From: Vulcanimicrobiota bacterium
Lineage (GTDB): Bacteria; Vulcanimicrobiota; Xenobia; Xenobiales; JADMJV01
Direction of reading: 5' to 3'
Length of the DNA: 64,000 nucleotides
Assembly (NCBI GenBank): GCA_019637395.1
Contig: JAHBVR010000014.1
Coordinates: 124,001-188,000, forward strand
How positions within the stretch are numbered: the first letter of the stretch is position 1; each line of letters opens with the position of its first letter. Below, piece by piece: positions 1 to 64,000 of this stretch. The position numbers were made by a program, and so were the translations under genes. The notes under the pieces were generated by a model. That model was not told where the DNA came from. It did not search any database and saw only the letters and a program-made list of their open reading frames with translations.

Positions 1-29
1 TTTTCAGTCCGCCAGAGCTTCCGGGTCCC

Positions 30-302
30 TCAGAGTGAGCGGGAAACCTTTGCTGGCTTCGAATTGGAGGGCGGTGGGAGAAGGCCGGCCGCTTTTTCCA
101 GAGCCAGGCCCAGTTGAAGGAGCTGGTCGAGAGCAGGTGCTCCGATGCCGATGTCCAGGTCGTGAAAGGGTTGCTGGCGGCCGGCCGAGCCGAAGAGGAG
201 GGCGAAAGGCAGTCCGGCGCCTTCCAGGATGGGGACAAGAGCCTGCTGCCTGGCTTTCAGCAAGGACGGCTGGTAGAGCAGGGGGGCAATACCTGCTTGG
301 AG
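30..302 (-). pseudogene. MNT-type nucleotidyltransferase remnant (MntA-like antitoxin)
   Basis: About 80 residues read as the N-terminal half of a minimal nucleotidyltransferase. A helix with LLKARQQALVPILEGAG is followed by the signature LLFGSAGRQQPFHDLDIGI, the GS...DxD metal-binding motif of the MntA family. No ATG fits, and a TTG near 281 is the best start. The C-terminal half is missing: after LALEKA the frame degenerates, while another frame continues plausibly (GFPLTLRDPEALAD), suggesting a frameshift near 75. Its start overlaps the end of the HepT remnant upstream, as in intact hepT-mntA operons, where MntA AMPylates and silences the HepT RNase. Probably non-functional. The family call rests on the motif only. 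Confidence 0.5.
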
Positions 303-613
303 ATGGCGGCGATGTAAAGACGTAAGTCCGTCAGACTCTGGGGTAGAAAGCCGTGCACACGGCTGCGTTGAGGTTGCGGAAGCGCGGCCAGACGCCTGGC
401 TAATTCGTCGTCGTAGACTCCGGCCTGGGCCAGACATTCGAAGCAGTGGGCCGCGGAGTCCGGAGTCTGGTTGGAAAGGCGCGGCGTCACGTGCAGATGA
501 GCAGGGGAGACTCAAGAAATTGCCAGGGGTAAGTTGGCTGGCTGTTCCAGAAGGAACAGGTTTTGCTCGATTTCTCCAAATCATTTGCGCAGAATCTCTA
601 GATTGTAGGTCAT
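257..613 (-). pseudogene. HepT-like (DUF86, HEPN) toxin remnant
   Basis: Read leftwards from the ATG at 613, the translation MTYNLEILRK meets an in-frame stop, resumes, meets a second stop, then reads open from 490 to 257. The last part contains DSAAHCFECLAQAGVYDDEL and RSRVHGFLPQSLTDLRLYI, which follow the DUF86/HepT order (central 'F..LaeaGv.d.eLa', then the Rx4-6H RNase motif, here RSRVHG). Two internal stops and an altered catalytic segment mark it as dead. The start overlaps the stop of the membrane gene at 613 as TAATG, so it was probably co-transcribed with it. HepT is an RNase toxin partnered by MntA. Confidence 0.5.
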
Positions 614-867
614 TAGCGGCGCTTGTATTCCACGTAGCTGAGCAGGGCGCCGAAGAGGGTGAGGCCGACGCCGGTCACCAGCCAGACCATTTGTTTGACG
701 GCTTTGCCCGAGCTGGCGATCTCCAGGCCGTCGTCGGGAGTGGAGGCTCCCCAGGCCAGGCGAAAGACGGCGAAGGCGATGATGAGCAGGCCGGTGAGGC
801 CGACCAGGCAGCCGGGGCGCATCAGGTCGCGGACGGAGAAACGGGCGCTGGGGTTGAGTTCCTGCAT
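613..867 (-). CDS. Small two-helix membrane protein of unknown function
   Basis: An 84-residue protein with two clear hydrophobic segments (about residues 20-40, GCLVGLTGLLIIAFAVFRLA, and 62-78, WLVTGVGLTLFGALLSY), separated by a charged loop and ending in YKRR. This predicts a two-pass inner-membrane protein with a basic cytoplasmic tail. The ATG at 867 is the only start that begins close to the first helix. A longer upstream extension would run through the exported-protein gene on the other strand. It is divergent from that gene, with 39 bp between start codons. I recognise no family. Confidence 0.6.
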   Translation of the reverse strand: MQELNPSARFSVRDLMRPGCLVGLTGLLIIAFAVFRLAWGASTPDDGLEIASSGKAVKQMVWLVTGVGLTLFGALLSYVEYKRR

Positions 868-906
868 ATGGGGGGAAGTTCGCGGCCGGCCCGAAGCTTC
901 CCGTTT

Positions 907-1257
907 ATGAGAAAGATGCTGATAGCCGCCCTGAGTCTGAGCACCCTGGCCGGAGCCGATCCTGTACCCGGGTTGAATGGATGGCTGAGCGGAATTTCCT
1001 CCGATTCTCCGGCCGGTCAGGTTGACGTGAAGATCGTGCGGGAGTATGAGGAGAATGGGGAGAGCAAGCGGGCCGAGTTCGACGGACTGCCCATACCGGC
1101 TCTGCAGGATGAGAATGCCCGGCAGATCTTGACTTCGATGATGAAAATGTTTGCCGCTCAGGCCGGCCCTATGTTGCAGGGCCGGCCCTTTCAAATGATC
1201 CTGGAAGTACCCAGCATGAAAGAGAAACTCAACATCGAGGTGAATCCCAGGCCGTAG
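907..1257 (+). CDS. Small exported protein of unknown function
   Basis: A 116-residue protein starting at ATG 907 with a signal peptide (MRKMLIAALSLSTLAGADP; basic n-region, Leu/Ala core, likely cleavage after LAGA or TLAG). The mature part is about 95 residues, polar, with predicted beta strands around QVDVKIVREYEENGES and FQMILEVPSMKEKLNIEV and a Met-rich helix between. It has no cysteine pairs and no recognised domain. An upstream in-frame extension would add about 129 residues of unlikely, stop-free GC-rich sequence, so it is left out. It lies 32 bp before the S9 peptidase and may be co-transcribed with it. Confidence 0.65.
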   Translation: MRKMLIAALSLSTLAGADPVPGLNGWLSGISSDSPAGQVDVKIVREYEENGESKRAEFDGLPIPALQDENARQILTSMMKMFAAQAGPMLQGRPFQMILEVPSMKEKLNIEVNPRP

Positions 1258-1289
1258 GAATCGCCCGCCCGGCGGCAAACCGGGTGGGC

Positions 1290-3221
1290 ATGAAGATCGC
1301 ATCTGCTTTATTGTGTATTGGTTTATCCGCCCTGGCCTGGGCGCAGGATGGGACGGTAGCTCCCAATGAGAATCTGGTGGTAGAGGGCGTGCCGCCGATC
1401 ACCAGGAGTCTGGTGGAGGAGATCGGGCTCTATACCGAGAGCCGCGCCGCCGCTTTTTTGAGCTGGCACCCGACCCGCCGCGAGATGTTGATACAGACTC
1501 GCTTTGCGGATGTGGCCCAGGTACATTCGGTGGCCATGCCCGGTGGAGCGCGCAAGCAGTTGACTTTCTATCCGGAGCGGGTCGGTTACGCCCACTGGCG
1601 GCCGGGTCGGGGCGACGGCTTCATGTTCAGCAAGGATACCGGTGGCAACGAATTCTTTCAGCTCTACTGGAAAGATGCCGCCAGCGGCAAGGTCACTCTG
1701 CTGACCGACGGCAAATCGCGCAACACCGGTGGCGTCTTTGCGCGCAGCGGCAACAAGCTGGCCTATGAATCGACCAAACGGACCGGTCAGGATACCGATA
1801 TTTACTGGATGAATCCGGGGGATCCGGGCAGCGAGAAGCTGTTGATGCAGGGCCAGGGGGGCGGCTGGACGGTCAGCGATATTGCGCCGGACGAGAAGAG
1901 CGTGTTGCTGCAGAACTACCTGTCGGCTAACGAAAGCCAGTTGTGGTGGCTGAGCACGGTCACCGGCGAGAAGAAGCGGCTAACCAACAATACCGGCAAA
2001 GTAGCTTTTTCGCCGGCTTTCTATACGCCTGACGGCAAGAGCGCTCTGTATACCAGCGATGAGGGAGATGAGTTCGCCCGGCTGATCCAGATGGATCTGA
2101 GCAGCGGTCAGAGCAGGGTGATTTCGCCCAAATATGGTTGGGACGTGGGCGGTTTTACGCTTTCCGGCGATGGCAAGACGCTGGCCCTGGTGGTCAATGA
2201 AGCTGGCGCCGAGAAACTGCACATCTTCCAGTTTCCCAGCATGAAGGAAATCCCGGTCAAGGCCAGGATTCCCATCGGCACCATCGGAGGGTTGACCTTT
2301 CACTCCAACAACCGGGACCTGGCCTTTTCCCTGAACTCGGCTCAGACATCCATGGACGCTTACTCGGTGGATGTGAAAACCGGCGTGCTGACCCGCTGGA
2401 CGGAAAGCGAAACGGGAGGTCTGGACGCGAGCGGGTTTTCCACTCCGGAGCCGGTGCGCTGGAAAAGCTTTGACGGGAAAGAAATCTACGGTTTCTTGTA
2501 TAAACCGCCGGCTCGTTTCAACGGGCCGCGGCCTGTCATCATCAATATCCACGGTGGCCCGGAGTCCCAGTTTCAACCGGTCTTTTTGGGACGGAATAAT
2601 TATTTGTTGAACGAACTGGGCGTGGCCATCATCTTTCCCAACGTGCGCGGCTCCGCCGGTTTCGGCAAGAGCTATCTGGCCGCCGACGACTGGGAGAAGC
2701 GCGAGGATTCGGTCAAAGACATCGGCGCGCTGCTGGATTGGATCGGCACTCAGCCCGGGCTGGACGCTTCTAGAGTGATGGTTACTGGCGGTTCCTATGG
2801 CGGTTTCATGACGCTTTCCAGCATGACCCATTACAATGACCGTTTGCGCGGCGGACTGGACGTGGTGGGTATTTCCAACTTCGTCACCTTCTTGGAAAAA
2901 ACCGAAGGCTACCGCCGCGATTTGCGCCGCGTCGAGTATGGCGACGAGCGCGATCCCAAGATGCGCAAGTATCTCGAAGAGATCTCGCCGACCAACAACG
3001 TGGGCAAAATCACCAAACCGATGTTCATCGTGCAGGGCAAGAACGATCCGCGCGTGCCGCTGGCCGAGGCTGAGCAGATGGTGGCGGCTTTGCGCAAGAA
3101 GGGCGGCACTTGCTGGTATTTGATGGCCAAAGATGAGGGCCACGGCTTTGCCAAAAAGAAGAATGCCGACTTCCAGTTTTATGCCACCGTGCGTTTCATT
3201 CAAGAAGTACTCTTGAAGTGA
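1290..3221 (+). CDS. Exported S9 family serine oligopeptidase (acylaminoacyl/dipeptidyl-peptidase type)
   Basis: A 643-residue secreted serine peptidase that would trim short peptides in the periplasm or outside. Residues 1-19 form a signal peptide (MKIASALLCIGLSALAWAQ). Residues of about 60-380 form a PD40/TolB-like beta-propeller with repeated 'DGK..L' blades. The C-terminal 260 residues are an alpha/beta-hydrolase domain with oxyanion region INIHGGPESQF, nucleophile Ser in GGSYGG (about residue 501), Asp in GKNDPRVP (about 584) and His in DEGHGFA (about 616). GTG 1284 is an alternative start, but ATG 1290 puts the signal peptide at the N-terminus. Its stop overlaps the next start as GTGA. 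It is one of three S9 peptidases in the window. Confidence 0.9.
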   Translation: MKIASALLCIGLSALAWAQDGTVAPNENLVVEGVPPITRSLVEEIGLYTESRAAAFLSWHPTRREMLIQTRFADVAQVHSVAMPGGARKQLTFYPERVGYAHWRPGRGDGFMFSKDTGGNEFFQLYWKDAASGKVTLLTDGKSRNTGGVFARSGNKLAYESTKRTGQDTDIYWMNPGDPGSEKLLMQGQGGGWTVSDIAPDEKSVLLQNYLSANESQLWWLSTVTGEKKRLTNNTGKVAFSPAFYTPDGKSALYTSDEGDEFARLIQMDLSSGQSRVISPKYGWDVGGFTLSGDGKTLALVVNEAGAEKLHIFQFPSMKEIPVKARIPIGTIGGLTFHSNNRDLAFSLNSAQTSMDAYSVDVKTGVLTRWTESETGGLDASGFSTPEPVRWKSFDGKEIYGFLYKPPARFNGPRPVIINIHGGPESQFQPVFLGRNNYLLNELGVAIIFPNVRGSAGFGKSYLAADDWEKREDSVKDIGALLDWIGTQPGLDASRVMVTGGSYGGFMTLSSMTHYNDRLRGGLDVVGISNFVTFLEKTEGYRRDLRRVEYGDERDPKMRKYLEEISPTNNVGKITKPMFIVQGKNDPRVPLAEAEQMVAALRKKGGTCWYLMAKDEGHGFAKKKNADFQFYATVRFIQEVLLK

Positions 3222-4675
3222 CCCGGTTGCTGCTGCTTTGGGGAATGTCCCTGGCGGCCTGGGGGCAGCCGGAACCGCTGCCCACTCCGGCGGAGCCGGC
3301 GCCGGTGGTGGTGCCGGTAGCCCAGCCCAAGGTGGTGACCCGTCCGCGTTTTCTGGTGGCCAAAGGGGAGACTTTGCGTTTTCCGTCTTCCGCCAAGGTT
3401 GCGCCTCCCCTCAACGAGTTCTGTCGTTTTGAAAAAAAGGGCGGGGCCTGGTTCGTGACCGGCATCGCTCCGGGAGTGGCCAGCTTTAACTGGGAAAAGG
3501 ACCACTGGGACGTTGTGGTGCGCGAGCGCGCTCTCAAGCTGCCCGAAAAGGTGACTTTGAGCGTCTTTGGGGACTATCCGGCCGGACCGGCCTTGCTGCA
3601 CTGGGCCCGAGATTTCTTGCACCCCCGGGCCGACCTGAAAGAGGCCGGCGGAGTCTTGAAGGCCAGCGGCAGCGAACTGATCGCTTATGAGGGGACTCCT
3701 AAAGTGGAGCTCAAAAGCGAGATCTTGGAGCCGCGCAAAGCCGATGGTTTGATTCTCTCCAACTGGCCCGAGAGGATCGAGGAAGATCAGGTGGTACTGG
3801 AGGCGCCCCTGATGCCGGAAAAGCACTGGCGGGTCATGATTCACCATCGCAACATGCCGGAGCAACCTCCGCGCTGGCTGGAGGTAGAGATTATGCAGCC
3901 GGCGGGGGTGGATGAGCGCTACGCCATCACCAGTTACCTGACCGGCCCGGCCAGCGACGAGATTTTTTGCGGCCACCTGGCGGCCGCGCGTTATTTCAAA
4001 GCCCCCTTCACCGGTTACCTGGTCTCGGTGCCGGGGGGAAAGCGTCACCTGTTGGAGAGGGCGCTGCTGAAGCCAGGCCAGACCATCAGCGCCATGCTGG
4101 CGATTCGTGGGTTGGCCCCCCGTTCCCAACCGGGTCTTTTGCGCGTTTCCGTGCGCGGCCTCGACAACACCGAGCCCCTGGCGCTCCGGCCTTATGCCGA
4201 GAAAGCCCGTACGGCCCGGGGAGTTTTTCCCGCCGAGGTGGTGCGCGAGCTTAGCTATCAGGTGGGCCCGGCCTATTTATTTGAGGATATCGGTGGTCCG
4301 CCGTATCTGAACGAAGTCAGCAACGGCTCGCCCAGCCCGGGGAATTTTGGGGCCGTCTACCGTTATCGCTGGAAGCTCGAGAACCCGACCGACCAGCCTC
4401 AGGAAGTACGCATGGAGATGTCGGCGCGTGGAGGGCCGGCCCGGGCCAGTCTCTGGATCGACGGAGAGAGCCTTGAAACCGACTTGCTCAAAGCCGAACC
4501 CCGCCTGCTCAAACGCTGGCTGCTGCCGCCGGCGGGGCGGCGCGAGGTGGTGATGGAGACCTTTCCCCAAGCGGGCTCGAATTTTCCCCTGTCGGTCACG
4601 TTGAGCAGCCGGCTTGCTGGCAACCTGCCCGAAACGCCCGCGCCGGATTCGCTTCCAAATTATTACATTCCCTAG
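3218..4675 (+). CDS. Exported protein of unknown function coupled to the S9 peptidase
   Basis: A 485-residue protein whose GTG start overlaps the peptidase stop (GTGA, 4-nt overlap), which implies translational coupling. It has an N-terminal signal peptide (MTRLLLLWGMSLAAWGQPE) followed by a Pro-rich linker (residues 20-40). The rest is rich in predicted beta strands with several Ig-like stretches, for example a C-terminal module after YRYRWKLENPTDQPQEVRM that reads like a fibronectin or DUF-type sandwich. I see no catalytic motif or membrane anchor. The coupling suggests a periplasmic partner of the peptidase. This is inference from position only. Confidence 0.75.
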   Translation: MTRLLLLWGMSLAAWGQPEPLPTPAEPAPVVVPVAQPKVVTRPRFLVAKGETLRFPSSAKVAPPLNEFCRFEKKGGAWFVTGIAPGVASFNWEKDHWDVVVRERALKLPEKVTLSVFGDYPAGPALLHWARDFLHPRADLKEAGGVLKASGSELIAYEGTPKVELKSEILEPRKADGLILSNWPERIEEDQVVLEAPLMPEKHWRVMIHHRNMPEQPPRWLEVEIMQPAGVDERYAITSYLTGPASDEIFCGHLAAARYFKAPFTGYLVSVPGGKRHLLERALLKPGQTISAMLAIRGLAPRSQPGLLRVSVRGLDNTEPLALRPYAEKARTARGVFPAEVVRELSYQVGPAYLFEDIGGPPYLNEVSNGSPSPGNFGAVYRYRWKLENPTDQPQEVRMEMSARGGPARASLWIDGESLETDLLKAEPRLLKRWLLPPAGRREVVMETFPQAGSNFPLSVTLSSRLAGNLPETPAPDSLPNYYIP

Positions 4676-4756
4676 GAGTTTTCGGCAGCTCGGTAGTACT
4701 TTGGTAGAAATCGCCGTCCTAAGTTGGTCTCTAGTAACTGAAGGGACCAAACCAAT

Positions 4757-5035
4757 ATGTCAAACTTTCCATCTCTGGCGCACGAAATCACGCGTTGCCG
4801 GCAATTGCTCCAATTGAGCCAGCCTCGTCTGGCTCAGCTCATGAACCTGAAAACCCACCGCCTTTCCGACCTGGAGAAGGCGCGTTCCATTCCTTCGGAT
4901 GCCGAAGCGACGCGCATACGCCGCCAGTTGACGCAGATTTTGCACGAGGCCAGTTGGATGGTGCGACCTTCCTCGCCGGCGCTGGCTTTGGATCCACGTT
5001 TGCGGCCGCTACGCGGCCAGGGCATCGCCTGCTGA
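4757..5035 (+). CDS. Small helix-turn-helix protein (XRE-like)
   Basis: 92 residues. Residues of about 8-50 (EITRCRQLLQLSQPRLAQLM, then LKTHRLSDLEKARSIPS) fit a lambda-repressor-like HTH: helix, turn, recognition helix with 'LSDLEKGRsxPS' typical of XRE proteins. The tail is short and has no sensor domain. The leader contains an inverted repeat (TTGGTC at 4724-4729 and GACCAA at 4745-4750) that brackets the AAGGG ribosome-binding site at 4741-4745. It could be a self-operator or an RNA hairpin that hides the site. The pseudouridine synthase follows with no room for a separate promoter except the hairpin at 5041-5070. Confidence 0.6.
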   Translation: MSNFPSLAHEITRCRQLLQLSQPRLAQLMNLKTHRLSDLEKARSIPSDAEATRIRRQLTQILHEASWMVRPSSPALALDPRLRPLRGQGIAC

Positions 5036-5036
5036 A

Positions 5037-5762
5037 GTGAATCGGGGTGGCCTTCGCGAAGGCCGCCCCGCCTTGAAACTACCCGTTCTTTACCAGGATG
5101 AATGGTTGATCGCCGTGCACAAACCCGGCGGCCTGGTGGTTCACGCCAGTGAGGATGCGCCGTTGCGTGATACGGCCATCCGCCGGGTGCGCAGTCAAAC
5201 GGGGCGGAAAGTCTTTCCCTGCCACCGTTTGGATCGGCCGACCTCCGGGTTGTTGCTTTTCGCCTTTTCCGGCCAGTTGGCCCGGCCCGTCTTCGAGGCT
5301 TTCGAACGACGTGAAATCCGCAAGAGCTATTGGGTGTTGTGCCGCGGCTATCTGCAGCCCGGTCAGGAGGAATTAGATCGGCCCATCGATGGGCGTCCGG
5401 CCCTGACCCGTTTTGCCCGTTTGCGAGAGTTTTTGGTGCCGGTAGGAGTCGGTCGCTACGCCAGCTCGCGTTACAGCCTGCTGGAGGCCCGGCCGGTTTC
5501 CGGACGGCGCCATCAGATACGCCGCCATTTGAAACACTTGGCGCACCCCGTGGTGGGGGACAGCCAGCACGGTGACCTGGAGCACAATCGCTTCTTTCGC
5601 TCGTTCTTCGGATTTGGGCGCATGTTTCTGGCTTCGCGCAGTCTGGAATTGATTCATCCGGTTACCGGTCTGCCGTTGCTTTTACAAGCTCCGCTAGCCT
5701 GGCGGCTGGAGGCGTGTCTGCAACAACTGGAGGAGTTCCGCCTGAGCACCGGAAAGCCTTAA
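5037..5762 (+). CDS. truC: RluA-family pseudouridine synthase, TruC-like
   Basis: Converts a uridine to pseudouridine in structured RNA. The closest resemblance is TruC, which modifies tRNA U65. Hallmarks are LYQDEWLIAVHKPGGLVVH at the N-terminus, the catalytic Asp in HRLDRPTSGLLLFA, and the TruC-like stretch YASSRYSLLEARPVSGRRHQ followed by RRHLKHLAHPVVGDSQHGD. There is no S4 domain, as expected for TruC. GTG 5037 starts just after the HTH stop. TTG 5073 (MKLPVLYQDEW) would match the usual family N-terminus and lies after the hairpin, so it may be the true start. Length of 229-241 residues is normal. Confidence 0.85.
   Translation: MNRGGLREGRPALKLPVLYQDEWLIAVHKPGGLVVHASEDAPLRDTAIRRVRSQTGRKVFPCHRLDRPTSGLLLFAFSGQLARPVFEAFERREIRKSYWVLCRGYLQPGQEELDRPIDGRPALTRFARLREFLVPVGVGRYASSRYSLLEARPVSGRRHQIRRHLKHLAHPVVGDSQHGDLEHNRFFRSFFGFGRMFLASRSLELIHPVTGLPLLLQAPLAWRLEACLQQLEEFRLSTGKP
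5041..5070 (+). promoter_or_regulatory. Strong hairpin at the HTH-truC junction
   Basis: GGGG, T, then the perfect palindrome GGCCTTCGCGAAGGCC, then G and CCCC form an 11-bp stem (one T-G wobble) with a CGCG loop. No T-run follows, so it is not a standard terminator. It lies between the HTH stop and a possible TTG start (5073) for the downstream gene, and could limit read-through or set the translation start. Confidence 0.4.
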
Positions 5763-5766
5763 ATCA

Positions 5767-6462
5767 ATGTTTTACGGTTCGCCTTTTCCACCCAATCAAC
5801 CATCCAATCCTTCGGGTCCCGGCCCGGGGATACCGCCTATGGGTATGGGGGTTCCGCCGGCCGGCGCCGGCGCTCCGATAGCCGCCAAGCCGCCCGAGGA
5901 ACTGGCCTTCGCCGAAGCGCGCGCGGCTATCAAGCTAGAGTGCCGGGATAACGTGCCGCAACTGATGGGGGAGACCAAGAAGCTGAGCGTGGCTGTGTTG
6001 GAAGCCTGGGATTTGATGCTGGTGGCCGGCCGGCGGGGCCTGGAGCTGAACCCGGTCGAAGTGTTGCGCCAGGAAATGCAGAATCAGGTGATGGCCTACG
6101 CGTTGATGCGGTTTTTGCCCGATGAGGCCTGTAAGGGGGCGGCAGAAGCCTGCGCGGCCAAGATTCCTCAGGCTATGCAGGAGAATCCGCCGGTGGGTAA
6201 GGCGGGTTTGTTTGTGCGTGAGTTGGAGTCCCAGGTCAAGGATACGCCGCGCAACCAGGCGGCCATCAAGGAATGGCTGCTTTCGCAGCCGTTGTTCCGG
6301 GCTCTGACCAGTAATCCTCAGGCTTTCGTGAACCTGGAACAGCACTATCAGGAGTGCGCTCCCAAGATGAACCAGATCATCCAGTCGGCCAACGAGTCGC
6401 TCACCAGTTTGCTTCAGCAGCAGAGCCAGCTGCGCCCCGGGGCCCAGTTTCGTCCTTTATAG
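5767..6462 (+). CDS. Hypothetical protein with Pro/Gly-rich N-terminus
   Basis: 231 residues. The first 45 are low-complexity Pro/Gly/Ala/Met (PFPPNQPSNPSGPGPGIPPM), with no signal peptide. The rest is predicted mostly helical (for example LAFAEARAAIKLECRDNVPQ and KMNQIIQSANESLTSLLQQQ). It starts 4 bp after the TruC stop, so the two are probably co-transcribed. Similar low-complexity N-termini occur in other non-Sec proteins of this window (8050, 32169, 34244, 51801). No function is proposed. Confidence 0.65.
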   Translation: MFYGSPFPPNQPSNPSGPGPGIPPMGMGVPPAGAGAPIAAKPPEELAFAEARAAIKLECRDNVPQLMGETKKLSVAVLEAWDLMLVAGRRGLELNPVEVLRQEMQNQVMAYALMRFLPDEACKGAAEACAAKIPQAMQENPPVGKAGLFVRELESQVKDTPRNQAAIKEWLLSQPLFRALTSNPQAFVNLEQHYQECAPKMNQIIQSANESLTSLLQQQSQLRPGAQFRPL

Positions 6463-6514
6463 AATTTCTCCTGACCAGGTGCGAGTCCGGCCCAATCTTA
6501 CCCTGACTTAGACA

Positions 6515-7933
6515 TCACAGGCGGCCGACTTTGCGGCGCCGTTTGTCGGCGTACATCAGGCCGTCGGCCCGCTTCAGCAGAGCCTCCAGATCCTGGCTGT
6601 GCTTGGGATCGAAGAAGGCTATGCCGAGTGCGCAGGCGAGCCGGTATTTGCGCTCCTTGCCGGCGTTGACGCGGTCGAGCTGAGCCTCCAGGCGGGCGGT
6701 CAGGGCGATTTCGTGGTCCGGTTCCAGGTTGGCGGCCAGCATGGCGAATTCATCTCCCCCCAGGCGCGCGATCAGGTCGGCCTGGCGGAACGTTTCCCGC
6801 AGGAGCTGGGCAAACTCCTGAATCATCTGGTCGCCCACTTCGTGGCCCAGCGCATCGTTGGTTTTCTTGAGATCGTTAAGATCGATGAAAATGACCGCGG
6901 CCGACCGCACTTCGCGCTCGAAGACCAGCAGCAGCTTCTTGCCGATGCTCAGAAAGCCGCGGCGATTGGTCAGACCGGTCAGCGGATCGGTGAGCGAGAG
7001 CTCTTCTAATTCTTTGGATTGGCGCACCAGTTGCTCCAGGGCCGCCCGATAGTCGGTGATGTCTTCCAATAGGGCCAGCACGATGGGCCGGTGGCCTTCA
7101 CCGGTTACCAAAGAGGCATGCAGGCGGCCCCAGAACAGGTCGCTGCCCTGGCGGAGAAAGCGCGCCTCCAGTTCGCAGCGGGGTTTTTTGCCCTGCCAGA
7201 GCTGGTCAAGTTCCAGCAGTTGGGCCTGATCTTCGGGATGGACAAAGTCTTTGAGCTGCTGGCCGACCAGATCGGGCGAGCCCAACAGGCGCTCCCCCAG
7301 CCGGTTCGAGGTGCGGATGATGCCGGTCCGATCACAAAGCTCAAAAACACCCAGCGGGGCCTGATGAAGCAGGGCGCTGAGATGGGCCTGGCTGTGGTCG
7401 AGGGCCTGGCTGGTAAGGCGCAGGCGAATGTCGCTGACCACCGAGTCGGCCAGGTCTTTCAGGAGGTCGACGTCCCGTTGGCTGAACTTGCGCTCTTTGT
7501 TGTCGATGACGCAGAGAGCGCCCAGGGTCATGTGGTCGTTGAGCTTGAGGGGAATGCCCAGGTAGGCGCCGACGTTGAGGATGGCGCGCCCGGGATGGTC
7601 GGTGAAGCGGAGGTCTTTTTCGGCATTGTTCACCTGCAGGGGGCCGGGTTCGAGCAGGAGGCGCTGGCAGAAAGAGTATTCCAGGGGCATTTGCCCTTGG
7701 GATTGCCAGGGCTCGGCCAGGCCGTGCTGGCTGAGGAAAACCTGGCGTTGCTCATCTAGCAGAGTCACCAGGGCGGTGGGCATGTTCAGCAGTGAACTGG
7801 CCAGACGCGCGAACCGCTCGAAGGAAACGCGGGCTTCCGGCTCGAGCAGTCCGCTGCGTCTGAGAATATCGAGTCTGGCTTGGGGAGATTGGCCCATTGG
7901 CAGGGCTTCGCTTTGGCCTTGGGGATGTCCCAC
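6515..7933 (-). CDS. GAF-PAS-GGDEF diguanylate cyclase
   Basis: 472 residues, predicted soluble. Order: a GAF domain at about 35-185 (MPTALVTLLDEQRQVFLSQH, then LEYSFCQRLLLEPGPLQVNN), a PAS domain at about 190-305, a short coiled linker, and a GGDEF domain at about 315-470 with intact RLGGDEFAML. The RQAD five residues upstream of GGDEF fits the inhibitory RxxD I-site, so the enzyme should make c-di-GMP and be product-inhibited. There are no membrane segments or receiver domain, so it should sense a cytoplasmic small ligand or redox state. No EAL or PilZ gene lies nearby. It is divergent from the gene at 8050. Confidence 0.93.
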   Translation of the reverse strand: MGHPQGQSEALPMGQSPQARLDILRRSGLLEPEARVSFERFARLASSLLNMPTALVTLLDEQRQVFLSQHGLAEPWQSQGQMPLEYSFCQRLLLEPGPLQVNNAEKDLRFTDHPGRAILNVGAYLGIPLKLNDHMTLGALCVIDNKERKFSQRDVDLLKDLADSVVSDIRLRLTSQALDHSQAHLSALLHQAPLGVFELCDRTGIIRTSNRLGERLLGSPDLVGQQLKDFVHPEDQAQLLELDQLWQGKKPRCELEARFLRQGSDLFWGRLHASLVTGEGHRPIVLALLEDITDYRAALEQLVRQSKELEELSLTDPLTGLTNRRGFLSIGKKLLLVFEREVRSAAVIFIDLNDLKKTNDALGHEVGDQMIQEFAQLLRETFRQADLIARLGGDEFAMLAANLEPDHEIALTARLEAQLDRVNAGKERKYRLACALGIAFFDPKHSQDLEALLKRADGLMYADKRRRKVGRL

Positions 7934-7973
7934 CGGCTCTGCGTGTGGCCAGGAGTTAACAGGTTGTTTACTT

Positions 7974-8005
7974 TTGATCTGTACTGATAAGGGATAAATA
8001 ATCCC
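7974..8005 (+). promoter_or_regulatory. Candidate promoter with inverted repeat upstream of 8050
   Basis: TTGATC at 7974-7979 is followed by an AT-rich block with GATAAA/TAAATA. That block is also the inverted repeat GGGATAAATAATCCC (7991-8005, arms GGGAT/ATCCC). The spacing for a sigma70 promoter is a little short (about 15 bp), so this could equally be an operator in the divergent intergenic region. Confidence 0.3.
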
Positions 8006-8049
8006 ATCGTTCTATTCTTGGCCTATCAACCGAATGGAGAACAAGGATA

Positions 8050-8715
8050 ATGGCGATTGGAACTGTAGGCACCGCATCTGTACAAAATGTAGGTCAGACC
8101 AATCGCCCGGCGGGCTCGGCGGCCAACTCCCCGGCCCGGTTCGCCAGTCAGGCAGCCGACCGTACTCTGGGCGCCAGCACCCACGGCGCTGTGCAGACCA
8201 GTGCCGGCGCCGCTCCCAAAGACGGCCAGGCGGTGCTTGATTTCGCCAAGAGCAAGCAGGGCCAGAAAGTGGGCTCCGGCGAGTGCTTCGACCTGGCCGA
8301 CCAGGCTCTCAAGAAGAACGGTTTCAAAACCGCCAGCGACTACGGGCCGGTCACCAAGGACGGCGACTACCAGTGGGGTAAGGAAGTTCCGCTGGGCGAA
8401 TCCAAGCCGGGTGACGTGCTTCAGTTTCGCGACTATGAGAACGAAACCACGACCAGGACCGAGAACGACAAGGGCTGGCAAGAGAAGACCGAAACCAGTT
8501 CTCGTCCGCACCACACCGCCGTGGTGGTGGCGAACGACGGCAAGGGAAATATTACCGTGCTTGAACAGAATGCCCCCAAGGGGAGCAAAGTGACTCAGCG
8601 TGTGCTGCACATGGGCAACGGCACCAACACCAGCGAGAAGAACGGAACCACCACCACCGAGACGCAGACCACCAACGGAACCGTTACCGCTTACCGGCCC
8701 GAGCCGAAGGAGTAA
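8050..8715 (+). CDS. NlpC/P60- or CHAP-like papain-fold protein
   Basis: 221 residues with no signal peptide and a Ser/Ala/Thr-rich N-terminus of about 55 residues. Residues of about 70-190 carry a papain-like triad arrangement: Cys in GSGECFDLADQALKKNGF, PGDVLQF, His in RPHHTAVVV, and a polar third residue in LEQNAPKG. This layout is typical of NlpC/P60 or CHAP amidases that cut peptide or amide bonds, often in cell walls. The C-terminal 35 residues are Thr/Asn-rich repeats. The AAGGA ribosome-binding site at 8043-8047 supports ATG 8050. The protein may reach its substrate by a non-Sec route. The substrate is not predictable. Confidence 0.65.
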   Translation: MAIGTVGTASVQNVGQTNRPAGSAANSPARFASQAADRTLGASTHGAVQTSAGAAPKDGQAVLDFAKSKQGQKVGSGECFDLADQALKKNGFKTASDYGPVTKDGDYQWGKEVPLGESKPGDVLQFRDYENETTTRTENDKGWQEKTETSSRPHHTAVVVANDGKGNITVLEQNAPKGSKVTQRVLHMGNGTNTSEKNGTTTTETQTTNGTVTAYRPEPKE

Positions 8716-8756
8716 TCCCGGCCCTTAGCGGGAGATGAGGAAGACTCGAACGCTCC

Positions 8757-8786
8757 TTGGGTCAAGAAAGCGTCGGATGTTACACT
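8757..8786 (+). promoter_or_regulatory. Candidate sigma70 promoter for the exported protein at 8824
   Basis: TTGGGT (8757-8762), an 18-bp spacer, then TACACT (8781-8786) give a reasonable match placed about 35 bp before the ATG. A GC hairpin (TCCCG/CGGGA) without a T-run lies just upstream, after the 8050 gene. Confidence 0.35.
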
Positions 8787-8823
8787 CCATGCGTTCGAAT
8801 CAATTTTGAAAGGTAGAGAGCAT

Positions 8824-9264
8824 ATGAGATCACGGCGAGGTCAACTTCTCTTATTCTTCCTGTCTATCGCTCTGATGACCGTTTTTCCCAGCGTCGGTGT
8901 CGCCCAGTCCACCGAGCCCGACAAGCCATCACCCATCACCGGCGGTCTGATTGAGGGCGAAGTGAGCGGAAATCTGAACGACGACAAGACTTACTACTAC
9001 GTTTTTTACGTTCAGAAGGGGCCGTTCGATCTGACCGTCGATATCGACCCTATCAAGGAGACCGGCGGCGGACTGATCCGATGGTTCTACCTGGATTCGA
9101 AGTATAACCGGATCAAATGGGATCAGGTGTCGGCTCAAGGAAACCCTGAAAGGAGAGTGACTTCTTCAACGGCACTGTCAAAACAGAAGGTGATTCTGAA
9201 AGTGGTGGTGGGGGGCAACTTCCGCTACAAGATGAAGTTTTCCGGCAGCGGGTTTGTGCATTAG
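8824..9264 (+). CDS. Exported protein with a PPC-like beta domain
   Basis: 146 residues. The ATG at 8824 follows AGGTAGAGAG. The signal peptide is MRSRRGQLLLFFLSIALM..., with cleavage expected near GVAQ|S. The mature part reads like a small beta-sandwich of the bacterial pre-peptidase C-terminal (PPC) type: IEGEVSGNLNDDKTYYYVFY, then FDLTVDIDPIKETGGGLIRW, and a final strand FRYKMKFSGSG. PPC domains are secreted appendages of proteases, but here the domain stands alone. Homology is suggested by pattern only. Confidence 0.6.
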   Translation: MRSRRGQLLLFFLSIALMTVFPSVGVAQSTEPDKPSPITGGLIEGEVSGNLNDDKTYYYVFYVQKGPFDLTVDIDPIKETGGGLIRWFYLDSKYNRIKWDQVSAQGNPERRVTSSTALSKQKVILKVVVGGNFRYKMKFSGSGFVH

Positions 9265-9287
9265 TACACCTTTAATCGGATTCCGGA

Positions 9288-9604
9288 ATGGACTGGTTGG
9301 TGGTTTCAGGCGGCCCGGCGCGACCTTGAAGCAGGTTTGCTTGTTCAGGGTAATTGGCGTCGTTCCACTGTCATCAAGCCGCAGAGAAGAGCTTGAAGGC
9401 CCTGTTTGTCGAGGGGGGGTCACCGAACGGACTCACTCTGGGTTTGAGTTGCTTTCGGGGCTCCGTCAGGAGGGGCTAACGATCAGCGATGATCTTTTTC
9501 ACCAGGTGTGTAAGATTGATCGCAGCTACATCGACTCGCGCTACCCCAGCGGAGTAGCCGGGGCACAGTCCGTGATGGCATTCGTCCAGTCCAACCTGAC
9601 TTAG
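9288..9604 (+). pseudogene. HEPN-domain toxin pseudogene (two frameshifts)
   Basis: Three consecutive reading frames together spell a complete HEPN protein of the type paired with MNT nucleotidyltransferases. Frame one gives WWFQAARRDLEAGLLVQGNW (the N-terminal 'W...ArrDLeaa' helix). Frame two gives ASFHCHQAAEKSLKALFVEG (the hallmark 'F..qQAaEkalKAL' helix). Frame three gives RTHSGFELLSGLRQEG and then KIDRSYIDSRYPSG (the C-terminal 'L.r.YI.tRYP' motif), ending at TAG 9604. At least two small indels, near 9360 and 9425, are needed, so no functional protein is made. The nucleotidyltransferase remnant follows directly. Confidence 0.65.
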
Positions 9605-9886
9605 AAGTCTATTCCAGCCGCTTGCGCTCCAGGCTCAATCTGAGGTCGGTCATCGTCTTTGGTTCGCGGGCTCGCGGGGACCATTGGGAGAATAGCGATA
9701 TCAACTTACTGGCAATTTCCGATGATTTCTTGGAGTCGTGGCCCGGAATTCCCGCACTTGAACCTTTCGGGGTCACGCCCGCCGAATGCGAGGGACCTGG
9801 TTGGCTTCTACTGTGGGATGCCCTCTATCAGGCTAGAGAGAAGCTATTTGTGCGTATCCACTCGGTGGATTTGACGCCTGCAGCCG
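9601..9886 (+). pseudogene. MNT nucleotidyltransferase remnant after the HEPN pseudogene
   Basis: The frame from about 9604 reads RLRSRLNLRSVIVFGSRARG, then NSDINLLAISDDFLESW and PFGVTPAECEG, matching the MNT family order (GSRARG...SDxD, then a 'TPEEFE' segment). The second catalytic Asp of the DxD pair is Asn (SDIN), the middle is shortened, and the frame runs into the next gene without its own stop. The best start is TTG 9622. This is the expected antitoxin partner of the HEPN gene, also decayed. Confidence 0.6.
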
Positions 9887-10451
9887 GTGGATGGCGAGAA
9901 AAGCGGGAGTATCCAGGAGGCCATGGAGGCTGCGAGCAGAGCGAAGTTTCGCGAACAGTCGCTGGCCAGCTTCCTGGCGCGCGGACCCGTCTCGCCTCTA
10001 TCCTTTCTATAAGACCGGAGGTGGTGCAGGGAATCTGCGGTGGCATTCTGCCGAACTGGTGGAAACCGTTGCACCCCGAGATCCTCAAGGTCTTCGACGC
10101 CGCCCGCGGCCCCCGGGACGCCACCAGGGACCTGGAGAACTTCTTCCTGGCTGCGGAGCTCGTGCCGACCGTCTCTATCCTCCCGTCTACGGTTACGAGA
10201 GCCTGCTTCATGCAGCCGTCTCCCGCGGTTACCCCGACCTGGTCAAGCGACTGCTGGCGTGCGGGTTGGACGCCAATCTGCGCGATAGCCTGGGCAAGCC
10301 TCCCCTCTACTACATCGAGGAGCAGCCGACCGTCCACCGCCGCACCGGCCGGCAAGTGGCACAGGCTCTTTTAGATGCTCCCGAAGTCTTGCGGAGGCAC
10401 CGTATGAATGATACGGCGGCCTGGCTCAGCTCTTCTCAGCACCCGAGGTAA
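9887..10451 (+). pseudogene. Ankyrin-repeat protein, frameshifted
   Basis: A GTG at 9887 opens a natural-looking N-terminus (VDGEKSGSIQEAMEAASRAK, ending ...GPVSPLSFL and a stop). Sense continues in the next frame (YKTGGGAGNLRWHSAELVE), then another (EILKVFDAARGPRDATRDLE), then back to a frame with clear ankyrin repeats (YGYESLLHAAVSRGYPDLVK, then RLLACGLDANLRDSLGKPPL). Several indels have broken it. Its 3' end overlaps the convergent DUF1801 gene by 16 bp. A small intact ankyrin protein occurs at 46965. Confidence 0.55.
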
Positions 10452-10807
10452 ACGCCCTTGCGCGCCAACTCCACCGCCCGGTCCACAAATTCGGCCCCCC
10501 CGGATCCCTCCAGAACGGTCGACTTGCCAAAGCGAATGCACCCCTTGCCGTGGCTGGCCACCTTCAAAATGACTTTGTGGGGGTCCACCTTGGCAATCTC
10601 GCCCACATAGAGACTCACGTAGTTCTTCTGGGCATTCAACTGGAAAATCACCTCGTCCCCCAACCGATAAGCCAGCATCTTATAGCGAATGCACTCCTCT
10701 AGCCCGTGCCCCAGCAGCAACTCCCGCAACTCCAATAACCGGGAACGCCGCCAATCGTCCTCCAATAAAGCCAGATAGGCCTCGGGGGTTTCCGCATTGT
10801 ATTGCAT
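10436..10807 (-). CDS. DUF1801 (YdhG-like) domain protein
   Basis: 123 residues from ATG 10807. The sequence follows DUF1801: an N-terminal 'PEAYLALL..LREL' segment, then EECIRYKMLAYRLGDEVIFQ, NYVSLYVGEI, and GKGCIRFGKSTVL. The fold is small alpha+beta and members are cytosolic with no established reaction. A longer start would overlap the gene upstream. It begins 4 bp after the stop of the small protein at 10812-11042, so it probably ends the same operon. Confidence 0.75.
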   Translation of the reverse strand: MQYNAETPEAYLALLEDDWRRSRLLELRELLLGHGLEECIRYKMLAYRLGDEVIFQLNAQKNYVSLYVGEIAKVDPHKVILKVASHGKGCIRFGKSTVLEGSGGAEFVDRAVELARKGVYLGC

Positions 10808-10811
10808 AGCC

Positions 10812-11042
10812 CTACTTTCGCCTTGCACCGGCGGAATACCGGCCATTTACTCGAGGTCCAGCAAGTAGTTCAGGGCATCCCTTAGGCCCGGGCGCAAGTT
10901 GCGCCATTTCCAGGCACTGGCTCAGCCAATCGCGAGGAAACTCTTTGAGAACTTGCCACACCGCCTTTTCGAGGGCTGTCACAGTAGCTACATCCGGGTC
11001 GCTGAGCAGACTCTTGAGCGTCTCGGGGTCTGGATTTTTCAA
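10812..11042 (-). CDS. Small hypothetical protein in a tight operon
   Basis: 76 residues, predicted helical: KNPDPETLKSLLSDPDVATV, TALEKAVWQVLKEFPRDWL, then a basic tail. It starts at a TTG that overlaps the preceding stop as TTGA, an arrangement seen at several real junctions in this window (31334, for example). I do not recognise it. Overlapping starts on both sides argue for a genuine operon member, but it could also be the tail of a decayed larger gene. Confidence 0.4.
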   Translation of the reverse strand: MKNPDPETLKSLLSDPDVATVTALEKAVWQVLKEFPRDWLSQCLEMAQLAPGPKGCPELLAGPRVNGRYSAGARRK

Positions 11043-11137
11043 GACGCCAGGGAAACGGGAAGGACCACAACTCGGCCCCCATCAAGTTGGCAGAGAGCGG
11101 TGCCGATGGGACGCACGAAACGGTAGCCACGGGTCAT
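11039..11137 (-). CDS. Very small ORF (32 codons) between overlapping neighbours
   Basis: ATG 11137 overlaps the upstream stop as ATGA, and its TGA (11041-11039) overlaps the next TTG start. The product begins MTRGYRFVRPIGTALCQLDG and ends VVVLPVSLAS, which looks like a beta hairpin with a hydrophobic strand. It has no known family. The double overlap suggests translational coupling, or alternatively that the three small ORFs are fragments of one ancestral gene. Confidence 0.35.
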   Translation of the reverse strand: MTRGYRFVRPIGTALCQLDGGRVVVLPVSLAS

Positions 11138-11364
11138 GACTTCATCCAGGCGAGCAGTAAATCTCGTGCCGAGCAGGCCCAGCCGGGGTCGACTTCGGGA
11201 TAGAGCTTCAGGTCGGCGGCGATCGCCTGATCGCTCCAGGCTCGAAGGCGTTCCACCAGCAGGACTTCCTCCAAGGAAAGGAGCTCTTTGCGACCGACCT
11301 TTTCCATTTGAGGATGCTGTCGCAGCGTGGCATAGACCAAAAGTTGAGCCAGATCCCTACGCAC
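11134..11364 (-). CDS. Small hypothetical helical protein
   Basis: 76 residues from GTG 11364: RRDLAQLLVYATLRQHPQ, then LLSLEEVLLVERLRAWSDQA, ending LLLAWMKS. It is predicted all-helical and soluble. It is the first gene of a leftward chain (11364 to 10436) with ATGA, TTGA and 4-bp junctions. It diverges from the MNT remnant at 11459. No family is recognised, and the surrounding decay makes the call uncertain. Confidence 0.35.
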   Translation of the reverse strand: MRRDLAQLLVYATLRQHPQMEKVGRKELLSLEEVLLVERLRAWSDQAIAADLKLYPEVDPGWACSARDLLLAWMKS

Positions 11365-11458
11365 TCCGGCGGTTTCTATCCCGGCTGAATTCCACCCCGG
11401 TAGGAGGCTTGCTGGTTCTGCCGGCGCTTATCGACTCATCTCAAAGACTCCTCCGCCG

Positions 11459-11686
11459 GTGAGAGGAATCCCATGGTGTGAACGATATGTCCAGGCTGTC
11501 TATCTCTTCGGCTCGCATGCCCGCGGACGTCAACGACCAGATTCGGACCTCGATCTGGCCGTGCTTCTGCCGTCCCAAATATGCGACGGGGAAGTTTGGA
11601 AAAAACGCCTCTTATTGGGCGCTCGCGCTGCCGAAAGCCTGGAGAGAGAGAACGCTCGGCCGGGGGAGGGAAGCCTCTCCCGTTAG
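11459..11686 (+). pseudogene. Truncated MNT nucleotidyltransferase
   Basis: 75 residues from GTG 11459 with an intact catalytic signature, YVQAVYLFGSHARGRQRPDS followed by DLDLAVLLP, so GS...DxD is present. The family normally runs 100-140 residues. Here it ends soon after GARAAESLERENARPGEG, where an intact member would enter its last strand and helix. It overlaps the end of the convergent EamA gene by 4 bp. No HEPN partner is visible on the same strand. It is most likely a 3'-truncated antitoxin, the third such relic in the first 12 kb. Confidence 0.6.
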
Positions 11687-12561
11687 CCTTCGGAGTACCC
11701 CACCAGGGGGATGTAGGAACGGAAGACGCGGGCGTTCAGGCTGGTTTTGACTGTCAGCAGGATGACCCCGGCCAGGATCAGCAAGATGGCCGGGCCGGCC
11801 GTGGACGGTAGAGCCTCACCGACCAGGGCTGAGAGAGCCACCGCCACCACCGGGTTGACGTAGGTATGGGTGGCTACCAGGCTGGGGCTGGAATGGCGCA
11901 ACAGCCAGGTGTAGGCGGTCATGCCGATGAGCGAGCCGGCCACCACCAGGTAGAGCCAGGCGGCGATGGCGCTGAAGGTGATGGGGCCGGTTAAGGTTTC
12001 CTGGATGAACAGGCTGAGGGCGGTGAGAACACCGCCGGCGGCCAGCATGGTCATGCCGGAGAACTGGATGCTGCTCTCGGGTTTGTCCAGTTGGGGAGAG
12101 AGCAGGGTGGCGGCGGTCCAGCTGAGTGAAGCGAAGAGGATGGCCAGGGTGCCGATGGTGAGGCTGCCCGGGTCTTGCATCAAACTGAACAGGCCCAGGC
12201 TGGCCAGCAGGATGCCGGCCACGGTGGCGTGGCCGGGGTAGCCCCGGCGGTAGAAGCTCCAGAGGGCGATCCACATGGGGGTGGTGGCGTTGACCAGCGC
12301 GGCCTGGCCGGAGCTGACCGTCTGTTCGGCCCAGGCCACCAGGCCGGTGCCGGTCGAGAGCAGCAGGGTGCCCATGATCAGGGCCGAGCGCCACTGCTTG
12401 AGAGTGGCCGGTTTTCTGACGTAGAGAAGCAGGAGCAGGCCGGCCACGGCAAAGCGCGCGCCGCTCATGGCGAGCGGAGGAAAAGCTTCCAGGACATAGC
12501 GCACGGCCAAGAAGGTCGAACCCCAGATGAGGTAGATAGAGGCGAGAGCTAGCGTTTGCAT
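11683..12561 (-). CDS. EamA-family (DMT) exporter
   Basis: 292 residues with ten hydrophobic helices in two EamA halves (first about 5-130: ASIYLIWGSTFLAVRYVLEA, then a Trp/Gln segment AWAEQTVSSGQAAL; second about 140-280, ending ALSALVGEALPSTAGPAILL). Members export amino acids and other small metabolites across the inner membrane. It diverges from a MocR-type regulator 99 bp away. In known pairs, a MocR/PLP regulator senses an amino-acid-like ligand and controls the adjacent exporter, so an amino acid or amine substrate is a reasonable inference. Confidence 0.9.
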   Translation of the reverse strand: MQTLALASIYLIWGSTFLAVRYVLEAFPPLAMSGARFAVAGLLLLLYVRKPATLKQWRSALIMGTLLLSTGTGLVAWAEQTVSSGQAALVNATTPMWIALWSFYRRGYPGHATVAGILLASLGLFSLMQDPGSLTIGTLAILFASLSWTAATLLSPQLDKPESSIQFSGMTMLAAGGVLTALSLFIQETLTGPITFSAIAAWLYLVVAGSLIGMTAYTWLLRHSSPSLVATHTYVNPVVAVALSALVGEALPSTAGPAILLILAGVILLTVKTSLNARVFRSYIPLVGYSEG

Positions 12562-12660
12562 GTGTTCCAGGATAGGCTCTGAAGGTGTTAGGGAACAGAT
12601 TCAGAAAATGGAGTCTGTAAGCATAACAGTTTGAAGTTGAGAGAACTGATCCATACGGTG

Positions 12661-14106
12661 ATGACCAAAATTGTACCAGGGGAGGCGCGTCAGCCCCCCA
12701 CTACTACTGGACTGCATCGCTATGAGCAGGTGGCCTCTCATCTGCGCCATCTCATCGAAAGCGGCACCTATGCGGCACTGGATAAGTTGCCTTCGGTGCG
12801 CTCGCTGAGCGGACAGTTGGGGGTGAGCATTACCACCGTCCTGGAAGCCTACCGGGTGCTGGAAGATCAGGGGTTGGTGGAGGCGCGGCCGCAGTCTGGC
12901 TATTACGTGTCGGCTGTGATGGCGCCTCTGGCTCGGGTGGATTCGGATCTGACGGTGGAAGACCCGGTGGACGTGGGCATGGGCGAGTTCTTGATGCGTT
13001 ATTTGAGAGATTTTCAGAGACGTGATCTGGTACAGTTCGGCTGTGCCTGTCCCAATCCGGAACAGTTGCCCAGTGCCCGGCTGGCCCGCTGTCTGGCCAA
13101 GGTTTCTCGTGATTTGGGTCCGGCCGGCAACCTGTATGATATTCCGCCCGGCTGCGAGGCGCTCCGGGTGCAGATTGCCCGGCGCTCCCTGGTCAGCCCC
13201 GAGGAGGTGATGCTCACGCTGGGGGCTCAGGAAGCCATTACCCTGTGTCTATTGGCCACCTGCCAGGCGGGTGACACGGTGGCGGTGGAGACGCCCACCT
13301 TTTATGGGCACCTTCAGGCTATCGAGATGCTGGGCTTGAAGGCGGTGGAGATTCCTTCCGATCCGGTCCACGGGGTCAGTCTGGCTTCTTTGCGGCAATG
13401 CCTGGAGGATGTGCCGGTCAAGGCCATGCTGTTGTGCACGAATTATTCCAACCCCACCGGCGCTACTTTGAGCGACGAGGACAAGCACGAGTTGCTGGAA
13501 ATCCTGGGGGGGCGCGATATTCCCCTGATCGAGGACGATATTTTCGGCGATTTGAGTCATTCGACGCAGCGGCCGCATACGGCCCGGGCTTTTGATCGGC
13601 GCGATCTGGTGTTGCTGTGCTCGTCTTTCTCCAAGACGCTGGCGCCCGGTTACCGGGTGGGCTGGGTTCTGGCCGGGCCGCGCTATATGGGCCGGTTGCA
13701 TCAGTTGAAGTTGTTTTCCAATCTGGGCTCGCCCATGTTACCGGCGCTGGCCATTTCGGAGTTCTTGTCGACCGGCGCTTTCGAGCATCACGTGCGCCAG
13801 TGCCGCCGCCACTATGCCCGCCAGGTGTGCCAGATGGCCGAAGCGGTGGAGCGCAGCTTTCCGGCGGGCACGCGGGTGACCCGGCCGCGCGGCGGGTTTG
13901 TGCTCTGGGTCGAGCTGCCCCAGGGGTATGATACGCGTCTGTTTTATCCCCGGGCGGTCGAGCTGGGCCTGACCTTCGGGCCGGGGCCGATTTTTTCGGC
14001 GCGCGGGCGTTTCCGCAACTGTCTGCGCCTGTGCGCGCCGTACTGGAGCCCGGCCAGCGAGGCGATTTTGGGGAAGTTCGGGGAGCTTTTGCAGAAGCGC
14101 CGCTAA
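12661..14106 (+). CDS. MocR-type regulator: GntR wHTH plus class I aminotransferase domain
   Basis: 481 residues. Residues of about 17-85 are a GntR winged helix (HRYEQVASHLRHLIESGTY, then KLPSVRSLSGQLGVSITTVL and QSGYYV). Residues of about 125-475 form a fold-type I PLP domain with NYSNPTGATL, the Asp in IEDDIFGDL, the PLP lysine in SSFSKTLAPGYRVGW, and a conserved Arg in FRNCLRLC. Regulators of this type use PLP-bound ligand to control a neighbouring metabolic or transport gene, here the divergent EamA gene. The first 13 codons are encoded by a dispersed GC-rich repeat (see repeat entry). TTG 12631 is an alternative start. Confidence 0.88.
   Translation: MTKIVPGEARQPPTTTGLHRYEQVASHLRHLIESGTYAALDKLPSVRSLSGQLGVSITTVLEAYRVLEDQGLVEARPQSGYYVSAVMAPLARVDSDLTVEDPVDVGMGEFLMRYLRDFQRRDLVQFGCACPNPEQLPSARLARCLAKVSRDLGPAGNLYDIPPGCEALRVQIARRSLVSPEEVMLTLGAQEAITLCLLATCQAGDTVAVETPTFYGHLQAIEMLGLKAVEIPSDPVHGVSLASLRQCLEDVPVKAMLLCTNYSNPTGATLSDEDKHELLEILGGRDIPLIEDDIFGDLSHSTQRPHTARAFDRRDLVLLCSSFSKTLAPGYRVGWVLAGPRYMGRLHQLKLFSNLGSPMLPALAISEFLSTGAFEHHVRQCRRHYARQVCQMAEAVERSFPAGTRVTRPRGGFVLWVELPQGYDTRLFYPRAVELGLTFGPGPIFSARGRFRNCLRLCAPYWSPASEAILGKFGELLQKRR
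12672..12700. repeat. Dispersed repeat copy inside the 5' end of the MocR gene
   Basis: TGTACCAGGGGAGGCGCGTC followed by AGCCCCCC matches a second copy at 34204-34232 with one single-base gap and one C/T difference over 28 bases. The copy here provides codons 5-14 of the MocR protein (VPGEARQPP), which lie outside the conserved GntR domain. Confidence 0.6.
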
Positions 14107-14113
14107 GCTGGTT

Positions 14114-14731
14114 TCAGGGGAATCCGGTCACCGTGCCGTTGGCTACCGTGCGTGAGCCCTCGCTGATGATAAAGATCTGGCCCAATTCCAGGGCAACCGG
14201 CTCCTGGAGTCGGAACTTCAGGCGGGCCTCGCCGCCCGGTTGCACACTGTCCGCCAGATCGACCAGCTCGCCTGAAACGCTGGCGGTCCGGAACCGGCAA
14301 TACGGGCGATAGTCCGCGGTGACGGCTTTGCTTTTGCCTCCCTGTTCCTTGGCCAGCCAGGCGGTATTGGCGGTAAACACGCTGTGAGCCTGGATGCTGT
14401 CCGGCCGGGCCAGCACTTGTCCGCGGACGATCTGGTCGCGGGTCAGGCCCTTGAGCAAAATGCCGTAGGTTTTACCGGCCTCGGCCTGGTCGAGCTGCTT
14501 GCGGAAGCTCTCGATGGCCACGACTTCCGTCCTGGCGTCTTTGCTCAGCCCCACCAGGTCCACCGCCTGCCCTTTCTTGATGCTGCCCCGCTCCACTCGG
14601 CCGGTTACTACGGTGCCGCGGCCGGTGATCGAGAACACATCTTCCACCGCCATCAGAAATGGTGGTTCGCCGGCCCAGCCGGTTAGCATAAGGAACTGGG
14701 CAACGATAAGGAAAGCAGGCCTTTTGTGCAT
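14114..14731 (-). CDS. Exported protein consisting of EF-Tu domains II and III without the GTPase domain
   Basis: 205 residues. Residues 1-21 look like a signal peptide ([21 protein letters not shown]). From residue 24 the chain follows the C-terminal two thirds of elongation factor Tu: [71 protein letters not shown] (domain II), then [26 protein letters not shown] and [15 protein letters not shown] (domain III). The whole G domain (P-loop, DxxG, NKxD) is absent, so it cannot hydrolyse GTP or take part in decoding in the normal way. It may be a binding protein derived from EF-Tu. It lies 7 bp from the convergent MocR gene. Domain identity is strong; export and function are inference. Confidence 0.85.
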
Positions 14732-14903
14732 GGCCGGCTCTTCGCGGCCGACTGGGCGCTGCCCCTGTTTCTAAGGCTTCGTCCACGGTGGTTCTGGACG
14801 ACTGCCCCAGGGCGTGTCCCGCACGGGGCGTAGGCGCGACTTGCCGGCCAGGCGGTAAGTCTTACCGCGCAGTGGCAAGATCTGTTGGCCTATCGAAGTA
14901 GGG

Positions 14904-15839
14904 CTAAACGTCTGCATTCTTCCCCTGAAGATGGATGGCCCTCAACCCCTCGCGCAAAGTCGTGACGCGAAAATCTGGAAATCGCTGCTTGAATTTGTCG
15001 GAAACAAACAGGTTGTCCGCCTCATAGCGCGGCAGCAGTTCGGCTGCGTCTCGAACCTGCTTGCTGAAGAAACTGGCCAGCCAAAGTTGCCATCTCTTGA
15101 CGATGCGATATTTTGGCGTGGTTCCGAAGATCTCGGCCGCCAGGTGGACCAACTGGCGGTAGGTCAGGCGCCTGTCGTCGCAAGGCAGATGCCAGGTCTC
15201 ACCATAGGCACCGGGGGTGTTGCCAAGCAGTGCCAGGGCCCGGCTGGCATCGGGTGTATAGATCAGCGAGCGCAGAGTATCATCTCGTAAAAATATTCTG
15301 GCGGCTTGTCCTTGTCGCAGAGGTTCGATAATGGTCGAGTTGGTGATGCTTTGAGTCTTCCCCGGACCATAAAATTCTGGAGCTCGTCCGATCACAGCCT
15401 GCACTCGGCCGGCTTTCATGGCAGTCACCAGGTGGCTGGCAACTCTGGCGCGGACTTTCCCTTTCTCACCATAAGGAAGAAAAGGAGTCGACTCCGTCTG
15501 GGGCTCGGCGGTTTGCGGATACATATAGGTGTTGTCGAAGAAGACCAGCCTGGCACCTTGGGCCGCGCAGGCTTCGATGACGTTGTTCATCATCACCGGC
15601 CATTGAGCAACCCACAATGCCGTATCCATGGGAAGACCCGCCGTAAGATAAACGATTTCCGATCCCTTGACCGCTTCCATGGTTTGCGTGGCGTCCAGGA
15701 GATCAGCGCTCATGATCTGGTCCGTTTCATTCACCTTTTGTGGACGCCGGCTTACTACGCGGATCTCGGCCCCAAAGTTCCGGTTCAACTCTACAGCCAG
15801 CTCGTGCCCGATTTGCCCGGCACCCAGTATCGTCTGCAA
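14904..15839 (-). CDS. NAD(P)-dependent epimerase/dehydratase-family (SDR) protein
   Basis: 311 residues. The Rossmann start is ILGAGQIGHELAVELNRNFG (GxGxxG), with the acidic/basic loop VVSRRPQKV suggesting NADPH. The mid-region FFDNTYMYPQ takes the place of the extended-SDR 'S..vYG' Ser/Tyr, and the catalytic Lys is not in a standard YxxxK. This places it with atypical extended SDRs. It lies 9 bp after the alpha/beta hydrolase and in the same direction, so both should be driven by the MerR-type promoter at 16991-17021. The substrate is unknown; a role in detoxifying a carbonyl or lactone compound is inferred from the operon. Confidence 0.8.
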   Translation of the reverse strand: MQTILGAGQIGHELAVELNRNFGAEIRVVSRRPQKVNETDQIMSADLLDATQTMEAVKGSEIVYLTAGLPMDTALWVAQWPVMMNNVIEACAAQGARLVFFDNTYMYPQTAEPQTESTPFLPYGEKGKVRARVASHLVTAMKAGRVQAVIGRAPEFYGPGKTQSITNSTIIEPLRQGQAARIFLRDDTLRSLIYTPDASRALALLGNTPGAYGETWHLPCDDRRLTYRQLVHLAAEIFGTTPKYRIVKRWQLWLASFFSKQVRDAAELLPRYEADNLFVSDKFKQRFPDFRVTTLREGLRAIHLQGKNADV

Positions 15840-15848
15840 AATTTCCCC

Positions 15849-16688
15849 TCAGATCCGTTTAAAAAAGTCGAGCAAGTCCGCGTTGATAATGGCGGCATTG
15901 ATCGTGTGCATCCCGTGAGAGAAGCCTTCATAGATGTTCAGGGTGCTATTTTGCAGCAGCTTGTCTTGCAGAAGCGCGGCGTTCTTGTAGGGCACGACCT
16001 GGTCGTCGTCCCCTTGCAAGACCAGGGTTGGAAGGTTGATGGCTTTCAAGTCCTCCGTTTGGTCGGTTTCCGAGAACGCCTGGATCCCATCGTAGTGTGC
16101 TTTGGCGCTGCCCATCATACCCTGACGCCACCAATTCTGGATCACCCCCTGGGAGGCGGGGACGTTCGTCCGATTGAAACCGTAAAATGGCCCGGAAGGC
16201 ACGTCCAGGTAAAACTGAGAGCGGTTATTGGACAGCTGGGCTCGGAAGCCATCGAATACCTCAATAGGCGTGCCGCCCGGATTACTCTCCGTTTTTACCA
16301 TCAATGGCGGGACAGCGCTGACCAGCACCGCTCCGGCCACGCGACCCTCGGGTTGACCAAAGCGCGCCACGTATCTCGCGACCTCGCCGCCGCCGGTAGA
16401 ATGGCCGATATGAACGGCGTTCTTCAGGTCGAGATACTCAGCGACAGCCGCTGCGTCAGCAGCATAGTGGTCCATGTCGTGGCCCTCGTTCACCTGTGTC
16501 GAGCGTCCGTGACCGCGACGGTCGTGAGCGATGACCCGGAAGCCTTGAGCAAGGAAGAAAAGCATCTGCGCGTCCCAATCATCAGAACTCAGTGGCCAAC
16601 CGTGATGGAAAAACAGTGGCCGGGCCTCTCGCGGCCCCCAATCCTTGTAATAAATATTGACTCCATCCGGGGTGGTTACAAAGGTCAT
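15849..16688 (-). CDS. Alpha/beta hydrolase of the non-haem chloroperoxidase/arylesterase group
   Basis: 279 residues, cytosolic. It opens MTFVTTPDGVNIYYKDWG, followed by the oxyanion region FFHHGWPLSSDDWD, nucleophile Ser in GHSTGGGEVARY (about residue 99), Asp near LQGDDDQVVP and His in EGFSHGMHT. The FHHGWP...GHSTGGGE pattern is that of cofactor-free haloperoxidases/esterases, which hydrolyse esters or lactones and can show perhydrolase activity. An AAGGAG ribosome-binding site lies upstream of ATG 16688. Together with the SDR it forms the operon below the MerR promoter, with a leader of about 300 nt. Confidence 0.88.
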   Translation of the reverse strand: MTFVTTPDGVNIYYKDWGPREARPLFFHHGWPLSSDDWDAQMLFFLAQGFRVIAHDRRGHGRSTQVNEGHDMDHYAADAAAVAEYLDLKNAVHIGHSTGGGEVARYVARFGQPEGRVAGAVLVSAVPPLMVKTESNPGGTPIEVFDGFRAQLSNNRSQFYLDVPSGPFYGFNRTNVPASQGVIQNWWRQGMMGSAKAHYDGIQAFSETDQTEDLKAINLPTLVLQGDDDQVVPYKNAALLQDKLLQNSTLNIYEGFSHGMHTINAAIINADLLDFFKRI

Positions 16689-16990
16689 CGTTTCGTCTCC
16701 TTAGCAAAATTCTCCGTGAGTACGGACATAGTCCAGCCTACCCAACAGGTCGCGGGGCAGCCATCGTTGGGCGAAAGCCGGAGTGTTCGACCAGCTGTTG
16801 CTTCCCATACGCGACTGACACGGCACTTCCCGAACATTGGGCAGTGACGGTGCGCCATTGGGGTAGCTGGTAGCCCGGGACACTCGTCATCGGTAACGCA
16901 ACATATGCGCGAAGAGACTGCGGCGAGGCACGCTCTCTTCGACCTCGGTATCCTGATTGTCCAGAGAAAATCCGCCCTTTTTCTTGCGCA
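16689..16990. other. Long leader between the MerR-type promoter and the hydrolase gene
   Basis: About 300 bp with no ORF I can support. Short leftward frames exist, but they lack a ribosome-binding site or overlap the promoter. The sequence is GC-rich with several small hairpins and may be a degraded gene or an untranslated leader. Confidence 0.4.
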
Positions 16991-17021
16991 AGCTTAACAT
17001 TCAAGCTAGCTTTAAGGTCAA
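16991..17021 (-). promoter_or_regulatory. MerR-type promoter (19-bp spacer) for hydrolase-SDR operon
   Basis: On the minus strand TTGACC (17021-17016), exactly 19 bp, then TAAGCT (16996-16991). The spacer carries a dyad centred on AGCTAGCT (TTAAAGCTAGCTTGAA). Over-long 19-20-bp spacers with a central dyad are the mark of promoters that need MerR-family activators. The merR gene starts 24 bp away in the opposite direction. Confidence 0.7.
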
Positions 17022-17044
17022 GCTAATCCGGCGAGGAGTTCATC

Positions 17045-17509
17045 ATGAGAATTGGGGAGCTGGCCAGACTTAGTGGCCTTGCGCCGTCGAAAATCCGCTT
17101 TTACGAGAGTGTCGGAGTGCTCCGAGAGGTGGAACGCCACCCTAACGGCTACCGCGTTTACCCGCCGGAGGCTCTGGTCACTCTGGAACTGGTTGTCATG
17201 GCGCAGCGGTCAGGTTTCAGCCTGGATGAAATCCGCAAACTTCTACCCTCCGAGCCGGGCCATTGGCAACACGACGCGCTAATGACTGTGCTAGAGGAGA
17301 AAGTGGCCCATATCGAAGCGCTGCAAGCGCGCCTGGCCTGGAGCAAGTCTCACTTAAGGCAACTGATGAATACACTGAAGGCGCGACCTGACAACATCGA
17401 CTGCATCGCCAATCAGAAACGAGTCCTCTCGCAGTTCCTCGGCGCGGATGGAGCTGACCAAGTCAATCACAACGCTCTGACTGAGCAGAGAGCAACGCCG
17501 CCACTTTGA
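17045..17509 (+). CDS. MerR-family transcriptional regulator
   Basis: 154 residues. The N-terminal wHTH is MRIGELARLSGLAPSKIRFY, then ESVGVLREVERHPNGYRVYP, with the second wing ALVTLELVVMAQRSGFSLDE. A dimerisation coiled coil runs from about 80 to 115, with a short effector region containing a single Cys in DNIDCIANQ. It resembles the MerR members that respond to electrophiles or redox stress. The GCGAGGAG ribosome-binding site is at 17031-17038. Two promoters with 19-bp spacers flank it (16991-17021 and 18211-18241), so it likely activates both neighbouring units. The 3' end overlaps the convergent PfpI-like gene by 47 bp. Confidence 0.9.
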   Translation: MRIGELARLSGLAPSKIRFYESVGVLREVERHPNGYRVYPPEALVTLELVVMAQRSGFSLDEIRKLLPSEPGHWQHDALMTVLEEKVAHIEALQARLAWSKSHLRQLMNTLKARPDNIDCIANQKRVLSQFLGADGADQVNHNALTEQRATPPL

Positions 17510-18170
17510 TTGCGGCCGCCCTGGCGGAAAACGGATTCTGACCGGTAACCAACCGTCCGGCGGTCACGACGTAAGGTAAGAAAGGCAACAAAGCTTTCCG
17601 ATAAATCGCTCCACGAGCCTTCATTTCCGCCTCGGCGTTATAGGGCATGGCTTTGGCAACACCGGCAAGGACTTCCTCGGTCCAGGAAAAGCCTGTGATG
17701 GGCTTGCCCGCAACCAGCAATGTTCCATCCGATAGGCGCGTGTTCAACAAGCCGCAATACCCGTGGCAAACGGAAGATACGATGCCCCCTTGCTCCCAAA
17801 CCGAGCGGACGAGCGCCTGTAAACCATCACTCTCCGGGAAATCCCACATCACTCCATGGCCGCCCGTGAAATAGATAGCGTCTACACGCGTGGCCACAAT
17901 GTCGTCGGGTCGAGCCGTAGAGGACAACAGAGCCATTCGGTCCGGATCGCCAAGCCAGGCCCTGGCTGACGAATCCAACAAGGGCCACTTGAGCGCGCGC
18001 GGCTCCAACGGTGATACGCCGCCCTTCGGACTCACCAGATGTTGCTCATACCTTTTCTCGGCAAACACATCCCAGGCGTGGGTCAGCTCGGATAACCAAA
18101 GTCCGGTCGGGTGCGCAGGATCGCTATAGTGGGCGGTGTTAGTGACGACGTGAAGAATCCGCTTACTCAT
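17463..18170 (-). CDS. DJ-1/PfpI-family protein (Hsp31/glyoxalase III-like)
   Basis: 235 residues. A class I glutamine-amidotransferase-like fold with the nucleophile elbow SSVCHGYCGL (Cys near 133, followed by His as in Hsp31-type proteins) and the glycine loop YFTGGHGVMWDFPES. Members of this branch act as glutathione-independent glyoxalases or deglycases on methylglyoxal and related reactive carbonyls. Its upstream region holds a promoter with a 19-bp spacer. Paired with a MerR activator and an SDR/hydrolase operon, this suggests a reactive-electrophile response. Confidence 0.85.
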   Translation of the reverse strand: MSKRILHVVTNTAHYSDPAHPTGLWLSELTHAWDVFAEKRYEQHLVSPKGGVSPLEPRALKWPLLDSSARAWLGDPDRMALLSSTARPDDIVATRVDAIYFTGGHGVMWDFPESDGLQALVRSVWEQGGIVSSVCHGYCGLLNTRLSDGTLLVAGKPITGFSWTEEVLAGVAKAMPYNAEAEMKARGAIYRKALLPFLPYVVTAGRLVTGQNPFSARAAAIKVAALLSAQSERCD

Positions 18171-18210
18171 CAGTTCTTAAGTCCCGCTTCGAGATGTATT
18201 CCCAGCCAGG

Positions 18211-18241
18211 ATTCTAACCTTCGACCAGGGTTTAGGGTCAA
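18211..18241 (-). promoter_or_regulatory. Second MerR-type promoter (19-bp spacer), for the PfpI-like gene
   Basis: On the minus strand TTGACC (18241-18236), 19 bp, TAGAAT (18216-18211). The spacer starts with CTAAA, like the TTAAA of the other promoter, and ends in AAGGT. The predicted transcript starts about 30-35 nt before the gene's ATG at 18170. It shares its -35 box exactly with the promoter at 16991-17021. Confidence 0.7.
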
Positions 18242-18353
18242 CTTGACCTGACGACTGTCTCAAAAGCCGCACACTCTAGAGCGGTGTCGTTCGGTTGGAC
18301 AGTTCGGAGCGAGGCAATGCGAGATTTTTCAAGGATTGAAGAATTCCGGTAAG

Positions 18354-18488
18354 CCGGCACAGTATGCTGAAGTCGTCTGGGACCAGGCGACCACAACCTG
18401 GCCTCGTTGTCATCGCAATGCCTTTGAGTTCTGGGGCGGAGTGACGGCGATTTTCCGACCGTCGCATGGCAACATTTATCCTCTCAAA
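18354..18488 (+). mobile_element. IS21-type transposase (IstA) remnant
   Basis: A short open stretch reads YAEVVWDQATTTWPRCHRNA followed by FEFWGGVTAIFRPSHGN. This fits the IS21 IstA catalytic region '..a..sqt..dfi.ahv.AfefFGGVP.ivvpDN'. Only about 45 codons remain, the catalytic Asp is lost (SHGN for PDN), and no terminal repeats or istB are visible. It is an old relic. The rest of 18242-18654 holds nothing else I can support. Confidence 0.5.
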
Positions 18489-18654
18489 ACGGAAGGGATT
18501 AAGTTGCCTACCGGCTCAGAAGCGCCGCTAAGACGCCCCCGGATAAATGGCGGATAAAGTTAACATGTTTTCGTCTGGATTTAACAGCCCTCTGGTAATC
18601 TTTGAGCAACAAAGATAGATACACAAGTGAGTTATTCAGAGGAGATCCAAGGAA

Positions 18655-18750
18655 ATGCAGACGTTGAATAAATCAGCCGCTATGATCCTCAAGGGAATGG
18701 CCTCCAAGGGCCTGAGTCTCAATCAGCGCCTCGAGCTGCTTAAGAAATAA
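18655..18750 (+). CDS. 31-residue small protein or leader peptide before the PfkB kinase
   Basis: ATG 18655 is preceded by GGAGATCCAAGGAA, the strongest ribosome-binding site in this neighbourhood. The product is basic and helical: MQTLNKSAAMILKGMASKGL, then SLNQRLELLKK. The stop is 3 bp before the TTG start of the kinase gene, so the ORF may load ribosomes for the weakly initiated kinase or act as a small membrane-active peptide. Confidence 0.45.
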   Translation: MQTLNKSAAMILKGMASKGLSLNQRLELLKK

Positions 18751-18753
18751 AAT

Positions 18754-19530
18754 TTGTTCGCGGTCGTCGGTCACCTGGAGTGGATTTCCTTTGTCCACGT
18801 GGCCGAGCTACCGCAGGCCGGCCAGATTCTTCCCGCTACGGATTTTTGGGAGGAAGTTGGAGGTGGCGGCGCGGTCGCCGCGGCCCAACTGGCCAGGTTA
18901 GCCGGAACGGCTCATTTTTTCACCGCCCTGGGCGATGATGAAGTGGGCCGTCGGTGTTTTCAGCGCCTTTGTGAGCTGGGTTTGACGGTGCACGCCGCCT
19001 GGCGTCAGCAGCCGCAGCGGCGGGCCCTGGTTTACCTGGATGGGGCAGGAGAGCGCACCATCACCGTGATTGGCCCGCGCCTGGAGCCTCAGAGCTCCGA
19101 TGAACTACCCTGGCATTTGTTGGATGAGTGCCGGGGTTGTTATTTTACCGGCGGCGCCTTTGTGGAGGCCCGGCGGGCCGCCAGTCTGGTGGCAACTACG
19201 CGCATTCGTTCCTGTGGCGTGCGCCCGGACGCCTGGGTTGGCTCCTGTCGCGATCCGCGGGAGGCCGTAGCGGGAGACTTGCTGGGAGCCCGCTTGCTGG
19301 CCATGACCGATGGCTCGCGGGGGGGCCGTTACTGGACTCCCGCTGGTGAGTTCGGCTGGGCGGCTACGCAACTGCCCGGGGAGCCGGTGGATGCCTACGG
19401 CTGCGGCGATAGCTTCGCCGGCGGGTTGGCCTACGGGCTGGGGAGCGGACTGTCGGACGAGGAGGCCATAAAACAGGCGGCCCGCTGTGGGGCCGCCTGT
19501 CGTTGCTTACGCGGGCCTTACGGTTCGTAG
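18754..19530 (+). CDS. PfkB-family carbohydrate kinase
   Basis: 258 residues, ribokinase fold. The N-terminal GG motif region is EEVGGGGAVAAAQLARLAG, followed by FTALGDDEVGRRC. The C-terminal signature DAYGCGDSFAGGLAYGLGSG carries the catalytic Asp of 'DTxGAGD', here as DAYGCGD. Members phosphorylate sugars or nucleosides with ATP. Threonine and alanine of the classic motif are replaced by Ala and Cys, so the subfamily is unusual. TTG 18754 is the best start and places the first strand FAVVGHLEW at the N-terminus. It is followed directly by the repeat array. Confidence 0.85.
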   Translation: MFAVVGHLEWISFVHVAELPQAGQILPATDFWEEVGGGGAVAAAQLARLAGTAHFFTALGDDEVGRRCFQRLCELGLTVHAAWRQQPQRRALVYLDGAGERTITVIGPRLEPQSSDELPWHLLDECRGCYFTGGAFVEARRAASLVATTRIRSCGVRPDAWVGSCRDPREAVAGDLLGARLLAMTDGSRGGRYWTPAGEFGWAATQLPGEPVDAYGCGDSFAGGLAYGLGSGLSDEEAIKQAARCGAACRCLRGPYGS

Positions 19531-19540
19531 GTGTCCATCG

Positions 19541-20380
19541 GTGCACTGGTCCGGAGGCCGCCTCGCTCGACTTGCGTGCCGCGGTGAACGCACCGGTCCG
19601 GGCCGCTCCGCTCGACTTGCGTGTACCCGTCCTGGCAATGCGTGCCCCGGTGAGCGCACCGGCCGGGAGGCCGCCCCGCTCGATCTGCGTGCATGGGTCC
19701 TGGCAATGCGTGCCCCGGTGAGCGCACCGGCCGGGAGGCCGCCCCACTCGACTTGCGTGCACGGGTCCTGGCAATGCGTGCCCGGGTGAGCGCACCGGTC
19801 CGGAGGCCGTCCGCTCGACTTGCGTTCGCGGGTCCCGGCAATGCGTGCCCCGGTGAGCGCACCGGCCGGGGGCTACCCCGCTCGAGCTGCGTGCACGGGT
19901 CCCGGCAATGCGTGCCGCGGTGAACGCACCGGTCCGGGCCGCTCCGCTCGACCTGCGTGCACCCGTCCTGGCAATGCGTGCCCCGGTGAACGCACCGGTC
20001 CGGGCCGCTCCGCTCGACCTGCGTGCACCCGTCCTGGCAATGCGTGCACCGGTGAACGCACCGGTCCGGAGGCCGCTCCGCTCGATCTGCGTGCACGGGT
20101 CCCGGCAATGCGTGCCCCGGTGAGCGCACCGGTCCGGAGGCCGCTCCGCTCGACCTGCGTGCACGGGTCCTGGCAATGCGTGCCCCGGTGAGCGCACCGG
20201 CCGGGGGCTACCCCGCTCGACCTGCGTGCACGGGTCCTGGCAATGCTTGCCCCGGTGAGCGCACCGGCTGGGGGCTACCCCGCTCGACCTGCGTGCACGG
20301 GTCCTGGCAATGCGTGCACCGGTGAACGCACCGGCCGGGGGGCTACCCCGCTCGATCTGCGTGCACCGGTCCCGGCATTT
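19541..20380. repeat. Tandem array of about 12 copies of a 66-68 bp hairpin-forming unit
   Basis: The anchor GGCAATGC (or a close variant) recurs at 19634, 19702, 19770, 19837, 19904, 19970, 20036, 20104, 20172, 20239 and 20306, with a last partial copy at 20374, giving spacings of 66-68 bp. Each unit has a perfect stem-loop of the form CCGGTG-AGCG-CACCGG, a variable CCGG-rich block (GGTCCGGGCC, GGCCGGGAGGCC or GGCCGGGGGC) and GCTCGACCTGCGTGCACGGG. The period is not a multiple of three, so the long open frames through it are by-products of GC content. It fills the space between convergent pfkB and coaX. Confidence 0.9.
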
Positions 20381-21161
20381 ATCCCTTGCGGTTTCGGTTG
20401 AGCTTGAGGGTGTGGTGCAGGCCTTGCAGGACCAGGTCGGCCTGGATGTCGTCAAACAGACCGGCGTGTTCAAAAAGGCGGGAAAATCCGCCGGTTCCCA
20501 TGCGGAGGACGGGCTCCTGGGCAAATTCTTGCTTGCGGATGTGTTCCATCATTTCGCGGATGGCGTAGTAGTGGCCGTAGTAGAGGCCGGACTGGATGCT
20601 TTCCACGGTGCCGCGCCCCACCAGGTTGTCGGGGACGACGATCTCCACCGGGGGGAGTTTGGCGGTGCGTTCCACCAGGGATTCCATGGCGGTGCGCAGG
20701 CCGGGCATGATCAGGCCGCCCAGATATTCGCTGCCGGAGCGGATGACGTCCAGGGTGGTGGCCGTGCCGAAGTCGGTGACGATCAGGTTCTGGCCGGGAT
20801 GGAGCAGGGCCGCGCCCACCGCCGCGGCGATGCGGTCGGCCCCTACCTCGGCCGGGTTGCGGCAGAGAATCTTCAATCCGGTTTTGACGCCGGCCCGGAG
20901 GAAGAAGGGTTCCTTCTGAAAGTATTTGAGGGAGCAGTTCTGGATGGCGTGGTGGTGCTCGGGGACCACGCTGCAGATGGCTACGTCTTTGACTTTGACC
21001 GGGTCGAAGCCCCATTCGCGGATGACGGCCCTGAGAAAAACTCCGAGTTCGTCCGAGGTCATCTCGCCTTTGGAGTTGCGGCGGAAGCGGACCTGCAATT
21101 CGTCTTGGACGAAGAGGCCTCCGAAAATATGGCTGTTACCGACGTCCAGGGCTAAAATCAT
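20379..21161 (-). CDS. coaX: Type III pantothenate kinase
   Basis: 260 residues. It phosphorylates pantothenate to 4'-phosphopantothenate, the first committed step to CoA. The ASKHA-fold motifs are all present: N-terminal phosphate loop ILALDVGNSHIFGGLF, NPAEVGADRIAAAVGA, and IVTDFGTATTLDVI, followed by the 'GGLIMPGLRTAMESL' substrate region. Type III kinases need a monovalent cation and are not feedback-inhibited by CoA. ATG 21161 overlaps the panC stop (ATGA). It is the last gene of a four-gene pantothenate operon. Confidence 0.96.
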   Translation of the reverse strand: MILALDVGNSHIFGGLFVQDELQVRFRRNSKGEMTSDELGVFLRAVIREWGFDPVKVKDVAICSVVPEHHHAIQNCSLKYFQKEPFFLRAGVKTGLKILCRNPAEVGADRIAAAVGAALLHPGQNLIVTDFGTATTLDVIRSGSEYLGGLIMPGLRTAMESLVERTAKLPPVEIVVPDNLVGRGTVESIQSGLYYGHYYAIREMMEHIRKQEFAQEPVLRMGTGGFSRLFEHAGLFDDIQADLVLQGLHHTLKLNRNRKG

Positions 21162-21874
21162 AGGTTGTCAATCAATCTCACGTTGTCCAGGCGCACCGCC
21201 CCCAGGGTGCGGCCTTGCCAGTTCTCAATGTAGTCGACCTCAAATCCTGCTTCTTCTAAGAGTGCTCTGGCGTTGGGGTGTTTCAGGAGTTTGGGGAAAA
21301 GGCCGGCCTTTTCTCGGGATTGCAGGCGGATGTTGCGGGAGCTCATGGCCAGACCGTCTGCTTCTCTGACAGTGGGACAGGCGACAATTTCGGTGTCCAG
21401 GAAGAAGTCCTCGGCCATCCCTCGGACGAGCTGCAGTTGCTGAAAGTCTTTTTCTCCGAAATAGGCTCTGTCGGCTCGGGCCAGGTTGAGCAGCTTCAGA
21501 ACCACCGTCAGCATTCCGTCAAAATGGCCGGGTCGATGGGCGCCTTCCAGTATATTGCTTATTTTATCTTCGCTGACTTTGTAGTGGTAACCGTGGGGAT
21601 AGATTTGCCCGGCGTTGGGAGCCAGCACGTAGTCGATGTGCTGGAGTTTGGCCAGGTCTTGTTCCAGGGTTTGGGGGTAGTTCTGGAAGTCTTTGGGGTC
21701 GTTGAACTGGGTGGGGTTGATGAAGATGGACACCAGGGTGCGCTGGTTTTCCTGCTGGCTGCGCCGGATCAGGCTGAGGTGGCCGTCGTGGAGAGCTCCC
21801 ATGGTGGGCACGAAGCCCAGCGTTTCGGTGCGTTTGAAGCGGCGCCATTCTTGGAGGTCGTGGAAGACTTTCAT
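21158..21874 (-). CDS. panC: Pantothenate synthetase
   Basis: 238 residues. It joins pantoate and beta-alanine using ATP. The HIGH-like motif is in FVPTMGALHDGHLSLIRRS, with SIFINPTQFNDPKDFQNYP, AYFGEKDFQQLQLV and MSSRNIRL. It is about 40 residues shorter than typical PanC (around 280); the C-terminal domain that closes over the active site is abbreviated to EVDYIENWQGRTLGAVRLDN. The start ATG 21874 overlaps the panB stop as ATGA. The catalytic core looks complete, so it is probably active. Confidence 0.94.
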   Translation of the reverse strand: MKVFHDLQEWRRFKRTETLGFVPTMGALHDGHLSLIRRSQQENQRTLVSIFINPTQFNDPKDFQNYPQTLEQDLAKLQHIDYVLAPNAGQIYPHGYHYKVSEDKISNILEGAHRPGHFDGMLTVVLKLLNLARADRAYFGEKDFQQLQLVRGMAEDFFLDTEIVACPTVREADGLAMSSRNIRLQSREKAGLFPKLLKHPNARALLEEAGFEVDYIENWQGRTLGAVRLDNVRLIDNL

Positions 21875-22653
21875 GCGTAGCTTTCCTGAGGGCTGGGGAA
21901 GGCTCCGCTCTGCACTTCTTCGTTGAAATGGTTGACGGCTTGTTTGATGGTGCCGGCCAGGTCGGCGAAATGGCGCACGAACTTTGGCTTGAAGTGGGTT
22001 TGGGCGCCCAGCATGTCCTGCAGCACCAGCACCTGGCCGTCGCAGTGGGGACCGGCACCGATGCCGATGGTGGGGATGTCGAGTTGCTCGGTGACTTCTT
22101 TGGCCACCTGAGTGGGAACGCACTCCAGGACGAGGGCGAAGCAGCCGGCTGCTTGCAGGTCCTGGGCGTCTTTTTTGAGGCGTTGGGCTTGTTGTTCTGT
22201 TTTGGCCTGGACTTTGAAGCCACCCAGGGCATGCACCGACTGAGGGGTGAGCCCTAGATGGCCCATGACGGGCACGCCGGATTCGGTCAGGTGTTTTACG
22301 AGAGGGAGATGGCCGGCGGCGCCTTCGAGTTTGACGGCCTGGGCACCGGCCTGCATCAGTTGCATGACGCAGTCAAGGGCCCGGTCCAGGCTGCCGCGGA
22401 AGCTCAGAAAGGGCATGTCGCCGATCACAAAGCGGTCGGGAGCGCCCAGTTTGACGGCCCGCGTGTGCAGGGCCATAAGCTCGCTGGTGGCGGCCACCGT
22501 GTCGGGATAGCCGTGCATGACCATGGCACCGCTGTCCCCCACCAGAATGCAGTCGACCGGGGAGTCGTTGAGCAGTCGGGCGGACCAATAGTCGTAGCAG
22601 GTCAGCATGGTGATTTTGTGCTGGCCTTTTTTGAAGTCGAGCACGCTTTTCAT
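21871..22653 (-). CDS. panB: Ketopantoate hydroxymethyltransferase
   Basis: 260 residues. It transfers a hydroxymethyl group from methylene-tetrahydrofolate to alpha-ketoisovalerate. Conserved segments: MLTCYDYWSARLLNDSPVDC, LVGDSGAMVMHGYPDTVAAT, DMPFLSFRGS, VMGHLGLTPQSVHALGGFKV and GIGAGPHCDGQVLVLQDMLG. Length is normal. Its ATG overlaps the stop of the Rossmann/DUF2520 gene upstream, and its stop overlaps panC. Confidence 0.95.
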   Translation of the reverse strand: MKSVLDFKKGQHKITMLTCYDYWSARLLNDSPVDCILVGDSGAMVMHGYPDTVAATSELMALHTRAVKLGAPDRFVIGDMPFLSFRGSLDRALDCVMQLMQAGAQAVKLEGAAGHLPLVKHLTESGVPVMGHLGLTPQSVHALGGFKVQAKTEQQAQRLKKDAQDLQAAGCFALVLECVPTQVAKEVTEQLDIPTIGIGAGPHCDGQVLVLQDMLGAQTHFKPKFVRHFADLAGTIKQAVNHFNEEVQSGAFPSPQESYA

Positions 22654-23321
22654 GACTTTTGGTAGGCCTCGACAAAGCTGGTGTAGATTTTTTGGTAGGG
22701 GTCGCCTTCTAGAGCCTGCAGGTTGCGGTTGATGGTGTTCTGGTCGCCGCGCACCAGCGGGCCGGTGAGCGGGTTGGCTCCTTGAAGATTGCTGGCGACT
22801 TGCTTGAGGTAGGGGAGGGCGGCTTCACGAGGCAGGCCGAGCTGTTTTTCCATGACCTGGAAGAAGTGCGACCAGAGCATGGCCGTGAAGTTGCCGCTGA
22901 GCACGCATTCGGCGTGGTAGCGGGCTTTGAGGTCGGTGGCCAGGCGGTGGTGCGGGTTGGGCAGGCCGGGCAGGAATTCCGGTGCGTCATGATCGAGGAC
23001 GAAGTGAATCTCACGGTAGACTTCGGGGGGATAGAGATCGTAAGAGAAGGTCATGAGCGGGTGGGCCCCCCAGGCCAGTTCGGTGGAGAGGCTGCCCGAG
23101 AAATGGTATTTCTTGAGGTGGGCGATCTCGGGGTGCTCCAGGATGAAGGGGACGATGGCGTCGTCGTTGATGGCCAGCAGGACGTGGGTGACGTCAGTGA
23201 TGTCGAGCTTTTGGCCGCGTGTCCAGACTTTGAAGTGCAACTGGAGGTGCTGGAAGTAGAACTGCAGATGGCGGCTGAGCCGGCCATTGCCGATAAACAG
23301 GTAAACGGGTACTTGTCCCAT
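22650..23321 (-). CDS. Rossmann/DUF2520-like oxidoreductase, probable ketopantoate reductase (PanG-type)
   Basis: 223 residues. The N-terminal Rossmann strand is VYLFIGNGRLSRHLQFYF (GxGxxx), followed by a nucleotide-domain segment HVLLAINDDAIVPFILEH and a C-terminal helical domain (ECVLSGNFTAMLWSHFFQVM, ending ALEGDPYQKIYTSFVEAY) of the DUF2520 type. The window has no panE. It is the first gene of the operon with panB, panC and coaX, all joined by ATGA overlaps, so it most likely supplies the missing NADPH-dependent reduction of ketopantoate to pantoate, as the non-homologous PanG does in other bacteria. The assignment is by context. Confidence 0.7.
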   Translation of the reverse strand: MGQVPVYLFIGNGRLSRHLQFYFQHLQLHFKVWTRGQKLDITDVTHVLLAINDDAIVPFILEHPEIAHLKKYHFSGSLSTELAWGAHPLMTFSYDLYPPEVYREIHFVLDHDAPEFLPGLPNPHHRLATDLKARYHAECVLSGNFTAMLWSHFFQVMEKQLGLPREAALPYLKQVASNLQGANPLTGPLVRGDQNTINRNLQALEGDPYQKIYTSFVEAYQKS

Positions 23322-23412
23322 CGGATCAAGTCCTCACTTTTTTTAAGTTGTGGTTTTTGTGAGTTTGGCTGCGTGGCCGCTGGTTTAAGAGTCGGTCCGC
23401 CTCACTCTGGCT

Positions 23413-23488
23413 CAAAACGGCCCCAGCCTTGCGGGTGCTCGCAAACAAGTTTGCTTCGACACCCGCGAGCTGTCAGTGGGCCGTTTTG
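23413..23488. repeat. Nested three-tier inverted repeat (76 bp)
   Basis: Outer arms CAAAACGGCCC (23413-23423) and GGGCCGTTTTG (23478-23488) pair over 11 bp. Middle arms GCGGGTG (23431-23437) and CACCCGC (23460-23466) pair over 7 bp. Inner arms GCAAA (23441-23445) and TTTGC (23450-23454) close a CAAG loop. All three are perfect and concentric. No T-run follows on either strand. It lies between the end of the S9A gene and the start of the pan operon. Confidence 0.7.
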
Positions 23489-23528
23489 CGCATGTCCTAC
23501 TTGGCGGTGAACTGCTTCGCAGGCTACC

Positions 23529-25643
23529 TTAGTGAACTCCAAGTTTGGGTTGGATGTCAAGGTTGTACATCAGAAAGGCGTAGATGTCGGCGGTCAACTC
23601 GATGCCTTTGATCAGGTTGCTGGCGCCGTGGCCCGACTTTGTATCGATACGTATGAGTACGGGGTTCTCTTTGCCCACTTTCTCCTGCATGGCGGCCGCG
23701 TACTTGAACGAGTGAGCCGGGACCACGCGATCGTCGTGGTCGGCGGTGGTGATCAGCGTGGCCGGATAACGCTGGCCGCTCTGAATGTTGTGCAGGGGCG
23801 AGTAGGCGTAGAGGTTTTTGAAGTTGACCGGGTCTTCACTGGAGCCGTATTCGGGCTTCCAGTTCCAACCGATGGTGAACTGGTGAAAGCGTAGCATATC
23901 CATGACGCCTACGGCCGGCAGGCCGACTTTGAAGAGGTCGGGGCGCAGGTTCATGACGGCGCCCACCAGCAGGCCGCCGTTGGAGCCGCCCTGGATGCCC
24001 AGCTTGTTGGGGTTGGTGTATTTCTCGGCGATCAGGTACTCGGCGGCGGCGATGAAATCTTCGAAGACTTTGTGTTTGTTGAGCAACATGCCGCCGCGGT
24101 GCCACTCTTCACCATATTCGGCGCCGCCGCGCAGGTTGGCCACGCAGTAGATAAAGCCTTCGTCCAGTAAGGCGATGACCGAGGGGCTGAAGCCGGGAGT
24201 CAGACTGATGTTGAAGCCGCCGTAGCCGTAGAGCAGGGTGGGGTTGGCGCCGTTTTTCTGCAGGCCTTTTTTGTGGACCATGAACATGGGAACTTTGGTG
24301 CCGTCTTTGGAAGCGAAGAAGACCTGTTCCACTTCATAGTTGGTGGGCTCGAAGGCCAGTTCCGGTTTGCGGAAGAGGGTGCTTTTTTGGGTGGCAATGT
24401 CGTAGTTGAAGATGGTGGCCGGATAGTTGTAGGAACTGAAGCTGTAGAAGATTTCTTTGTCGTCACGCCAGCCGCCGAAACCGGAAACCGTGCCCAGACC
24501 CGGTAGCTGCACCTCGTTTTCGAACTGACCGGTGAGCGAGTAGACCTTGATGTGGGTGGAGACGTCCTGCAGATAGTGGGCGAAAAGCTTGTGGCCGGCG
24601 GCGCTGACGCCGCTGAGCACGTCTTTGCCCTGGGGGATGACGTCTTTCCATTCGTTGGTTTTCGGATCGATGCTGACCAGGCGGCCGCGCGGCGCGTCTT
24701 TGTTGGTTTCCACCAGAAATTTGCCGTCCAGGTCGTCGACCACGCTGTAGTGGTCGTCGGTGATGTCGGCGATCAGCGGTTGGAGTTTGCCGTTGGGGTC
24801 GCTGAGGTCTTGATAGAGAATGGCGTTGCCGTCTTTGCCCACGCCGCGGTCGGAGATGTCGATGAAGAGGTAGCGCTCGTCTTCGCTGGTGCCGGCGCTG
24901 TGGAAACGCTGCAGGTTTTTCGGGTCTTCGTAGATCAGCCGGTCCGCGCTTTGAGGAGTGCCGACCTTGTGGAAATAGACTTTGTGGTTTTCGTTTTTGG
25001 CCGAAAGCAGATGGCCGTCTTGGGGGGCGTCATAGCGGCTGTAGAAAAAACCCTCGCCGGCCCAGGCGGCACCGGTGACTTTGGCCCACTCGACTTTGTC
25101 GTCGAGGATTTTCTTGGTTTTGACGTCCAGTACGTGGATTTCTTTCCAGTCCGAGCCGCCCACGCTCTGGCCGTAGGAAGCCAGCGTGCCGGCTTTGTTA
25201 AAGGTGATGAAGCTGAGGCTGGTGGTGCCGTCGGCGCTGAGGGTGTTGGGATCGATCAGCACCTCGGGGGTGCCGTGCAGGCCTTTTTGCACGTACCAGA
25301 CGGCTTGCTTTTGTAGTCCGTCGTTTTTGCTGAAGAAGTAGTTGTCGCCGTAGTGGAAGGGCAGCCCGTAGCGCGCGTAGTTGTTGAGTTTGAGCAGGCG
25401 CTCTTTGAGGGCGTTACGGAACGGGATGTTTTCCAGGTAGCCGAAGGTGACTTTGTTCTGTTCGCTGACCCAGGCGGCGGTCTCCGCCGAGTTATCGTCT
25501 TCCAACCAGCGGTAGGGGTCCTTGACGATAGTGCCGTGGTAGTCATCGCTTTGATCGGATTGGCGGGTTTTGGGAGGTTCGGCGTAGCCGCCGGGAACGA
25601 GGACGGCAAGGGCGAGCAGACAGAGCAGGTAACGTTTCAACAT
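23529..25643 (-). CDS. Exported prolyl oligopeptidase (S9A)
   Basis: 704 residues. It cleaves short proline-containing peptides. Signal peptide MLKRYLLCLLALAVLVPGGY. The N-terminal segment PPKTRQSDQSDDYHGTIVKD leads into the family's 'DPYRWLED' motif, then a seven-bladed propeller, then the hydrolase domain with YGYGGFNISLTPGFSP, nucleophile Ser in GGSNGGLLVG (about residue 553), Asp in ADHDDRVVP (about 632) and His in KSGHGAS (about 672). Length and motif order are standard for POP. The signal peptide places it in the periplasm or outside. Confidence 0.95.
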   Translation of the reverse strand: MLKRYLLCLLALAVLVPGGYAEPPKTRQSDQSDDYHGTIVKDPYRWLEDDNSAETAAWVSEQNKVTFGYLENIPFRNALKERLLKLNNYARYGLPFHYGDNYFFSKNDGLQKQAVWYVQKGLHGTPEVLIDPNTLSADGTTSLSFITFNKAGTLASYGQSVGGSDWKEIHVLDVKTKKILDDKVEWAKVTGAAWAGEGFFYSRYDAPQDGHLLSAKNENHKVYFHKVGTPQSADRLIYEDPKNLQRFHSAGTSEDERYLFIDISDRGVGKDGNAILYQDLSDPNGKLQPLIADITDDHYSVVDDLDGKFLVETNKDAPRGRLVSIDPKTNEWKDVIPQGKDVLSGVSAAGHKLFAHYLQDVSTHIKVYSLTGQFENEVQLPGLGTVSGFGGWRDDKEIFYSFSSYNYPATIFNYDIATQKSTLFRKPELAFEPTNYEVEQVFFASKDGTKVPMFMVHKKGLQKNGANPTLLYGYGGFNISLTPGFSPSVIALLDEGFIYCVANLRGGAEYGEEWHRGGMLLNKHKVFEDFIAAAEYLIAEKYTNPNKLGIQGGSNGGLLVGAVMNLRPDLFKVGLPAVGVMDMLRFHQFTIGWNWKPEYGSSEDPVNFKNLYAYSPLHNIQSGQRYPATLITTADHDDRVVPAHSFKYAAAMQEKVGKENPVLIRIDTKSGHGASNLIKGIELTADIYAFLMYNLDIQPKLGVH

Positions 25644-25733
25644 GGTCGACCTGTTTGCAATTCGGTGACATCTTTCCTGGGCGCTTCGCCTAAGCTGTTA
25701 GGAGTAAGTTTCCGTCAGAGAAGCGAGGTTAGC

Positions 25734-26093
25734 ATGCAGGTTACTCAACGTTCATTTTCGCCTATTTTACACCCTTTGGGAGGAGCTCCCCAGGGTGGAC
25801 CTCCTCCCGAAAAGCTCGATAAAGCCGTTCTGGGCGGACAGATCGCTGGCGGCCTGGGACTCGGTCTGGGTTTGGGCTACGCGGGGCTGGACCTGGGCAT
25901 GCGCATTGGTTTGACCAATGGAATGCAAGCACTGGGCGGGCATCCGGCGGCTCAACTGTTTTCTTTGTTCGTGGTGGGTCTGCCCCAGGCGATGCTGGGA
26001 GCGGTCATCGGCGGCGCGCTGGGCGCGGCCACCGGAGTGGGCGCGGGAGCCTATTTGGGCGGCAAGCTGGGAGAGCATTTTTCTAAAGGATAG
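25734..26093 (+). CDS. Small glycine-zipper membrane protein
   Basis: 119 residues from ATG 25734 (ribosome-binding region AGCGAGG). After a Pro/Gly-rich head, two long Gly/Ala-rich hydrophobic stretches follow: QIAGGLGLGLGLGYAGLDLG and LGAVIGGALGAATGVGAGAY, with LFSLFVVGLPQAM between. GxxxG spacing suggests tightly packed membrane helices. No signal peptide and no recognised family. It could be a small membrane-packing or pore protein. Confidence 0.6.
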   Translation: MQVTQRSFSPILHPLGGAPQGGPPPEKLDKAVLGGQIAGGLGLGLGLGYAGLDLGMRIGLTNGMQALGGHPAAQLFSLFVVGLPQAMLGAVIGGALGAATGVGAGAYLGGKLGEHFSKG

Positions 26094-26100
26094 TGGGTAA

Positions 26101-26130
26101 GGGGCACTTACTGAACTTTTGGAGGTGCCC
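26101..26130 (+). promoter_or_regulatory. Hairpin that could sequester the aldehyde dehydrogenase ribosome-binding site
   Basis: GGGCAC (26102-26107) can pair with GTGCCC (26125-26130). The second arm overlaps the ribosome-binding site GGAGG (26121-26125), and the ATG is at 26133. Such a fold would hide the site until melted or bound by a ligand. Confidence 0.35.
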
Positions 26131-26132
26131 GC

Positions 26133-27617
26133 ATGTCCCTGACCGCCACTCTTAAGTCCGAGAAGTTTCTCCTGGCCACCAGGCAGCTGTTGATCGATAA
26201 CCAGTGGGTTTCGCCGGCCTCGGGGAAGACTTTCGAGGTTCTCAATCCGGCCAGCGAAGAAGTGGTGGCCAAAGTGTCTCAGGCCGGCGCCGAGGATGTG
26301 GATCTGGCCGTGCAGGCCGCTCGCCGGGCCTTCGCGGACGGCAGCGACTGGCGCTGTATGAGCGCTTCCGACCGCGGCAAGCTGATGTGGAAGCTGGCCG
26401 ATCTGATCGAGCAGAATCTGGAAGAGTTCGCCGAGCTGGAGTCGTTGGATAACGGCAAGCCGATTTCCGTGGCCCGGGTGGCCGATGTTCCGCTGGCCGT
26501 CGATTTGTTCCGCTATATGGCCGGCTGGGCCACCAAGATCGAGGGCAACACCATTCCCATCTCCGTGCCCGGCGCCGAGTATTTTTCCTATACTTTGCGC
26601 GAGCCGGTGGGCGTGGTGGCCCAGATCATCCCCTGGAACTTTCCGCTGTTGATGGCGGCCTGGAAGCTGGGACCGGCGTTGGCCACCGGCTGCACGGTGA
26701 TTTTGAAGCCGGCCGAGCAGACGCCTTTGAGCGCGCTGCGTTTAGGGGAATTGATTCTGGAAGCCGGTTTTCCTAAGGGAGTGGTCAATATTCTGACCGG
26801 CTTCGGCGAGACGGGAGCGGCGCTGGCGGCGCACTCCGATGTCGACAAGGTGGCTTTCACCGGTTCGACCGAGGTGGGGCGTCTGATCGTGAAGGCGGCG
26901 GGCGAGAGCAATCTCAAGAAAGTGACCCTGGAACTGGGCGGCAAGTCGCCTAATATCGTCTTTGCCGATGCGGACCTGAAGGCGGCCGCGGCCGGGGCGG
27001 CCAACGCGATTTTCTTCAACCATGGGCAATGCTGCTGCGCCGGTTCTCGTCTGTACATCCACAAGAGCGTGTTTGACCAGGTGCTCGAGGGCGTGGTGGA
27101 ACGGGCCGGACGCATTCGCATGGGTCCCGGCCTGGACCCCAAGACGCAGATGGGGCCGCTGGTGTCCCGGGAGCAACTGGATCGGGTCTGCGGTTTTCTG
27201 GACTCCGGCAAGTCGGAGGGTGCCCGTGCCGCGGCCGGCGGCGCGCGCCACGGCGATAAGGGTTATTTTGTGCAACCCACCGTGTTGGTGGACACCAAAC
27301 CGACCATGAAAGTGATCCAGGAAGAGATTTTCGGCCCGGTGGTGGCGGCCATGCCCTTTGATGACCCGGAAGACATCGCGCGCGTGGCCAACGACCATGT
27401 TTATGGTCTGGCGGCGGCGGTGTGGACGCGCGATGTGAGCAAGGCTCACAAAATGGCGCGGGCGCTACGGGCCGGCAATGTCTGGGTCAACTGCTACAAC
27501 ATCTTCGACGCGGCGCTGCCCTTCGGTGGTTACAAGCAATCCGGCTGGGGTCGCGAGATGGGCCACCAGGCCCTGGAACTCTATACCGAGACCAAAGCCG
27601 TAACTCTGCAGTTGTAG
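26133..27617 (+). CDS. NAD(P)+-dependent aldehyde dehydrogenase
   Basis: 494 residues, class-1/2 ALDH fold, cytosolic. It oxidises aldehydes to acids. Motifs: IIPWNFPLLMAAWKLGPALA, the LKPAEQTPLSA cofactor lysine, GSTEVGR, the general base Glu in VTLELGGKSPN (about residue 267) and the catalytic Cys in HGQCCCAGSR (about 299), then EEIFGPVV and FGGYKQSGWGRE. It is close to betaine/retinal-type ALDHs in length and motif order. The leader carries a possible RBS-hiding hairpin. The substrate cannot be told from sequence. Confidence 0.95.
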   Translation: MSLTATLKSEKFLLATRQLLIDNQWVSPASGKTFEVLNPASEEVVAKVSQAGAEDVDLAVQAARRAFADGSDWRCMSASDRGKLMWKLADLIEQNLEEFAELESLDNGKPISVARVADVPLAVDLFRYMAGWATKIEGNTIPISVPGAEYFSYTLREPVGVVAQIIPWNFPLLMAAWKLGPALATGCTVILKPAEQTPLSALRLGELILEAGFPKGVVNILTGFGETGAALAAHSDVDKVAFTGSTEVGRLIVKAAGESNLKKVTLELGGKSPNIVFADADLKAAAAGAANAIFFNHGQCCCAGSRLYIHKSVFDQVLEGVVERAGRIRMGPGLDPKTQMGPLVSREQLDRVCGFLDSGKSEGARAAAGGARHGDKGYFVQPTVLVDTKPTMKVIQEEIFGPVVAAMPFDDPEDIARVANDHVYGLAAAVWTRDVSKAHKMARALRAGNVWVNCYNIFDAALPFGGYKQSGWGREMGHQALELYTETKAVTLQL

Positions 27618-27671
27618 CCGGAGAGGCCTCTCCTAAGGGAGTTTTGCCTGGGGCTCAGAAGCGTGGGTCGG

Positions 27672-28424
27672 ATGAAATACCTCGTTTGGCTGATGCTGAC
27701 TCTGGCTGTGCCGGTTTGGGCACAGGGGGGGGAGGAGTCCAGCAACGCGCTGCCGGTGGACGACCCGTTTATTGTGCGCTCTCGCATCAACATCGTCTAC
27801 AACAATTCCGTGGCTGAGGACCAGGAGGGAAGCCAGACTTTTACCATCAATCCGGTCTTCGCGCTGGACCGGCGCTCCTCGCTTCAGGTGTCGGCCCCGA
27901 TGGTCTGGTATCAGGGCGGCCAGACCGGCAATCTTCCCGGGCGCGGCTTCGGAGACTTCTCCCTTCAGTATTTTCGGCGCTTTGACACCAGTCAGGAGTT
28001 CGCCCACGGCCTGGGAGTCAATCTGACTTTCGATACGGGCACCGATAACTTGGGTGGCTCAGCCACCACTCCAGGTATCGCCTACGCTTTCGAGTACAGG
28101 CCCCGGGATAGCGACAACAAACTGGTTTTTATCGCCGGTTATCGTCATTCCCTGGGACTGACCACGCCCGGTGATCCCACGCGCCAACTGGCCCTGCGCC
28201 TCCAGGGTTATCATTATTTCGACGATGCTTATGCCGGGTTTGAGCTGCGTAACCAGTTCGACCTTTACGCAGGGACCTATGAGCCGCTCTTTTCCGTCAC
28301 GGGGGGTGGGCCGATTGTCGACAACGTGCAACTGTGGGGAGCGATCCGCGTGCCTCTAAGCCAGACGGCCCGGTCCCACAATGACCGGCTCAACTACTCG
28401 ATCGGTATCACAGTGCCGCTGTAG
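27672..28424 (+). CDS. Outer-membrane beta-barrel-type protein (phenol-degradation MetA-like)
   Basis: 250 residues from ATG 27672 (GTG 27663 is possible). Signal peptide MKYLVWLMLTLAVPVWAQ. The mature chain alternates polar and hydrophobic residues in amphipathic strands (INIVYNNSVAEDQEGSQTFT, SLQVSAPMVWYQGGQTGNLP, GDFSLQYFRRFDTSQ, LGVNLTFDTGTDN, KLVFIAGYRHSLG) and ends with LNYSIGITVPL, a terminal strand usual for outer-membrane barrels. The pattern fits the 'putative MetA-pathway of phenol degradation' outer-membrane family. It supports a diderm envelope. It overlaps the convergent FecR-like gene by 17 bp. Confidence 0.65.
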   Translation: MKYLVWLMLTLAVPVWAQGGEESSNALPVDDPFIVRSRINIVYNNSVAEDQEGSQTFTINPVFALDRRSSLQVSAPMVWYQGGQTGNLPGRGFGDFSLQYFRRFDTSQEFAHGLGVNLTFDTGTDNLGGSATTPGIAYAFEYRPRDSDNKLVFIAGYRHSLGLTTPGDPTRQLALRLQGYHYFDDAYAGFELRNQFDLYAGTYEPLFSVTGGGPIVDNVQLWGAIRVPLSQTARSHNDRLNYSIGITVPL

Positions 28425-29070
28425 GATAAGGCCACTCTCGCTGTTTGGCGTCGAGTACGAAAACCTGTCCGTCGCTGCGCTGGCGCACGCGCAGGCTACC
28501 GGAGAAGAGATGCACCCGAGTGAGACCCTTGGCGTGGAAGACCTCGAAGTCCGTGCCGGTGGGTTGGATTTCCACTTGCTCCGTTTCCAAGTCGAGGCGG
28601 CGCTTCTTCTCCTGCACTCGGACTTGTCCGGAAGTCAGTCTTAAACGGCCGGGCCCGACGCGCTCCAATCGGCTGTGGGGTCCCAGACGAACGGTTTGCC
28701 CGTCGATAGTCAGGATGCGAGTGCTGGCGCCGGTTTCCCATTGGGGACTGACTTTCACGGGCCTGGCCCGGGCGGGTGGGGGGACCGGCGGCCGCCTGGG
28801 AGCCAGGTAGAGGCCGAGGAGGACGAGCAGAATCGGTAACGCCAGAGCCAGCCCGGAGAAGAGGGGTTTGTAGGTGCGCGGTCGCTGGTAGGGCTCTTCC
28901 TCGGCCCAGGTGCGCTTTTGCCCGCGCATGCGCTGCAGGGCTTCGACGTCGAGGCGGCAGCGAGTGCATTCGTCGAGATGCTCCTCGAAAAGGCGCCGGT
29001 CTTTCAGGTGTCCTTCGACGTAATCACTGGCAGCCTGGGACTCGGGGCTGTGCCATTGATGCTTGTCCAC
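28408..29070 (-). CDS. Zinc-finger anti-sigma/FecR-like membrane protein
   Basis: 220 residues. Residues of about 18-45 carry the HxxxCxxC zinc motif of anti-sigma factors (FEEHLDECTRCRLDVEAL). One transmembrane helix follows (about 69-89, LFSGLALALPILLVLLGLYL), then a periplasmic FecR-type domain (RILTIDGQTVRLGPHSRLER, LTSGQVRVQEKKRRLDLETE, TGTDFEVFHAKGLTRVHLFS). Such proteins hold an ECF sigma factor and respond to an envelope signal. No sigma-factor gene adjoins it; the neighbour upstream is divergent, so it is an orphan here. Confidence 0.75.
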   Translation of the reverse strand: MDKHQWHSPESQAASDYVEGHLKDRRLFEEHLDECTRCRLDVEALQRMRGQKRTWAEEEPYQRPRTYKPLFSGLALALPILLVLLGLYLAPRRPPVPPPARARPVKVSPQWETGASTRILTIDGQTVRLGPHSRLERVGPGRLRLTSGQVRVQEKKRRLDLETEQVEIQPTGTDFEVFHAKGLTRVHLFSGSLRVRQRSDGQVFVLDAKQREWPYPTAAL

Positions 29071-29124
29071 TCTCTTCTTTTGCCCCGATCAGGGACTTTT
29101 CTCCCCTTGACAGAAGCCTGGCGC

Positions 29125-29940
29125 ATGAAAATCCTGGTTACGGGTGCCAGCGGCAAGCTGGGATGTTATCTGATGAAGGCTCAGGGCGTGGAGGGATGCA
29201 GCCGAAGGAGTTTTGACCTGACTGACCCGGCTTGGGAGGGTTATCTCGATAAGATCGGCCCGCAGGCGGTGGTTCACTCGGCGGCTCTGTCGGCGATTCC
29301 TGATTGTTTGAGCCGGCCGGAGCAGGCGGACCTGGTCAACCACCAGGCTTCGGCTCGGCTGGGCCGCTGGTGTTTGCAACGAGGAGTGCGCCTGGTCTAT
29401 GTCTCCACCGATATGGTCTTTGATGGAGAGTCCGCGCCCTACGATGAGACTTCCTTGGCCCTGCCGCTCAGCGAGTATGGTCGCTCGAAATTACGGGGCG
29501 AGCAGGCCGTGTTGGAGCAGGGGCATCTGGTGGCCAGGGTGGCTCTGATGGTAGGACCGGCCCTGGGAAGCGGCCAGAGCTACTATGATCAACTGGTGGT
29601 CAATCTGCGCGCGGGCAGGCCGGTCTCGCTCTTTCAAGATGAATGGCGGGGGATGATCTCCTACGCAGACGCCGCCGAAGCTCTGCTCCGCCTGGCGGCG
29701 GGTTCAGGAACGGGAGTGGTGCACCTGGCCGGGCCCCGCCTTTCGCGCTACGAGATGGGGCGTTTGCTGGCCGCTCAGTTGGGCTCGCCCGAACTGGTCT
29801 CGGCAGGTCAGCGCTCCGACCATGCGGCGCCGGAACCACGCCCCCGCGATCTGACCATGGTCAGCCGGCGGCGGCAGGAACTTTTGCCCGGCTGGCAGCC
29901 CCGTTCGATGGAGGAACAAATCCCCGCCTGGTTGGCTTGA
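29125..29940 (+). CDS. RfbD-like dTDP-4-dehydrorhamnose reductase family SDR
   Basis: 271 residues from ATG 29125. MKILVTGASGKLGCYLM has the GxxGxxG motif, followed by a short DLTDP segment, VVHSAALSAIPDCL, and the active-site pattern YVSTDMVFDGESAPYDET...SEYGRSKLRGE (Thr and YxxxK). This is the RmlD/RfbD layout, which reduces a 4-keto sugar nucleotide with NADPH, and also the layout of the related MAT2B-type proteins. No other rhamnose genes are near, so the sugar assignment is open. Its stop codon lies inside the tRNA-Tyr promoter. Confidence 0.8.
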   Translation: MKILVTGASGKLGCYLMKAQGVEGCSRRSFDLTDPAWEGYLDKIGPQAVVHSAALSAIPDCLSRPEQADLVNHQASARLGRWCLQRGVRLVYVSTDMVFDGESAPYDETSLALPLSEYGRSKLRGEQAVLEQGHLVARVALMVGPALGSGQSYYDQLVVNLRAGRPVSLFQDEWRGMISYADAAEALLRLAAGSGTGVVHLAGPRLSRYEMGRLLAAQLGSPELVSAGQRSDHAAPEPRPRDLTMVSRRRQELLPGWQPRSMEEQIPAWLA

Positions 29941-29965
29941 CAGATCATGCCGGGCTGGCTACTAT
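29937..29965 (+). promoter_or_regulatory. sigma70 promoter for tRNA-Tyr
   Basis: A perfect TTGACA (29937-29942) with a 17-bp spacer to TACTAT (29960-29965). It overlaps the RfbD-like stop codon (29938-29940) and should start transcription a few nucleotides before the tRNA 5' end at 29979. Confidence 0.75.
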
Positions 29966-29978
29966 AACCCGGCAACCT

Positions 29979-30065
29979 GGGTAGGTGGCCGAGTGGACAA
30001 TGGCAGCAGACTGTAAATTTGCCGGGCTTCGCCCTACGTGTGTTCGAATCACACCCTGCCCACCA
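29979..30065 (+). tRNA. tRNA-Tyr (GTA)
   Basis: An 87-nt class II tRNA. Acceptor arm GGGTAGG (29979-29985) pairs with CCTGCCC (30055-30061, one T-G pair), followed by an encoded ACCA. The anticodon loop contains CTGTAAA with anticodon GTA. The long variable arm has GCCGGGC..., typical of bacterial tRNA-Tyr. The T arm is GTGTGTTCGAATCACAC. It has its own promoter and terminator. Confidence 0.96.
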
Positions 30066-30071
30066 ACAAGA

Positions 30072-30097
30072 GTCTCGATGAAAGTCGGGGCTTTTTT
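30072..30097 (+). terminator. Intrinsic terminator after tRNA-Tyr
   Basis: Stem GTCTCGA (30072-30078) with TCGGGGC (30085-30091), two T-G wobbles, loop TGAAAG, then six T (30092-30097). Confidence 0.75.
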
Positions 30098-30104
30098 CTT
30101 TCGT

Positions 30105-31334
30105 TCAGGTTCGGCGCAAGTCCCTGGCCTTGAGTTTCCGGCTGCGGCTGCGCACCCCCTCGGCCGGCTGCTCGGGTCCGAAGAGGGCGACCCAGGAGTA
30201 GGTCTTGTGGGGCAGGCTGGCCGAGAAAAGGCCCGGCATCAGCGTAATGGTCAGGCTCAGATCGTCAAAGCCGGCCCCGTAACGGCGGAAGTCACGAGCG
30301 ACATGCTGGAGCATCTTTTCGTTTTGGGGAGGATTCATGCCCAGTTGCTTAACGTACCAGGAACCCAGGTCGAGTAGATAACGGCGCGCCTGGCCGCGAC
30401 CGAGGTCGGCGCATTCCGCCTGAATTTCGCTGGGAAGCTTGTCGTAGAGACGCTGATGAATGTGCAGGTAGCCGAGAATGTGGCGACCCGTCATGTAAGC
30501 GTGGCTGAAAATGCAGTCGATGCGATTGAACAGTCCCAGCATCGGCAGGCAGGCGAAAAGCAGTAGAACCAGCCAGTGGAACAGGGAACCCTGGCCGATC
30601 AGGATGTCCTTGGGTCCGCCCGCCGGGCTGAAGAGGACCACCGTGGTGGCCAGCATGGTGATATTCCAGGGCCAGATGGTGCGATGGGTTCCCCGCCCCA
30701 GCGAGGAGAAGCAGAGCAGGATGAATCCATGCATGACCGCGGCCGCCAGGATGGCCGCCAGCCGGGTTTGGGGGAAAAGCAAACCAAGGCCTACACCCGC
30801 TTCCCAGAAGGGGACCAGCACCGCCGAAAATTGGAAGAAGGGCCGCCAACCCGGGCCCAGGTTTTTCAACAGAGGAGTGACCAGTGCCAGGAAGCCCGAC
30901 TGGATGAAATAACGGTTGGCCTTGAGCAACCCCGACCAGAAGTAGATGGAAATATTGATCAGCCGGCAGATATCGAGAGCTTCTTGTTGCTGCCGGGGAC
31001 CCGCCCCCGAGAGGTTGCACAGGGCGATCGAGCCGAGCATGAATGAATACTGATAGAACCACGGCAGCAATCGGGAGTAGTCGTAAAGGCAGGAGAGGGC
31101 CACCAGCACAACCCAGGCGAGGATCGAAAAGACCGGCTGGTGGCTGACCCCGACCACGGTGAGAGTGGCGAAGAGCAATGGGTAGAGCTCGGCCTCATAG
31201 GCAAACCGGGGTAGTTTCGCGGACAGAGGCACGGTGGGACAACTACGGGGACCGCGCCAGGCTCGGCGCACTCGCGACTGGCACCAAAAGAGGCCCAGCA
31301 CGATGACGAGCTTGGTCCAGGCCAGCTGGCTCAA
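30105..31334 (-). CDS. HTTM-like multi-pass membrane protein
   Basis: 409 residues from a TTG that overlaps the methyltransferase stop as TTGA. At least seven hydrophobic helices are followed by a soluble C-terminal region of about 120 residues. The core has ICRLINISIYFWSGLLKANR and GFLALVTPLLKNLGPGWRPF, which resemble HTTM (vitamin-K gamma-carboxylase-like) membrane proteins, where a membrane helix pair carries polar residues. His-rich loops (AAVMHGFILLCFSSLG) are compatible. It is co-transcribed with the methyltransferase. The reaction is unknown. Confidence 0.6.
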   Translation of the reverse strand: MSQLAWTKLVIVLGLFWCQSRVRRAWRGPRSCPTVPLSAKLPRFAYEAELYPLLFATLTVVGVSHQPVFSILAWVVLVALSCLYDYSRLLPWFYQYSFMLGSIALCNLSGAGPRQQQEALDICRLINISIYFWSGLLKANRYFIQSGFLALVTPLLKNLGPGWRPFFQFSAVLVPFWEAGVGLGLLFPQTRLAAILAAAVMHGFILLCFSSLGRGTHRTIWPWNITMLATTVVLFSPAGGPKDILIGQGSLFHWLVLLLFACLPMLGLFNRIDCIFSHAYMTGRHILGYLHIHQRLYDKLPSEIQAECADLGRGQARRYLLDLGSWYVKQLGMNPPQNEKMLQHVARDFRRYGAGFDDLSLTITLMPGLFSASLPHKTYSWVALFGPEQPAEGVRSRSRKLKARDLRRT

Positions 31335-32032
31335 GGCTTGCTGGCCGTCAGCAGGAGGCGCTTGAATCCATAGAAGACCGGGGCGCCGGGGCAAGCCTGG
31401 CGCAGCTTGGCCCGATAGGCCTCGAGAAATTCCTCGGTGACCTGATAAGCGGTCAGCAGAGTTCCCCTGGTCCATTCCACGATGGCCTCGGCGTCAGCCA
31501 GCACGTGCGGATAGACCTTGAGAATCACTTCGAAGTCGACCGCCCCTAAGTCGTAGAGCAAGCGAGCGTAATCCTCGACGGGCAGCATGGGAAAGCTACG
31601 CACCGGCTGGTCCAGGCTGCGGGCCACCTGGGCCGCGGCCTGATGGGAAGGATGGTCGAAGTTGTAGGGCATCTGCACCAGCAGTTGCCCGCCGGGCTTG
31701 AGGCAGGACCAGAGCCTGGCGAACAAAGCCGGATGGTCGTCAACCCATTGTAAAGCGGCATGAGAGAAGATCAGGTCGTATTGGCCGCTGAAGTCCTCGA
31801 TGCGGGCTAACTCAAAGCCCGGCTCCTGGGGTAGCATTTCGGCCGAGGAGTCCACCCCGACCACCTCCGAACCGGGAAGCAAGGCGGCCAGGCGCCGGGT
31901 CAGTTCTCCCGGACCACAGCCCAGATCCACCGCTTTGAGCCCGGGGCGGACGCGTAGCCAGCGTATCAGGTCTTCGAAGGGAGCCAGTCTTTCACTCCGG
32001 AAGAGGTGGTATTGATCAGGGTTCCAAGTCAT
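31331..32032 (-). CDS. Class I SAM methyltransferase, trans-aconitate methyltransferase-like
   Basis: 233 residues, cytosolic. It begins MTWNPDQYHLFRSERLAPFE, as in the Tam family ('W.p..Y..f...R.rP...L'). SAM motif I is VDLGCGPGELTRRLA, with GVDSSAEML, then DLIFSHAALQWVDDHPALFA (the 'NaalqWv.dh' segment) and LKPGGQLLVQMP. Tam methyl-esterifies trans-aconitate; related enzymes use other small carboxylates. Its coupling to a membrane protein is unusual for tam, so the substrate may differ. Confidence 0.85.
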   Translation of the reverse strand: MTWNPDQYHLFRSERLAPFEDLIRWLRVRPGLKAVDLGCGPGELTRRLAALLPGSEVVGVDSSAEMLPQEPGFELARIEDFSGQYDLIFSHAALQWVDDHPALFARLWSCLKPGGQLLVQMPYNFDHPSHQAAAQVARSLDQPVRSFPMLPVEDYARLLYDLGAVDFEVILKVYPHVLADAEAIVEWTRGTLLTAYQVTEEFLEAYRAKLRQACPGAPVFYGFKRLLLTASKP

Positions 32033-32168
32033 TTTTCAGGATTTTTTCAGGCTCGAAAGATATCCTGTGATTCGCGGGGTTCCCTTGCGTGACGAAGCGT
32101 TAACAATTTGGCAACATTTCATGTCCCAACGTTCGTGTAACTTGGTCATGAAGTTGGAGGGTAACACC

Positions 32169-32558
32169 ATGGCAAGCTCTATCGGAATTGGAAATGTTGG
32201 TGGACCTGGGGAGTATAAGCGAAATACCCCGGCCGCCAAGAAAGAAGCCGACAGTAATCCGCAAGTCGGCAACGACGGATTCGTCAGTTCGGGCGGTGCG
32301 CTGCCCAGTCAGGAACAAGTCTTTGAATCTCGCTTGCAGCAACCGCAGCCGGCGGACCCGCCGATCGCTCCGATCCGCGCCGAAGTGGCCGGCAGCCGCA
32401 GCCCCATCACTCTGTCGATGGAGGAAGGCATCGGCGCCATCGGTCTGAGCAGCGGCATCGAAACGGTCGGGCTGGGAGCCTTTACCAACGGGATTGGCAA
32501 GAGCAACATCACCACCATCTCGGGTAAGGTGTTGGCCGGCAACCCCTACGGTAATTAA
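32169..32558 (+). CDS. Small hypothetical protein with disordered N-terminus
   Basis: 129 residues from ATG 32169, preceded by the strong site GGAGGG. No signal peptide. Residues 1-75 are polar and disordered (MASSIGIGNVGGPGEYKRNT...). The C-terminal half is Gly/Ser/Ile-rich (SMEEGIGAIGLSSGIETVGL, AFTNGIGKSNITTISGKVL), suggesting a short beta repeat. It stands alone and is followed by a terminator. No family is recognised. Confidence 0.6.
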   Translation: MASSIGIGNVGGPGEYKRNTPAAKKEADSNPQVGNDGFVSSGGALPSQEQVFESRLQQPQPADPPIAPIRAEVAGSRSPITLSMEEGIGAIGLSSGIETVGLGAFTNGIGKSNITTISGKVLAGNPYGN

Positions 32559-32579
32559 GCGACCTCGCAGAGAAACCAG

Positions 32580-32611
32580 GCCACCCGCAGAAATTCTGCC
32601 GGTGGCTTTTT
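32580..32611 (+). terminator. Intrinsic terminator after the 32169 gene
   Basis: GCCACC-C-GCAGAA with TTCTGC-C-GGTGGC (32580-32606) form a 12-bp stem with an internal C-C mismatch, followed by TTTTT. Confidence 0.8.
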
Positions 32612-32618
32612 CGTATGT

Positions 32619-32659
32619 GCCCGCCTCCAGGCGAGGCAAAGCCTCGGCTCCAGGCGGCC
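32619..32659. repeat. REP-like GC hairpin repeat, copy A
   Basis: GCCCGCCTCCAGGCGAGGCA, then AAGCCTCGGCTCCAGGCGGC, with inner stem GAGGC-AAA-GCCTC and outer CGCC arms. Near-identical copies occur at 63853-63985. It sits between two terminators. Confidence 0.75.
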
Positions 32660-32670
32660 TCTCGGGAAAT

Positions 32671-32697
32671 AAAAAGACCGCCTGGGGCGGTCTTTTT
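32671..32697 (+). terminator. Second, probably bidirectional, terminator
   Basis: AAAAAGACCGCC-TGGG-GGCGGTCTTTTT: an 8-bp GC-rich core extended by A-T pairs, with T-runs on both strands. It lies 74 bp after the first terminator. Confidence 0.7.
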
Positions 32698-32818
32698 AAG
32701 GCGCGAGGCTTGAATTCAGTTCACGGAGTCTATGGCGTTCAGTTAACAACTTTGCGATGTCCCGGGGGCGGCGAGGCCCTAGTATAAGACTCAAGAACTG
32801 AAAGGACTCTGAAAACAG

Positions 32819-33007
32819 ATGCCCGCTTTCCTGAAGCCCTCTTTTCAACGCAAAGTAGCCGCCAGCGCCGCCCAGTTGGGCGATCTCGCCGATTGGATGG
32901 CTCCCCGCCAGGCCGAATTATTGCGTAGCGACAACCGCCGCTACTTCGGCGAAACCCGCGTCTTCAATCTCCGCACTACCTGGGTTCGCAAGCGCGGGCT
33001 CAATTAA
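32819..33007 (+). CDS. Small basic protein, 3' end overlapping hemW-like gene
   Basis: 62 residues from ATG 32819, with AGGACT upstream. The product is basic: MPAFLKPSFQRKVAASAAQL, then GDLADWMAPRQAELLRSDNR and FNLRTTWVRKRGLN. It overlaps the tail of the convergent radical SAM gene by 90 bp, which is unusual; one of the two 3' ends may be non-functional. Upstream 32698-32818 holds a possible promoter region only. No family is recognised. Confidence 0.45.
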   Translation: MPAFLKPSFQRKVAASAAQLGDLADWMAPRQAELLRSDNRRYFGETRVFNLRTTWVRKRGLN

Positions 33008-34129
33008 TAAAAATTCCATCAATTCCTCGCAGACGGTGGATACAAAGTCCACGCCGCGGCCGCGCAGCCGCAGTCGCGAATCCGATAGAGACCACCAAGA
33101 CCCCGGGAAACCCTGGAAGAACGCTTCCAGGGTTTCTTGCTTTAAGCCGGTAAAGCGGCGCAGCAGCCGGCGCACGTTGATGCCTCGCCGGGTGCGCAGG
33201 CCCATCATCAGGCAATCGCGCAGGCCGCCTTCCAGATCGCGCCGCTCGGCCGAGGCCACCGGCGCCGCCCCGGCCTTTAAGAGTCGCTCGTAGGCCACCG
33301 GATGTAGCACCCGGCGGATCCGCCAGCCGTTTACGAAGCCCGTGGCGCCGCAGCCCAGGCCGAGATACGTCAGGTCTTTCCAATAGACCAGGTTGTGACG
33401 CGACTCGCGCCCCGGGCGGGCCCAATTCGAGACTTCATAGCGGCGCAACCCCGAGCCGCGTACGTGGCGGCGCATCCAGCGGTCCATCCGATAGACCAAT
33501 TCCTCGTCGGGCAACTTTACCTCGCCCAGCCGCACCTGGCTTTCCAGGCGCGTTCCCGGCTCGACCGTCAGTTGGTAGGTGGAGATGTGATCGGGTTGCA
33601 AGGCCAGAGCGCGCTCCACCGTCTCCCGCCAAGAATTCATGGATTGACCGGGCAGTCCGTAGATCAGATCCAGGCTCAGATTCTCGAAGCCGGCCTGGCG
33701 CGCCCAGTTCACCGCGTTCTCCACATCGGCCACCGAATGGATGCGGTTGAGCACTTTCAAGAGTTCCGGCTCGAAGGTCTGCACGCCCAGCGAAAGGCGG
33801 TCGAAGCCGGCCTTTCTCAGTCCGCCCAGCTGCTCCAAGGAAACGGTACCCGGATTGGCTTCCAGCGTGACTTCGACGGGCCGGAAGTCAAAGTGCTCGC
33901 GGCAGGCCTGCAGTACCGCTCCCAGTTCTTCGGCTGAATACAGACTGGGCGTGCCCCCGCCGCAGAAGACCGAATGGATGCGCCAGCGGCCCTGGGACCG
34001 GATGTCTTGAATTAAGGCCTGAACGTAGGAAGAACGCTCCGCTCCCACGTCGGTATAAGCATTGAAATCGCAATAGGTACAGCGGCTGCGGCAGTAGGGG
34101 AAATGCAGGTATAACGCCGCTCTCTTCAC
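32918..34129 (-). CDS. hemW: HemW-like radical SAM protein
   Basis: 403 residues. The 4Fe-4S radical SAM motif CRSRCTYCDFN (CX3CX2C) is at residues of about 13-20, after YLHFPYC, the hallmark of the HemN/HemW group. It continues with VFCGGGTPSLYSAEELGAVL, EVTLEANPGTVS, FDRLSLGVQTFEPELLKVLN, LSLDLIYGLPGQ and a C-terminal HemW domain. HemW is a haem chaperone or haem-binding homologue of oxygen-independent coproporphyrinogen oxidase. The N-terminal extra Cys and C-terminal part of true HemN are absent, which favours HemW. Confidence 0.9.
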   Translation of the reverse strand: MKRAALYLHFPYCRSRCTYCDFNAYTDVGAERSSYVQALIQDIRSQGRWRIHSVFCGGGTPSLYSAEELGAVLQACREHFDFRPVEVTLEANPGTVSLEQLGGLRKAGFDRLSLGVQTFEPELLKVLNRIHSVADVENAVNWARQAGFENLSLDLIYGLPGQSMNSWRETVERALALQPDHISTYQLTVEPGTRLESQVRLGEVKLPDEELVYRMDRWMRRHVRGSGLRRYEVSNWARPGRESRHNLVYWKDLTYLGLGCGATGFVNGWRIRRVLHPVAYERLLKAGAAPVASAERRDLEGGLRDCLMMGLRTRRGINVRRLLRRFTGLKQETLEAFFQGFPGSWWSLSDSRLRLRGRGVDFVSTVCEELMEFLLIEPALANPGSAEIEDAGFAEVAAVVATQ

Positions 34130-34151
34130 CCGGAAGCCGTTCCACCAATAG

Positions 34152-34181
34152 AAAAAGGGGCCTCCCGGAGGAGGCCCCTTT
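34152..34181 (-). terminator. Intrinsic terminator after the 34244 gene
   Basis: AAAGGGGCCTCC-CGGA-GGAGGCCCCTTT: 12-bp stem with a CGGA loop. On the minus strand it is followed by TTTTTC. It separates the helical-protein gene from the hemW-like gene. Confidence 0.8.
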
Positions 34182-34203
34182 CATTGACCCATTGCGAACC
34201 TGG

Positions 34204-34237
34204 TGTACCAGGGGGAGGCGCGTTAGCCCCCCCTGGA
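34204..34237. repeat. Dispersed repeat copy (second copy of the MocR-associated element)
   Basis: TGTACCAGGGGGAGGCGCGT then TAGCCCCCCCTGG. It forms the hairpin CCAGGGGG/CCCCCTGG. It matches 12672-12700, and weak similarity continues past the core (ACTA..CTTGGA against ACTACTACTGGA). Confidence 0.6.
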
Positions 34238-34243
34238 CCCCCA

Positions 34244-36085
34244 CTATTTCTTGGACTGGGGGTCCACTTCGTTGGCGATGGCGTTGTACTGGTCGGCCTT
34301 GTTCTGAAGAACAGCGCCGGCTTGACCGGTCTGGTCGCCTTTGGTGATTTCCTTGTTGCCTTCGGTGACCTTCTGCTTGCCTTGCTGGGCAGCCGTCTTG
34401 CCGTCGACAATCTGCTGGCGACCGGTGTTTTCCTGGTCGGTTCCGGCCTGGACTTTGTCCAGTCCGTCGGACTGAGCCTGGATGCCATCGGTCTGGGCTT
34501 TCTCGCCGGCGATGATGTCGGCCAGGTTGCCTACGCGGCCTTCCAGGTTGGTCTGCTTGGCGGCGGCCAGGTCGCTCTGGACCTGAACCGTCTGACCCAG
34601 GAAGTCCTGAGCGTCGCTGATGCCCTGGTAGGCTTCGTCGGCTTTGGCCAGGGTTTCTTGGCGAGCGGCCTGGTTGGCGGTGAGGGCGTCGGTGATGGGC
34701 GGGATGTTGGCCGAGGTGGCGTTCATCGCGTTGTGAGCAGCCTGCTCGTCGGCCAGTCCACCGGACATCGCGGCCAGACCAGCGGCAGCGTTGATCGAAC
34801 CTTCGAGGCGGTCAGCCTTGCCCTGAGCAACTTGCTGGTCGCCGAGCTGCTGGAGTTCGTCGGCCTTGGCCTGGAGGGCGTCGGCTTCGGACTGCTTCTG
34901 AGCGGCGGTGGCCAGTTCTTGGTCGGACAGATCCTTGAGGTCTTTACCTTGCTGAGCCAGGTCGGCGGCTTCCTTGGCGTATTCGATGGCGCGGTCATTG
35001 GCGATGACCGCGTTGTTGTGGAAGTTGTCGGCCGAGGCATAGTAGGTGGCCCCGGCTTGTTTGCGCTCTTCCGAGTTGGCGGTCTTGTTCTCGCCATCCG
35101 CCTTATTTTTGTTGCCCTCGGCCAGGAAGCCGGGGATCTCTTGCAGAGCGGCGCCGGCCTGGTTGTCGATTTGAGCAACGCGAGCGAGCAGGTCGGATAC
35201 CGAGATGGCTTCGTCGCCTTGGGCGCGGCTGTGAGCCGACTTGGCTTCCAGCTTGGCGGCCAGAGCCCAGTCTTTGCCAGCCAGAATGCTGGTGTCGAGC
35301 GAGGTCTGGTTGACTTCGGCAGCCTGGGCGGCGTGCGATTCACCATGCTGCTGGTAAACGACAGCGTCCTTTTCCTTCTGAGCAGCCTGCTCGCCCTTGC
35401 CGGCGGCGGCCGCCTGGTGGGCTACGCCCGAGATGAGGCTGGCGGTGCCTTCACGGTTCTGGGCCAGGCCCTGGTCAAACTGGGCGTTGCCGGCGATGAC
35501 CTGGTTGTTGGCGTCGGCTTCGGCAGCGCTCTGCGCCTGCAGGTCGGCCAACTGGGCGCCGAGATTGGCGGCCTGACCGCGGGCTTCTTCGAGCTGCTGG
35601 GCGAAAGTTTTGTTGGCTTCAGCGGCCTTGGCGGTTTCGATACCTTCACTCAACACACCCAGGGCAGCCATCGCGCTGACGGTCTTGCTTTGCGAGTTGA
35701 GGTCCTTGGCTTCGGCCAGGCTGGAGCTGAAGGCGTCGATGCCGGCCTGCTCCTGGGTGAGTCCGGCCTGCTCCTGGTCGATACCGGCCTGAATCTGGTT
35801 CTGGCCTTCGGCCTGGGTCAGCTTGCCTTCGGCGACGTTGGCGGCGCCCTGAGCGGCGGTGGCGATACCCTGGGCAACCTGGGCGGCGCCTTCATTCACT
35901 TTGGCGGTGCCGGCCTGACGAAGCGCGTCGGCCTGGGCTTTCAATTCGTCGGCGCGGGCCTGGTCGGCTCCGGCTTGAACGCGAAGGTCACCAGCCACAT
36001 CCTGGGGGGACGGGGATTTGGTGGGGGCGGCGGCCTTGGGGGCGGCCGGCGTGGAAACCGTAAGTTTCGGTTGAATGGTGCTCAT
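34244..36085 (-). CDS. Long Ala/Gln-rich helical protein with short internal repeats
   Basis: 613 residues, almost entirely predicted helix after a Pro/Ala-rich head (MSTIQPKLTVSTPAAPKAAA). Composition is dominated by Ala, Gln, Glu, Asp and Lys, with no Cys and almost no Trp. Repeating 7- to 11-residue motifs such as QAGADQARADELKAQADALR, 'GQNQIQAGIDQEQAGLTQEQ' and 'AADLAQQGKDLKDLSDQEL' suggest rod-like or LEA-type amphipathic helices. There is no signal peptide or membrane helix. It has a very strong ribosome-binding site (AAGGAGAAAG) and its own terminator, suggesting high expression. It could be structural, stress-protective or a non-Sec secreted protein. Confidence 0.75.
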   Translation of the reverse strand: MSTIQPKLTVSTPAAPKAAAPTKSPSPQDVAGDLRVQAGADQARADELKAQADALRQAGTAKVNEGAAQVAQGIATAAQGAANVAEGKLTQAEGQNQIQAGIDQEQAGLTQEQAGIDAFSSSLAEAKDLNSQSKTVSAMAALGVLSEGIETAKAAEANKTFAQQLEEARGQAANLGAQLADLQAQSAAEADANNQVIAGNAQFDQGLAQNREGTASLISGVAHQAAAAGKGEQAAQKEKDAVVYQQHGESHAAQAAEVNQTSLDTSILAGKDWALAAKLEAKSAHSRAQGDEAISVSDLLARVAQIDNQAGAALQEIPGFLAEGNKNKADGENKTANSEERKQAGATYYASADNFHNNAVIANDRAIEYAKEAADLAQQGKDLKDLSDQELATAAQKQSEADALQAKADELQQLGDQQVAQGKADRLEGSINAAAGLAAMSGGLADEQAAHNAMNATSANIPPITDALTANQAARQETLAKADEAYQGISDAQDFLGQTVQVQSDLAAAKQTNLEGRVGNLADIIAGEKAQTDGIQAQSDGLDKVQAGTDQENTGRQQIVDGKTAAQQGKQKVTEGNKEITKGDQTGQAGAVLQNKADQYNAIANEVDPQSKK

Positions 36086-36211
36086 TGGGGACTTTCTCCT
36101 TGTTGTTGTGTGAAAATGGACCTTGTGTAGTGCACAGACAGTCTAGACCGGTACGCCTATCCTATTTGTGAACGATGTGTGAATTAAGCGAAGCGGGGGA
36201 AATTCATACTC

Positions 36212-37360
36212 ATGCCTTTCTATCACCACCTCGGACAACTGCCTCCCAAACGCCACACCCAATTCCGCAACCCCCAGGGTGTGCTCTACACCGAAGAAGT
36301 CATGGGCTTGGAAGGGTTTTCGGGCATCCAGTCCCTGCTCTACCACAATCATCCACCTACGCGCATAAAAAAAGCCGAAAAAATCGGCAGCGTCGATCCC
36401 GGTTTTGTAGATTTCGGAGCCTTGCGCGCCCGCCAGTTCCGCACCAACAAGATTCTGCCCCAGGGGGATGCCTTGGAAGCCCGCCAGGTGTTGCTGGGCA
36501 ATGACGATGTCTGGCTGGGCATGTCGCTGGCCAACAAACCCATGGACTACTTTTATCGGAATTCCCAGGCTTACGAAGTCTGGTTCCTGCACCAGGGGGA
36601 AGTTAAATTCCGCAGCCAGTTCGGCAATCTGGACTTGAGAGCCGGCGACTACCTGGTCATTCCTTATGGCGTGACCTGGCAGATGCTCACCGACAGCGCC
36701 CGCTTTTTCACGATCGAGTGCCCGTCCCAGGTGCAGCCTCCTAAGCGCTATCGCAATCAGCATGGGCAGCTTTTAGAACACAGCCCCTACTGCGAGCGCG
36801 ATATTCGCATTCCCACCGAGTTGGAAACTCACGACCAGTTGGGCGAGTTCGAAGTCCGGGTCAAAGCGCGCAACGAACTGCATCGCCACATCCTGGCCCA
36901 ACATCCGTTGGGGGTGGTGGGCTGGGACGGCTACCTCTATCCCTGGGTCTTCAACATCAATGATTTTGAGCCGATCACCGGTCGCGTACATCAGCCCCCG
37001 CCCGTGCACCAGACCTTTGACGCCCACAATTTCGTGGTCTGCAGCTTCTGCCCGCGTCTCTTCGACTACCATCCGCTGGCCATTCCGGCCCCTTATAATC
37101 ACAGCAATGTCAACTCGGATGAAGTCCTCTATTATGTCGACGGCGACTTCATGAGCCGGCGCGGCGTGGAATTGGGTGACTGGACCCTGCACCCCAGCGG
37201 CCTGCCTCACGGCCCGCAACCTGGGGCCACCGAAGCTTCCATCGGCAAAAAAGAAACCCAGGAACTGGCTGTGATGGTGGATACCTTTCGCCCGCTCAAA
37301 GTGAGCGAACAGGCCCTGGCTTTGGAAGTCCCCGAGTACGCTTACTCCTGGGTATCTTAG
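36212..37360 (+). CDS. hmgA: Homogentisate 1,2-dioxygenase-like protein
   Basis: 382 residues, cupin fold. It opens the aromatic ring of homogentisate in tyrosine/phenylalanine breakdown. Features of the family: QAYEVWFLHQGEVKFRSQFG, LRAGDYLVIPYGVTWQM, GVVGWDGYLYPWVFNINDFE, NSDEVLYYVDGDFMSRRG, and the iron-ligand region WTLHPSGLPHGPQPGATEAS. Length matches the shorter bacterial form. No hpd, fah or maiA gene is in the window, so the pathway is incomplete here and another gentisate-like substrate is possible. Confidence 0.85.
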   Translation: MPFYHHLGQLPPKRHTQFRNPQGVLYTEEVMGLEGFSGIQSLLYHNHPPTRIKKAEKIGSVDPGFVDFGALRARQFRTNKILPQGDALEARQVLLGNDDVWLGMSLANKPMDYFYRNSQAYEVWFLHQGEVKFRSQFGNLDLRAGDYLVIPYGVTWQMLTDSARFFTIECPSQVQPPKRYRNQHGQLLEHSPYCERDIRIPTELETHDQLGEFEVRVKARNELHRHILAQHPLGVVGWDGYLYPWVFNINDFEPITGRVHQPPPVHQTFDAHNFVVCSFCPRLFDYHPLAIPAPYNHSNVNSDEVLYYVDGDFMSRRGVELGDWTLHPSGLPHGPQPGATEASIGKKETQELAVMVDTFRPLKVSEQALALEVPEYAYSWVS

Positions 37361-37395
37361 AGGGACCAACCGTCCGGCGGGCGTAGGGCCCCACC

Positions 37396-38808
37396 ATGAA
37401 AAAGCTATTCCTGGCCGCTCTGCTGCCTCTCAATGCCTACGCTCAGCCCGAAGTCTTCGCCCGCCTGAACGGCGCCATGCCCACCGGAGTGGCCGCCTCG
37501 CAAACCGGCCGGGTTTTCGTCAACTTTCCCCGCTGGGGCGATCAGGTCGAAGCCAGCGTGGTCGAGCTCAAAGACGGCCGGGAAATTCCCTACCCCAACC
37601 GGGAACTGAACGCCTATGACGCCAAGCGCCCGCACGAGACTTTGATCTCGGTGCAGAGCGTGGTCACCGACAATCTCGACCGGCTCTGGATTTTGGATAC
37701 CGGCAGCATTCAGTTCGGCCCGCCGGTTCCAGATGGCGCCAAGCTGATCGGGGTCGACCTCAAAACCAATCAGGTCGTCAAGAATATCCACTTTCAGAGC
37801 GACGTGGTGCGCTCCACCACCTACCTCAACGATGTGCGCGTGGATACCAGGCGGGAGGTGGCTTACATCACCGACAGCGGCGTCAGCGGCAACAATGCCA
37901 TCATCGTGGTCGATCTCAAGAGCGGCAAGTCCTGGCGTAAACTCGACGGCCATAAGAGTGTGGAAGAAGAGCCCAACTTCGTTCCGCTGGTGGAAAACAA
38001 GCCGCTTTACCGCGCCAACTTTCAGCCCATGACCATCGGAGTCGACGGCATCGCCCTCAGTCCCGAGGGTGACCGCCTCTACTATAGCGTGCTCTCCGGG
38101 CGCAAGCTGTTTTCGGTGGCCACCGAACAACTGCGCGAAAGCGATGGCGAGCCCCAGGTGAAAGAGGAAGGCGATAAGGGCGGCGCTTCCGACGGCCTGG
38201 AGATGGACGCCGAAGGCAACCTTTATGCCACCAACTACGAGCACGCCTGCATCATGAAACGCCATAAGGACGGTCACTATTCCGTGCTCACCCAGTTGGA
38301 TGCCAAATGGTGGCCCGATAGTCTTTCCATCAACGGCGGCTATCTTTATTTCACGGCCAACCAGTTGCAGCGCCAGAAAGATTTTAATGGTGGGGTCGAT
38401 AAGCGGGAGAAACCCTACGTGGTGGGCCGCGTCCAGGTGGGTAAGCCACCAGCCGCCGCTTCCAAAGTGATCACCACCCCCAGCGGCCTGCAATACGAAA
38501 TTCTCAAACCCGGTGCCGGAGCCGTGGCCCAATCCGGGCGTACCGTGCAGGTGCACTACACCGGTTGGCTCACCAATGGAACCAAGTTCGACAGCAGCGT
38601 GGACCGTGGCCAGCCCTTCGAATTTCCCCTGGGTGGAGGCCGCGTCATCAAAGGCTGGGATGAAGGCGTGGCCGGCATGCAGATTGGCGAGAAACGCAAG
38701 CTGACCATTCCACCCGATCTCGGCTATGGCCAGCGTGGAGCCGGCGGCGGGCTGATCCCGCCCGGGGCCACTTTGATTTTTGAAGTTGAACTGCTCGGTA
38801 TCAAGTGA
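37396..38808 (+). CDS. Exported fusion: Yellow/major-royal-jelly-protein propeller plus FKBP-type prolyl isomerase
   Basis: 470 residues. Signal peptide [17 protein letters not shown]. Residues of about 20-360 follow the MRJP/Yellow family: [74 protein letters not shown] and [11 protein letters not shown]. Residues of about 365-470 are a complete FKBP domain: [68 protein letters not shown] and [13 protein letters not shown]. The propeller may bind or cleave a small ligand while the FKBP assists folding in the periplasm. The stop overlaps the next start (GTGA). Confidence 0.9.
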
Positions 38809-39260
38809 TCGTTCTGGGTATTCTTTCCACCACGCAAGGACTTAAGCTCGCCCGGCTCAGTGGAACGCGTGAAAAACCTGTAATCGAAGCGCAGCTCGAC
38901 ACCCTCAAGTTTCCCGACACGGAAAACGAGGGCGAGCTGCTTCACGAATTGGGCAAAGCCTTACTGGCCCAATTAACGGGACAGCCTCCGCAACATTTGC
39001 AACTCTTGAAAGTGGTGGGCAGCCAGCACAACCATCCGGCCGAGATTCGCGTCAAAGTAGAGGGACTGCTGCAGATGCTGGGCCACCGCCTGCAGATTCC
39101 CACCGCCGTGGTGGTGCCCACTTCTTTACGTAACATGGAGAAGAAATTCGACATTTTCGCGGGTGGCACGCCCGAAGAGGTGCTCAATGGCGGCAAGAAG
39201 TTCAAATCGGTCGACCTGCGCACAGCCGTCCTGACCGCCTGGTTCGCCCTTCCTGATTAG
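38805..39260 (+). CDS. Small protein with DUF3010-like pattern
   Basis: 151 residues, GTG start overlapping the fusion gene's stop. A mixed alpha/beta order ([18 protein letters not shown], then [19 protein letters not shown]-type strand and [20 protein letters not shown]) weakly resembles DUF3010, which has an 'iE...FAGG..gFKLEaaiq' core and may be an RNase-H-like fold. No catalytic acid cluster is obvious. It ends in a 4-bp convergent overlap with the SixA-like gene. Confidence 0.5.
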
Positions 39261-39700
39261 GGCCGGACCATCCAATCCACTTTCCAACCATTCTCACCGC
39301 GCAGCAGGCGCACCAGTACGCCAAAGCGGAAGTGAACCAGGCTTTTGTCCGGATCTCCGCTGAGCAGCAAGCCGGCCAATCGGTCCAGAAAGGGCAAATG
39401 GCCGACCAGGGCCAGGTCTTCCTCCTGGCTCTGCAGCCACTCGGCCACGGCCGTGACGTCGTCCTTGGGCAGCAATCCTGCGCGCGCGATCACTTCTCCA
39501 CCCACTTCGTCAGACAGAAGTTCCGCGCTGCGCCGGGCTCTCAGCTTGCCGCTATGATAAAGAGTAGGAATCCGGATCTGGGCGCGATAAGCAAAAAGAG
39601 CCGTGGCTTTGACCTGCTCGATGCCGGTCAAGGAAAGAGGCCGGCCGGGAGCATTTTCCTCGCTCAGGGCCTCCCCGTGTTGCATAAGGTAAACATACAT
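39257..39700 (-). CDS. SixA-like histidine phosphatase
   Basis: 147 residues from ATG 39700. The histidine-phosphatase start is MYVYLMQHGEALSEENAPGR, where the usual RHG is QHG; the second half has LRARRSAELLSDEVG and LALVGHLPFLDRLAGLLLSG with the second catalytic His in VGHLPF. SixA dephosphorylates phosphohistidine on HPt domains and on PTS-Ntr proteins. Loss of the RHG arginine may lower activity, though QHG occurs in some small members. Its start shares one base with the kinase stop (TGATG), making it the third gene of an operon. Confidence 0.8.
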   Translation of the reverse strand: MYVYLMQHGEALSEENAPGRPLSLTGIEQVKATALFAYRAQIRIPTLYHSGKLRARRSAELLSDEVGGEVIARAGLLPKDDVTAVAEWLQSQEEDLALVGHLPFLDRLAGLLLSGDPDKSLVHFRFGVLVRLLRGENGWKVDWMVRP

Positions 39701-40293
39701 CAAGCCGACTTCGCCATGAATTTGGACAATACCCGGCGCAACACCTGAGCGGGAGAAAGTCCATCGGTCTCGATGACGATCCCGGCTTCCCACTCGACCA
39801 CTAATTCGCGCAGACGGCGCTCGATGGCCAGGAATTTCTCGGGTTTGCGAAAGGCCATCAGATCGTGCAAATCATTCTGGGGACGCGAACGGAATCGTCG
39901 TTCCCGTTCCTCCAGGGAGGCGGTCAGAAAGAACGCCTTTTCAAAGCGGGGAAAGCGCTTGCCTTGCTCCTCCATCATGCGAGCCAGCGGCACCGAGCCG
40001 TAGAGCTGCTCAAAGGCCAGGGTGCGTAACCAACAGGAGTCCTGCAGATGCACCTCACCCGGGGCGGGCGGCACAAAGTTGCGCGCGTCCCAGAGCATGG
40101 AGGACAAGAAGAGCGCGCCGGCTTCCACTCCCCCGAAGCCCTCATCCCAGCGCACCAGTTCGCGAGCCACGCGGCCGGCCGGATTGTTGGCGCAAAACTG
40201 TCCGTTCAAAAGCCGCACGCGCCCAAAGTGGCCTGCCAACCCCTCGATCAAGGTGGACTTTCCGGCCAGGTCCAGGCCTTCAACTAAAATCAT
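39700..40293 (-). CDS. Thymidylate-kinase-like P-loop nucleotide kinase
   Basis: 197 residues. The Walker A motif is MILVEGLDLAGKSTLIEGLA. The central region has DSCWLRTLAFEQLYGSVPLA (the 'DR...S..AYQ' counterpart), then FFLTASLEERERRFRSRP (lid/ERxR), close to the dNK/thymidylate kinase family. It starts with ATGA overlap after the radical SAM gene. Context with a radical SAM enzyme and a phosphatase suggests a modified or salvaged nucleotide, but this is not proven. Confidence 0.75.
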   Translation of the reverse strand: MILVEGLDLAGKSTLIEGLAGHFGRVRLLNGQFCANNPAGRVARELVRWDEGFGGVEAGALFLSSMLWDARNFVPPAPGEVHLQDSCWLRTLAFEQLYGSVPLARMMEEQGKRFPRFEKAFFLTASLEERERRFRSRPQNDLHDLMAFRKPEKFLAIERRLRELVVEWEAGIVIETDGLSPAQVLRRVLSKFMAKSA

Positions 40294-41558
40294 GCTGCCT
40301 CCAGAAACGCCTTGGGCGAAGTAATCAACTGGAAAAATTCGCGTTCGCTCAGACCCGAACGCGGTTCGTAATAGCTCTTGCGATCCCAGCGTCGCAGATC
40401 CAGCCGATCGAGTTCCTCGCGCGACATCGAGGCCAGTTTCCAGAACGGAGTGGAACCGGTAAAGCGCGGCTTGATGCCCAATTCTGTCAGCACTCTCATG
40501 GTATAAAGCAAATCTTCACGGGTCTGGCCGGGCAAGCCGATTTGCACATAAGCCTTGGGGGAAACCTGGTAGCGACGAAAATTGTCCGCCGCCTTGGCCA
40601 ATAATGCCAGATCCACCTTAGGAATCAGCGAGCGTCCCGGCGAGAGCGTCTCCACACCAAAACCCACGTTGCGCATGCCCACCTCAGCCAGCCTGGCCAC
40701 CAGGCGTTCTTCGGCATAAGGGGTGAGCAGGTCCACCACTTTGAAAGGGAGGTCGGGGGCTAACTCCCGTTTATAAGCAATAAACTCCTCCACCCATGCC
40801 CGGTCATAGGCGAAAAGGGGCGAATGCATCTGAAACATGTCGTAGTGCGCCAGACCCCGAGCCATATAGCGGACCGTGTCCAGGGCGGGCCGCCGCCGGT
40901 CTTTCAGTCCTTCTTTGCGGGGGGTGGGACACCAGCGCGCGCAGTTGATGGGGCAGCCCCGTGACACCATAAAGCTCAGATCGTCGGTGGCCTTGCCGCG
41001 CTGCACCCGCGAGAGACGATAAACCACTGGATCAATCGCGTCTTCAGCCGGAAAGGGCCACAATTCCGGTCGCAAATCCCGGCCCTGGGGACTGTCGCGC
41101 CAGGTCCCGCCGTCCCGGTAACGCACTCCGTGCTCCGGCGCCTTACCCCTGGATAGAGAAGAAATGGCGTCGGCAATAACCAGTTCTGGATCACCGCCTA
41201 AAACGATCAGATCGAATTCGGGGCGCTCGAAATAGTGGGGGATGAAGTTGCAGGCGTCCCCCCACGCGATCACGCGCGTGGAAGGTGATATCGACTTGAC
41301 CGTGCGCGCCGTCTGCAGCCCGAAACCGGCTTCCCAGGGGCGGCACCAGAGCACTAAATACTCGGGAGGTTGCGCATCCACGAAATGGCGGATGACGGTG
41401 CGCTCGGTGGCGCCGTGAAAGCCGGTGGCTTCGATGAGAACTTCAGAGTCAGGAAAACGATCCCGCAAATATTGTCCGGCGGCCGAGAACAAAGCCTGAT
41501 AGTAGTGCGGGGTTGCGTCATAGACGAGGCCAAAGGGAGAAACCCAGACGATTTTCAT
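40290..41558 (-). CDS. B12-binding-type radical SAM protein with a CX3CX3C motif
   Basis: 422 residues. The N-terminal about 150 residues resemble the cobalamin-binding fold of this class (MKIVWVSPFGLVYDATPHYY, YLVLWCRPWEAGF, FDLIVLGGDPELVIADAIS). The radical SAM region has SRGCPINCARWCPTP: the three cysteines are spaced CX3CX3C rather than CX3CX2C, with the usual aromatic Trp just before the last Cys. Downstream are NVGFGVETLSPGR and QIGLPGQTREDLLYTM, standard for the family. It heads an operon with a nucleotide kinase and a phosphatase. Confidence 0.8.
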   Translation of the reverse strand: MKIVWVSPFGLVYDATPHYYQALFSAAGQYLRDRFPDSEVLIEATGFHGATERTVIRHFVDAQPPEYLVLWCRPWEAGFGLQTARTVKSISPSTRVIAWGDACNFIPHYFERPEFDLIVLGGDPELVIADAISSLSRGKAPEHGVRYRDGGTWRDSPQGRDLRPELWPFPAEDAIDPVVYRLSRVQRGKATDDLSFMVSRGCPINCARWCPTPRKEGLKDRRRPALDTVRYMARGLAHYDMFQMHSPLFAYDRAWVEEFIAYKRELAPDLPFKVVDLLTPYAEERLVARLAEVGMRNVGFGVETLSPGRSLIPKVDLALLAKAADNFRRYQVSPKAYVQIGLPGQTREDLLYTMRVLTELGIKPRFTGSTPFWKLASMSREELDRLDLRRWDRKSYYEPRSGLSEREFFQLITSPKAFLEAA

Positions 41559-41711
41559 TTACGCCTCCTGAGCCGATGGGATGGCTGGAGTATAGTGCAA
41601 ACGAGCCGGCCTGAATGTAACTTGAGTCACGCCTCTCAGAAAAGAAGAGCTCAGAGAATCTTCAGATTGGCCGAGCCATGTCTTCAATCATGAGTTCTAG
41701 ATTGAGCTCAT

Positions 41712-42365
41712 ATGAAAGCCCAACTGCTCGCCCTCGCCGTATCCGCTCTCCTGCTCGCGCCGGTTTCGGCCCAAGGAGTCTTTACCGCCAAAGTCGACCT
41801 GAAGCGCTGCATGATTGGCAATCAGGCCGGTTTGCTCAAAGTCCTCAGCCTGCAACGCAAGGTGCTGTTTACCCGCGGCATCGATGATCGCGACCAGGCC
41901 CGCATGGACGAGGCTTCGCGTAGCGCGCTATTGAGCGCGCTCAACATCGAACCTGCACAATACGCCAACGTAGCCGACCAGTTGATGCGCGACTGGAACA
42001 AGTTGCCGCGCAAAGAAGCCATCGCCGTCATCAGCACCATTGCCGCCAGCCCGGACTTTGCCGCCAGCGAAAGAGTCGAGACCTTTCTGGTGGGTGTGAT
42101 GAAATCGTCCAACGACATCTATGCCCGCCGCCAGGCGGTGCTCGGCCTGGCGGTGCTGCCCCGTGTGCGTCCGGAGACGGTGGCCGCGGTAGTGGCCCGT
42201 TATGAAACTTGCCAGAATCTCTGGGAAACCTTTCCGATTCAACAGTTCTTCGAATATCATGCCGCCGAGATTCGCGGCGATAAGGATTTCAGTGACGTGC
42301 GAGGCCGCCTGGCCGCCGTCAAGTCGCTGTATACCCCGGCAGTGCTGGGCTACCTGGACACCTGA
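41712..42365 (+). CDS. Exported helical protein (possible HEAT-like)
   Basis: 217 residues. Signal peptide MKAQLLALAVSALLLAPVSA, mature start near QGVF. The rest is predicted all-helical with repeated 'aDqlmrdW' and 'RRQAVLGLAVLPRVRPETVA' segments that look like HEAT-type units. It has a single Cys early and one late. It precedes the S9 peptidase at 42403 by 37 bp and may be co-transcribed. No known family is certain. Confidence 0.6.
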   Translation: MKAQLLALAVSALLLAPVSAQGVFTAKVDLKRCMIGNQAGLLKVLSLQRKVLFTRGIDDRDQARMDEASRSALLSALNIEPAQYANVADQLMRDWNKLPRKEAIAVISTIAASPDFAASERVETFLVGVMKSSNDIYARRQAVLGLAVLPRVRPETVAAVVARYETCQNLWETFPIQQFFEYHAAEIRGDKDFSDVRGRLAAVKSLYTPAVLGYLDT

Positions 42366-42402
42366 CAAGGATCCCGCCCGGTCGCGGGCTAACCAGGGGA
42401 GC

Positions 42403-44409
42403 ATGAGAAGCCAGTTGAGCTTGCTCCTGGGAGCGGCCTTGACGCTCACCGCCCTGGCCCGCCCTTTCACGCACCGGGACCTTTTCGATTTCCAGTGGAT
42501 CGGCGAGGTACAGCTTTCTCCCAACGGCCAGCAGGTGGTTTTCGTGAAGACGGTGGTGGACGCCAAGAAAACCGGCTATGAGACCTCTCTCTGGACGATC
42601 GATCTACCCTCCGGCGTCATCCGGCCGCTTACTTACGGAAGCAGAGACCGCTCGCCGCGTTTCTCTCCGGACGGCAGTAAGCTGGCCTTTGTACGCAACG
42701 GCGGGCTGGCTGTTCTACCGCTCGACGGGGGTGAGGCCCAACTGATTTCCGACCTGCCCCGGCCCGTCAATCTGCCCTTTTGGTCGCCCGACGGCCGCCG
42801 GCTGGCCTTTTTATGTGACGCCCATGAGGAGGACAATGCAGCCAAAAAAGACGGTTACGTCAGCGACGTCCAGGTCATAACGCGTGCCCACTATCGCGTC
42901 AACGGCGCGGGCTACCTCAACTTCAAAAGGCACCGCCACGTTTGGATCCAGGGACTGACGAAGGAAAAAGCCCGTCCGCTGACCAGCGGGGCCTTCGACG
43001 TTTCAAATCCGCAGTTCGCTCCTGACGGTTCTCTCTTCTATGCGAGCGACCCTCGACCGGAAGGATACTATGAGCCGAACTACTCGGAGGTTCACCATCT
43101 CAAGGACGGGACCGACAGGCTGGTCGCAAAATTGCCGTTCTCCATCAGTGGTTTGAAGCTTTCTCCGGACGGCCGCCGGCTGGCCTTTCACGCCGAAACA
43201 GGCCGGCCCATTCGCTCCTACAGTCAGCCCGATCTCTACGTGATGCCCGCCTCCGGCGGCACCCCCAAGAATCTGACCGCTGACTATGACTTTGACATGG
43301 GATCCGGAGTCTTAGGTGATAACTCGGCGCCGGCGGGTGGCGGAGGCGGCGGCCTGGTTTGGCGTAACGACGAACTGTTGGACGTGGTGGCCAAACGGGG
43401 CCGGGCTATCCTGGTGGCCGTTTCCAGCCACGACGGCCAGGTGCGGGAGCTAACCCACGGCGACCAGGCGGTGCAGGGTTTTGCCACCAATGGTTCTCAG
43501 TTCGTCGTGAAAGTCTCGACGCCGACCGTGCTCAATGAGCTGTATACACTGGACGGCCGGGCGCTGACTCAGCTTAACGATTTCCGTAAATTTGGCCTGA
43601 CTCAACCGGAAGATCTCAATTACAAGAGCTTTGACGGACGCAGCGTGCAGGCCTGGGTGCAATGGCCGCCGGACCGCCAACCCGGCCAGAAAGTGCCGCT
43701 CATTCTAAATATTCATGGCGGCCCCCATGCCGCCTACGGTTTTGTCTTCGACCACGAATTTCAGGCCCTGGCCGCCCGTGGCTTCGCGGTGCTTTATCCT
43801 AATCCGAGAGGCTCCACCAGCTACGGTCAGGAGTTCGGCAACTTGATTCAGCATCATTATCCGGGAGACGACTATAAGGATCTGATGGCCGGCGTCGACC
43901 TGTTGCTGGCCCGCGGGGATGTTGATCCAGAGCGTCTGGGAGTGACCGGAGGAAGCGGCGGAGGGCTGCTGACCAACTGGACGGTGGCGCACACCCGGCG
44001 CTTCAAAGCGGCCGTGGCGCAACGCGATATCGCCGACTGGGCTTCCTGGTGGTACACCGCCGATATGACTTTGTTCGAGCCGACCTGGTTCAAGAGCGCG
44101 CCTTTTGAAAACCCGGCCGAGTTTGCCGAACGCAGCCCCATCACTTACGTAAAAGAGATCCACACGCCCATGCTCTTTTTGCTGGGAGAGGCGGACACGC
44201 GCACGCCGCCGGAATCCGGTGGGGAACAACTCTTTCGGGCTCTCAAGTATTTGCACCGCATCGCCGTGATGGTGCGCTTTCCGCGCGAAAGTCACGATCT
44301 TTCCCGTTCCGGTGAGCCCTGGCACCGGGTGGAACGGCTCGACCATATCTCCAACTGGTTCGACAAATGGCTGCTGGGCGGCTCCCATCCCGAGTACGAT
44401 GTTAGATGA
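42403..44409 (+). CDS. Exported S9 family serine peptidase (dipeptidyl/acylaminoacyl-peptidase type)
   Basis: 668 residues. Signal peptide MRSQLSLLLGAALTLTALA. PD40-like propeller blades span about 30-400 (LSPNGQQVVFVKTVVD, FSPDGSKLAFVRNGGLAVLP, LSPDGRRLAFHAETGRPIRS). Hydrolase domain: LNIHGGPHAAYGFVFDHEFQ, nucleophile Ser in GGSGGGLLTNW (about residue 516), Asp in GEADTRTPPE (about 596), His in RESHDLSRSG (about 630). It is a third S9 peptidase, distinct in sequence from those at 1290 and 23529. A Gly-rich insertion APAGGGGGGLVW is unusual. Confidence 0.92.
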   Translation: MRSQLSLLLGAALTLTALARPFTHRDLFDFQWIGEVQLSPNGQQVVFVKTVVDAKKTGYETSLWTIDLPSGVIRPLTYGSRDRSPRFSPDGSKLAFVRNGGLAVLPLDGGEAQLISDLPRPVNLPFWSPDGRRLAFLCDAHEEDNAAKKDGYVSDVQVITRAHYRVNGAGYLNFKRHRHVWIQGLTKEKARPLTSGAFDVSNPQFAPDGSLFYASDPRPEGYYEPNYSEVHHLKDGTDRLVAKLPFSISGLKLSPDGRRLAFHAETGRPIRSYSQPDLYVMPASGGTPKNLTADYDFDMGSGVLGDNSAPAGGGGGGLVWRNDELLDVVAKRGRAILVAVSSHDGQVRELTHGDQAVQGFATNGSQFVVKVSTPTVLNELYTLDGRALTQLNDFRKFGLTQPEDLNYKSFDGRSVQAWVQWPPDRQPGQKVPLILNIHGGPHAAYGFVFDHEFQALAARGFAVLYPNPRGSTSYGQEFGNLIQHHYPGDDYKDLMAGVDLLLARGDVDPERLGVTGGSGGGLLTNWTVAHTRRFKAAVAQRDIADWASWWYTADMTLFEPTWFKSAPFENPAEFAERSPITYVKEIHTPMLFLLGEADTRTPPESGGEQLFRALKYLHRIAVMVRFPRESHDLSRSGEPWHRVERLDHISNWFDKWLLGGSHPEYDVR

Positions 44410-45577
44410 GCCGCACACAGACCGGCCCGTTCTCGTCTCGACGCAGCAAAACCAGGTTCCAACCCGCGTTCACCGGCAGGGCCCAGGCGATTTCCGAACC
44501 CTCATAGCCGAATAGCTGCCGTTCCCCGCTCAGAAAATCTTCGGCGTAGAGCTTGCCTTCCAGCCACACCACCAGGCGCCGGGCGTTGCCCCCCAGCAGG
44601 CGGCCCCGGCCGGTGCGCACTCGGCGGTGTTGTCTATCGAAGATGGCGTATTCGGGAAGCCCCGAATCGACTCGTTCGTGGCCTCCCACCCAGCGGCGCA
44701 TGACGGGCTGATCCAGCGCCAGGGCGTAGCACAAGCCCGAGCCGGGACCGAGCACCAGGGCCGGTGGCCCGTCGCGCGCGTCTTCCTCCTCGTCTTCCGG
44801 GAAATCTGGATTGAGTCTGTAGAACACGCTGTGGATCGGCTCTTTGGGGGGCCAGATCAGAGCCACCACGCCGGCTACGATTTCGTGCCAGGGAAAAGGC
44901 ACGGAGCTGATGACCACATCGACTTCGTAGACCGATAGGTAGAGTTCGTGATCCCAGGAGATCTCCCCGCGCACCGGGTCGTTGTCGCGGTAGCCGTAGA
45001 GTTTCTTGGCATGGCCGACCGGCCAGTCGTGCGTGTTGGCGGCCAGGTCGCAGGCGCCCCCGGCCGTTAACCAGACCCAGCGAAACCGGCAGCGCCCCCC
45101 GTCCATAGCCAACCCGAGCTCAGGAAAGAAACCGAAATAGCGTTTGCTCTCCTCGATCTGGGCCAGCTTCGCCCCCGAGCGCAAATCGTAGCGCCAGCCT
45201 TTCCAGATCACTTCGCTTCCTTGCAGTCCCGGGGCCAGAGCGCAGGGTTCCAGGTAGCGGGGAAAGTCAAGGGGCCACCAGATGCCGGCCTCCAGGGGAA
45301 CCCGGTCGGCGGGCTGCTCGGGGAGTTCAGGTCGCCAACGCTCATCGGCTGTCACCCAGTTGTGAAGTTGATCACCCTCCAGCTGAAGGATCACCTCGCA
45401 CTCGGATAGCCATAGCGATAACTCGCTCATCTGGCCGCCGAGCACGGCCAGCTCGGGCGGCGGGTGAGGACAATGCGTGACCACCGGTCCTAATGGAAAG
45501 CCCAGCTTCTCCAGCAGGCTCTCCAGAGAGGGGTCATAGCCCCGCTGCAAATCCCCCAGGTGGACGATGCCGCGCAT
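44402..45577 (-). CDS. Hypothetical protein, 391 residues
   Basis: A mixed-fold cytoplasmic protein rich in Trp, with no signal peptide or transmembrane helix. Notable segments: FPLGPVVTHCPHPPPELAVL near the N-terminus, ELYLSVYEVDVVISSVPFPW in the middle, an acidic patch PDFPEDEEEDARDG, and a final region ENGPVCVRLI. Trp-rich repeated strand motifs ('..iIWkGWRYDL', 'GEISWDHELYL', 'gERQLFGYEGSEIAW') hint at a beta-propeller or jelly-roll. It overlaps the convergent S9 gene by 8 bp. I do not recognise it. Confidence 0.7.
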   Translation of the reverse strand: MRGIVHLGDLQRGYDPSLESLLEKLGFPLGPVVTHCPHPPPELAVLGGQMSELSLWLSECEVILQLEGDQLHNWVTADERWRPELPEQPADRVPLEAGIWWPLDFPRYLEPCALAPGLQGSEVIWKGWRYDLRSGAKLAQIEESKRYFGFFPELGLAMDGGRCRFRWVWLTAGGACDLAANTHDWPVGHAKKLYGYRDNDPVRGEISWDHELYLSVYEVDVVISSVPFPWHEIVAGVVALIWPPKEPIHSVFYRLNPDFPEDEEEDARDGPPALVLGPGSGLCYALALDQPVMRRWVGGHERVDSGLPEYAIFDRQHRRVRTGRGRLLGGNARRLVVWLEGKLYAEDFLSGERQLFGYEGSEIAWALPVNAGWNLVLLRRDENGPVCVRLI

Positions 45578-45700
45578 TCAGGGCCGCCTTAAAAAATTCA
45601 GAAATTCGACACAAGATGGAAACGTGGGAAATTTACAATCTAGACACACACACAAAATCCCCTTTCCCGGCGCACACATACATCTAGGGAGAAAACTTCA

Positions 45701-46882
45701 ATGGCCGACTTCCCCGCCCTGGGTCCTGGCTTGCCCATGCAGCCTCTGCCCCGCATGCGCCACCTGGCACCCAACGTCACCGACAGCGAGACCCCCCAAT
45801 CCGGCACGCTGCAAATCGTCGACCACTTCACCCCCCAAGTGGACGATTCCATCCCCCCGATGCCCAACCCCAATGGCGGGCTCCCTTTCAGGGCAGTGCG
45901 CATGCCCCACGGCATCAGAGTCACCGACTCGGCCTTGCAGACCGGCTATCAAGGGCGAATCAACACCAGCGAGTTCCCCAATCCGCAGATCCATTCGCCC
46001 GCCATGCTCCTGTCTTTCCGCGGGCAAACCCCGGAACAGACCCTGGAGATCCTGGATACGGCCGTCCGGCTCGACAGCGGCTCGGTGGCGGTAGGGGCCA
46101 TGCAGAGCCTGAATACTCAGGCGCAGGCCGGAGTGCGCAACACCGTTACGAACTTCTCGATGGCCGGCAGCCCCTCGAATATCACCGAGCATCTCTATCA
46201 TGACATCAGTCTGGCCTGGAATCCCGCCCGACCCGACGCATCGATCGAGGAGCAGGGACGGCGCTTCACCGGCCAGGGGATGTCCGAAAATCTGGCTCGC
46301 GCCTGGAACATTGATCCTGCGGCTCTTACCAGCGCCGATCCGGCCATCTCGGGGCCGGCTCGCCAGCAATTTCAACAGAACCTGATCAACCGGACCAGCC
46401 AGGCGGTGCGCACGCCCGAAATGGATCAGCTGCGGGAGCGTTTGAATTCCGTAGTGGATGGTTATGAATCGCGGAATAATTCGGTGGTTGTGGCAGCCGG
46501 CAACAATGGCGACCTGGCCGCTGCGATGCGGCGCGACAATGGAGGCCGCGAGCTCCAATTTCCCGAGGGTTTTTACGACAACATTCTGGCCACCCCCAAT
46601 GCCACCACCGTGGGAGCGCTGGGCGTGACCGGAGCCAACAACCAGATCGGTGTGGCTGGGTACAGCAGCCCGACTCCGACCGTGGATCTGAATGCCTGGG
46701 GCAACCCCGCCCGGGGAGTGGAGGGTACTTCCTTTGCAGCTCCCCGTGTGGCCGCCCAGATGCAGGAGTTGCACAATCGCTTTCCGGATCGCAGCAGCGC
46801 CCAGATCGAAAGGATGCTGCGCGACCAGTGCTACGCCAACGGTAATGAAATAACCGGCTGCCGCCTGGATACGGTGCAGTAA
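45701..46882 (+). CDS. Divergent subtilisin-like (S8) serine protease without signal peptide
   Basis: 393 residues. Residues in subtilase order: Asp in LQIVDHFTPQVDD (about 41), His in MPHGIRVTD (about 69), oxyanion Asn in VVAAGNNGD (about 267), Ser in GVEGTSFAAPRVA (about 343). Spacing between Asp and His is short and the region between His and Asn is an unusually long helical insert (LYHDISLAWNPARP...). It starts at ATG 45701, preceded by GGGAGAA, with no Sec signal. It may be a cytoplasmic or otherwise exported protease. It lies next to another subtilase at 47363. Confidence 0.8.
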   Translation: MADFPALGPGLPMQPLPRMRHLAPNVTDSETPQSGTLQIVDHFTPQVDDSIPPMPNPNGGLPFRAVRMPHGIRVTDSALQTGYQGRINTSEFPNPQIHSPAMLLSFRGQTPEQTLEILDTAVRLDSGSVAVGAMQSLNTQAQAGVRNTVTNFSMAGSPSNITEHLYHDISLAWNPARPDASIEEQGRRFTGQGMSENLARAWNIDPAALTSADPAISGPARQQFQQNLINRTSQAVRTPEMDQLRERLNSVVDGYESRNNSVVVAAGNNGDLAAAMRRDNGGRELQFPEGFYDNILATPNATTVGALGVTGANNQIGVAGYSSPTPTVDLNAWGNPARGVEGTSFAAPRVAAQMQELHNRFPDRSSAQIERMLRDQCYANGNEITGCRLDTVQ

Positions 46883-46964
46883 GCTGGGGGCCGGCCGGCC
46901 CTCGGCTTACTGCAACTGGAAAAAATCACAGTCATAGCCGCACCCATCCGGCTAAGCTGATTTT

Positions 46965-47294
46965 ATGCAGCAGGCCTTCCCAGCGGATCGATTCTACCAG
47001 GCTATTCGCAACGACCGAGTGGCCGAAGTTGCTGAATTGGTGGCAGATTACTCCGAGGCTTTAGAATGGGCTTGGCAAGATGATCACCGCCCCCTTCATT
47101 TCGCTGCCCTGTTCGGCTCGGTGCGAGTTCTCCATTTTCTTTTGAGCGCGGGAGCGAACCGGGAGGCTCGCATTCGGGCTCCGCAGGATCCCAGCTGTGG
47201 AGAGGACCATGCTTTAAGGGCGCTGAGACACGGGTGCACGGCTCAGGACCTGGCCTCCTGGGCAGTGGGCGCCCATTTTGAATCTGCTCGGTAA
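46965..47294 (+). CDS. Small ankyrin-repeat protein
   Basis: 109 residues. Two to three ankyrin repeats: RFYQAIRNDRVAEVAELVAD, then DDHRPLHFAALFGSVRVLHF, LLSAGANREARI, and a degenerate HALRALRHGCTAQDLASWAV. It is a protein-binding scaffold with no other domain. It is followed 9 bp later by a bidirectional terminator. It may be a relative of the broken ankyrin gene at 9887. Confidence 0.8.
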   Translation: MQQAFPADRFYQAIRNDRVAEVAELVADYSEALEWAWQDDHRPLHFAALFGSVRVLHFLLSAGANREARIRAPQDPSCGEDHALRALRHGCTAQDLASWAVGAHFESAR

Positions 47295-47302
47295 CACCGG
47301 TT

Positions 47303-47336
47303 AAAAAAAAAGAGCCACCGCGAGGTGGCTCTTTTT
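47303..47336. terminator. Bidirectional intrinsic terminator
   Basis: AAAAAAAA-AGAGCCACC-GCGA-GGTGGCTCT-TTTT: a 9-bp stem with A-run on one side and T-run on the other, between the convergent ankyrin and subtilase genes. Confidence 0.9.
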
Positions 47337-47362
47337 GAAGGGGACTGAGCGGCCGGGGCCAC

Positions 47363-48670
47363 TTAGCCCTGGCCCTGGTCGACCGCGTGGCCGAGCAGCG
47401 CACCGTGGGCGTTGAGGCGGTTTCCGTCAACGACCTTGGACTTCCAGCTGTCGAGTTTATCGGCGCCGTTGAGGATGCGTTCCTTGATTTGCTCGGCGGT
47501 CAGGTCGGGGAAGGCCGAAGCCACCAGACCGGCCACGCCGGAGACGTGAGGAGTGGCCATCGAGGTGCCGCTCATCATCTGGTAGCCGCCGCCCGGGGCG
47601 CAGCTATAGATGTCCTTACCGGGAGCGGTGATGTCGACCATGGTCGGACCATAGTTCGAGAAGCCGGGCTTCTTGTCGTTGCGGTCGCTGGCGGCCACGG
47701 CGATGTTGTTGCTCAGCTCGTAGTTGCTCGGGTAGTTGGGATAGAGGTCGTTGTTCATGTAGTTGTTGCCGGCGGCCATGATGTGCAGCGCCGACGAAGC
47801 GGCGAAGGCTTCTTTCTGGGCTTCGCTGGCTCCACCACCGCCCCACGAGTTGGAGGTGATTTTGGCGCCCATCTTGGTGGTGTACTCGATACCGCGCAGG
47901 ATGGAGGCCGAGTCGGTGCTGCCCGAGTCGTCGAAGATTTTGACGGCCATAATTTGGGCGTTGTGGTTGACGCCTACGACGCCGATGCCATTGTTGCCGA
48001 CAGCGCCAATGGTTCCGGCGCAGTGGGTGCCGTGGCCGTGACCGTCCATCGGGTCGCCGGTCTGGGCGTTGGCGTTGAAGCCGTGCACGTCGTCGATGAC
48101 GCCGTTGCCGTCGTCGTCGATGCCGTTGCCGGGGATTTCACCTTTGTTGACCCACATGTTGGCGGCCAGGTCGGGGTGGTTGTAGTCGACGCCGGTGTCG
48201 ATGACAGCGATGATGGGAGCGTCGTTGCGGCCGGTATGAATCTGCCAGGCGCCCAGGGCGTCGATGTCGGAGCCGGCGGTGCCGCCGTTTTGACCGGTAT
48301 TGTTGAGGCCCCACAGCTCGGGAACCAGGTCGTTGGGTTCGGCCGAGTTGCTGGCGGGCGGGTTGGGCTGCGGCTGGCCGCCACCCTGTTGCTCGCTGGG
48401 GTCCAGTCTGTAAATGTAGTTGGGTTCCACGTAGGCGACGGCCGGGTCGGCCTTCATCTTGGCGATGGCTTGCTCGGTGGTCATTCCCGCGGGCAGCTGA
48501 AGCTGCATCAGTTCACCTTTGTCGATCAGGCCGCTCTGGCCGAAATCAAACTTGTCGGCGACGGTGGCGCCATATTTGTCGGCGAAATTTTCGCTGGAAG
48601 CGAGGGCGCGGCTGTTGTCGCCACGGGTACGAACGATAACTTGTCCGGGAACGTAATCGGCCTTAATCAT
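47363..48670 (-). CDS. Subtilisin-like (S8) serine protease
   Basis: 435 residues. Residues of about 1-90 resemble an inhibitor I9-type prodomain (VPGQVIVRT..., MKADPAVAYVEPNYIYRLDP). A Gln/Pro linker (EQQGGGQPQPNPPASNSAE) leads to the catalytic domain: Asp in VIDTGVDYNHPDL (about 157), His in GHGHGTHCAGTIG (about 213), Asn in HIMAAGNNYMN and Ser in MMSGTSMATPHVSGV (about 368). It lacks a classical signal peptide. Calcium-site loops (GIDDDGNGVIDDVHG) are typical of thermitase-like subtilases. It is divergent from the structured RNA gene and may share its control region. Confidence 0.95.
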   Translation of the reverse strand: MIKADYVPGQVIVRTRGDNSRALASSENFADKYGATVADKFDFGQSGLIDKGELMQLQLPAGMTTEQAIAKMKADPAVAYVEPNYIYRLDPSEQQGGGQPQPNPPASNSAEPNDLVPELWGLNNTGQNGGTAGSDIDALGAWQIHTGRNDAPIIAVIDTGVDYNHPDLAANMWVNKGEIPGNGIDDDGNGVIDDVHGFNANAQTGDPMDGHGHGTHCAGTIGAVGNNGIGVVGVNHNAQIMAVKIFDDSGSTDSASILRGIEYTTKMGAKITSNSWGGGGASEAQKEAFAASSALHIMAAGNNYMNNDLYPNYPSNYELSNNIAVAASDRNDKKPGFSNYGPTMVDITAPGKDIYSCAPGGGYQMMSGTSMATPHVSGVAGLVASAFPDLTAEQIKERILNGADKLDSWKSKVVDGNRLNAHGALLGHAVDQGQG

Positions 48671-48801
48671 CTCTTGGGTCTCCTGTTTGGTGTTGTGTGT
48701 AGGCTCACCTTACACCTGAAAAGACCCTGAAAAAGTGAACATCGTATGAACGACTTACAAAAAGCTAAATAGCCATGGCATGTAAATGTCTGGACAGGTT
48801 A

Positions 48802-48831
48802 TTGACAGCCGAAACCTGGGTATCATATATT
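48802..48831 (+). promoter_or_regulatory. sigma70 promoter for the structured RNA
   Basis: A perfect TTGACA (48802-48807), then 17-18 bp, then ATATAT/TATATT (48825-48831). The expected start is near 48833-48838, where the first RNA stem begins. Confidence 0.75.
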
Positions 48832-48832
48832 T

Positions 48833-49824
48833 CGGTCCTCGAAACGACTCTTCGGAGTCGCGACCGACGCACTGATGGGCGTATCATCAGGGGTAGCTTG
48901 CAGACCAGGTTAAGCCGGAGAGAATTGGCTTCGCATAACCCAATTCTGGCCCGATACAGCAACGGGTGCCCGCGAGGGCGGAACTTCGTCAGGTACTTCG
49001 GTAATAGGCGAGGGGAAAACCCGACCGAGCTGGTGTTAATCGGGAATCCTGGGCAGGAAGGTGGCTCCCAGGAGGCTCTGTCCCGCCAGAGGGGCAGGGG
49101 AGTGTATAACCTCAGTACACAGCGCAGAGAGCAGCGAAATGTATGCTCTCGGGCCTCATCGGCCCTGAGAACCGCGAGGTGAAAGCCTGCGGGCGGGAGT
49201 CTTCGGACGAAAGCCCACAGCACTCAGGAAACCAGTGGGGAGCCTGGACAGGGAGAAGAGGCGTCCAGGAGGCACTGTCCCGCCGTGGGGCAGGGGTAGC
49301 CTGTAGACCGAACAGGCGGCCGGGCGGCACCGGCGCAAAGCGATCGAAAGCAGTGTCGTGAGGATCACATCAATGGGTCGGACCGCGAGGATGAACGGAC
49401 GCGCTGGGAACCGGTGAATAACCGGAGAAAAGCACGCCTACCCGACTCAACCAAAAGGGAACTCGGCAACGAACAAACCCGATGGATGTGGGAGCCTGGT
49501 GCAGGAGGACGGCGACCAGGGGGCTCTCATTCGGCCTGGACGAATGAGGGGTAGCTTGCAGACCTTAGCAAGCCGCTGAGCTTTTACAGCGTGAGCCACT
49601 AAAGGGCAGAAAAGAGGTGTCTCGGAGAGGGTGCTCCTCTTAGAGACCTCAAAAGAGAGGCCGGGATCGGCGACAGGAACCGCGAGGTGAAAAACTCGCC
49701 GCAGGAAGTCCTACGGGACCGAAAGGGGTAGAGGACCTGCTCAAACCGATCCACCGGATGCCTGGTGTTGGAGTGGAAGGCAGCCAGGCAATAAAAACCA
49801 CCTGAGAGATCGGGTGGTTTTTTG
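48833..49824 (+). ncRNA. Large ornate structured RNA (about 990 nt) with four repeat modules
   Basis: No protein gene is credible here. Four copies of one module lie at 48833-48917, 49048-49122, 49243-49319 and 49495-49575. Each has a first stem (CGGTC/GACCG, CCTGGG/CCCAGG, CCTGGAC/GTCCAGG, CCTGGT/ACCAGG), a linker like AGGAGGC, a second stem (CTGATG/CATCAG, CTGTCCC/GGGGCAG twice, CTCATTCG/CGAATGAG), the conserved GGGGTAGC or a close variant, and a third stem whose loop carries AGACC in copies 1, 3 and 4 (GCTT/AAGC, GTGTA/TACAC, GCCTGT/ACAGGC, GCTTGC/GCAAGC). The stems change while pairing is kept. CCGCGAGG follows at 48970, 49172, 49383 and 49680, and UNCG-loop hairpins (TACTTCGGTA, GTCTTCGGAC, GTCCTACGGGAC) follow modules 1, 2 and 4. 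It has a promoter and terminator. I do not match it to a known RNA family by eye. Confidence 0.85.
49794..49824. terminator. Intrinsic terminator of the structured RNA (bidirectional)
   Basis: AACCACC (49796-49802), loop TGAGAGATCG with one extra G, GGTGGTT (49813-49819), then a T-run (49818-49823). On the other strand TTTTTATT follows, so it also serves the roadblock gene ending at 49839. A preceding hairpin GCCTGG/CCAGGC (49760-49789) closes the RNA's last domain. Confidence 0.88.
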
Positions 49825-49838
49825 TTGTAGCCACTTTC

Positions 49839-50168
49839 TCACCGTGAAAAAGCCCACTCGATGCTCTCGCCGACCTGGCGGGCGAAGGCGAGATACTCCA
49901 TCCCCTGGGCGCGATCCAGGCCAAAAACAATGACCAAATGAGACCCGGCCCGGTCCAACAGGGCAAATTCCCGGCCCTGGCCGGACATGGCAGGCCTGAT
50001 CGCGCCGTCCAGCAAGGAATAGGCTTGGGGGCCGAGCAGGCTGGGAGCCCATTCCATTCCGCTAAAATCGCCCGCGCGGATCAGAATATCGCCGTTTTCC
50101 GCCAACACGGCACCGCATTTCAGAGAATGCTCGTTTAAAACGAAATTTAAAGCCCTTTCAGCTTCCAT
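49839..50168 (-). CDS. Roadblock/LC7-domain protein
   Basis: 109 residues from ATG 50168. The fold pattern is that of roadblock proteins such as MglB: an N-terminal helix MEAERALNFVLNEHSLKCGA, strands AVLAENGDILIRAG, a helix SLLDGAIRPAMSGQG and strands FALLDRAGSHLVIVFG, then a final helix. Members act as dimers that regulate small Ras-like GTPases (MglA) or serve as cytoskeletal scaffolds. It overlaps the hxlR end by 11 bp, so the two are co-transcribed. No GTPase gene lies nearby. Confidence 0.65.
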   Translation of the reverse strand: MEAERALNFVLNEHSLKCGAVLAENGDILIRAGDFSGMEWAPSLLGPQAYSLLDGAIRPAMSGQGREFALLDRAGSHLVIVFGLDRAQGMEYLAFARQVGESIEWAFSR

Positions 50169-50520
50169 CAAAACGGCTACGCGCCGCCTCCATCTCCGCC
50201 TGATGTCCCACAGCCCAATCCACCAAACCCTGCACAGGAACCAGCAGAGTGGCCCCCAGGGCGGTCAATTCGTAATCCACCCGGGGAGGCACCGAGGGAG
50301 TCACCGTTCGCAACACCAATCCATCTCTTTCCAGTTCTCGCAAACTATAGGTGAGCATTCGCTGAGAGATCTGGGGGATGGCCCGGCGTAACTCATTGAA
50401 CCGCAATTTTCGCTGAGATAGCTGATAGATGACCAGCAGGCTCCATTTGTCGCCCACCCGTTCCAGCACCTGGCGAATCGGCTTACAGGCCTCAGGCACA
50501 TGAGTGTTACTTAGTGACAT
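50158..50520 (-). CDS. HxlR-family transcriptional regulator
   Basis: 120 residues, winged helix. CKPIRQVLERVGDKWSLLVI, then QLSQRKLRFNELRRAIPQIS, QRMLTYSLRELERDGLVLRT and VDYELTALG are family-typical. Cys12 near the N-terminus matches the redox-sensing Cys of YodB/HypR members. It diverges by 48 bp from an azoR-type gene. In Bacillus subtilis YodB represses azoR1 and responds to quinones and diamide through that Cys, so similar control is likely here. Confidence 0.92.
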   Translation of the reverse strand: MSLSNTHVPEACKPIRQVLERVGDKWSLLVIYQLSQRKLRFNELRRAIPQISQRMLTYSLRELERDGLVLRTVTPSVPPRVDYELTALGATLLVPVQGLVDWAVGHQAEMEAARSRFDGS

Positions 50521-50568
50521 AAAACTGCCTTCTTGCGCGCTTCTTCGGTAACGAACATCATATCAGCT

Positions 50569-51150
50569 ATGAACCATCTTCTGCATATCCACTCCAGCGC
50601 CAACCTCCAGAACAGTACCAGCCGCCAGATCGGCGGCCAGCTCGTCGCTCATCTTCGCGAAAACCACCCGGGGCTGCAGATCGTCGAACGCGACCTGGCC
50701 CGCCATCCTCTTCCCCATATCGACGAGAATTTCATTTCCGTGATCTATAGCCAGCCGGACCACCCCAACCTGAAGCTATCCAACCAGCTGGTGGACGAAC
50801 TCCTGAAGGCCGACGTCATTGTACTCGAGGCGGCCATGTATAATTTCGGCATTCCCTCCACGTTGAAAGCCTGGATCGACCACGTGGCCCGGGCCGGACG
50901 CACCTTTACCTATCAAGACGGCTCCCCTCGAGGCCTGCTCACCGGTAAAAAGCTCTATCTGGTACTGGGCAGCGGCGGCGTCTACAGCTCCGGCCCTCGC
51001 CAGGCCTTTGATTTCCAGGAGCCCTATCTGCGCTCGGTGCTGGGCTTCTTGGGACTGACCGACGTCGAAGTGGTGCGCATCGAAGGAACCGCCATGGGAC
51101 AAACCGAGCAAGCTCTGCGGGCCGCCCAAGAAAAGATCGCCACCGCCTGA
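50569..51150 (+). CDS. azoR: FMN-dependent NADH-azoreductase (AzoR)
   Basis: 193 residues from ATG 50569. It reduces quinones and azo dyes with NADH through FMN. Typical AzoR segments: MNHLLHIHSSANLQNSTSRQ, VLEAAMYNFGIPSTLKAWID, HVARAGRTFTYQDGSPRGLL, LVLGSGGVYSSGPRQAFDFQ and EPYLRSVLGFLGLTDVEVVR. Length is usual. It is the likely target of the divergent HxlR regulator. Confidence 0.95.
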   Translation: MNHLLHIHSSANLQNSTSRQIGGQLVAHLRENHPGLQIVERDLARHPLPHIDENFISVIYSQPDHPNLKLSNQLVDELLKADVIVLEAAMYNFGIPSTLKAWIDHVARAGRTFTYQDGSPRGLLTGKKLYLVLGSGGVYSSGPRQAFDFQEPYLRSVLGFLGLTDVEVVRIEGTAMGQTEQALRAAQEKIATA

Positions 51151-51186
51151 CAAAGGGGCCCCTCTCCTGGGCCGGAAGACGCTCCT

Positions 51187-51804
51187 ATGTGGGAATTTCT
51201 TCTGACCGCGGCGCTGGCCGCCAATCCTCTCGATTCCGTTTTGGACCGGCTGGACTCCGGCGCCGCCGAGGTGAGCCTGCAGGTCCGACTGATCCCCTCC
51301 AGCCTGGACCCCGACGTGCTCTGGATGCCCTACGATAGCCTTGCCAAAAGTCACGATGGAGGGCACTGGATTCCACCGCTCCGGCAGGGCATTGCGGAAA
51401 AAGCCCTGCCGGAATGGCCAGCTCAGGAGGGCACCACCCGTTTCGCCTGGAGCGATGAGTTGGAGCGCCGCTACTACCTGCCGGTGGCCCGACGCTTCGC
51501 CACCCAGCAATTGCCTTTCCGCATCTCGCTACAGGTCGAAGCCTCGCGCAACGCTGAGCAGAGCTGCAGCTTGCAAGTGGAAGTCAGCACCACGGTCGTG
51601 AGCGACGCCAGCGCCATTTCCACCGCAACCACCCGGGTGAGAACTCGCCGCGCCGAGGGGCAGCTGTTGCCCGGACAGTCGCTGGTGATTTCCAATCTCT
51701 ATCCTTATGAAGAAGTGTTGCCGATTTTGGGGGAAATGCCCGTCCTCGGCCCGCTCTTCTTGCCCTCCACTACCGGTCCCATGGTCGTATTGACACCGGT
51801 TTAG
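51187..51804 (+). CDS. Short exported protein resembling the secretin C-terminal domain
   Basis: 205 residues. An Ala-rich hydrophobic N-terminus (MWEFLLTAALAANPLDSVLD) may be a signal. The C-terminal region reads RRAEGQLLPGQSLVISNLYP, then YEEVLPILGEMPVLGPLFLP and TTGPMVVLTPV, which matches the distal part of type II/IV secretins ('GqtlviGGL....kvPlLGdiPvLG.LF......elvillTP'). Here the middle and gate regions are missing, so it cannot form a secretin pore alone. It may be a fragment or a captured domain. It ends with a 4-bp convergent overlap. Confidence 0.6.
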   Translation: MWEFLLTAALAANPLDSVLDRLDSGAAEVSLQVRLIPSSLDPDVLWMPYDSLAKSHDGGHWIPPLRQGIAEKALPEWPAQEGTTRFAWSDELERRYYLPVARRFATQQLPFRISLQVEASRNAEQSCSLQVEVSTTVVSDASAISTATTRVRTRRAEGQLLPGQSLVISNLYPYEEVLPILGEMPVLGPLFLPSTTGPMVVLTPV

Positions 51805-52856
51805 CTCTGCTTGAGAAAGCCGACCAGGGCATTGGCCAGGCCCGGGTTGCGGCCCCAGCCGTCGTCGATCCCCTGCCAGTTGGAGCCGCCGAAGCCGCGT
51901 TGCTTCATGAAAGCGCGCAGGTCGTCGCCGGTTTTGATCTTGCCCGACTTGACCGCTTCGGTCAGCGCTCCCACGTGGTTGCCGCCCGCTTTGCTATTGG
52001 GCATGCGGGCGTCGCCGTGGAGAATGTTGCCCAGGAACTTGGTGTACTTCTCCGGCGTGTTGGTCTTACTGGCGTGATACTTCTGATTGAACTGAGCAAA
52101 CCCCAGCATGTTGTTGCCCGTACCGCCGCGGCTGGTGAAGAAGTCGGTAGCCGTCTTACCCTTGCCGTACATCTCGGTGCCGCCGATAGCCAGGGCCAGG
52201 GCCGTGGCCGCGCGCCCTTCGGGGGTGGTGGTGTTGAAGCGAGGGTCGTTTTTGTTGAGAGCGCCGCTGAGTTTTTCCAGGCTTCCATAGCCGTCCGGCA
52301 AACTGATGGCTCCGTTGGACTTGGCCGGGTCGGCCTGGGCGGCCGGGTCGGCCTTGGCAGCCGGGTCGGCCTTGGCAGCCGGGTCGGCCTTGGCAGCCGG
52401 GTCGGCCTTGGCAGCCGGGTCGGCCTTGGCGGCGGGATCGGCCTTGGCCGCCGGATCGCCTCCCTGGAGTTTACCGATGGTATCTTTGCCGATGATGCCG
52501 TCCGACTTGATATGCTGCTGCTCCTGGAAAGCTTTGACGGCGTCCAGGGTCTTCTGGCCGAACTTGCCGTCGACATCGAGCTTGGCACCCTTGGCGTTGA
52601 GCATCTCCTGGATTTGCCTGACGTCGTCCCCTTGAGCCCCTTTTTTCATCGGCTTGGAGCCGAAGCTGGCCCCGAAATCGGGGGTGGCCCCCGCCTTACC
52701 CTTCTCTCGGGAAAGACTGGACTGATCGGTGGGTTGCTTAGGAGTCGCCTCTTTTTTCTGAGTGGCGGGCTTGTCTTTTGATACGCTGGAGCTTCGCTGG
52801 GTGGAAGCTTTCGGTGTGGATCTGCTGGCACTACTGTCTTTGGAAATGGATGACAT
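51801..52856 (-). CDS. Peptidoglycan-binding and lysozyme-like protein with PAAKAD repeats
   Basis: 351 residues from ATG 52856, with AAGGGA upstream. The N-terminus is Ser/Thr/Lys/Pro-rich (MSSISKDSSASRSTPKASTQ) with no Sec signal. Residues of about 70-135 are a PG_binding_1 domain (KKGAQGDDVRQIQEMLNAKG, DVDGKFGQKTLDAVKAFQEQ, SDGIIGKDTIGKL). Seven PAAKAD/PAAQAD repeats form a linker (about 137-178). The C-terminal 160 residues look like a lysozyme-type domain (ATALALAIGGTEMYGKGKTA, NMLGFAQFNQKYHASKTN, GSNWQGIDDGWGRNPGLANA). It probably cleaves or binds cell wall. Confidence 0.75.
   Translation of the reverse strand: MSSISKDSSASRSTPKASTQRSSSVSKDKPATQKKEATPKQPTDQSSLSREKGKAGATPDFGASFGSKPMKKGAQGDDVRQIQEMLNAKGAKLDVDGKFGQKTLDAVKAFQEQQHIKSDGIIGKDTIGKLQGGDPAAKADPAAKADPAAKADPAAKADPAAKADPAAKADPAAQADPAKSNGAISLPDGYGSLEKLSGALNKNDPRFNTTTPEGRAATALALAIGGTEMYGKGKTATDFFTSRGGTGNNMLGFAQFNQKYHASKTNTPEKYTKFLGNILHGDARMPNSKAGGNHVGALTEAVKSGKIKTGDDLRAFMKQRGFGGSNWQGIDDGWGRNPGLANALVGFLKQS
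52320..52455. repeat. 18-bp tandem repeat encoding PAAKAD
   Basis: Seven in-frame copies of an 18-bp unit (core GGCCTTGGCAGCCGGGTC on the plus strand), several identical. Copy number may vary between strains by slippage. Confidence 0.8.
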
Positions 52857-53047
52857 GATAAATCCCTTTCGCCCTGATTTGATCCTAGAATGGCACGAAT
52901 GCACCATGGGGGAGAATGTCCAAAAATGAACAGAAGATTGCGGTTGTTTCCAAGTTGTTGACGAGTTTGTCTAAGAAAGACGAGCGGCGGGACAACAGTT
53001 ATTATCCTGAAGCTACTGGAAGGTTTAGAGCTGAGCGCGAACTTTGT

Positions 53048-53647
53048 TTAGGCAGACAAGATTTTCCTGCCAGACCCGAATAGACCGCGCCGGTAGCCCA
53101 GCCAGAACCCGGGTTGCCAACTCAGCCAGGCCAGGGGCGTGGTCACTTCCTGGAGGGAAACGCCCAGATAAGCGGTCACACCCAGGCCCAGCCTCAAAAA
53201 GACGGCCGACCAGGCCAGCAGGTAATGGACCTGCACCCAATGCACATGCCGCTTCCATTCGCGGCGCCGGGCCGTGGCGTAAGCTCCCCAGGCGGCCCCC
53301 AGCCACAGTCCGGTCAAAATCAGAAAGCTGAGGCGTCCGACCCAGCCTCCCTCGGCTTGCAGGCTCAGGGGAATGCCGCTGAATGCCGCCAGGCCGGCGC
53401 TTACCAGGTAAATCTTGCCCAGCGGCCGATGCCCGGGCAGACGCCAGAGCAGCCAGGGTCCCAACAAAAGCACCAGGATGGCCGTCAGGCTATGAGCGCA
53501 CACCCAGCCCCACTCCAGGGCATACTTAGGGCCGAAGGGGGCTTCGAAAGCCTCAGGACCCTGACCCAGCATACCCAACGACGTCCAGCTCAGCGTCACG
53601 ACCTGGAGTCCCACGTAAACTCGCAGGATCGAGTTAGTCGTGGTCAA
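53048..53647 (-). CDS. DUF2306-like four-to-six-helix membrane protein
   Basis: 199 residues with five to six hydrophobic helices. The pattern HSLTAILVLLLGPWLLWRLP, HRPLGKIYLVSAGLAAFSGI, LSFLILTGLWLGAAWGAYA and KRHVHWVQVHYLLAWSAVFL fits DUF2306 (a conserved His-Arg-Gly-Tyr loop and Hr.WM-type segment). Function is unknown. Its N-terminus overlaps the 3' end of the pilin-like gene by 14 bp, so they form one transcription unit. The 191 bp between it and the lysozyme-like gene hold nothing I can support. Confidence 0.7.
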   Translation of the reverse strand: MTTTNSILRVYVGLQVVTLSWTSLGMLGQGPEAFEAPFGPKYALEWGWVCAHSLTAILVLLLGPWLLWRLPGHRPLGKIYLVSAGLAAFSGIPLSLQAEGGWVGRLSFLILTGLWLGAAWGAYATARRREWKRHVHWVQVHYLLAWSAVFLRLGLGVTAYLGVSLQEVTTPLAWLSWQPGFWLGYRRGLFGSGRKILSA

Positions 53648-54098
53648 TCAGGCCGGTCTCGGAATAGTAGCGGGGCAGGTTGGCTCCCAGGTTGGCCTTG
53701 GAGTGGTTGAGGCCGCAGCAGGCGAAGCTGAAAGCGTCGGGCTGGCTGCTGACCTGATAGTTCTCGTAGGTCATACGGCGGGCGGTGGGGCAGGTCGGGA
53801 TCACCTTCAGGTAGTTCCCCTCCAGCAACTGCTCCAGCTTCTGCGGATAACGGCCCTTATGGTCGCTGGAATACATCTCCAGGGCGGTGGCGATGTTCTT
53901 GCAGTTGGACTTGCAGGCGGTCAACTGCCCGTAGGTGCGGCTTCGATAGCCGCGCGGGTTGATGAAGGCAAGCAGCAGGATGAGCAGAAAAAAACAGCCG
54001 CACAGCGTCAACACCAGCCTGCCGAGAAAGCGGAGCAGGTGGAAGCGGGGCGGCGGGGGAGGTTCGAGCGAACCCAGCGGGAGAATGTCGGTTGTCAT
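53634..54098 (-). CDS. Pseudopilin-like single-pass membrane protein
   Basis: 154 residues. A Pro-rich cytoplasmic head (PLGSLEPPPPPRFHLLR) precedes one transmembrane helix (about 27-45, LVLTLCGCFFLLILLLAFIN). The extracytoplasmic part, ACKSNCKNIATALEMYSSDH, then KGRYPQKLEQLLEGNYLKVI and FACCGLNH, matches the soluble domain of type II/IV pseudopilins. It lacks a standard prepilin cleavage site (no G/A-F-T-L-x-E), so the pilin globular domain sits on an ordinary anchor. It overlaps both neighbours. Confidence 0.65.
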   Translation of the reverse strand: MTTDILPLGSLEPPPPPRFHLLRFLGRLVLTLCGCFFLLILLLAFINPRGYRSRTYGQLTACKSNCKNIATALEMYSSDHKGRYPQKLEQLLEGNYLKVIPTCPTARRMTYENYQVSSQPDAFSFACCGLNHSKANLGANLPRYYSETGLIDHD

Positions 54099-55174
54099 GA
54101 CCTGGCTACGGAAAGCTCGCCGCCACGGTTCACGAATGCCTGGATCAGCTTCCAGGTCTTAAGATAGGCCTGGCGATCTTTCTCCGCCAGAGCGGGTCCG
54201 GTGAAATTGGGCTCGCCCCGGAAATAATCCAGCCACAACTTCTTCTTTTTGACCGAAGCTAAATAATCTTCGCCAATCCAGTGCAACTCCTGAAAAGTTC
54301 TCTCGAAGTTACGCTGGCCGCGCCGCCTGGCCGTCAGCCAGTGCTGCAAAAAGTCCACCAGAAAAGCGGCCAGGTCCCGGGCCACCTGGCTGCGCTTGCC
54401 CCAATAGTCCAGCAGCGCCTGCACCAGCACGCGCCGGGCCTCGGAGGCCCGGGCCAGGCGGCACCCCTCCGATTCCACCGTTTCTTCTTGCAATTGGGCC
54501 AGGGCCCCCAGCAGCCAGCTCAAGTTGGCCAGCCATTCCTCATCCAGTGGCCTGGACAGGTAGAGCCACGGATACTCTCCGGAAGGATAGACCAGCCCGG
54601 CCCGATCGATCAGGTCCAGGTCCGAGGCGGCCAGGTAGACCGGTTCATGGAGTCTGACCCCCAGATCCTGATCGACCACGTAGAAACCGAATTCGAACAC
54701 CACCACGCTCCAGTCTCCGCCGCCGGCGTCGCGAAAGGCCAGAGCCTCCTCCTTGGGAAGGCGCTCCCACGGTTTGGCCGCGTAAAAGTCACGGGCCGCC
54801 CCGTAAAACGGCAGCGCCTGATCGGCGCCGAAATGATCCACCAGGCTGAACTCCCGGCCCGCCAGTCCGGCCAGAAATTCGGTCATCTGAGGAGGCCGGG
54901 CGCACCAACTGACGGCCAGTTTGGGAAAATACATCGACATCGGACCGACCAGGTTGGCATCGTCCACCCACAGGCGGGCAGCCTGCGTCTTGCCGATCCT
55001 ATCGGCCAGCCAGCGGGCCAGAGCGGCTGGTCGCAAGGCGTTCTCGACCAGTTCCACCAGCGGACCGTGGCCGTCGCTTTCATCCACCAGGGCCACCAGA
55101 TGCGGCCGAAAGACGCGCCCCTCCCGCCCGGCCAGCCCCGGCGACCAGCGCTGGGTTAAACTATAGGTCTTCAC
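54095..55174 (-). CDS. Hypothetical protein of about 360 residues
   Basis: The reading frame has an ATG at 55234 that shares the CATG tetranucleotide with the divergent gene's ATG. GTG 55174 (MKTYSLTQRWSPGLAGREGR) gives a more ordinary N-terminus and leaves a leader for both genes, so I use it. The protein is acidic and Trp/Leu-rich. HLVALVDESDGHGPLVELVE and RPAALARWLADRIGKTQAAR look like a nucleotide-like alpha/beta core, and the C-terminal third is helical with KKKKLWLDYF. Pattern is reminiscent of DUF6930-like proteins but not firm. It overlaps the pilin-like gene by 4 bp. Confidence 0.6.
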   Translation of the reverse strand: MKTYSLTQRWSPGLAGREGRVFRPHLVALVDESDGHGPLVELVENALRPAALARWLADRIGKTQAARLWVDDANLVGPMSMYFPKLAVSWCARPPQMTEFLAGLAGREFSLVDHFGADQALPFYGAARDFYAAKPWERLPKEEALAFRDAGGGDWSVVVFEFGFYVVDQDLGVRLHEPVYLAASDLDLIDRAGLVYPSGEYPWLYLSRPLDEEWLANLSWLLGALAQLQEETVESEGCRLARASEARRVLVQALLDYWGKRSQVARDLAAFLVDFLQHWLTARRRGQRNFERTFQELHWIGEDYLASVKKKKLWLDYFRGEPNFTGPALAEKDRQAYLKTWKLIQAFVNRGGELSVARS

Positions 55175-55232
55175 TCCCGGCGCTTCTCGCCATTCGGCAG
55201 GCACCCCTGGCAGGCTCCCGAACCCCGTCCTC

Positions 55233-55895
55233 ATGCTGGCTCTGCTGCTGAGCGCCGCCCTTGCCTACACCAGCGCCGACGGCATGTGCCAGGCCGACTT
55301 TCCCGCTCCGGTGCCGGATCGCCCGGGCGGCTTCTTACTCTTTCACAACGGCAACCTCTATTCGTTTGCTCTCAAGATCTGGAACCAATCACCCGAACGC
55401 TACTACGAGAGCTCCCGCCTTTTTCGCTCCCTGGAGAAGGATGTCGAAGAACGCAGCCTGCGCATCGGGCCGGTAACCGGTTGGGAGTTCCATACCGTTT
55501 CTCGGGAAGGGCGCCACAACCTGGTCCAACAGTTCGCCGCCAACGGCTTCGTTTACGAGTTTTCGGCCTACTATAGCGGAGAACGGCCCGAGGAAGTTGC
55601 TCGGTTTTTTCAATCCATTCGCTTTTCCAGCGCTCCCAAGGATGCGGCGCGCACCCGGCTGATTCAGTGTTCCGTGCTGCTTGACGGCCTGGCCAGCGAA
55701 TTGCTGGACCATCGCCCTTTTCCCACGGAGAAACATTGCCCGGCCGGAGGAGCCTATATCCTCGAGCAAAACGGCCTCAAATTCAGTATTCATTGCGATG
55801 GGGATCACGGACTGCCGCCCGGCTATCCGCGCATCGACCAGACCCGCCAGATTCTGGAAGGCCCGGACAAGCCGCTGCCGCGACCCGATTTGTAG
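55233..55895 (+). CDS. Exported hypothetical protein
   Basis: 220 residues. Signal peptide MLALLLSAALAYTSADG. Mature protein is mixed alpha/beta with about six Cys (GMCQADFPAPVPD, LIQCSVLLDG, EKHCPAGG, SIHCDGDHG), suggesting disulphides in an oxidising compartment. The order of strands (KIWNQSPERYYESSRLFRSL, WEFHTVSREGRHNLVQQFAA) is not that of a family I know. The start codon overlaps the other-strand ATG of the neighbouring frame. Confidence 0.65.
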   Translation: MLALLLSAALAYTSADGMCQADFPAPVPDRPGGFLLFHNGNLYSFALKIWNQSPERYYESSRLFRSLEKDVEERSLRIGPVTGWEFHTVSREGRHNLVQQFAANGFVYEFSAYYSGERPEEVARFFQSIRFSSAPKDAARTRLIQCSVLLDGLASELLDHRPFPTEKHCPAGGAYILEQNGLKFSIHCDGDHGLPPGYPRIDQTRQILEGPDKPLPRPDL

Positions 55896-55935
55896 CACAA
55901 AGGCCCCAGCCCTCGAAAGACGAATCTACTATTTT

Positions 55936-56280
55936 ATGGACAAGCTGGTGGAACGCATGGCTCTCGGCTTGCTGGGTTGGCTCAGCCCGGAGCCACTGCA
56001 TCAGCCCAAACCGCCGAAAGATCAGGGCTGTCCTCCGGATCTGCGCCAGGCGATCTGGGAAGAGGTGGTGTGCGCGCGTAAGGGTAAGCCATTTCTTACC
56101 CCGGCCCAGGATACGCTGCCCCGAGGCATGCGCCTGGTCATTCGTAGCGAAATCTACCGTCAGCTCGGCCTCAGCCTGCCCGATCCCGAAGCGACCCTGG
56201 CGCCGCTCCCGCAGCGAATGCTCAATATCATCCGCCACACCATCGGCATCTACTTGCAAGAGCCTATCCCCGAAGGCTGA
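55936..56280 (+). CDS. Small hypothetical protein
   Basis: 114 residues from ATG 55936. An amphipathic start MDKLVERMALGLLGWLSPEP, then a basic, charged body (IWEEVVCARKGKPFLTP, RLVIRSEIYRQLGLSLPDPE) and a helical end. It lacks a signal peptide. Its 3' end overlaps the convergent mug gene by 17 bp. No family is recognised. Confidence 0.5.
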   Translation: MDKLVERMALGLLGWLSPEPLHQPKPPKDQGCPPDLRQAIWEEVVCARKGKPFLTPAQDTLPRGMRLVIRSEIYRQLGLSLPDPEATLAPLPQRMLNIIRHTIGIYLQEPIPEG

Positions 56281-56827
56281 CCAAAAACTCGGCCAGCCGG
56301 TCGTAGCCGGCCACCAGCTCGGAGGGTTTGAAATGCGCGTTGGCGCCGCTGGGATTGGGCAGCACGTAGAGGGGAATTCCCTCCAGAGTCTGGGGCTGCA
56401 GCCCCCAGTCGGGTCTGGCTGGCGAACCCAGGCCATAGCGCAAAAATGGCCGGAACCCGGTCATGCCGTGGAAAGCCACCACCCGCGGCCGGCATTTTCG
56501 GAGAGTGGCGCATAACTGAGGCACGCCCTCCCGGTACATCTCGGGAGTGACCGAGCTGGCGCTGACGCTGGGGATCTTGACCACGTCGGTCAATCCGATG
56601 CCAAACTCGGGCAAGATCAGGTCGTGCTCGGGCCGCAAACGCTCGACCCCGAGCGCCCGGCAGATCGGCTGGCCCAGGCGTGAGGCGGAGAAGGCCGGCC
56701 AGAAGCGATTCTGGGGCCGGGCGAAATAATGTCCCCGGGCGACCGCATAGAGACTGGGATTGATGCCCACCAGGATCAGTTCAAGCCGGGAACCCAGGCG
56801 GTCGGGCAGAGTCTCCCGCTCAGGCAA
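56264..56827 (-). CDS. mug: Mug/TDG-family G:U(T) mismatch DNA glycosylase
   Basis: 187 residues. It removes uracil or thymine mispaired with G. Signature motifs: LILVGINPSLYAVARGHYFA (motif A, GINPS), RPQNRFWPAF, a middle GLTDVV and the second motif LPNPSGANAHFKP. The Asn in GINPS positions the water and the second motif inserts into the helix. Length matches E. coli Mug. It overlaps the ATPase stop by 8 bp, so it is the final gene of the His-rich ATPase operon, an odd pairing. Confidence 0.95.
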   Translation of the reverse strand: MPERETLPDRLGSRLELILVGINPSLYAVARGHYFARPQNRFWPAFSASRLGQPICRALGVERLRPEHDLILPEFGIGLTDVVKIPSVSASSVTPEMYREGVPQLCATLRKCRPRVVAFHGMTGFRPFLRYGLGSPARPDWGLQPQTLEGIPLYVLPNPSGANAHFKPSELVAGYDRLAEFLVSLRG

Positions 56828-59800
56828 CGGCCGGGCGCGTGCCCTTGAACAAGAGCAGAGTCAGACCGTTGCCGACCACCAGCAGCGTGCTGCCTTCGTG
56901 GAAGACCACCGCCTCGCTGATGTTCACCCAGCCGAAACAAGACGACATGACCAGCAGCCCGCTGACACCGATGGCGATGGCCAGGTTCTGCTTGATCACC
57001 AGCACCGAGCGGCGGGCCAACTGCACCGCGAAGGGCAGCGTTTCCAGGTTGTCGCCCATCAGCACTACATCGGCCGTTTCCAGGGCCACGTCGGAGCCGG
57101 CTCCGCCCATGGCCACGCCGATCGAGGCGGAGGCCAGCGCGGGTGCGTCGTTGACCCCGTCGCCGATCATGGCCACGGTGGACTGTTTGGCCAGCTCGCG
57201 CACGGCGTGCACCTTGTCTTCCGGCATCAGGGGGGCGCGCACTTCATCCACCCCGACTTCGCCGGCTACGGCTTTGGCCGTCACCAGGTTATCGCCGGAA
57301 AGCATGATGGTCTTTTTTACCCCCAGGTTGCGCAGTTGCTTGATGGTGTTGACCGCGTCCTTGCGGGCCACGTCGGCCAGACCCAGGATGCCCAGAAACT
57401 TCCCTCCGCGCTCCACCACCACGGCCGTGCGGCCGGATTCCTGCAGTTTGATGACGTCGTCATGCACCCACTGCGGGATCTGCTGACCCTCGAACAGGGA
57501 AAGACTGCCGACCTGGACCGCTTCGCCGTCCAGCTGACCGGACAGGCCTTTGCCCATCAGGGCGCGGGTCTGGCTGGCCAGCGGCACCGGGAAATTGCGT
57601 TTGCCGGCTTCGTCCACGATGGCTTTGGCCAGGGGATGGGAGGATTGATTTTCCAGAGCAGCGGCCGTGGCCAGGAGATCTTGCTCGCTGACGCCCTCGG
57701 CCGTCTGCACCACCACCACCTTGGGTTTGCCTTCGGTCAGCGTGCCGGTCTTGTCGAAAGCCACGGCGTTCAGGTTACCCAGGGACTCCAGGTAGCTGCC
57801 GCCCTTGATAAGTACGCCCGACTTGGCGGCGCGGGCCACCGCCGAGAGCACGGCCGCCGGGGTGGCGATGGCCAGCGCGCAGGGCGAAGCCGCCACCAGC
57901 ACCGAGATACCGCGTAAGACTGCGTCGGCAAAAGGCAGGTGGAAACCGAGCCAGAGCACCAGCGTGAGAGTGGGCGCGCCGGCCAGGGCGATGGGCACAA
58001 AGCGCTGCTCTACCCGGCGGGCGAAGAGCTGCGAGGGCCCCTTACGGGCCTCGGCCTCGGCCACCATGTCGACCACCCGGGCCAACACGGATTCTCCGCT
58101 CAGGCGAGTGACTTCCACCTCCAGAGTGCCCTCCACGTTGACGGTGCCGGCAAAGACGGATTCGCCCGGGCCTCGGGTCACGGGCACCGATTCGCCGGTA
58201 ACGGCCGCCTGATCCAGCGTGGAAATACCTTCGCGCACCACTCCGTCGATGGGCACACGGTCACCGGGACGAATGAGAACCCGGTCGCCGCGTAGCAACT
58301 GGCGAATGTGAATCGTTTCCAGCACTTCGCCGCGCTTGCGCAGGGCGTTTTCGGGACGCAGCTTGGTCAGCGACTCGATGGATTTGCGAGCCTTGTCCAT
58401 GGCCCGGTGTTCCAGAGCGTGGGCCAGGCTGAAGAGGAAGAGCAGAAAGCCGCCCTCAAACAGTTTACCCAGAATGCCGGCGCCGACCGCGGCCAGGATC
58501 ATCAGGGCTTCGATGTCGGCACGGCCCTGCATGGCCGAATTCCAGGCGCCGCGCACGGCGAAGAAGCCGCCGCACAGCATGGACAGGAAGTAGAAAACCT
58601 GGGGCAACCACACGTCGCCCACGTGGAAATGGCCGAGCAGGAAGCCCACCGTCAGCAGTAAGCCGGCCGCGCAGCAGAGCGGCATTTCCAGCAGGGGAGC
58701 CAACCCTGAGCCGTGAGCGTGGCAGGAGCAGGCGTGGCCTTTCTGGGGCTCTTCCAGCTCATAGCCGGAATTACGCACGCGCGCCTCCAGCTGTTTCAAG
58801 TTGGTCGTCTTGGTATCGTATTCGATGACCACGCGCTCGGCCGCATAGGAAACGTTGGCCTGGATCACACCTTTGCTGCGGGTTAGAATATGCTCGACCA
58901 CGGCCGCGCAGGTGGACGAATCCATGCCGCGCACGAACCAGCTCTTGGCCTGATAGCGCGAAGCCACCTGTTCGCTGGCCAGCTTGGCCAGGCCCACCGC
59001 TTCTTCCAGGCCGATCTGCCCGGGCTCGTAGTGCAGGCAGAGCTCGGGAATGGACTGGTCGCGGCGCACGTGGGCCCGGGTGATGCCGGCCCGGGCCTGC
59101 AGTTCTTCCACCAATTTCTCGGTGCGGCCGTGCTCGTCGGTTTCGCCTGGAAGCAGATCGGCCAGCCGGAACTGGCAGGCCCAACCTCCATCCTCGGCGG
59201 GGCGAGTGGTGTGCTGCCGGGTGGGCGGCGGGCCGTGATCGTGACCGCAGGAATCATGACCATGCCCGTGCCCGCTGTGCGAGTGATCGTGGCCGCAACT
59301 GCCGTGGTCGTGGCCATGGCCGCTGTGCGAATGATCGTGGCCGCAACTGCCGTGGTCGTGACCATGCCCATTGTGAGAATGATCGTGGCCACAACTGGAG
59401 TGAGCGTGACCGTGCCCGCTGTGGGTGTGGGTATTGCTGGCCACAAAGGCGGCCACCACGGCCCGGGCCGCAGCCTCTCGGGGATCGCCGCCCACCTCGG
59501 CCACGGCCGTATGCCCATGCCCGCTGTGGGAATGGTCGTGGCCGCACTGTGAATGGTCGTGGCCGCAACTGGAGTGGTGATGGCCGCTTACCGAATGGTC
59601 GTGGCCGCAGGGGCCGCCTGTTTCGTGGTCGTGGCCGCAGCAACCGGTGGCGCACTCCTTATGGTCGTGCTCGCAGGCCGAATGATCGTGGGCGCAATTT
59701 TCATGGCCACATGGCCCGCCCGTCTCGTGGTCATGTCCGCAACACTTTTCGGCGTGAACGTGGTCGCAGCCGGAGTGGTCGTGCCCGCAAGCCGAGTGGT

Positions 59801-59996
59801 CATGGCCCACACCCGAATGATCGTGGCCGCAGGCGCCGCCCGTCTGGTGGTCGTGGCCGCAGCAGCCCACCGCGCACTCCTTGTGCTCGTGCTCGCAGAC
59901 GGAATGATCGTGCGCGCAATTTTCATGGCCGCAAGGCCCGCCCGTCTCGTGGTCATGTCCGCAACATGGCTTTTCGCTCGATTTGGTGTTAGCCAT
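56820..59996 (-). CDS. P1B-type metal-transporting ATPase with giant His-rich N-terminus
   Basis: 1058 residues. Residues 1-270 are repeated GHDH/CGHDHSHSGHG modules containing about 60 His and many Cys, a metal-sponge region far longer than usual. An HMA-like domain follows (about 360-420, SSTCAAVVEHILTRSKGVIQ), lacking the first Cys of CxxC. Core P-type motifs: AAVTGESVPVTRGPG, ASPCALAIA (SPC, about 703), DKTGTLTEGK (about 750), MLSGDN, GDGVNDAPAL. The last membrane region has FHEGSTLLVVGNG, and SPC plus HEGxT is typical of the P1B-4 group (Co/Zn and related metals). It is preceded by two vWA genes and followed by mug. Confidence 0.93.
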   Translation of the reverse strand: MANTKSSEKPCCGHDHETGGPCGHENCAHDHSVCEHEHKECAVGCCGHDHQTGGACGHDHSGVGHDHSACGHDHSGCDHVHAEKCCGHDHETGGPCGHENCAHDHSACEHDHKECATGCCGHDHETGGPCGHDHSVSGHHHSSCGHDHSQCGHDHSHSGHGHTAVAEVGGDPREAAARAVVAAFVASNTHTHSGHGHAHSSCGHDHSHNGHGHDHGSCGHDHSHSGHGHDHGSCGHDHSHSGHGHGHDSCGHDHGPPPTRQHTTRPAEDGGWACQFRLADLLPGETDEHGRTEKLVEELQARAGITRAHVRRDQSIPELCLHYEPGQIGLEEAVGLAKLASEQVASRYQAKSWFVRGMDSSTCAAVVEHILTRSKGVIQANVSYAAERVVIEYDTKTTNLKQLEARVRNSGYELEEPQKGHACSCHAHGSGLAPLLEMPLCCAAGLLLTVGFLLGHFHVGDVWLPQVFYFLSMLCGGFFAVRGAWNSAMQGRADIEALMILAAVGAGILGKLFEGGFLLFLFSLAHALEHRAMDKARKSIESLTKLRPENALRKRGEVLETIHIRQLLRGDRVLIRPGDRVPIDGVVREGISTLDQAAVTGESVPVTRGPGESVFAGTVNVEGTLEVEVTRLSGESVLARVVDMVAEAEARKGPSQLFARRVEQRFVPIALAGAPTLTLVLWLGFHLPFADAVLRGISVLVAASPCALAIATPAAVLSAVARAAKSGVLIKGGSYLESLGNLNAVAFDKTGTLTEGKPKVVVVQTAEGVSEQDLLATAAALENQSSHPLAKAIVDEAGKRNFPVPLASQTRALMGKGLSGQLDGEAVQVGSLSLFEGQQIPQWVHDDVIKLQESGRTAVVVERGGKFLGILGLADVARKDAVNTIKQLRNLGVKKTIMLSGDNLVTAKAVAGEVGVDEVRAPLMPEDKVHAVRELAKQSTVAMIGDGVNDAPALASASIGVAMGGAGSDVALETADVVLMGDNLETLPFAVQLARRSVLVIKQNLAIAIGVSGLLVMSSCFGWVNISEAVVFHEGSTLLVVGNGLTLLLFKGTRPAVA
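59230..59990. repeat. DNA repeats encoding the His-rich region
   Basis: Units of about 36 to 60 bp with the core TCGTGGCCGCAACT and its variants recur through the 5' third of the ATPase gene, and two larger blocks (CGHDHETGGPCGHENCAHDH and its near-copy) are duplicated. They indicate growth by internal duplication and may vary in length between strains. Confidence 0.75.
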
Positions 59997-60019
59997 GCTG
60001 AATGGACCTCCGAAGGGAA

Positions 60020-60982
60020 TTAGTGGCCGTGGCCGTGCCGCCGGGGAGGCGGAGCAGCTTGAGGCGGAGCCTGGTGATGGTCATCATCGTCGTCGTCGTC
60101 ATCGTGTTCCTCGGGCAAGGGTTGCGTAAAGCGCTGCCCTTCAATTTCGAGAGTGAAGGCTGTGCACCCCTCGGGAACGTCAAATTCTAGCACGGCCGGC
60201 AGGCGTCCCTCGTATTCTTTGATCAAGGATCCGTCATTGGAGTAGATTTTGCCGCCCGCACCCACCGTCATGGTCGAGTCGACCAGCACGGCCACCAACT
60301 CGGCCATTTCCTCCATCTTATCGGCCACGCGGTGGCACCAGAGGTGTCCCACCCCCGGGTACTCGGCGTGGCACAGTTCCTCCATCTGCTCTTCGTCCAC
60401 TTTGGAGCCCACGCCCAGCAGCACGAAATTCAGCATCGGCAAGCGTCCGGCCGTGATCTCCCGGGCCACCTGGGCCGAGTAGGCTTTGCAGTCTTCGGCG
60501 TCGTTGACCTGGCTGTCGGTGATGATCACGGCCAGACCACGCTTGGCCCCCTTGCCTACTTCCTCGCGAATATGGGCGATGTAATCGCGCAGTACCGGCA
60601 AAAGCACGGTGGCCTTGCCGTAGAACTTGGGCCCCGGGAACTTATATTCCTCGGCCTTAGCGCCGTCCAGGTCACCCAATGGCTCCAGTTGAGAACCGTC
60701 CCCGGTGGCCCAATAGGCGGTGCGCAGGAAGCCGTCCTTATCCTTGGTGGCCAGATATTGCAGCATCCAGCGCATCTGCGGCTCTACCTGGTTGCGCACC
60801 GGACCGAGCTTGGCCAGGATGCCGCGCGGTCCGTATTCGTTTTCCATGCTGGCCGAGCCGTCCATATACAGGGCCACGTCCAGCCCTTCCACGGTGGGAT
60901 CGTGCAGCAGAGTGGCGATGACGTGACCGCCTTTGTTGTGCACGTCCGAAAACGGCTTTACGATAACTTCATGTCCACTCAT
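60020..60982 (-). CDS. vWA-domain protein with acidic/His tail (paralogue 2)
   Basis: 320 residues, cytosolic. The von Willebrand factor A fold has a MIDAS start in LDVALYMDGSASMENEYG (DGSxS) and ITDSQVNDAEDCK (third MIDAS acid). The C-terminus is a low-complexity tail, EEHDDDDDDDDHHQ, then Pro-rich and HGHGH, suited to bind divalent metal. About half of the residues match the gene at 61000, so the two arose by tandem duplication. Spacing of 17 bp and 23 bp to neighbours places it in the operon with the ATPase. It probably senses or buffers metal, but no interaction is shown. Confidence 0.85.
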   Translation of the reverse strand: MSGHEVIVKPFSDVHNKGGHVIATLLHDPTVEGLDVALYMDGSASMENEYGPRGILAKLGPVRNQVEPQMRWMLQYLATKDKDGFLRTAYWATGDGSQLEPLGDLDGAKAEEYKFPGPKFYGKATVLLPVLRDYIAHIREEVGKGAKRGLAVIITDSQVNDAEDCKAYSAQVAREITAGRLPMLNFVLLGVGSKVDEEQMEELCHAEYPGVGHLWCHRVADKMEEMAELVAVLVDSTMTVGAGGKIYSNDGSLIKEYEGRLPAVLEFDVPEGCTAFTLEIEGQRFTQPLPEEHDDDDDDDDHHQAPPQAAPPPRRHGHGH

Positions 60983-60999
60983 CGCTCTACTCCTCCAGG

Positions 61000-61935
61000 T
61001 TAATCGTCGTCGTCATCGTCGTGGTGTTCTTCTTCGGGAATCACCTGGGTGTGTTTCTGGCCGCTGACCTCCAGAGTGAAGCTCTTGCAGCCTTCGTAGA
61101 CCGAGAATTCCAGCACGGCGGGCAGGCGGGCCTCGTAGACCTTGACCACCTGACCCCTGTCGTCGTAGACGGTGCCGCCGGCGGCCACGGTCATATTCTC
61201 ATCCACCAGCACGGCCACCAGTTGAGCCACCTCGGTGATCTCCTCGGCGATGCGGTGGCACCACATATGGCCGAGACCGGGATATTCAGTGTGGCAGATT
61301 TCCTCGAGCTGTTCCTCGTTGACGCCTTTACCGACGCCCACCAGCACGAAATTCATCTTGGGCAGCCGCCCGGCCACGATGTCGGCGGCCAGCTGCTTGC
61401 TGTAGGCCTTGACTTCGCTGGCGTCGTGCAGCTCACCATCGGTTATGATGACGGCGCACCCCTGCTTGGCCCCCTCCTGCACCTGGCTGCGCATATATTG
61501 GACGTAGTCTTTCAAGGCCGGCACCAGCATGGTGCGCCGTCCCATTTTGATAGGGCCGGGAAACTTATGTTTCTTGGCATCGATACCGCTCAGCTCGCCG
61601 ATGACTTCGATCTGGCCGCCGCCTTCGCCGCAGGCCCAGTAGGCCACGCGCAGCAGGCCGTTGCGGTCTTTGGTGGCCAGGTATTCCAGCATCCAGTGCA
61701 CCTGAGGCTCCACCATGTTGGGCAGAATTTCTGGAGGTTTGCTAGTGATCCATTCCCAAAACGAGCGAGTCTTGGCCTTGTTTTCATATTCGTCGCTCAT
61801 ACTGGCGGAACCATCCATATAGATGGCCATATCCAGGCCCTCCACGGTGGGATCGTGCAACAGCGTGGCGCGCACGACGCCGTCCTCGACGTGAAGATCC
61901 GAAAAGATTCCTGTAGGGCGTTCGTGTTCTGACAT
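61000..61935 (-). CDS. vWA-domain protein with acidic tail (paralogue 1)
   Basis: 311 residues. Its MIDAS motif is in GLDMAIYMDGSASMSDEYEN, with IITDGELHDASEVKAYSKQL. It shares long matches with the 60020 product (for example 'LLHDPTVEGLD' and the 'ELVAVLVD' region) and the 'RLPAVLEF.V.EGC..FTLE' C-terminal segment. The tail is EEEHHDDDDDD. It lacks the extended His tail of its partner. The start at 61935 is 43 bp after the proline-rich gene. Confidence 0.85.
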   Translation of the reverse strand: MSEHERPTGIFSDLHVEDGVVRATLLHDPTVEGLDMAIYMDGSASMSDEYENKAKTRSFWEWITSKPPEILPNMVEPQVHWMLEYLATKDRNGLLRVAYWACGEGGGQIEVIGELSGIDAKKHKFPGPIKMGRRTMLVPALKDYVQYMRSQVQEGAKQGCAVIITDGELHDASEVKAYSKQLAADIVAGRLPKMNFVLVGVGKGVNEEQLEEICHTEYPGLGHMWCHRIAEEITEVAQLVAVLVDENMTVAAGGTVYDDRGQVVKVYEARLPAVLEFSVYEGCKSFTLEVSGQKHTQVIPEEEHHDDDDDD

Positions 61936-61978
61936 CAGTAAACTCCAACCAATGAGGGTCAGAGCCGATTCTCAGTAG

Positions 61979-63100
61979 TTACTCGAAGTCCTTTGCCCAA
62001 TCGGGCTTTCCGGCCGGCTTGGGAGGGGGTGGAGGAGTATAAGTTTTCGTTTTTTTTGGAGGAGGAGGCCCCGGCCTGGGCGCTGGTCCGCCTCCAAAGT
62101 CACTCATCCAGTCGTTGGCAGAGGTGCTCGGTAACTGCGGAGCGGGCGGCGGTGGCGGAGCCTTGGGTATGGAAGGACTGGTGGTCATGGTAAGGGGTGG
62201 AGGCGGCGGCGGCAGCAGAGCCTTCATACGATAGGGAATTGGCTCGAAAACCGAAGCCAGCGTTTCTCGGCCCAGCTTCACATAGTCCGCCAGCGTGGCT
62301 TCGGGCGGCAAGCTAAAGCCCTGCCCGGTCAAATTGCCGAACATTTTGAGCATGCGGCCGGCCAGCGTGCCGCGATTCATGTTGCTGATAGCCCGGTCCT
62401 GGACAATCTCATAGCCCTGCTGCTTCAGCTCGGCGATTAACAAAGAACGGCTCGGCACCGGCAAATTGAGCAACGAAAAGGGAGCTTTGGGCTTCATTTC
62501 CTTCATGTCGTTCTGAATGGTCTGCAGGCACTCGAAAAAGGCCATTTTCATCCATTCTTCATTGCCGATGCCGGCCGCCCGCAGTTCCGCCGGCGGCACG
62601 GCGTAGGCCAGAATCAGACCGCGTCCCTGGCGTAGCGACTCTTCGCTATCCCCGGGCAAAGCCAGCCCATAAAAAGCGCCGTTGGAATAGCGAAACGGAT
62701 TCTGCACGGCCTCGCACAGGGCATAGAGCAATTCGCTGACGCGCAGCACCAGTTCACCTTCACCCTGTTGCCCATCGTCAAAAAGAGTTCCGGACAGGCG
62801 GGCCATGCGCTGGCCCTTCTCGCCCTCATCCGTGTCCAGGGTCTTCACATTCATCAAGGCATAGTCGGAAAACCACATCTTGCGGACCTGGGGCACGCTC
62901 ACTCGGTGGCAGGCCACTTCGTTCTTTACCTCACGGGGTAGAGCCGAATCGCTCAGCACCTCCCGCAGTTGACCATCGTTGCACAGAGTGACCAGCCGGT
63001 TACTGAAGATATCCAGCGCATGCTCAGGCCAGATCGCCTCCGATAAAGGAGTCTGCCGCTCCAGCTCATCGGCATGGGGAATGAAGTTGCTCGGTACCAT
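61979..63100 (-). CDS. Hypothetical protein with proline-rich tail
   Basis: 373 residues. The N-terminal 280 are a mixed globular domain without known motifs (FIPHADELERQTPLSEAIWP, VSVPQVRKMWFSDYALMNVK, AFFECLQTIQNDMKEMKPKA). The tail has long proline runs (ALLPPPPPPLTM, KAPPPPPAPQ) interrupted by two similar motifs, NDWMSDFGG and PDWAKDFE (DWxxDF), at about 318 and at the end. Repeated DWxxDF could be a docking motif. It is the second gene of the operon, 4 bp from the methyltransferase stop, and precedes the vWA genes. Confidence 0.75.
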   Translation of the reverse strand: MVPSNFIPHADELERQTPLSEAIWPEHALDIFSNRLVTLCNDGQLREVLSDSALPREVKNEVACHRVSVPQVRKMWFSDYALMNVKTLDTDEGEKGQRMARLSGTLFDDGQQGEGELVLRVSELLYALCEAVQNPFRYSNGAFYGLALPGDSEESLRQGRGLILAYAVPPAELRAAGIGNEEWMKMAFFECLQTIQNDMKEMKPKAPFSLLNLPVPSRSLLIAELKQQGYEIVQDRAISNMNRGTLAGRMLKMFGNLTGQGFSLPPEATLADYVKLGRETLASVFEPIPYRMKALLPPPPPPLTMTTSPSIPKAPPPPPAPQLPSTSANDWMSDFGGGPAPRPGPPPPKKTKTYTPPPPPKPAGKPDWAKDFE

Positions 63101-63104
63101 CGTG

Positions 63105-63839
63105 TCAGGGGCTTCTACGCAGACCCGCCGTTCCCATCTCGGCCCGCATGGCCAGGTATTCCTCGGTCCACCGGCCCTGGGAGTCGCGGATCACAAAAGG
63201 AGCCGGATCCTTTCGTTCGCCCTCGAAGCCACACACAAACAAAGCCACGGTCGGCTCCAGGTGGGCGCGAAAAAACACCGCCTGACGGGAAAGCAGCCGC
63301 AGGCCGGCCGCGTCAATCGCCTGCTCCGGCCGGGGGTCGCCGGCCGCGTGCACGAATACAAAACGCCCGTCCGGCAGCAGATGCTCGGCCGCTACCCGCC
63401 CATAGTCAAAGACGTCGCCGTGCAATTCGCAGCGAGCCGCCGCCCGTTGCGGGTGGGGCGAAACAGTGGCCCGGCCCGGCGGAAAATAAGGCGGACTGCC
63501 CGTCACCAGCGGAAATTTCCCCAACTCCAGGGGCTGGCGCAAATCCTGGCGCAAAAAACGCACCCGGTCCTGCAACTGATTCTGCTCGACCGTCTTTAAA
63601 GCCAACTGATAACTCAACTGCTGCACCTCGACCCCGGTCAAAACCGCTGCCGGCAAGCGCCACAGCGCCAACAACCCGACGCTGCCCAGCCCGCTGCCCA
63701 AATCGAGAATTTCCCGCGCCTCCGGACAGACCCGGGCGGCCGTCCAGGCGGTCAGCACATCGTCAGCCGAAAAACGGTGCCCCCCCTTGAGCTGATAAAT
63801 CTTCCAGGCACCGGCCAGATGATCGAGAGTCTCCTGCAT
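63105..63839 (-). CDS. tRNA adenine methyltransferase-like protein (TrmN6/YfiC type)
   Basis: 244 residues from ATG 63839. The SAM motif I region is ILDLGSGLGSVGLLALW. The catalytic motif reads GSPPYFPPG, against the N6-adenine 'NPPY' of TrmN6, with Asn replaced by Ser. The segment after it (ATVSPHPQRAAARCELHG) matches the 'r..ar.E' block of that family. N-terminal LKGGHRFSADDVLTAW is also typical ('G.rfs.DsvLLa'). It likely methylates A37 of tRNA-Val or a related RNA. It heads the operon. The Ser at the motif is worth checking. Confidence 0.8.
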   Translation of the reverse strand: MQETLDHLAGAWKIYQLKGGHRFSADDVLTAWTAARVCPEAREILDLGSGLGSVGLLALWRLPAAVLTGVEVQQLSYQLALKTVEQNQLQDRVRFLRQDLRQPLELGKFPLVTGSPPYFPPGRATVSPHPQRAAARCELHGDVFDYGRVAAEHLLPDGRFVFVHAAGDPRPEQAIDAAGLRLLSRQAVFFRAHLEPTVALFVCGFEGERKDPAPFVIRDSQGRWTEEYLAMRAEMGTAGLRRSP

Positions 63840-63852
63840 ACTACACTCCTTC

Positions 63853-63985
63853 TGCCCGCCTCCAGGCGAGGCTTTGCCTCGGCCCCAGCCGGGCACCCCT
63901 GGCGTAGGCCGCCTGGCCGCCTCCAGGCGAGGCAAAGCCTCAGCCCCAGCCGGGCCCCCCCGCCTCCACGAGGCAAAGCCTCGCC
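63853..63985. repeat. Three REP-like GC hairpin repeats at the window end
   Basis: GCCCGCCTCCAGGCGAGGCT... (63853-63891), GGCCGCCTCCAGGCGAGGCA... (63915-63955), and CGCCTCCACGAGGCAAAGCC (63960-63979) are copies of the 32619-32659 element, with the inner stem GAGGC-(TTT or AAA)-GCCTC. They lie upstream of the methyltransferase gene and continue to the window edge. Confidence 0.75.
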
Positions 63986-64000
63986 ACCAGACGGCCCCCC

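Follow-up and report, generated by a model that had tools for sequence, protein, structure and literature searches.

We examined a 64,000-nucleotide stretch of contig JAHBVR010000014.1 (hereafter the window), which encodes on its minus strand a protein of 205 aa related to EF-Tu. The gene, which we call D23, occupies positions 14114..14731, with its ATG start codon at 14731, and combines a leader with EF-Tu domains II and III but without a G domain. The leader, a probable Sec signal peptide, corresponds to codons 1-20 (14672..14731) and is followed by the residues GEPPF. A highly conserved EF-Tu domain II (Pfam PF03144) is encoded at 14408..14617 and a remodelled domain III (Pfam PF03143) at 14126..14398, all on the minus strand. 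D23 is a small accessory gene, found in a few members of Eremiobacterota, an uncultured phylum, in which a probable export signal immediately precedes both non-enzymatic barrels of EF-Tu; a portion of the translation apparatus has thereby apparently become a protein with an extracytoplasmic role.

D23 is carried by a 4.4-kb insert (14108..18532). A perfect 16-bp direct repeat, CAGAAGCGCCGCTAAG, marks the boundaries of this insert, with the left copy at 14092..14107 and the right copy at 18517..18532, both on the plus strand. The left copy lies at the 3′ end of a gene for a GntR/MocR-type regulator with an aminotransferase domain (12631..14106, plus strand), which adjoins the insert and is common to the five genomes of the genus; the repeat is a duplicate of this 3′ end. 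The junction is free of the insert in three of the four other genomes (G001, G002 and G003), where the regulator is directly followed by sequence matching the window from 18517 onwards. The insert is probably also absent from G004, in which the flanks align more weakly and are separated by about 1.1 kb of unrelated-position sequence not seen in the window. Besides D23, the insert carries genes for an NAD-dependent epimerase-like protein (14904..15839, minus strand), for which the four remaining genomes of the genus gave no match at E 1e-60, an alpha/beta hydrolase (15849..16688, minus strand), a MerR-family regulator (17045..17509, plus strand), and a DJ-1/PfpI-family protein (17463..18170, minus strand). 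No integrase or transposase was found among the genes scanned.

We also observed a second segment of ~3.75 kb (window 7938-11698) that is absent from the same place in G001, G002, and G003. It encodes a small signal-bearing protein (8806-9264) with no Pfam match and a DUF1801 protein, together with two ORFs that have nucleotidyltransferase-like GSRARG and GSHARG motifs and may be toxin-antitoxin remnants. At 19573-20377, the window contains a tandem array in which a 68-bp unit occurs 12 times (89% matches), and both strands of this region have long open frames. Because the relatives do not align across this array, it looks species-specific.

Domain architecture, coding evidence and relation to tuf

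Searches with domain models bore out the expectation that the protein consists of EF-Tu domains II and III only. The Pfam model GTP_EFTU_D2 matches residues 39-108 at 60.7 bits (cut-off 30.3) and GTP_EFTU_D3 matches residues 112-202 at 59.9 bits (cut-off 27), both roughly twice their cut-offs, and no G-domain family of Pfam gives a match. Homology to EF-Tu starts at residue 22, whose counterpart in E. coli EF-Tu is at about position 206, and the NCBIfam EF-Tu models likewise align D23 from residue 22 (model position ~208) to its end. The protein scores 191-201 bits with these models, against full-length cut-offs of 449-522 bits; for the EF-Tu equivalog TIGR00485, all three fall short of the cut-off (191-200 vs 522 bits). 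The open frame measures 218 codons from stop to stop, and there is thus no G domain in frame upstream.

Full-length orthologues are present in two species of the same genus (L004:1423-2037 and L005:1423-2040); they show 65-66% identity, begin at the same codon, and conserve the leader of 20 residues. The substitutions that separate the genes lie mostly at third codon positions. Nei-Gojobori estimates for the three species gave dN of 0.20-0.25, dS of 1.0-1.2, and dN/dS of about 0.2, ratios that are approximate since dS is near saturation. The first 27 codons gave dN of 0.11-0.24 with dS >1, and the third-position excess within the leader favours the first ATG over M15 or M27 as the translation start. 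Given the full-length copies with a shared start, the third-position excess, and the low dN/dS, D23 is a real coding sequence, and purifying selection acts on all of it, the leader too. Between the same pairs of species, dN is 0.04-0.06 in the neighbouring core regulator and about 0.02 in tuf; compared with these two core genes, D23 therefore evolves several-fold faster while still being constrained.

The full-length tuf of the source genome (G000) is located on a different contig (G000:C35). D23 shares 45% identity with domains II-III of the EF-Tu that it encodes, about 50% with EF-Tus from other genera and phyla, and 45-52% with EF-Tus overall. Only 5 of 28 unusual residues of the genus's tuf are matched by the D23 proteins. 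Together with the 45% identity, this rules out a recent tuf fragment.

Distribution, mobility and origin

Two D23 loci, both in Candidatus Eremiobacterota MAGs (JAFKGI010000017 and JALHOV010000222), were recovered when bacterial and archaeal genomes were scanned, and these are the same-genus copies G001:C3 and G002:C222. Similarly, a phylum-wide search of 149 Eremiobacterota genomes detected D23 in G000, G001, and G002 only, and the short frames checked in this search turned out to stem from contig ends or from an N gap interrupting a normal tuf. A search with a domain III profile yielded no additional full-length gene restricted to domains II and III; it also returned several domain III pieces of 20-141 codons that were not individually inspected. 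Within the genus, D23 is absent from G004, which is 97% complete and in which tuf was found. It is also absent from G003, but this says little, as that assembly lacks tuf as well.

The location of D23 is different in the other two species, and no common neighbourhood is apparent, the neighbours differing at all three loci. In G002 the gene lies directly 3′ of a TetR gene, and no D23 lies alongside the syntenic MBOAT-TetR pair of G001. G002 also contains a decayed, 24-residue relic of D23 on a different contig (L102:669-740). We observed that this relic is 2.7 kb from a gene for a CAP-family secreted protein (L102:3414-4199). The absence of the insert in relatives, the different locations, and the relic indicate that D23 is accessory and changes place. 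What is new here is thus an accessory gene of patchy distribution, which in this genome is carried by an insert.

The three D23 proteins form one clade in the tree (support 100/100), on a very long stem of ~2.5 changes per site. AU tests rejected neither a grouping with the genus's own tuf (p 0.35) nor one with the tufs of the phylum (p 0.41), and D23 may stem from an old duplication or from transfer. The original prediction of a dedicated protein separate from tuf is upheld by the 45% identity to the genome's own EF-Tu and by the single clade common to relatives. High nucleotide identity to tuf, which would have pointed to a fragment, was not found, and D23 has both relatives and a signal-like leader. 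The further description as a conserved paralogue goes too far, as D23 is accessory and is found in three species of one genus.

A phage or plasmid origin was considered and rejected: the named matches in the phage and plasmid collections are EF-Tu, SelB, and EF-1alpha, alongside some unannotated matches and one partial Lactococcus match that was left uninspected. One viral match was discarded as a probable chimeric assembly: on this IMG/VR contig, L058 (1494-2564), ~150 residues of an apparent phage protein, capsid-like by eye, run abruptly into the last G helix and domains II-III of an EF-Tu. Many large IMG/VR contigs (L070-L088, 60-618 kb) carry full-length EF-Tu genes that are about 52-60% identical to the tuf of this genome.

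The leader and the two barrels

The leader has the same plan in all three species, namely M-K-R followed by a hydrophobic core, with K3, R4, the core, and TGWAGE conserved. The mean Kyte-Doolittle hydropathy of its 12-residue core is 2.25 here and 2.1-2.4 across the three members. As controls from these genomes, eight cytosolic proteins gave values of -0.2 to 1.4 and three exported or membrane proteins gave 1.8-2.6, in agreement with the earlier suggestion that the hydrophobic N-terminus resembles a signal peptide. On inspection, D23 displays the positive n-region, the hydrophobic core, and the small residues before the cleavage site that characterize Sec signals, the latter being G18 (-3) and A20 (-1) in a conserved G18-W-A20. 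The textbook signal-peptidase site is A-X-A, from which the predicted site of D23 departs.

The CAP family is a classic secreted family, and a CAP-family protein of G002 (Pfam CAP, 64 bits) has a leader ending in SLPGWAAPPALP, very close to the end of the D23 leader. The similar ends raise a CAP-family-like gene as a possible source, from which the D23 leader may have been borrowed.

The D23 leader is about as long as the last G-domain helix of EF-Tu plus the linker, and the structure aligner superposes it there. However, at most 2 of 23 residues are identical to the EF-Tu segment that it replaces, so that a relic of the last G helix is not supported by the residues themselves, even if the superposition keeps it conceivable. 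An AlphaFold2 model built on 31 sequences reached an overall pLDDT of 92 (a three-sequence version gave 35). Its pLDDT is 54-58 over residues 1-20, which may simply reflect coverage by only three aligned sequences, and 94 over residues 21-30. Taken together, the hydropathy, the CAP-like leader end, the near lack of identity to the EF-Tu segment, and the pLDDT jump at residue 21 favour a cleaved Sec signal peptide, cut near A20|G21.

Superposition of the modelled barrels on domains II-III of EF-Tu gave 1.1 Å with 8rd8 (181 residues) and 1.6 Å with 5i4q (183 residues). Domain II has a mean identity of 59% to EF-Tus, and 32 of its 42 tuf-invariant positions are kept in all three D23 proteins (5 are changed in all three). 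In domain III the mean identity is 38%, with 20 of 53 tuf-invariant positions kept and 23 changed in all three. For individual contacts we used lists of aminoacyl-pocket, T-stem, and G-domain positions in E. coli EF-Tu, which we take to be those of the ternary-complex structures and resistance genetics. The aminoacyl-end pocket positions E215, D216, F218, T228, E259, R262, K263, and R288 are kept in all three proteins, and N273 is kept in two. Among the T-stem contacts, none of the three proteins retains H319 or Q329, and two have lost E378; R318 and T338 are each kept in two, and G379 is kept in all three. The G-domain-facing positions Q329, R373, A375, R377, and E378 are mostly changed. The comparison of tRNA contacts in domain III that had been proposed at the outset thus points to a domain that is remodelled and that, judged by its residues, has lost the contacts to the tRNA T-stem and to the G domain.

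Possible roles and comparison with known systems

We lean towards the interpretation that D23 is a Sec-exported two-barrel binding protein, encoded by an accessory gene, with domain II as its binding face. The protein would be exported through Sec and its leader, residues 1-20, removed at about A20|G21, which would leave a rigid two-barrel protein starting where domain II starts. Without a G domain, it would neither bind GTP nor take part in elongation, and it would most likely serve as a binding module in the periplasm or at the cell surface. Domain II, which keeps the conserved face of EF-Tu including the pocket for the 3′ aminoacyl end, would probably do the binding. Domain III could act as a remodelled support, with its tRNA and G-domain contact surfaces freed from constraint. 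The gene would be gained and lost on small insertions. Counting against a binding protein are the small number of D23 sequences (three) and a neighbourhood with no functional partner.

It is also possible, though unlikely, that D23 is a cytosolic translation regulator, the leader of which is no export signal and which competes with EF-Tu for EF-Ts, aminoacyl ends, or ribosomes. Such a role would agree with the retention of all eight aminoacyl-end pocket positions in domain II, but not with the lost T-stem contacts H319, Q329, and E378 or with the changed interface residues R373 and R377. The conservation of the leader as a hydrophobic, signal-like segment also argues against it.

Slightly more doubtful is an exported decoy, that is, an island-borne periplasmic mimic of EF-Tu in which a signal peptide has been put on domains II-III and only the target face of domain II has been kept as bait. 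Its targets would be contact-dependent toxins that must attach to domains 2/3 of EF-Tu, or antibiotics that bind EF-Tu, en route into the cell, and binding them outside would spare the cell's own EF-Tu. This possibility could account for the retention of the domain II positions alongside the loss of tRNA and G-domain contacts in domain III. The CdiA-CT toxin of E. coli NC101 makes contact with EF-Tu at domain 2, and its immunity protein does so at domains 2 and 3 (PMC9086364); 5i4q, a structure of just these two domains, appears among the structural matches of D23. By analogy, the patchy, island-borne occurrence and the elevated dN relative to the core regulator and tuf form a pattern that resembles that of defence genes. 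However, no toxin, immunity, or resistance gene was recognised beside D23 in any of the three species, and the known toxins first cross the periplasm and engage EF-Tu in the cytosol.

We are no less sceptical of a signal-anchored inner-membrane protein with an uncleaved leader and barrels facing the periplasm. Against the textbook rule, the cleavage site is a weak one, as such an anchor would have it, but the hydrophobic core is only about 12 residues long. By the usual rule, a stable membrane helix has a 19-residue mean of 1.6, and the D23 leader is low at 1.1-1.2. Lastly, a decaying, functionless tuf fragment is highly improbable: the relic in G002 demonstrates that loss of D23 does occur, but the gene is intact in three species with dN/dS of about 0.2, a third-position excess, and 45% identity to its own tuf, and the three copies in separate genomes make an assembly error unlikely.

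EF-Tu is reported at many bacterial surfaces despite having no secretion signal, and whether this is adaptive or a by-product is debated. If D23 is both selected and signal-bearing, as the binding-protein interpretation holds, it would be clear evidence that the EF-Tu barrels alone can have a selected extracytoplasmic role. It also offers a natural two-barrel construct for asking what these barrels bind without GTP and tRNA. A search of the open-access literature with a limited set of terms found no description of a stand-alone, signal-bearing protein of EF-Tu domains II-III.

D23 is like EF-Tu in having the same two-barrel fold in the same order, with the pocket positions kept. It is unlike EF-Tu in having no G domain, in a leader that differs from the segment replaced, and in the 23 of 53 invariant domain III positions that are changed. 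The nearest known phenomenon is surface moonlighting by ordinary EF-Tu, as in Staphylococcus aureus and Mycoplasma (PMC5593925), since D23 is likewise derived from EF-Tu and thought to act outside the cytoplasm. In M. pneumoniae, the fibronectin-binding regions of EF-Tu are at the end of domain I, the start of domain II, and in domain III (PMC5593925). What moonlights in those bacteria is EF-Tu in its usual full-length form, which has no secretion signal and undergoes processing (PMC5593925), whereas D23 is a separate gene with no G domain and a leader of its own. D23 also differs from Ski7 and the SelB-like paralogues, which in the portions of the literature consulted retain a G domain; what it has in common with these and other EF-Tu-family paralogues of altered function is the reuse of translation-factor barrels.

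Follow-up and report, generated by a model that had tools for sequence, protein, structure and literature searches.

A large noncoding RNA built from tandem pseudoknot units, very probably one locus of an undescribed RNA family in Eremiobacterota

The window, by which we mean the whole stretch of 64,000 nucleotides that was analysed (G000:C6:124001-188000), belongs to a 7.66-Mb genome. A segment of its plus strand appears, from its promoter and terminator patterns, to be an intergenic RNA gene (Table 1), flanked on one side by an S8 peptidase gene (47363-48670) that is fervidolysin-like, lies on the minus strand and is divergent from the RNA, and on the other by a small gene (49839-50171). A second S8 peptidase-like gene lies nearby (45701-46882), and in G002 a paralogous RNA (L048) likewise has an S8 gene from the same cluster beside it. 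Further along, a protein with a peptidoglycan-binding domain (51801-52907) contains ADPAAK repeats in a run (52300-52500).

The original prediction placed a promoter and an intrinsic terminator at the two ends of this region and saw no coding ORF between them, and all three claims hold up. The promoter is the sole promoter-like site within 48.5-50.0 kb, and transcription probably proceeds from it; transcript ends, here and across the family, are taken from such patterns. Both arms of the terminator can be located and are kept in relatives with compensatory changes, and the element is absent from the output of a simple terminator scan. In G001, G003, and G004, other sequence stands in place of the hairpin of the 5′ leader. 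No reading frame stays open across five homologues; conserved frame fragments appear simultaneously in several frames and on both strands, as expected of conservation at the DNA level. Furthermore, GC content by codon position is flat in the RNA region, unlike in the flanking genes, and the predicted fold is more stable than those of 20 shuffles (z = -4.4).

Table 1. Predicted elements of the RNA locus, in coordinates of the window.
Feature	Position	Strand	Remarks
Sigma-70-type promoter, TTGACA-18-TATATT	48802-48831	+	11/12 matches; conserved in G000-G003
Noncoding RNA, about 990 nt	48835-49824	+	start inferred from promoter
5′ leader hairpin, UUCG loop	48846-48859	+	from sequence; also in G002
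Unit 1, PK1 with stem H2	48868-48890	+	CGC/GCG, full 3 bp
Unit 1, PK2 with stem H3	48890-48915	+	GGGGUA-GCUUGC-AGACC...
Unit 1, CC-GNRA-GG tetraloop hairpin	48970-48977	+	
Unit 1, closing hairpin H1	49048-49072	+	CCUGGG/CCCAGG
Unit 2, PK1 with H2	49074-49097	+	
Unit 2, PK2 with H3	49098-49120	+	variant GGGGAGUG...AACC
Unit 2, CC-GNRA-GG	49172-49179	+	
Unit 2, H1	49243-49269	+	CCUGGAC/GUCCAGG
Unit 3, PK1 with H2	49271-49293	+	
Unit 3, PK2 with H3	49293-49317	+	
Unit 3, CC-GNRA-GG	49383-49390	+	
Unit 3, H1	49495-49520	+	CCUGGU/ACCAGG
Unit 4, PK1 with H2	49522-49548	+	
Unit 4, PK2 with H3	49548-49573	+	
Unit 4, hairpin H4	49574-49591	+	loop CUUUU pairs with AAAAG at 49651-49655 (PK3)
Unit 4, CC-GNRA-GG	49680-49687	+	
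Unit 4, final H1	49760-49789	+	directly before terminator
Intrinsic terminator	49793-49823	+	arms 49793-49805 and 49810-49822

The RNA was originally described as four modules of three hairpins each. The four-fold repeat is real, but the first stem, H1, is missing from copy 1 and there is an additional H1 in front of the terminator, so that the true repeat is H2-H3-X-H1, present in four copies. Two recurring motifs lie where they had been placed, GGGGTAGC at 48890, 49293, and 49548 (with a variant in copy 2) and CCGCGAGG at 48970, 49172, 49383, and 49680. In contrast, the UNCG tetraloop claimed for copy 4 is mostly H2 and pseudoknot sequence, and three pseudoknots per unit had been overlooked. 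The modular, duplicated layout itself is borne out by a module profile that finds all four copies and 70 more in related loci (74 modules on iterated search). Copies 2-4, which were part of the seed of a covariance model, match that model at E = 1e-11 to 2e-19. The arrays in general read n x (H2-H3-X-H1), in which the first unit opens at H2 and the last closes with H1 before the terminator.

Homologues with compensatory changes bear out the proposed structure, with 94.2% of cells pairing over 72 units. The covariation score over these units is 0.548 as compared with 0.167 for shuffled sequences and 0.05-0.08 for slid controls, and none of 500 shuffles reaches the observed pairing, covarying cells, or score; since these statistics take in related paralogues, the counts are inflated and the shuffle fractions are not true probabilities. 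H1 (CCUGG.../...CCAGG) is paired in 98.6% of cells with its changes compensated, while H2 and H3 are paired in 94% and 92%, and 11 of their 13 pairs show compensated changes. An unsupervised ranking by mutual information likewise brings the stem pairs and the PK2 pair to the top.

The pseudoknots are conserved in pairing rather than in sequence. In PK1, the three bases immediately 5′ of H2 pair with the H2 loop, and the full 3-bp match is found in 86/86 units as opposed to 60 in the best of 1000 shuffles; the loop partner was allowed at any of six offsets with G-U pairs accepted, and the shuffles were given equal freedom. The PK1 triplets are of eight kinds (GGC, GGU, CGG, CGC, GAC, GAU, GCU, and AGU). 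In PK2, a [G/A]G after H2 pairs with C[C/U] in the H3 loop, and the varying pair is G-C in 66 units and A-U in 18, with no exceptions and two units unreadable; in alignment A4 both pairs are formed in 100% of units, the varying one as 59 G-C and 13 A-U. PK3 occurs in last units, where the H4 loop pairs with a segment about 20-70 nt downstream. The CUUUU/AAAAG of the window covaries to CUCA/UGAG, CUUAG/CUAAG, CUUCU/AGAAG, UUACAG/CUGUAA, and others elsewhere, and the summed match length over 20 units is 103, above the maximum of 96 in 1000 shuffles.

Outside this core, the CC-GNRA-GG hairpin recurs with GCGA, GUGA, GAGA, and GAAA loops, and peripheral helices vary in length. In long members, which fold at z of -4 to -6, these helices carry UUCG or GNRA caps far above chance (13 UUCG-capped helices vs. 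0.7 expected, and 19 GNRA-capped vs. 3.9). The comparative data show a predicted unit composed of hairpins, H-type pseudoknots, and the GNRA hairpin; every unit tested has two of the pseudoknots, and last units have a third. No convincing inter-unit or inter-molecular helix emerged among 15 related sequences, in which the signals look like phylogenetic noise.

The window RNA almost certainly belongs to an undescribed family of noncoding RNAs whose members are large, stand-alone, and chromosomal. BLASTN finds homologues of 76-89% identity in the other four species of the genus and several partial paralogous matches in every genome. A first covariance model (R1; 86 positions, 20 pairs) matches 16 modules in the host genome, 19-26 in the other species of the genus, and weak ones in G006, a member of another family of the same order. 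A second model, restricted to the pseudoknot core (R2; 64 positions), reaches E of about 1e-14 in G006, which contributed units to its seed. The G006 sequence itself, when read, shows complete arrays that have TTGACA promoters as well as terminators. R2 also finds two loci outside its seed in the sister genus (G005), which measure about 1.56 and 1.9 kb between promoter and terminator and are assigned to the family on weak model scores together with the shared core, H1, promoter, and terminator; BLASTN adds further copies, several at contig ends.

All five species of the genus carry the RNA family, with about 16-31 units each. There are about six to ten loci per genome (7-10 in each of the five species), although the genomes are drafts, mostly metagenome-assembled, and the counts are approximate where assemblies are fragmented. 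A locus holds two to about seven units in a transcript of about 0.4-1.9 kb, and the unit itself is conserved. In the host genome there are seven loci, all preceded by TTGAC-type promoters: four units each on C6 (the window), C5, C3, and C36, two each on C1 and C35, and seven PK2-type modules on C8. The C8 paralogue is about 1.6 kb (L101 5950-7670, minus strand) and has ten UUCG-capped hairpins where 0.5 are expected. Among the longest members is the G005:C224 RNA of about 1.9 kb (L139 883-2795), with 13 such hairpins against 0.7 expected.

The family appears to be confined, as found, to one order of Eremiobacterota. Of the 149 genomes of the phylum searched, carriers included, the other 142 contain no array, and weak single matches in G027, G126, G134, G011, and G016, each isolated, were not counted as members. 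None of 50,697 phage or 72,556 plasmid records gives a match. Beyond the phylum, the searches covered 84,980 species genomes with an exact 17-mer and viral contigs with a degenerate one, and distant relatives could have been missed because only 17-mers were used. Exact matches in Chloroflexota, Rhodoferax, Desulfogranum, and Colimorpha were set aside as chance, with model scores of at most 13.5 bits, as were the IMG/VR viral-contig matches, which score at chance level.

Inheritance of the RNA is vertical, as several loci keep their synteny throughout the five species of the genus. When the loci are sorted into groups (A-F and H), those of D, E, and F keep the same gene neighbourhood in all five, A and B are syntenic in four, and C and H in fewer; the group A homologue of G004 lies in a different neighbourhood. 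Units also retain their positional identity within arrays across species. The neighbours vary by group and include the S8 peptidase, an export-apparatus FHIPEP/FlhB-like gene, DUF188, and a SpoIIE response regulator, and no gene is consistently linked to the RNA when synteny groups are compared and neighbours scanned with Pfam. Because the neighbours differ between groups, the RNA is an orphan, and cis regulation of a neighbouring gene was rejected on the same ground. At the group D locus of the host genome (G000:C36, L056 ~4198-9770), which adjoins the gene with FHIPEP and FlhB-like matches, the RNase P RNA gene is found at a distance of about 4.3 kb, with five tRNA genes about 8 kb off on the opposite side.

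The orphan status asserted in the original prediction is supported. Nothing in the region matches Rfam at gathering score, the matches below threshold (E up to 10) being due to chance, and the paralogous RNAs scanned contain no Rfam family match. The Rfam 15 families whose thresholds are not reached include ROOL, GOLLD, OLE, raiA, HEARO, 6S, tmRNA, RNase P, and introns, and no paper on structured RNAs of Eremiobacterota was found in the literature searched. The family is very probably new; by resemblance, the large ornate RNAs nearest to it are ROOL, GOLLD, and OLE, to which it is unrelated in sequence. ROOL and GOLLD are likewise large, ornate, orphan RNAs of unknown function. They give no sequence or covariance match, and what sets the present RNAs apart is the internally repeated array and the six to ten chromosomal paralogues per genome; also, they are often, though not always, found in phage or prophage context, whereas the present family has no phage or plasmid match. 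OLE is likewise a large structured chromosomal RNA, but it is not known to be a tandem array and no Rfam match connects the two. A different likeness is to tmRNA, which has several H-type pseudoknots in series as the window RNA does; neither ARAGORN nor Rfam detects a tmRNA at the locus. We know of no other large structured bacterial RNA built from tandem repeats of one folded unit.

The reading that we favour, held at or a little below even confidence, is that the RNA may work as a multivalent structural molecule. Each unit would fold into a compact, pseudoknot-locked domain that offers the same contact surface (the PK1-PK2 core, the GNRA loop, and the G-rich H1 loop), and the array would repeat this surface two to seven times in cis. 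This could serve as an RNP scaffold on which several copies of one protein come together. Alternatively, it could give rise to a particle of RNA alone that has internal pseudo-symmetry, comparable to the ROOL and GOLLD homo-oligomers but made of a single chain. A conserved unit structure combined with a freely varying unit number is what would be expected if all units present one and the same surface for binding or docking. More tentatively, the RNA may be a single-chain, internally repeated machine of an undescribed kind, in which covalent tandem repetition of a multi-pseudoknot domain replaces oligomerisation. If so, the paralogues within each genome would form a set of differing valency (two to about seven units, lengths up to 1.9 kb), as is the case for repeat proteins.

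Multivalency would be expected of a sponge no less than of a scaffold. Titration of a regulatory RNA-binding protein or small RNA by each unit would resemble CsrB, CsrC, and RsmZ, which are likewise stand-alone RNAs with repeated sites, and paralogues do differ in site number. Nevertheless, this role is rather unlikely, as the sites here are large folded pseudoknot domains and not short loops. CsrA as the titrated protein was rejected, since it is missing from three of the six carriers examined for it (G000, G001, and G006; present in G003, G004, and G005) and GGA is not enriched (36 vs. 34.9 in shuffles). All six carriers tested for Hfq encode it, but its presence is uninformative as genomes without the RNA have it too.

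Equally doubtful is an RNA-only homo-oligomer, a cage or fibre assembled from separate molecules. ROOL assembles as 8-mers, GOLLD as 14-mers, and OLE as a dimer, all without protein (PMC12286853), and the window RNA is comparable in size, orphan status, GNRA loops, and dense structure. Yet its units are already linked in cis, the 15 related sequences reveal no inter-molecular covariation, and the absence of an Rfam match indicates no homology to the three.

The tandem layout, in which units of one array differ among themselves, could also suggest a precursor cut into single units that act as separate small RNAs. This is improbable given that units keep their positional identity across species, that the linkers are conserved, and that nearly all arrays read show the H2-H3-X-H1 phase and finish with an H1. 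A catalytic or mobile RNA (a ribozyme, an intron-like or a self-copying element) is more improbable still; the RNA is multi-copy and strongly structured and one group A homologue, that of G004, has a different neighbourhood, but most loci are syntenic, every copy comes with a promoter and terminator of its own, neither a ribozyme nor an intron of Rfam matches, and no transposase or reverse transcriptase lies beside the loci scanned with Pfam. Finally, a protein-coding or chance G+C-rich intergenic sequence, which overlapping ORFs of up to about 150 codons might suggest, is refuted by the covariation evidence (0/500 shuffles as high, PK1 in 86/86 units) and by the lack of a frame kept across homologues, and can practically be discarded.

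Large structured bacterial RNAs are few, and those recently solved are RNA-only assemblies. The present family is among the longest of them, with several paralogues per genome, and the many natural variants of its repeated unit can be used to study covariation, to determine structures, and to test function. The role of large ornate RNAs thus becomes directly testable.

One further comparison concerns Y RNA and YrlA with Rsr (Ro60), which are likewise structured RNAs. No Rfam Y RNA match is found, and a Ro/Y RNA is unlikely since only G005 among six carriers tested has a TROVE (Ro60) gene. On G005:C155 (L147), this TROVE-domain (Ro60-like) gene (10969-12522) is found about 1.8 kb downstream from a giant RNA of the family (~7630-9196), a proximity that may be coincidence as no other tested carrier has the gene.
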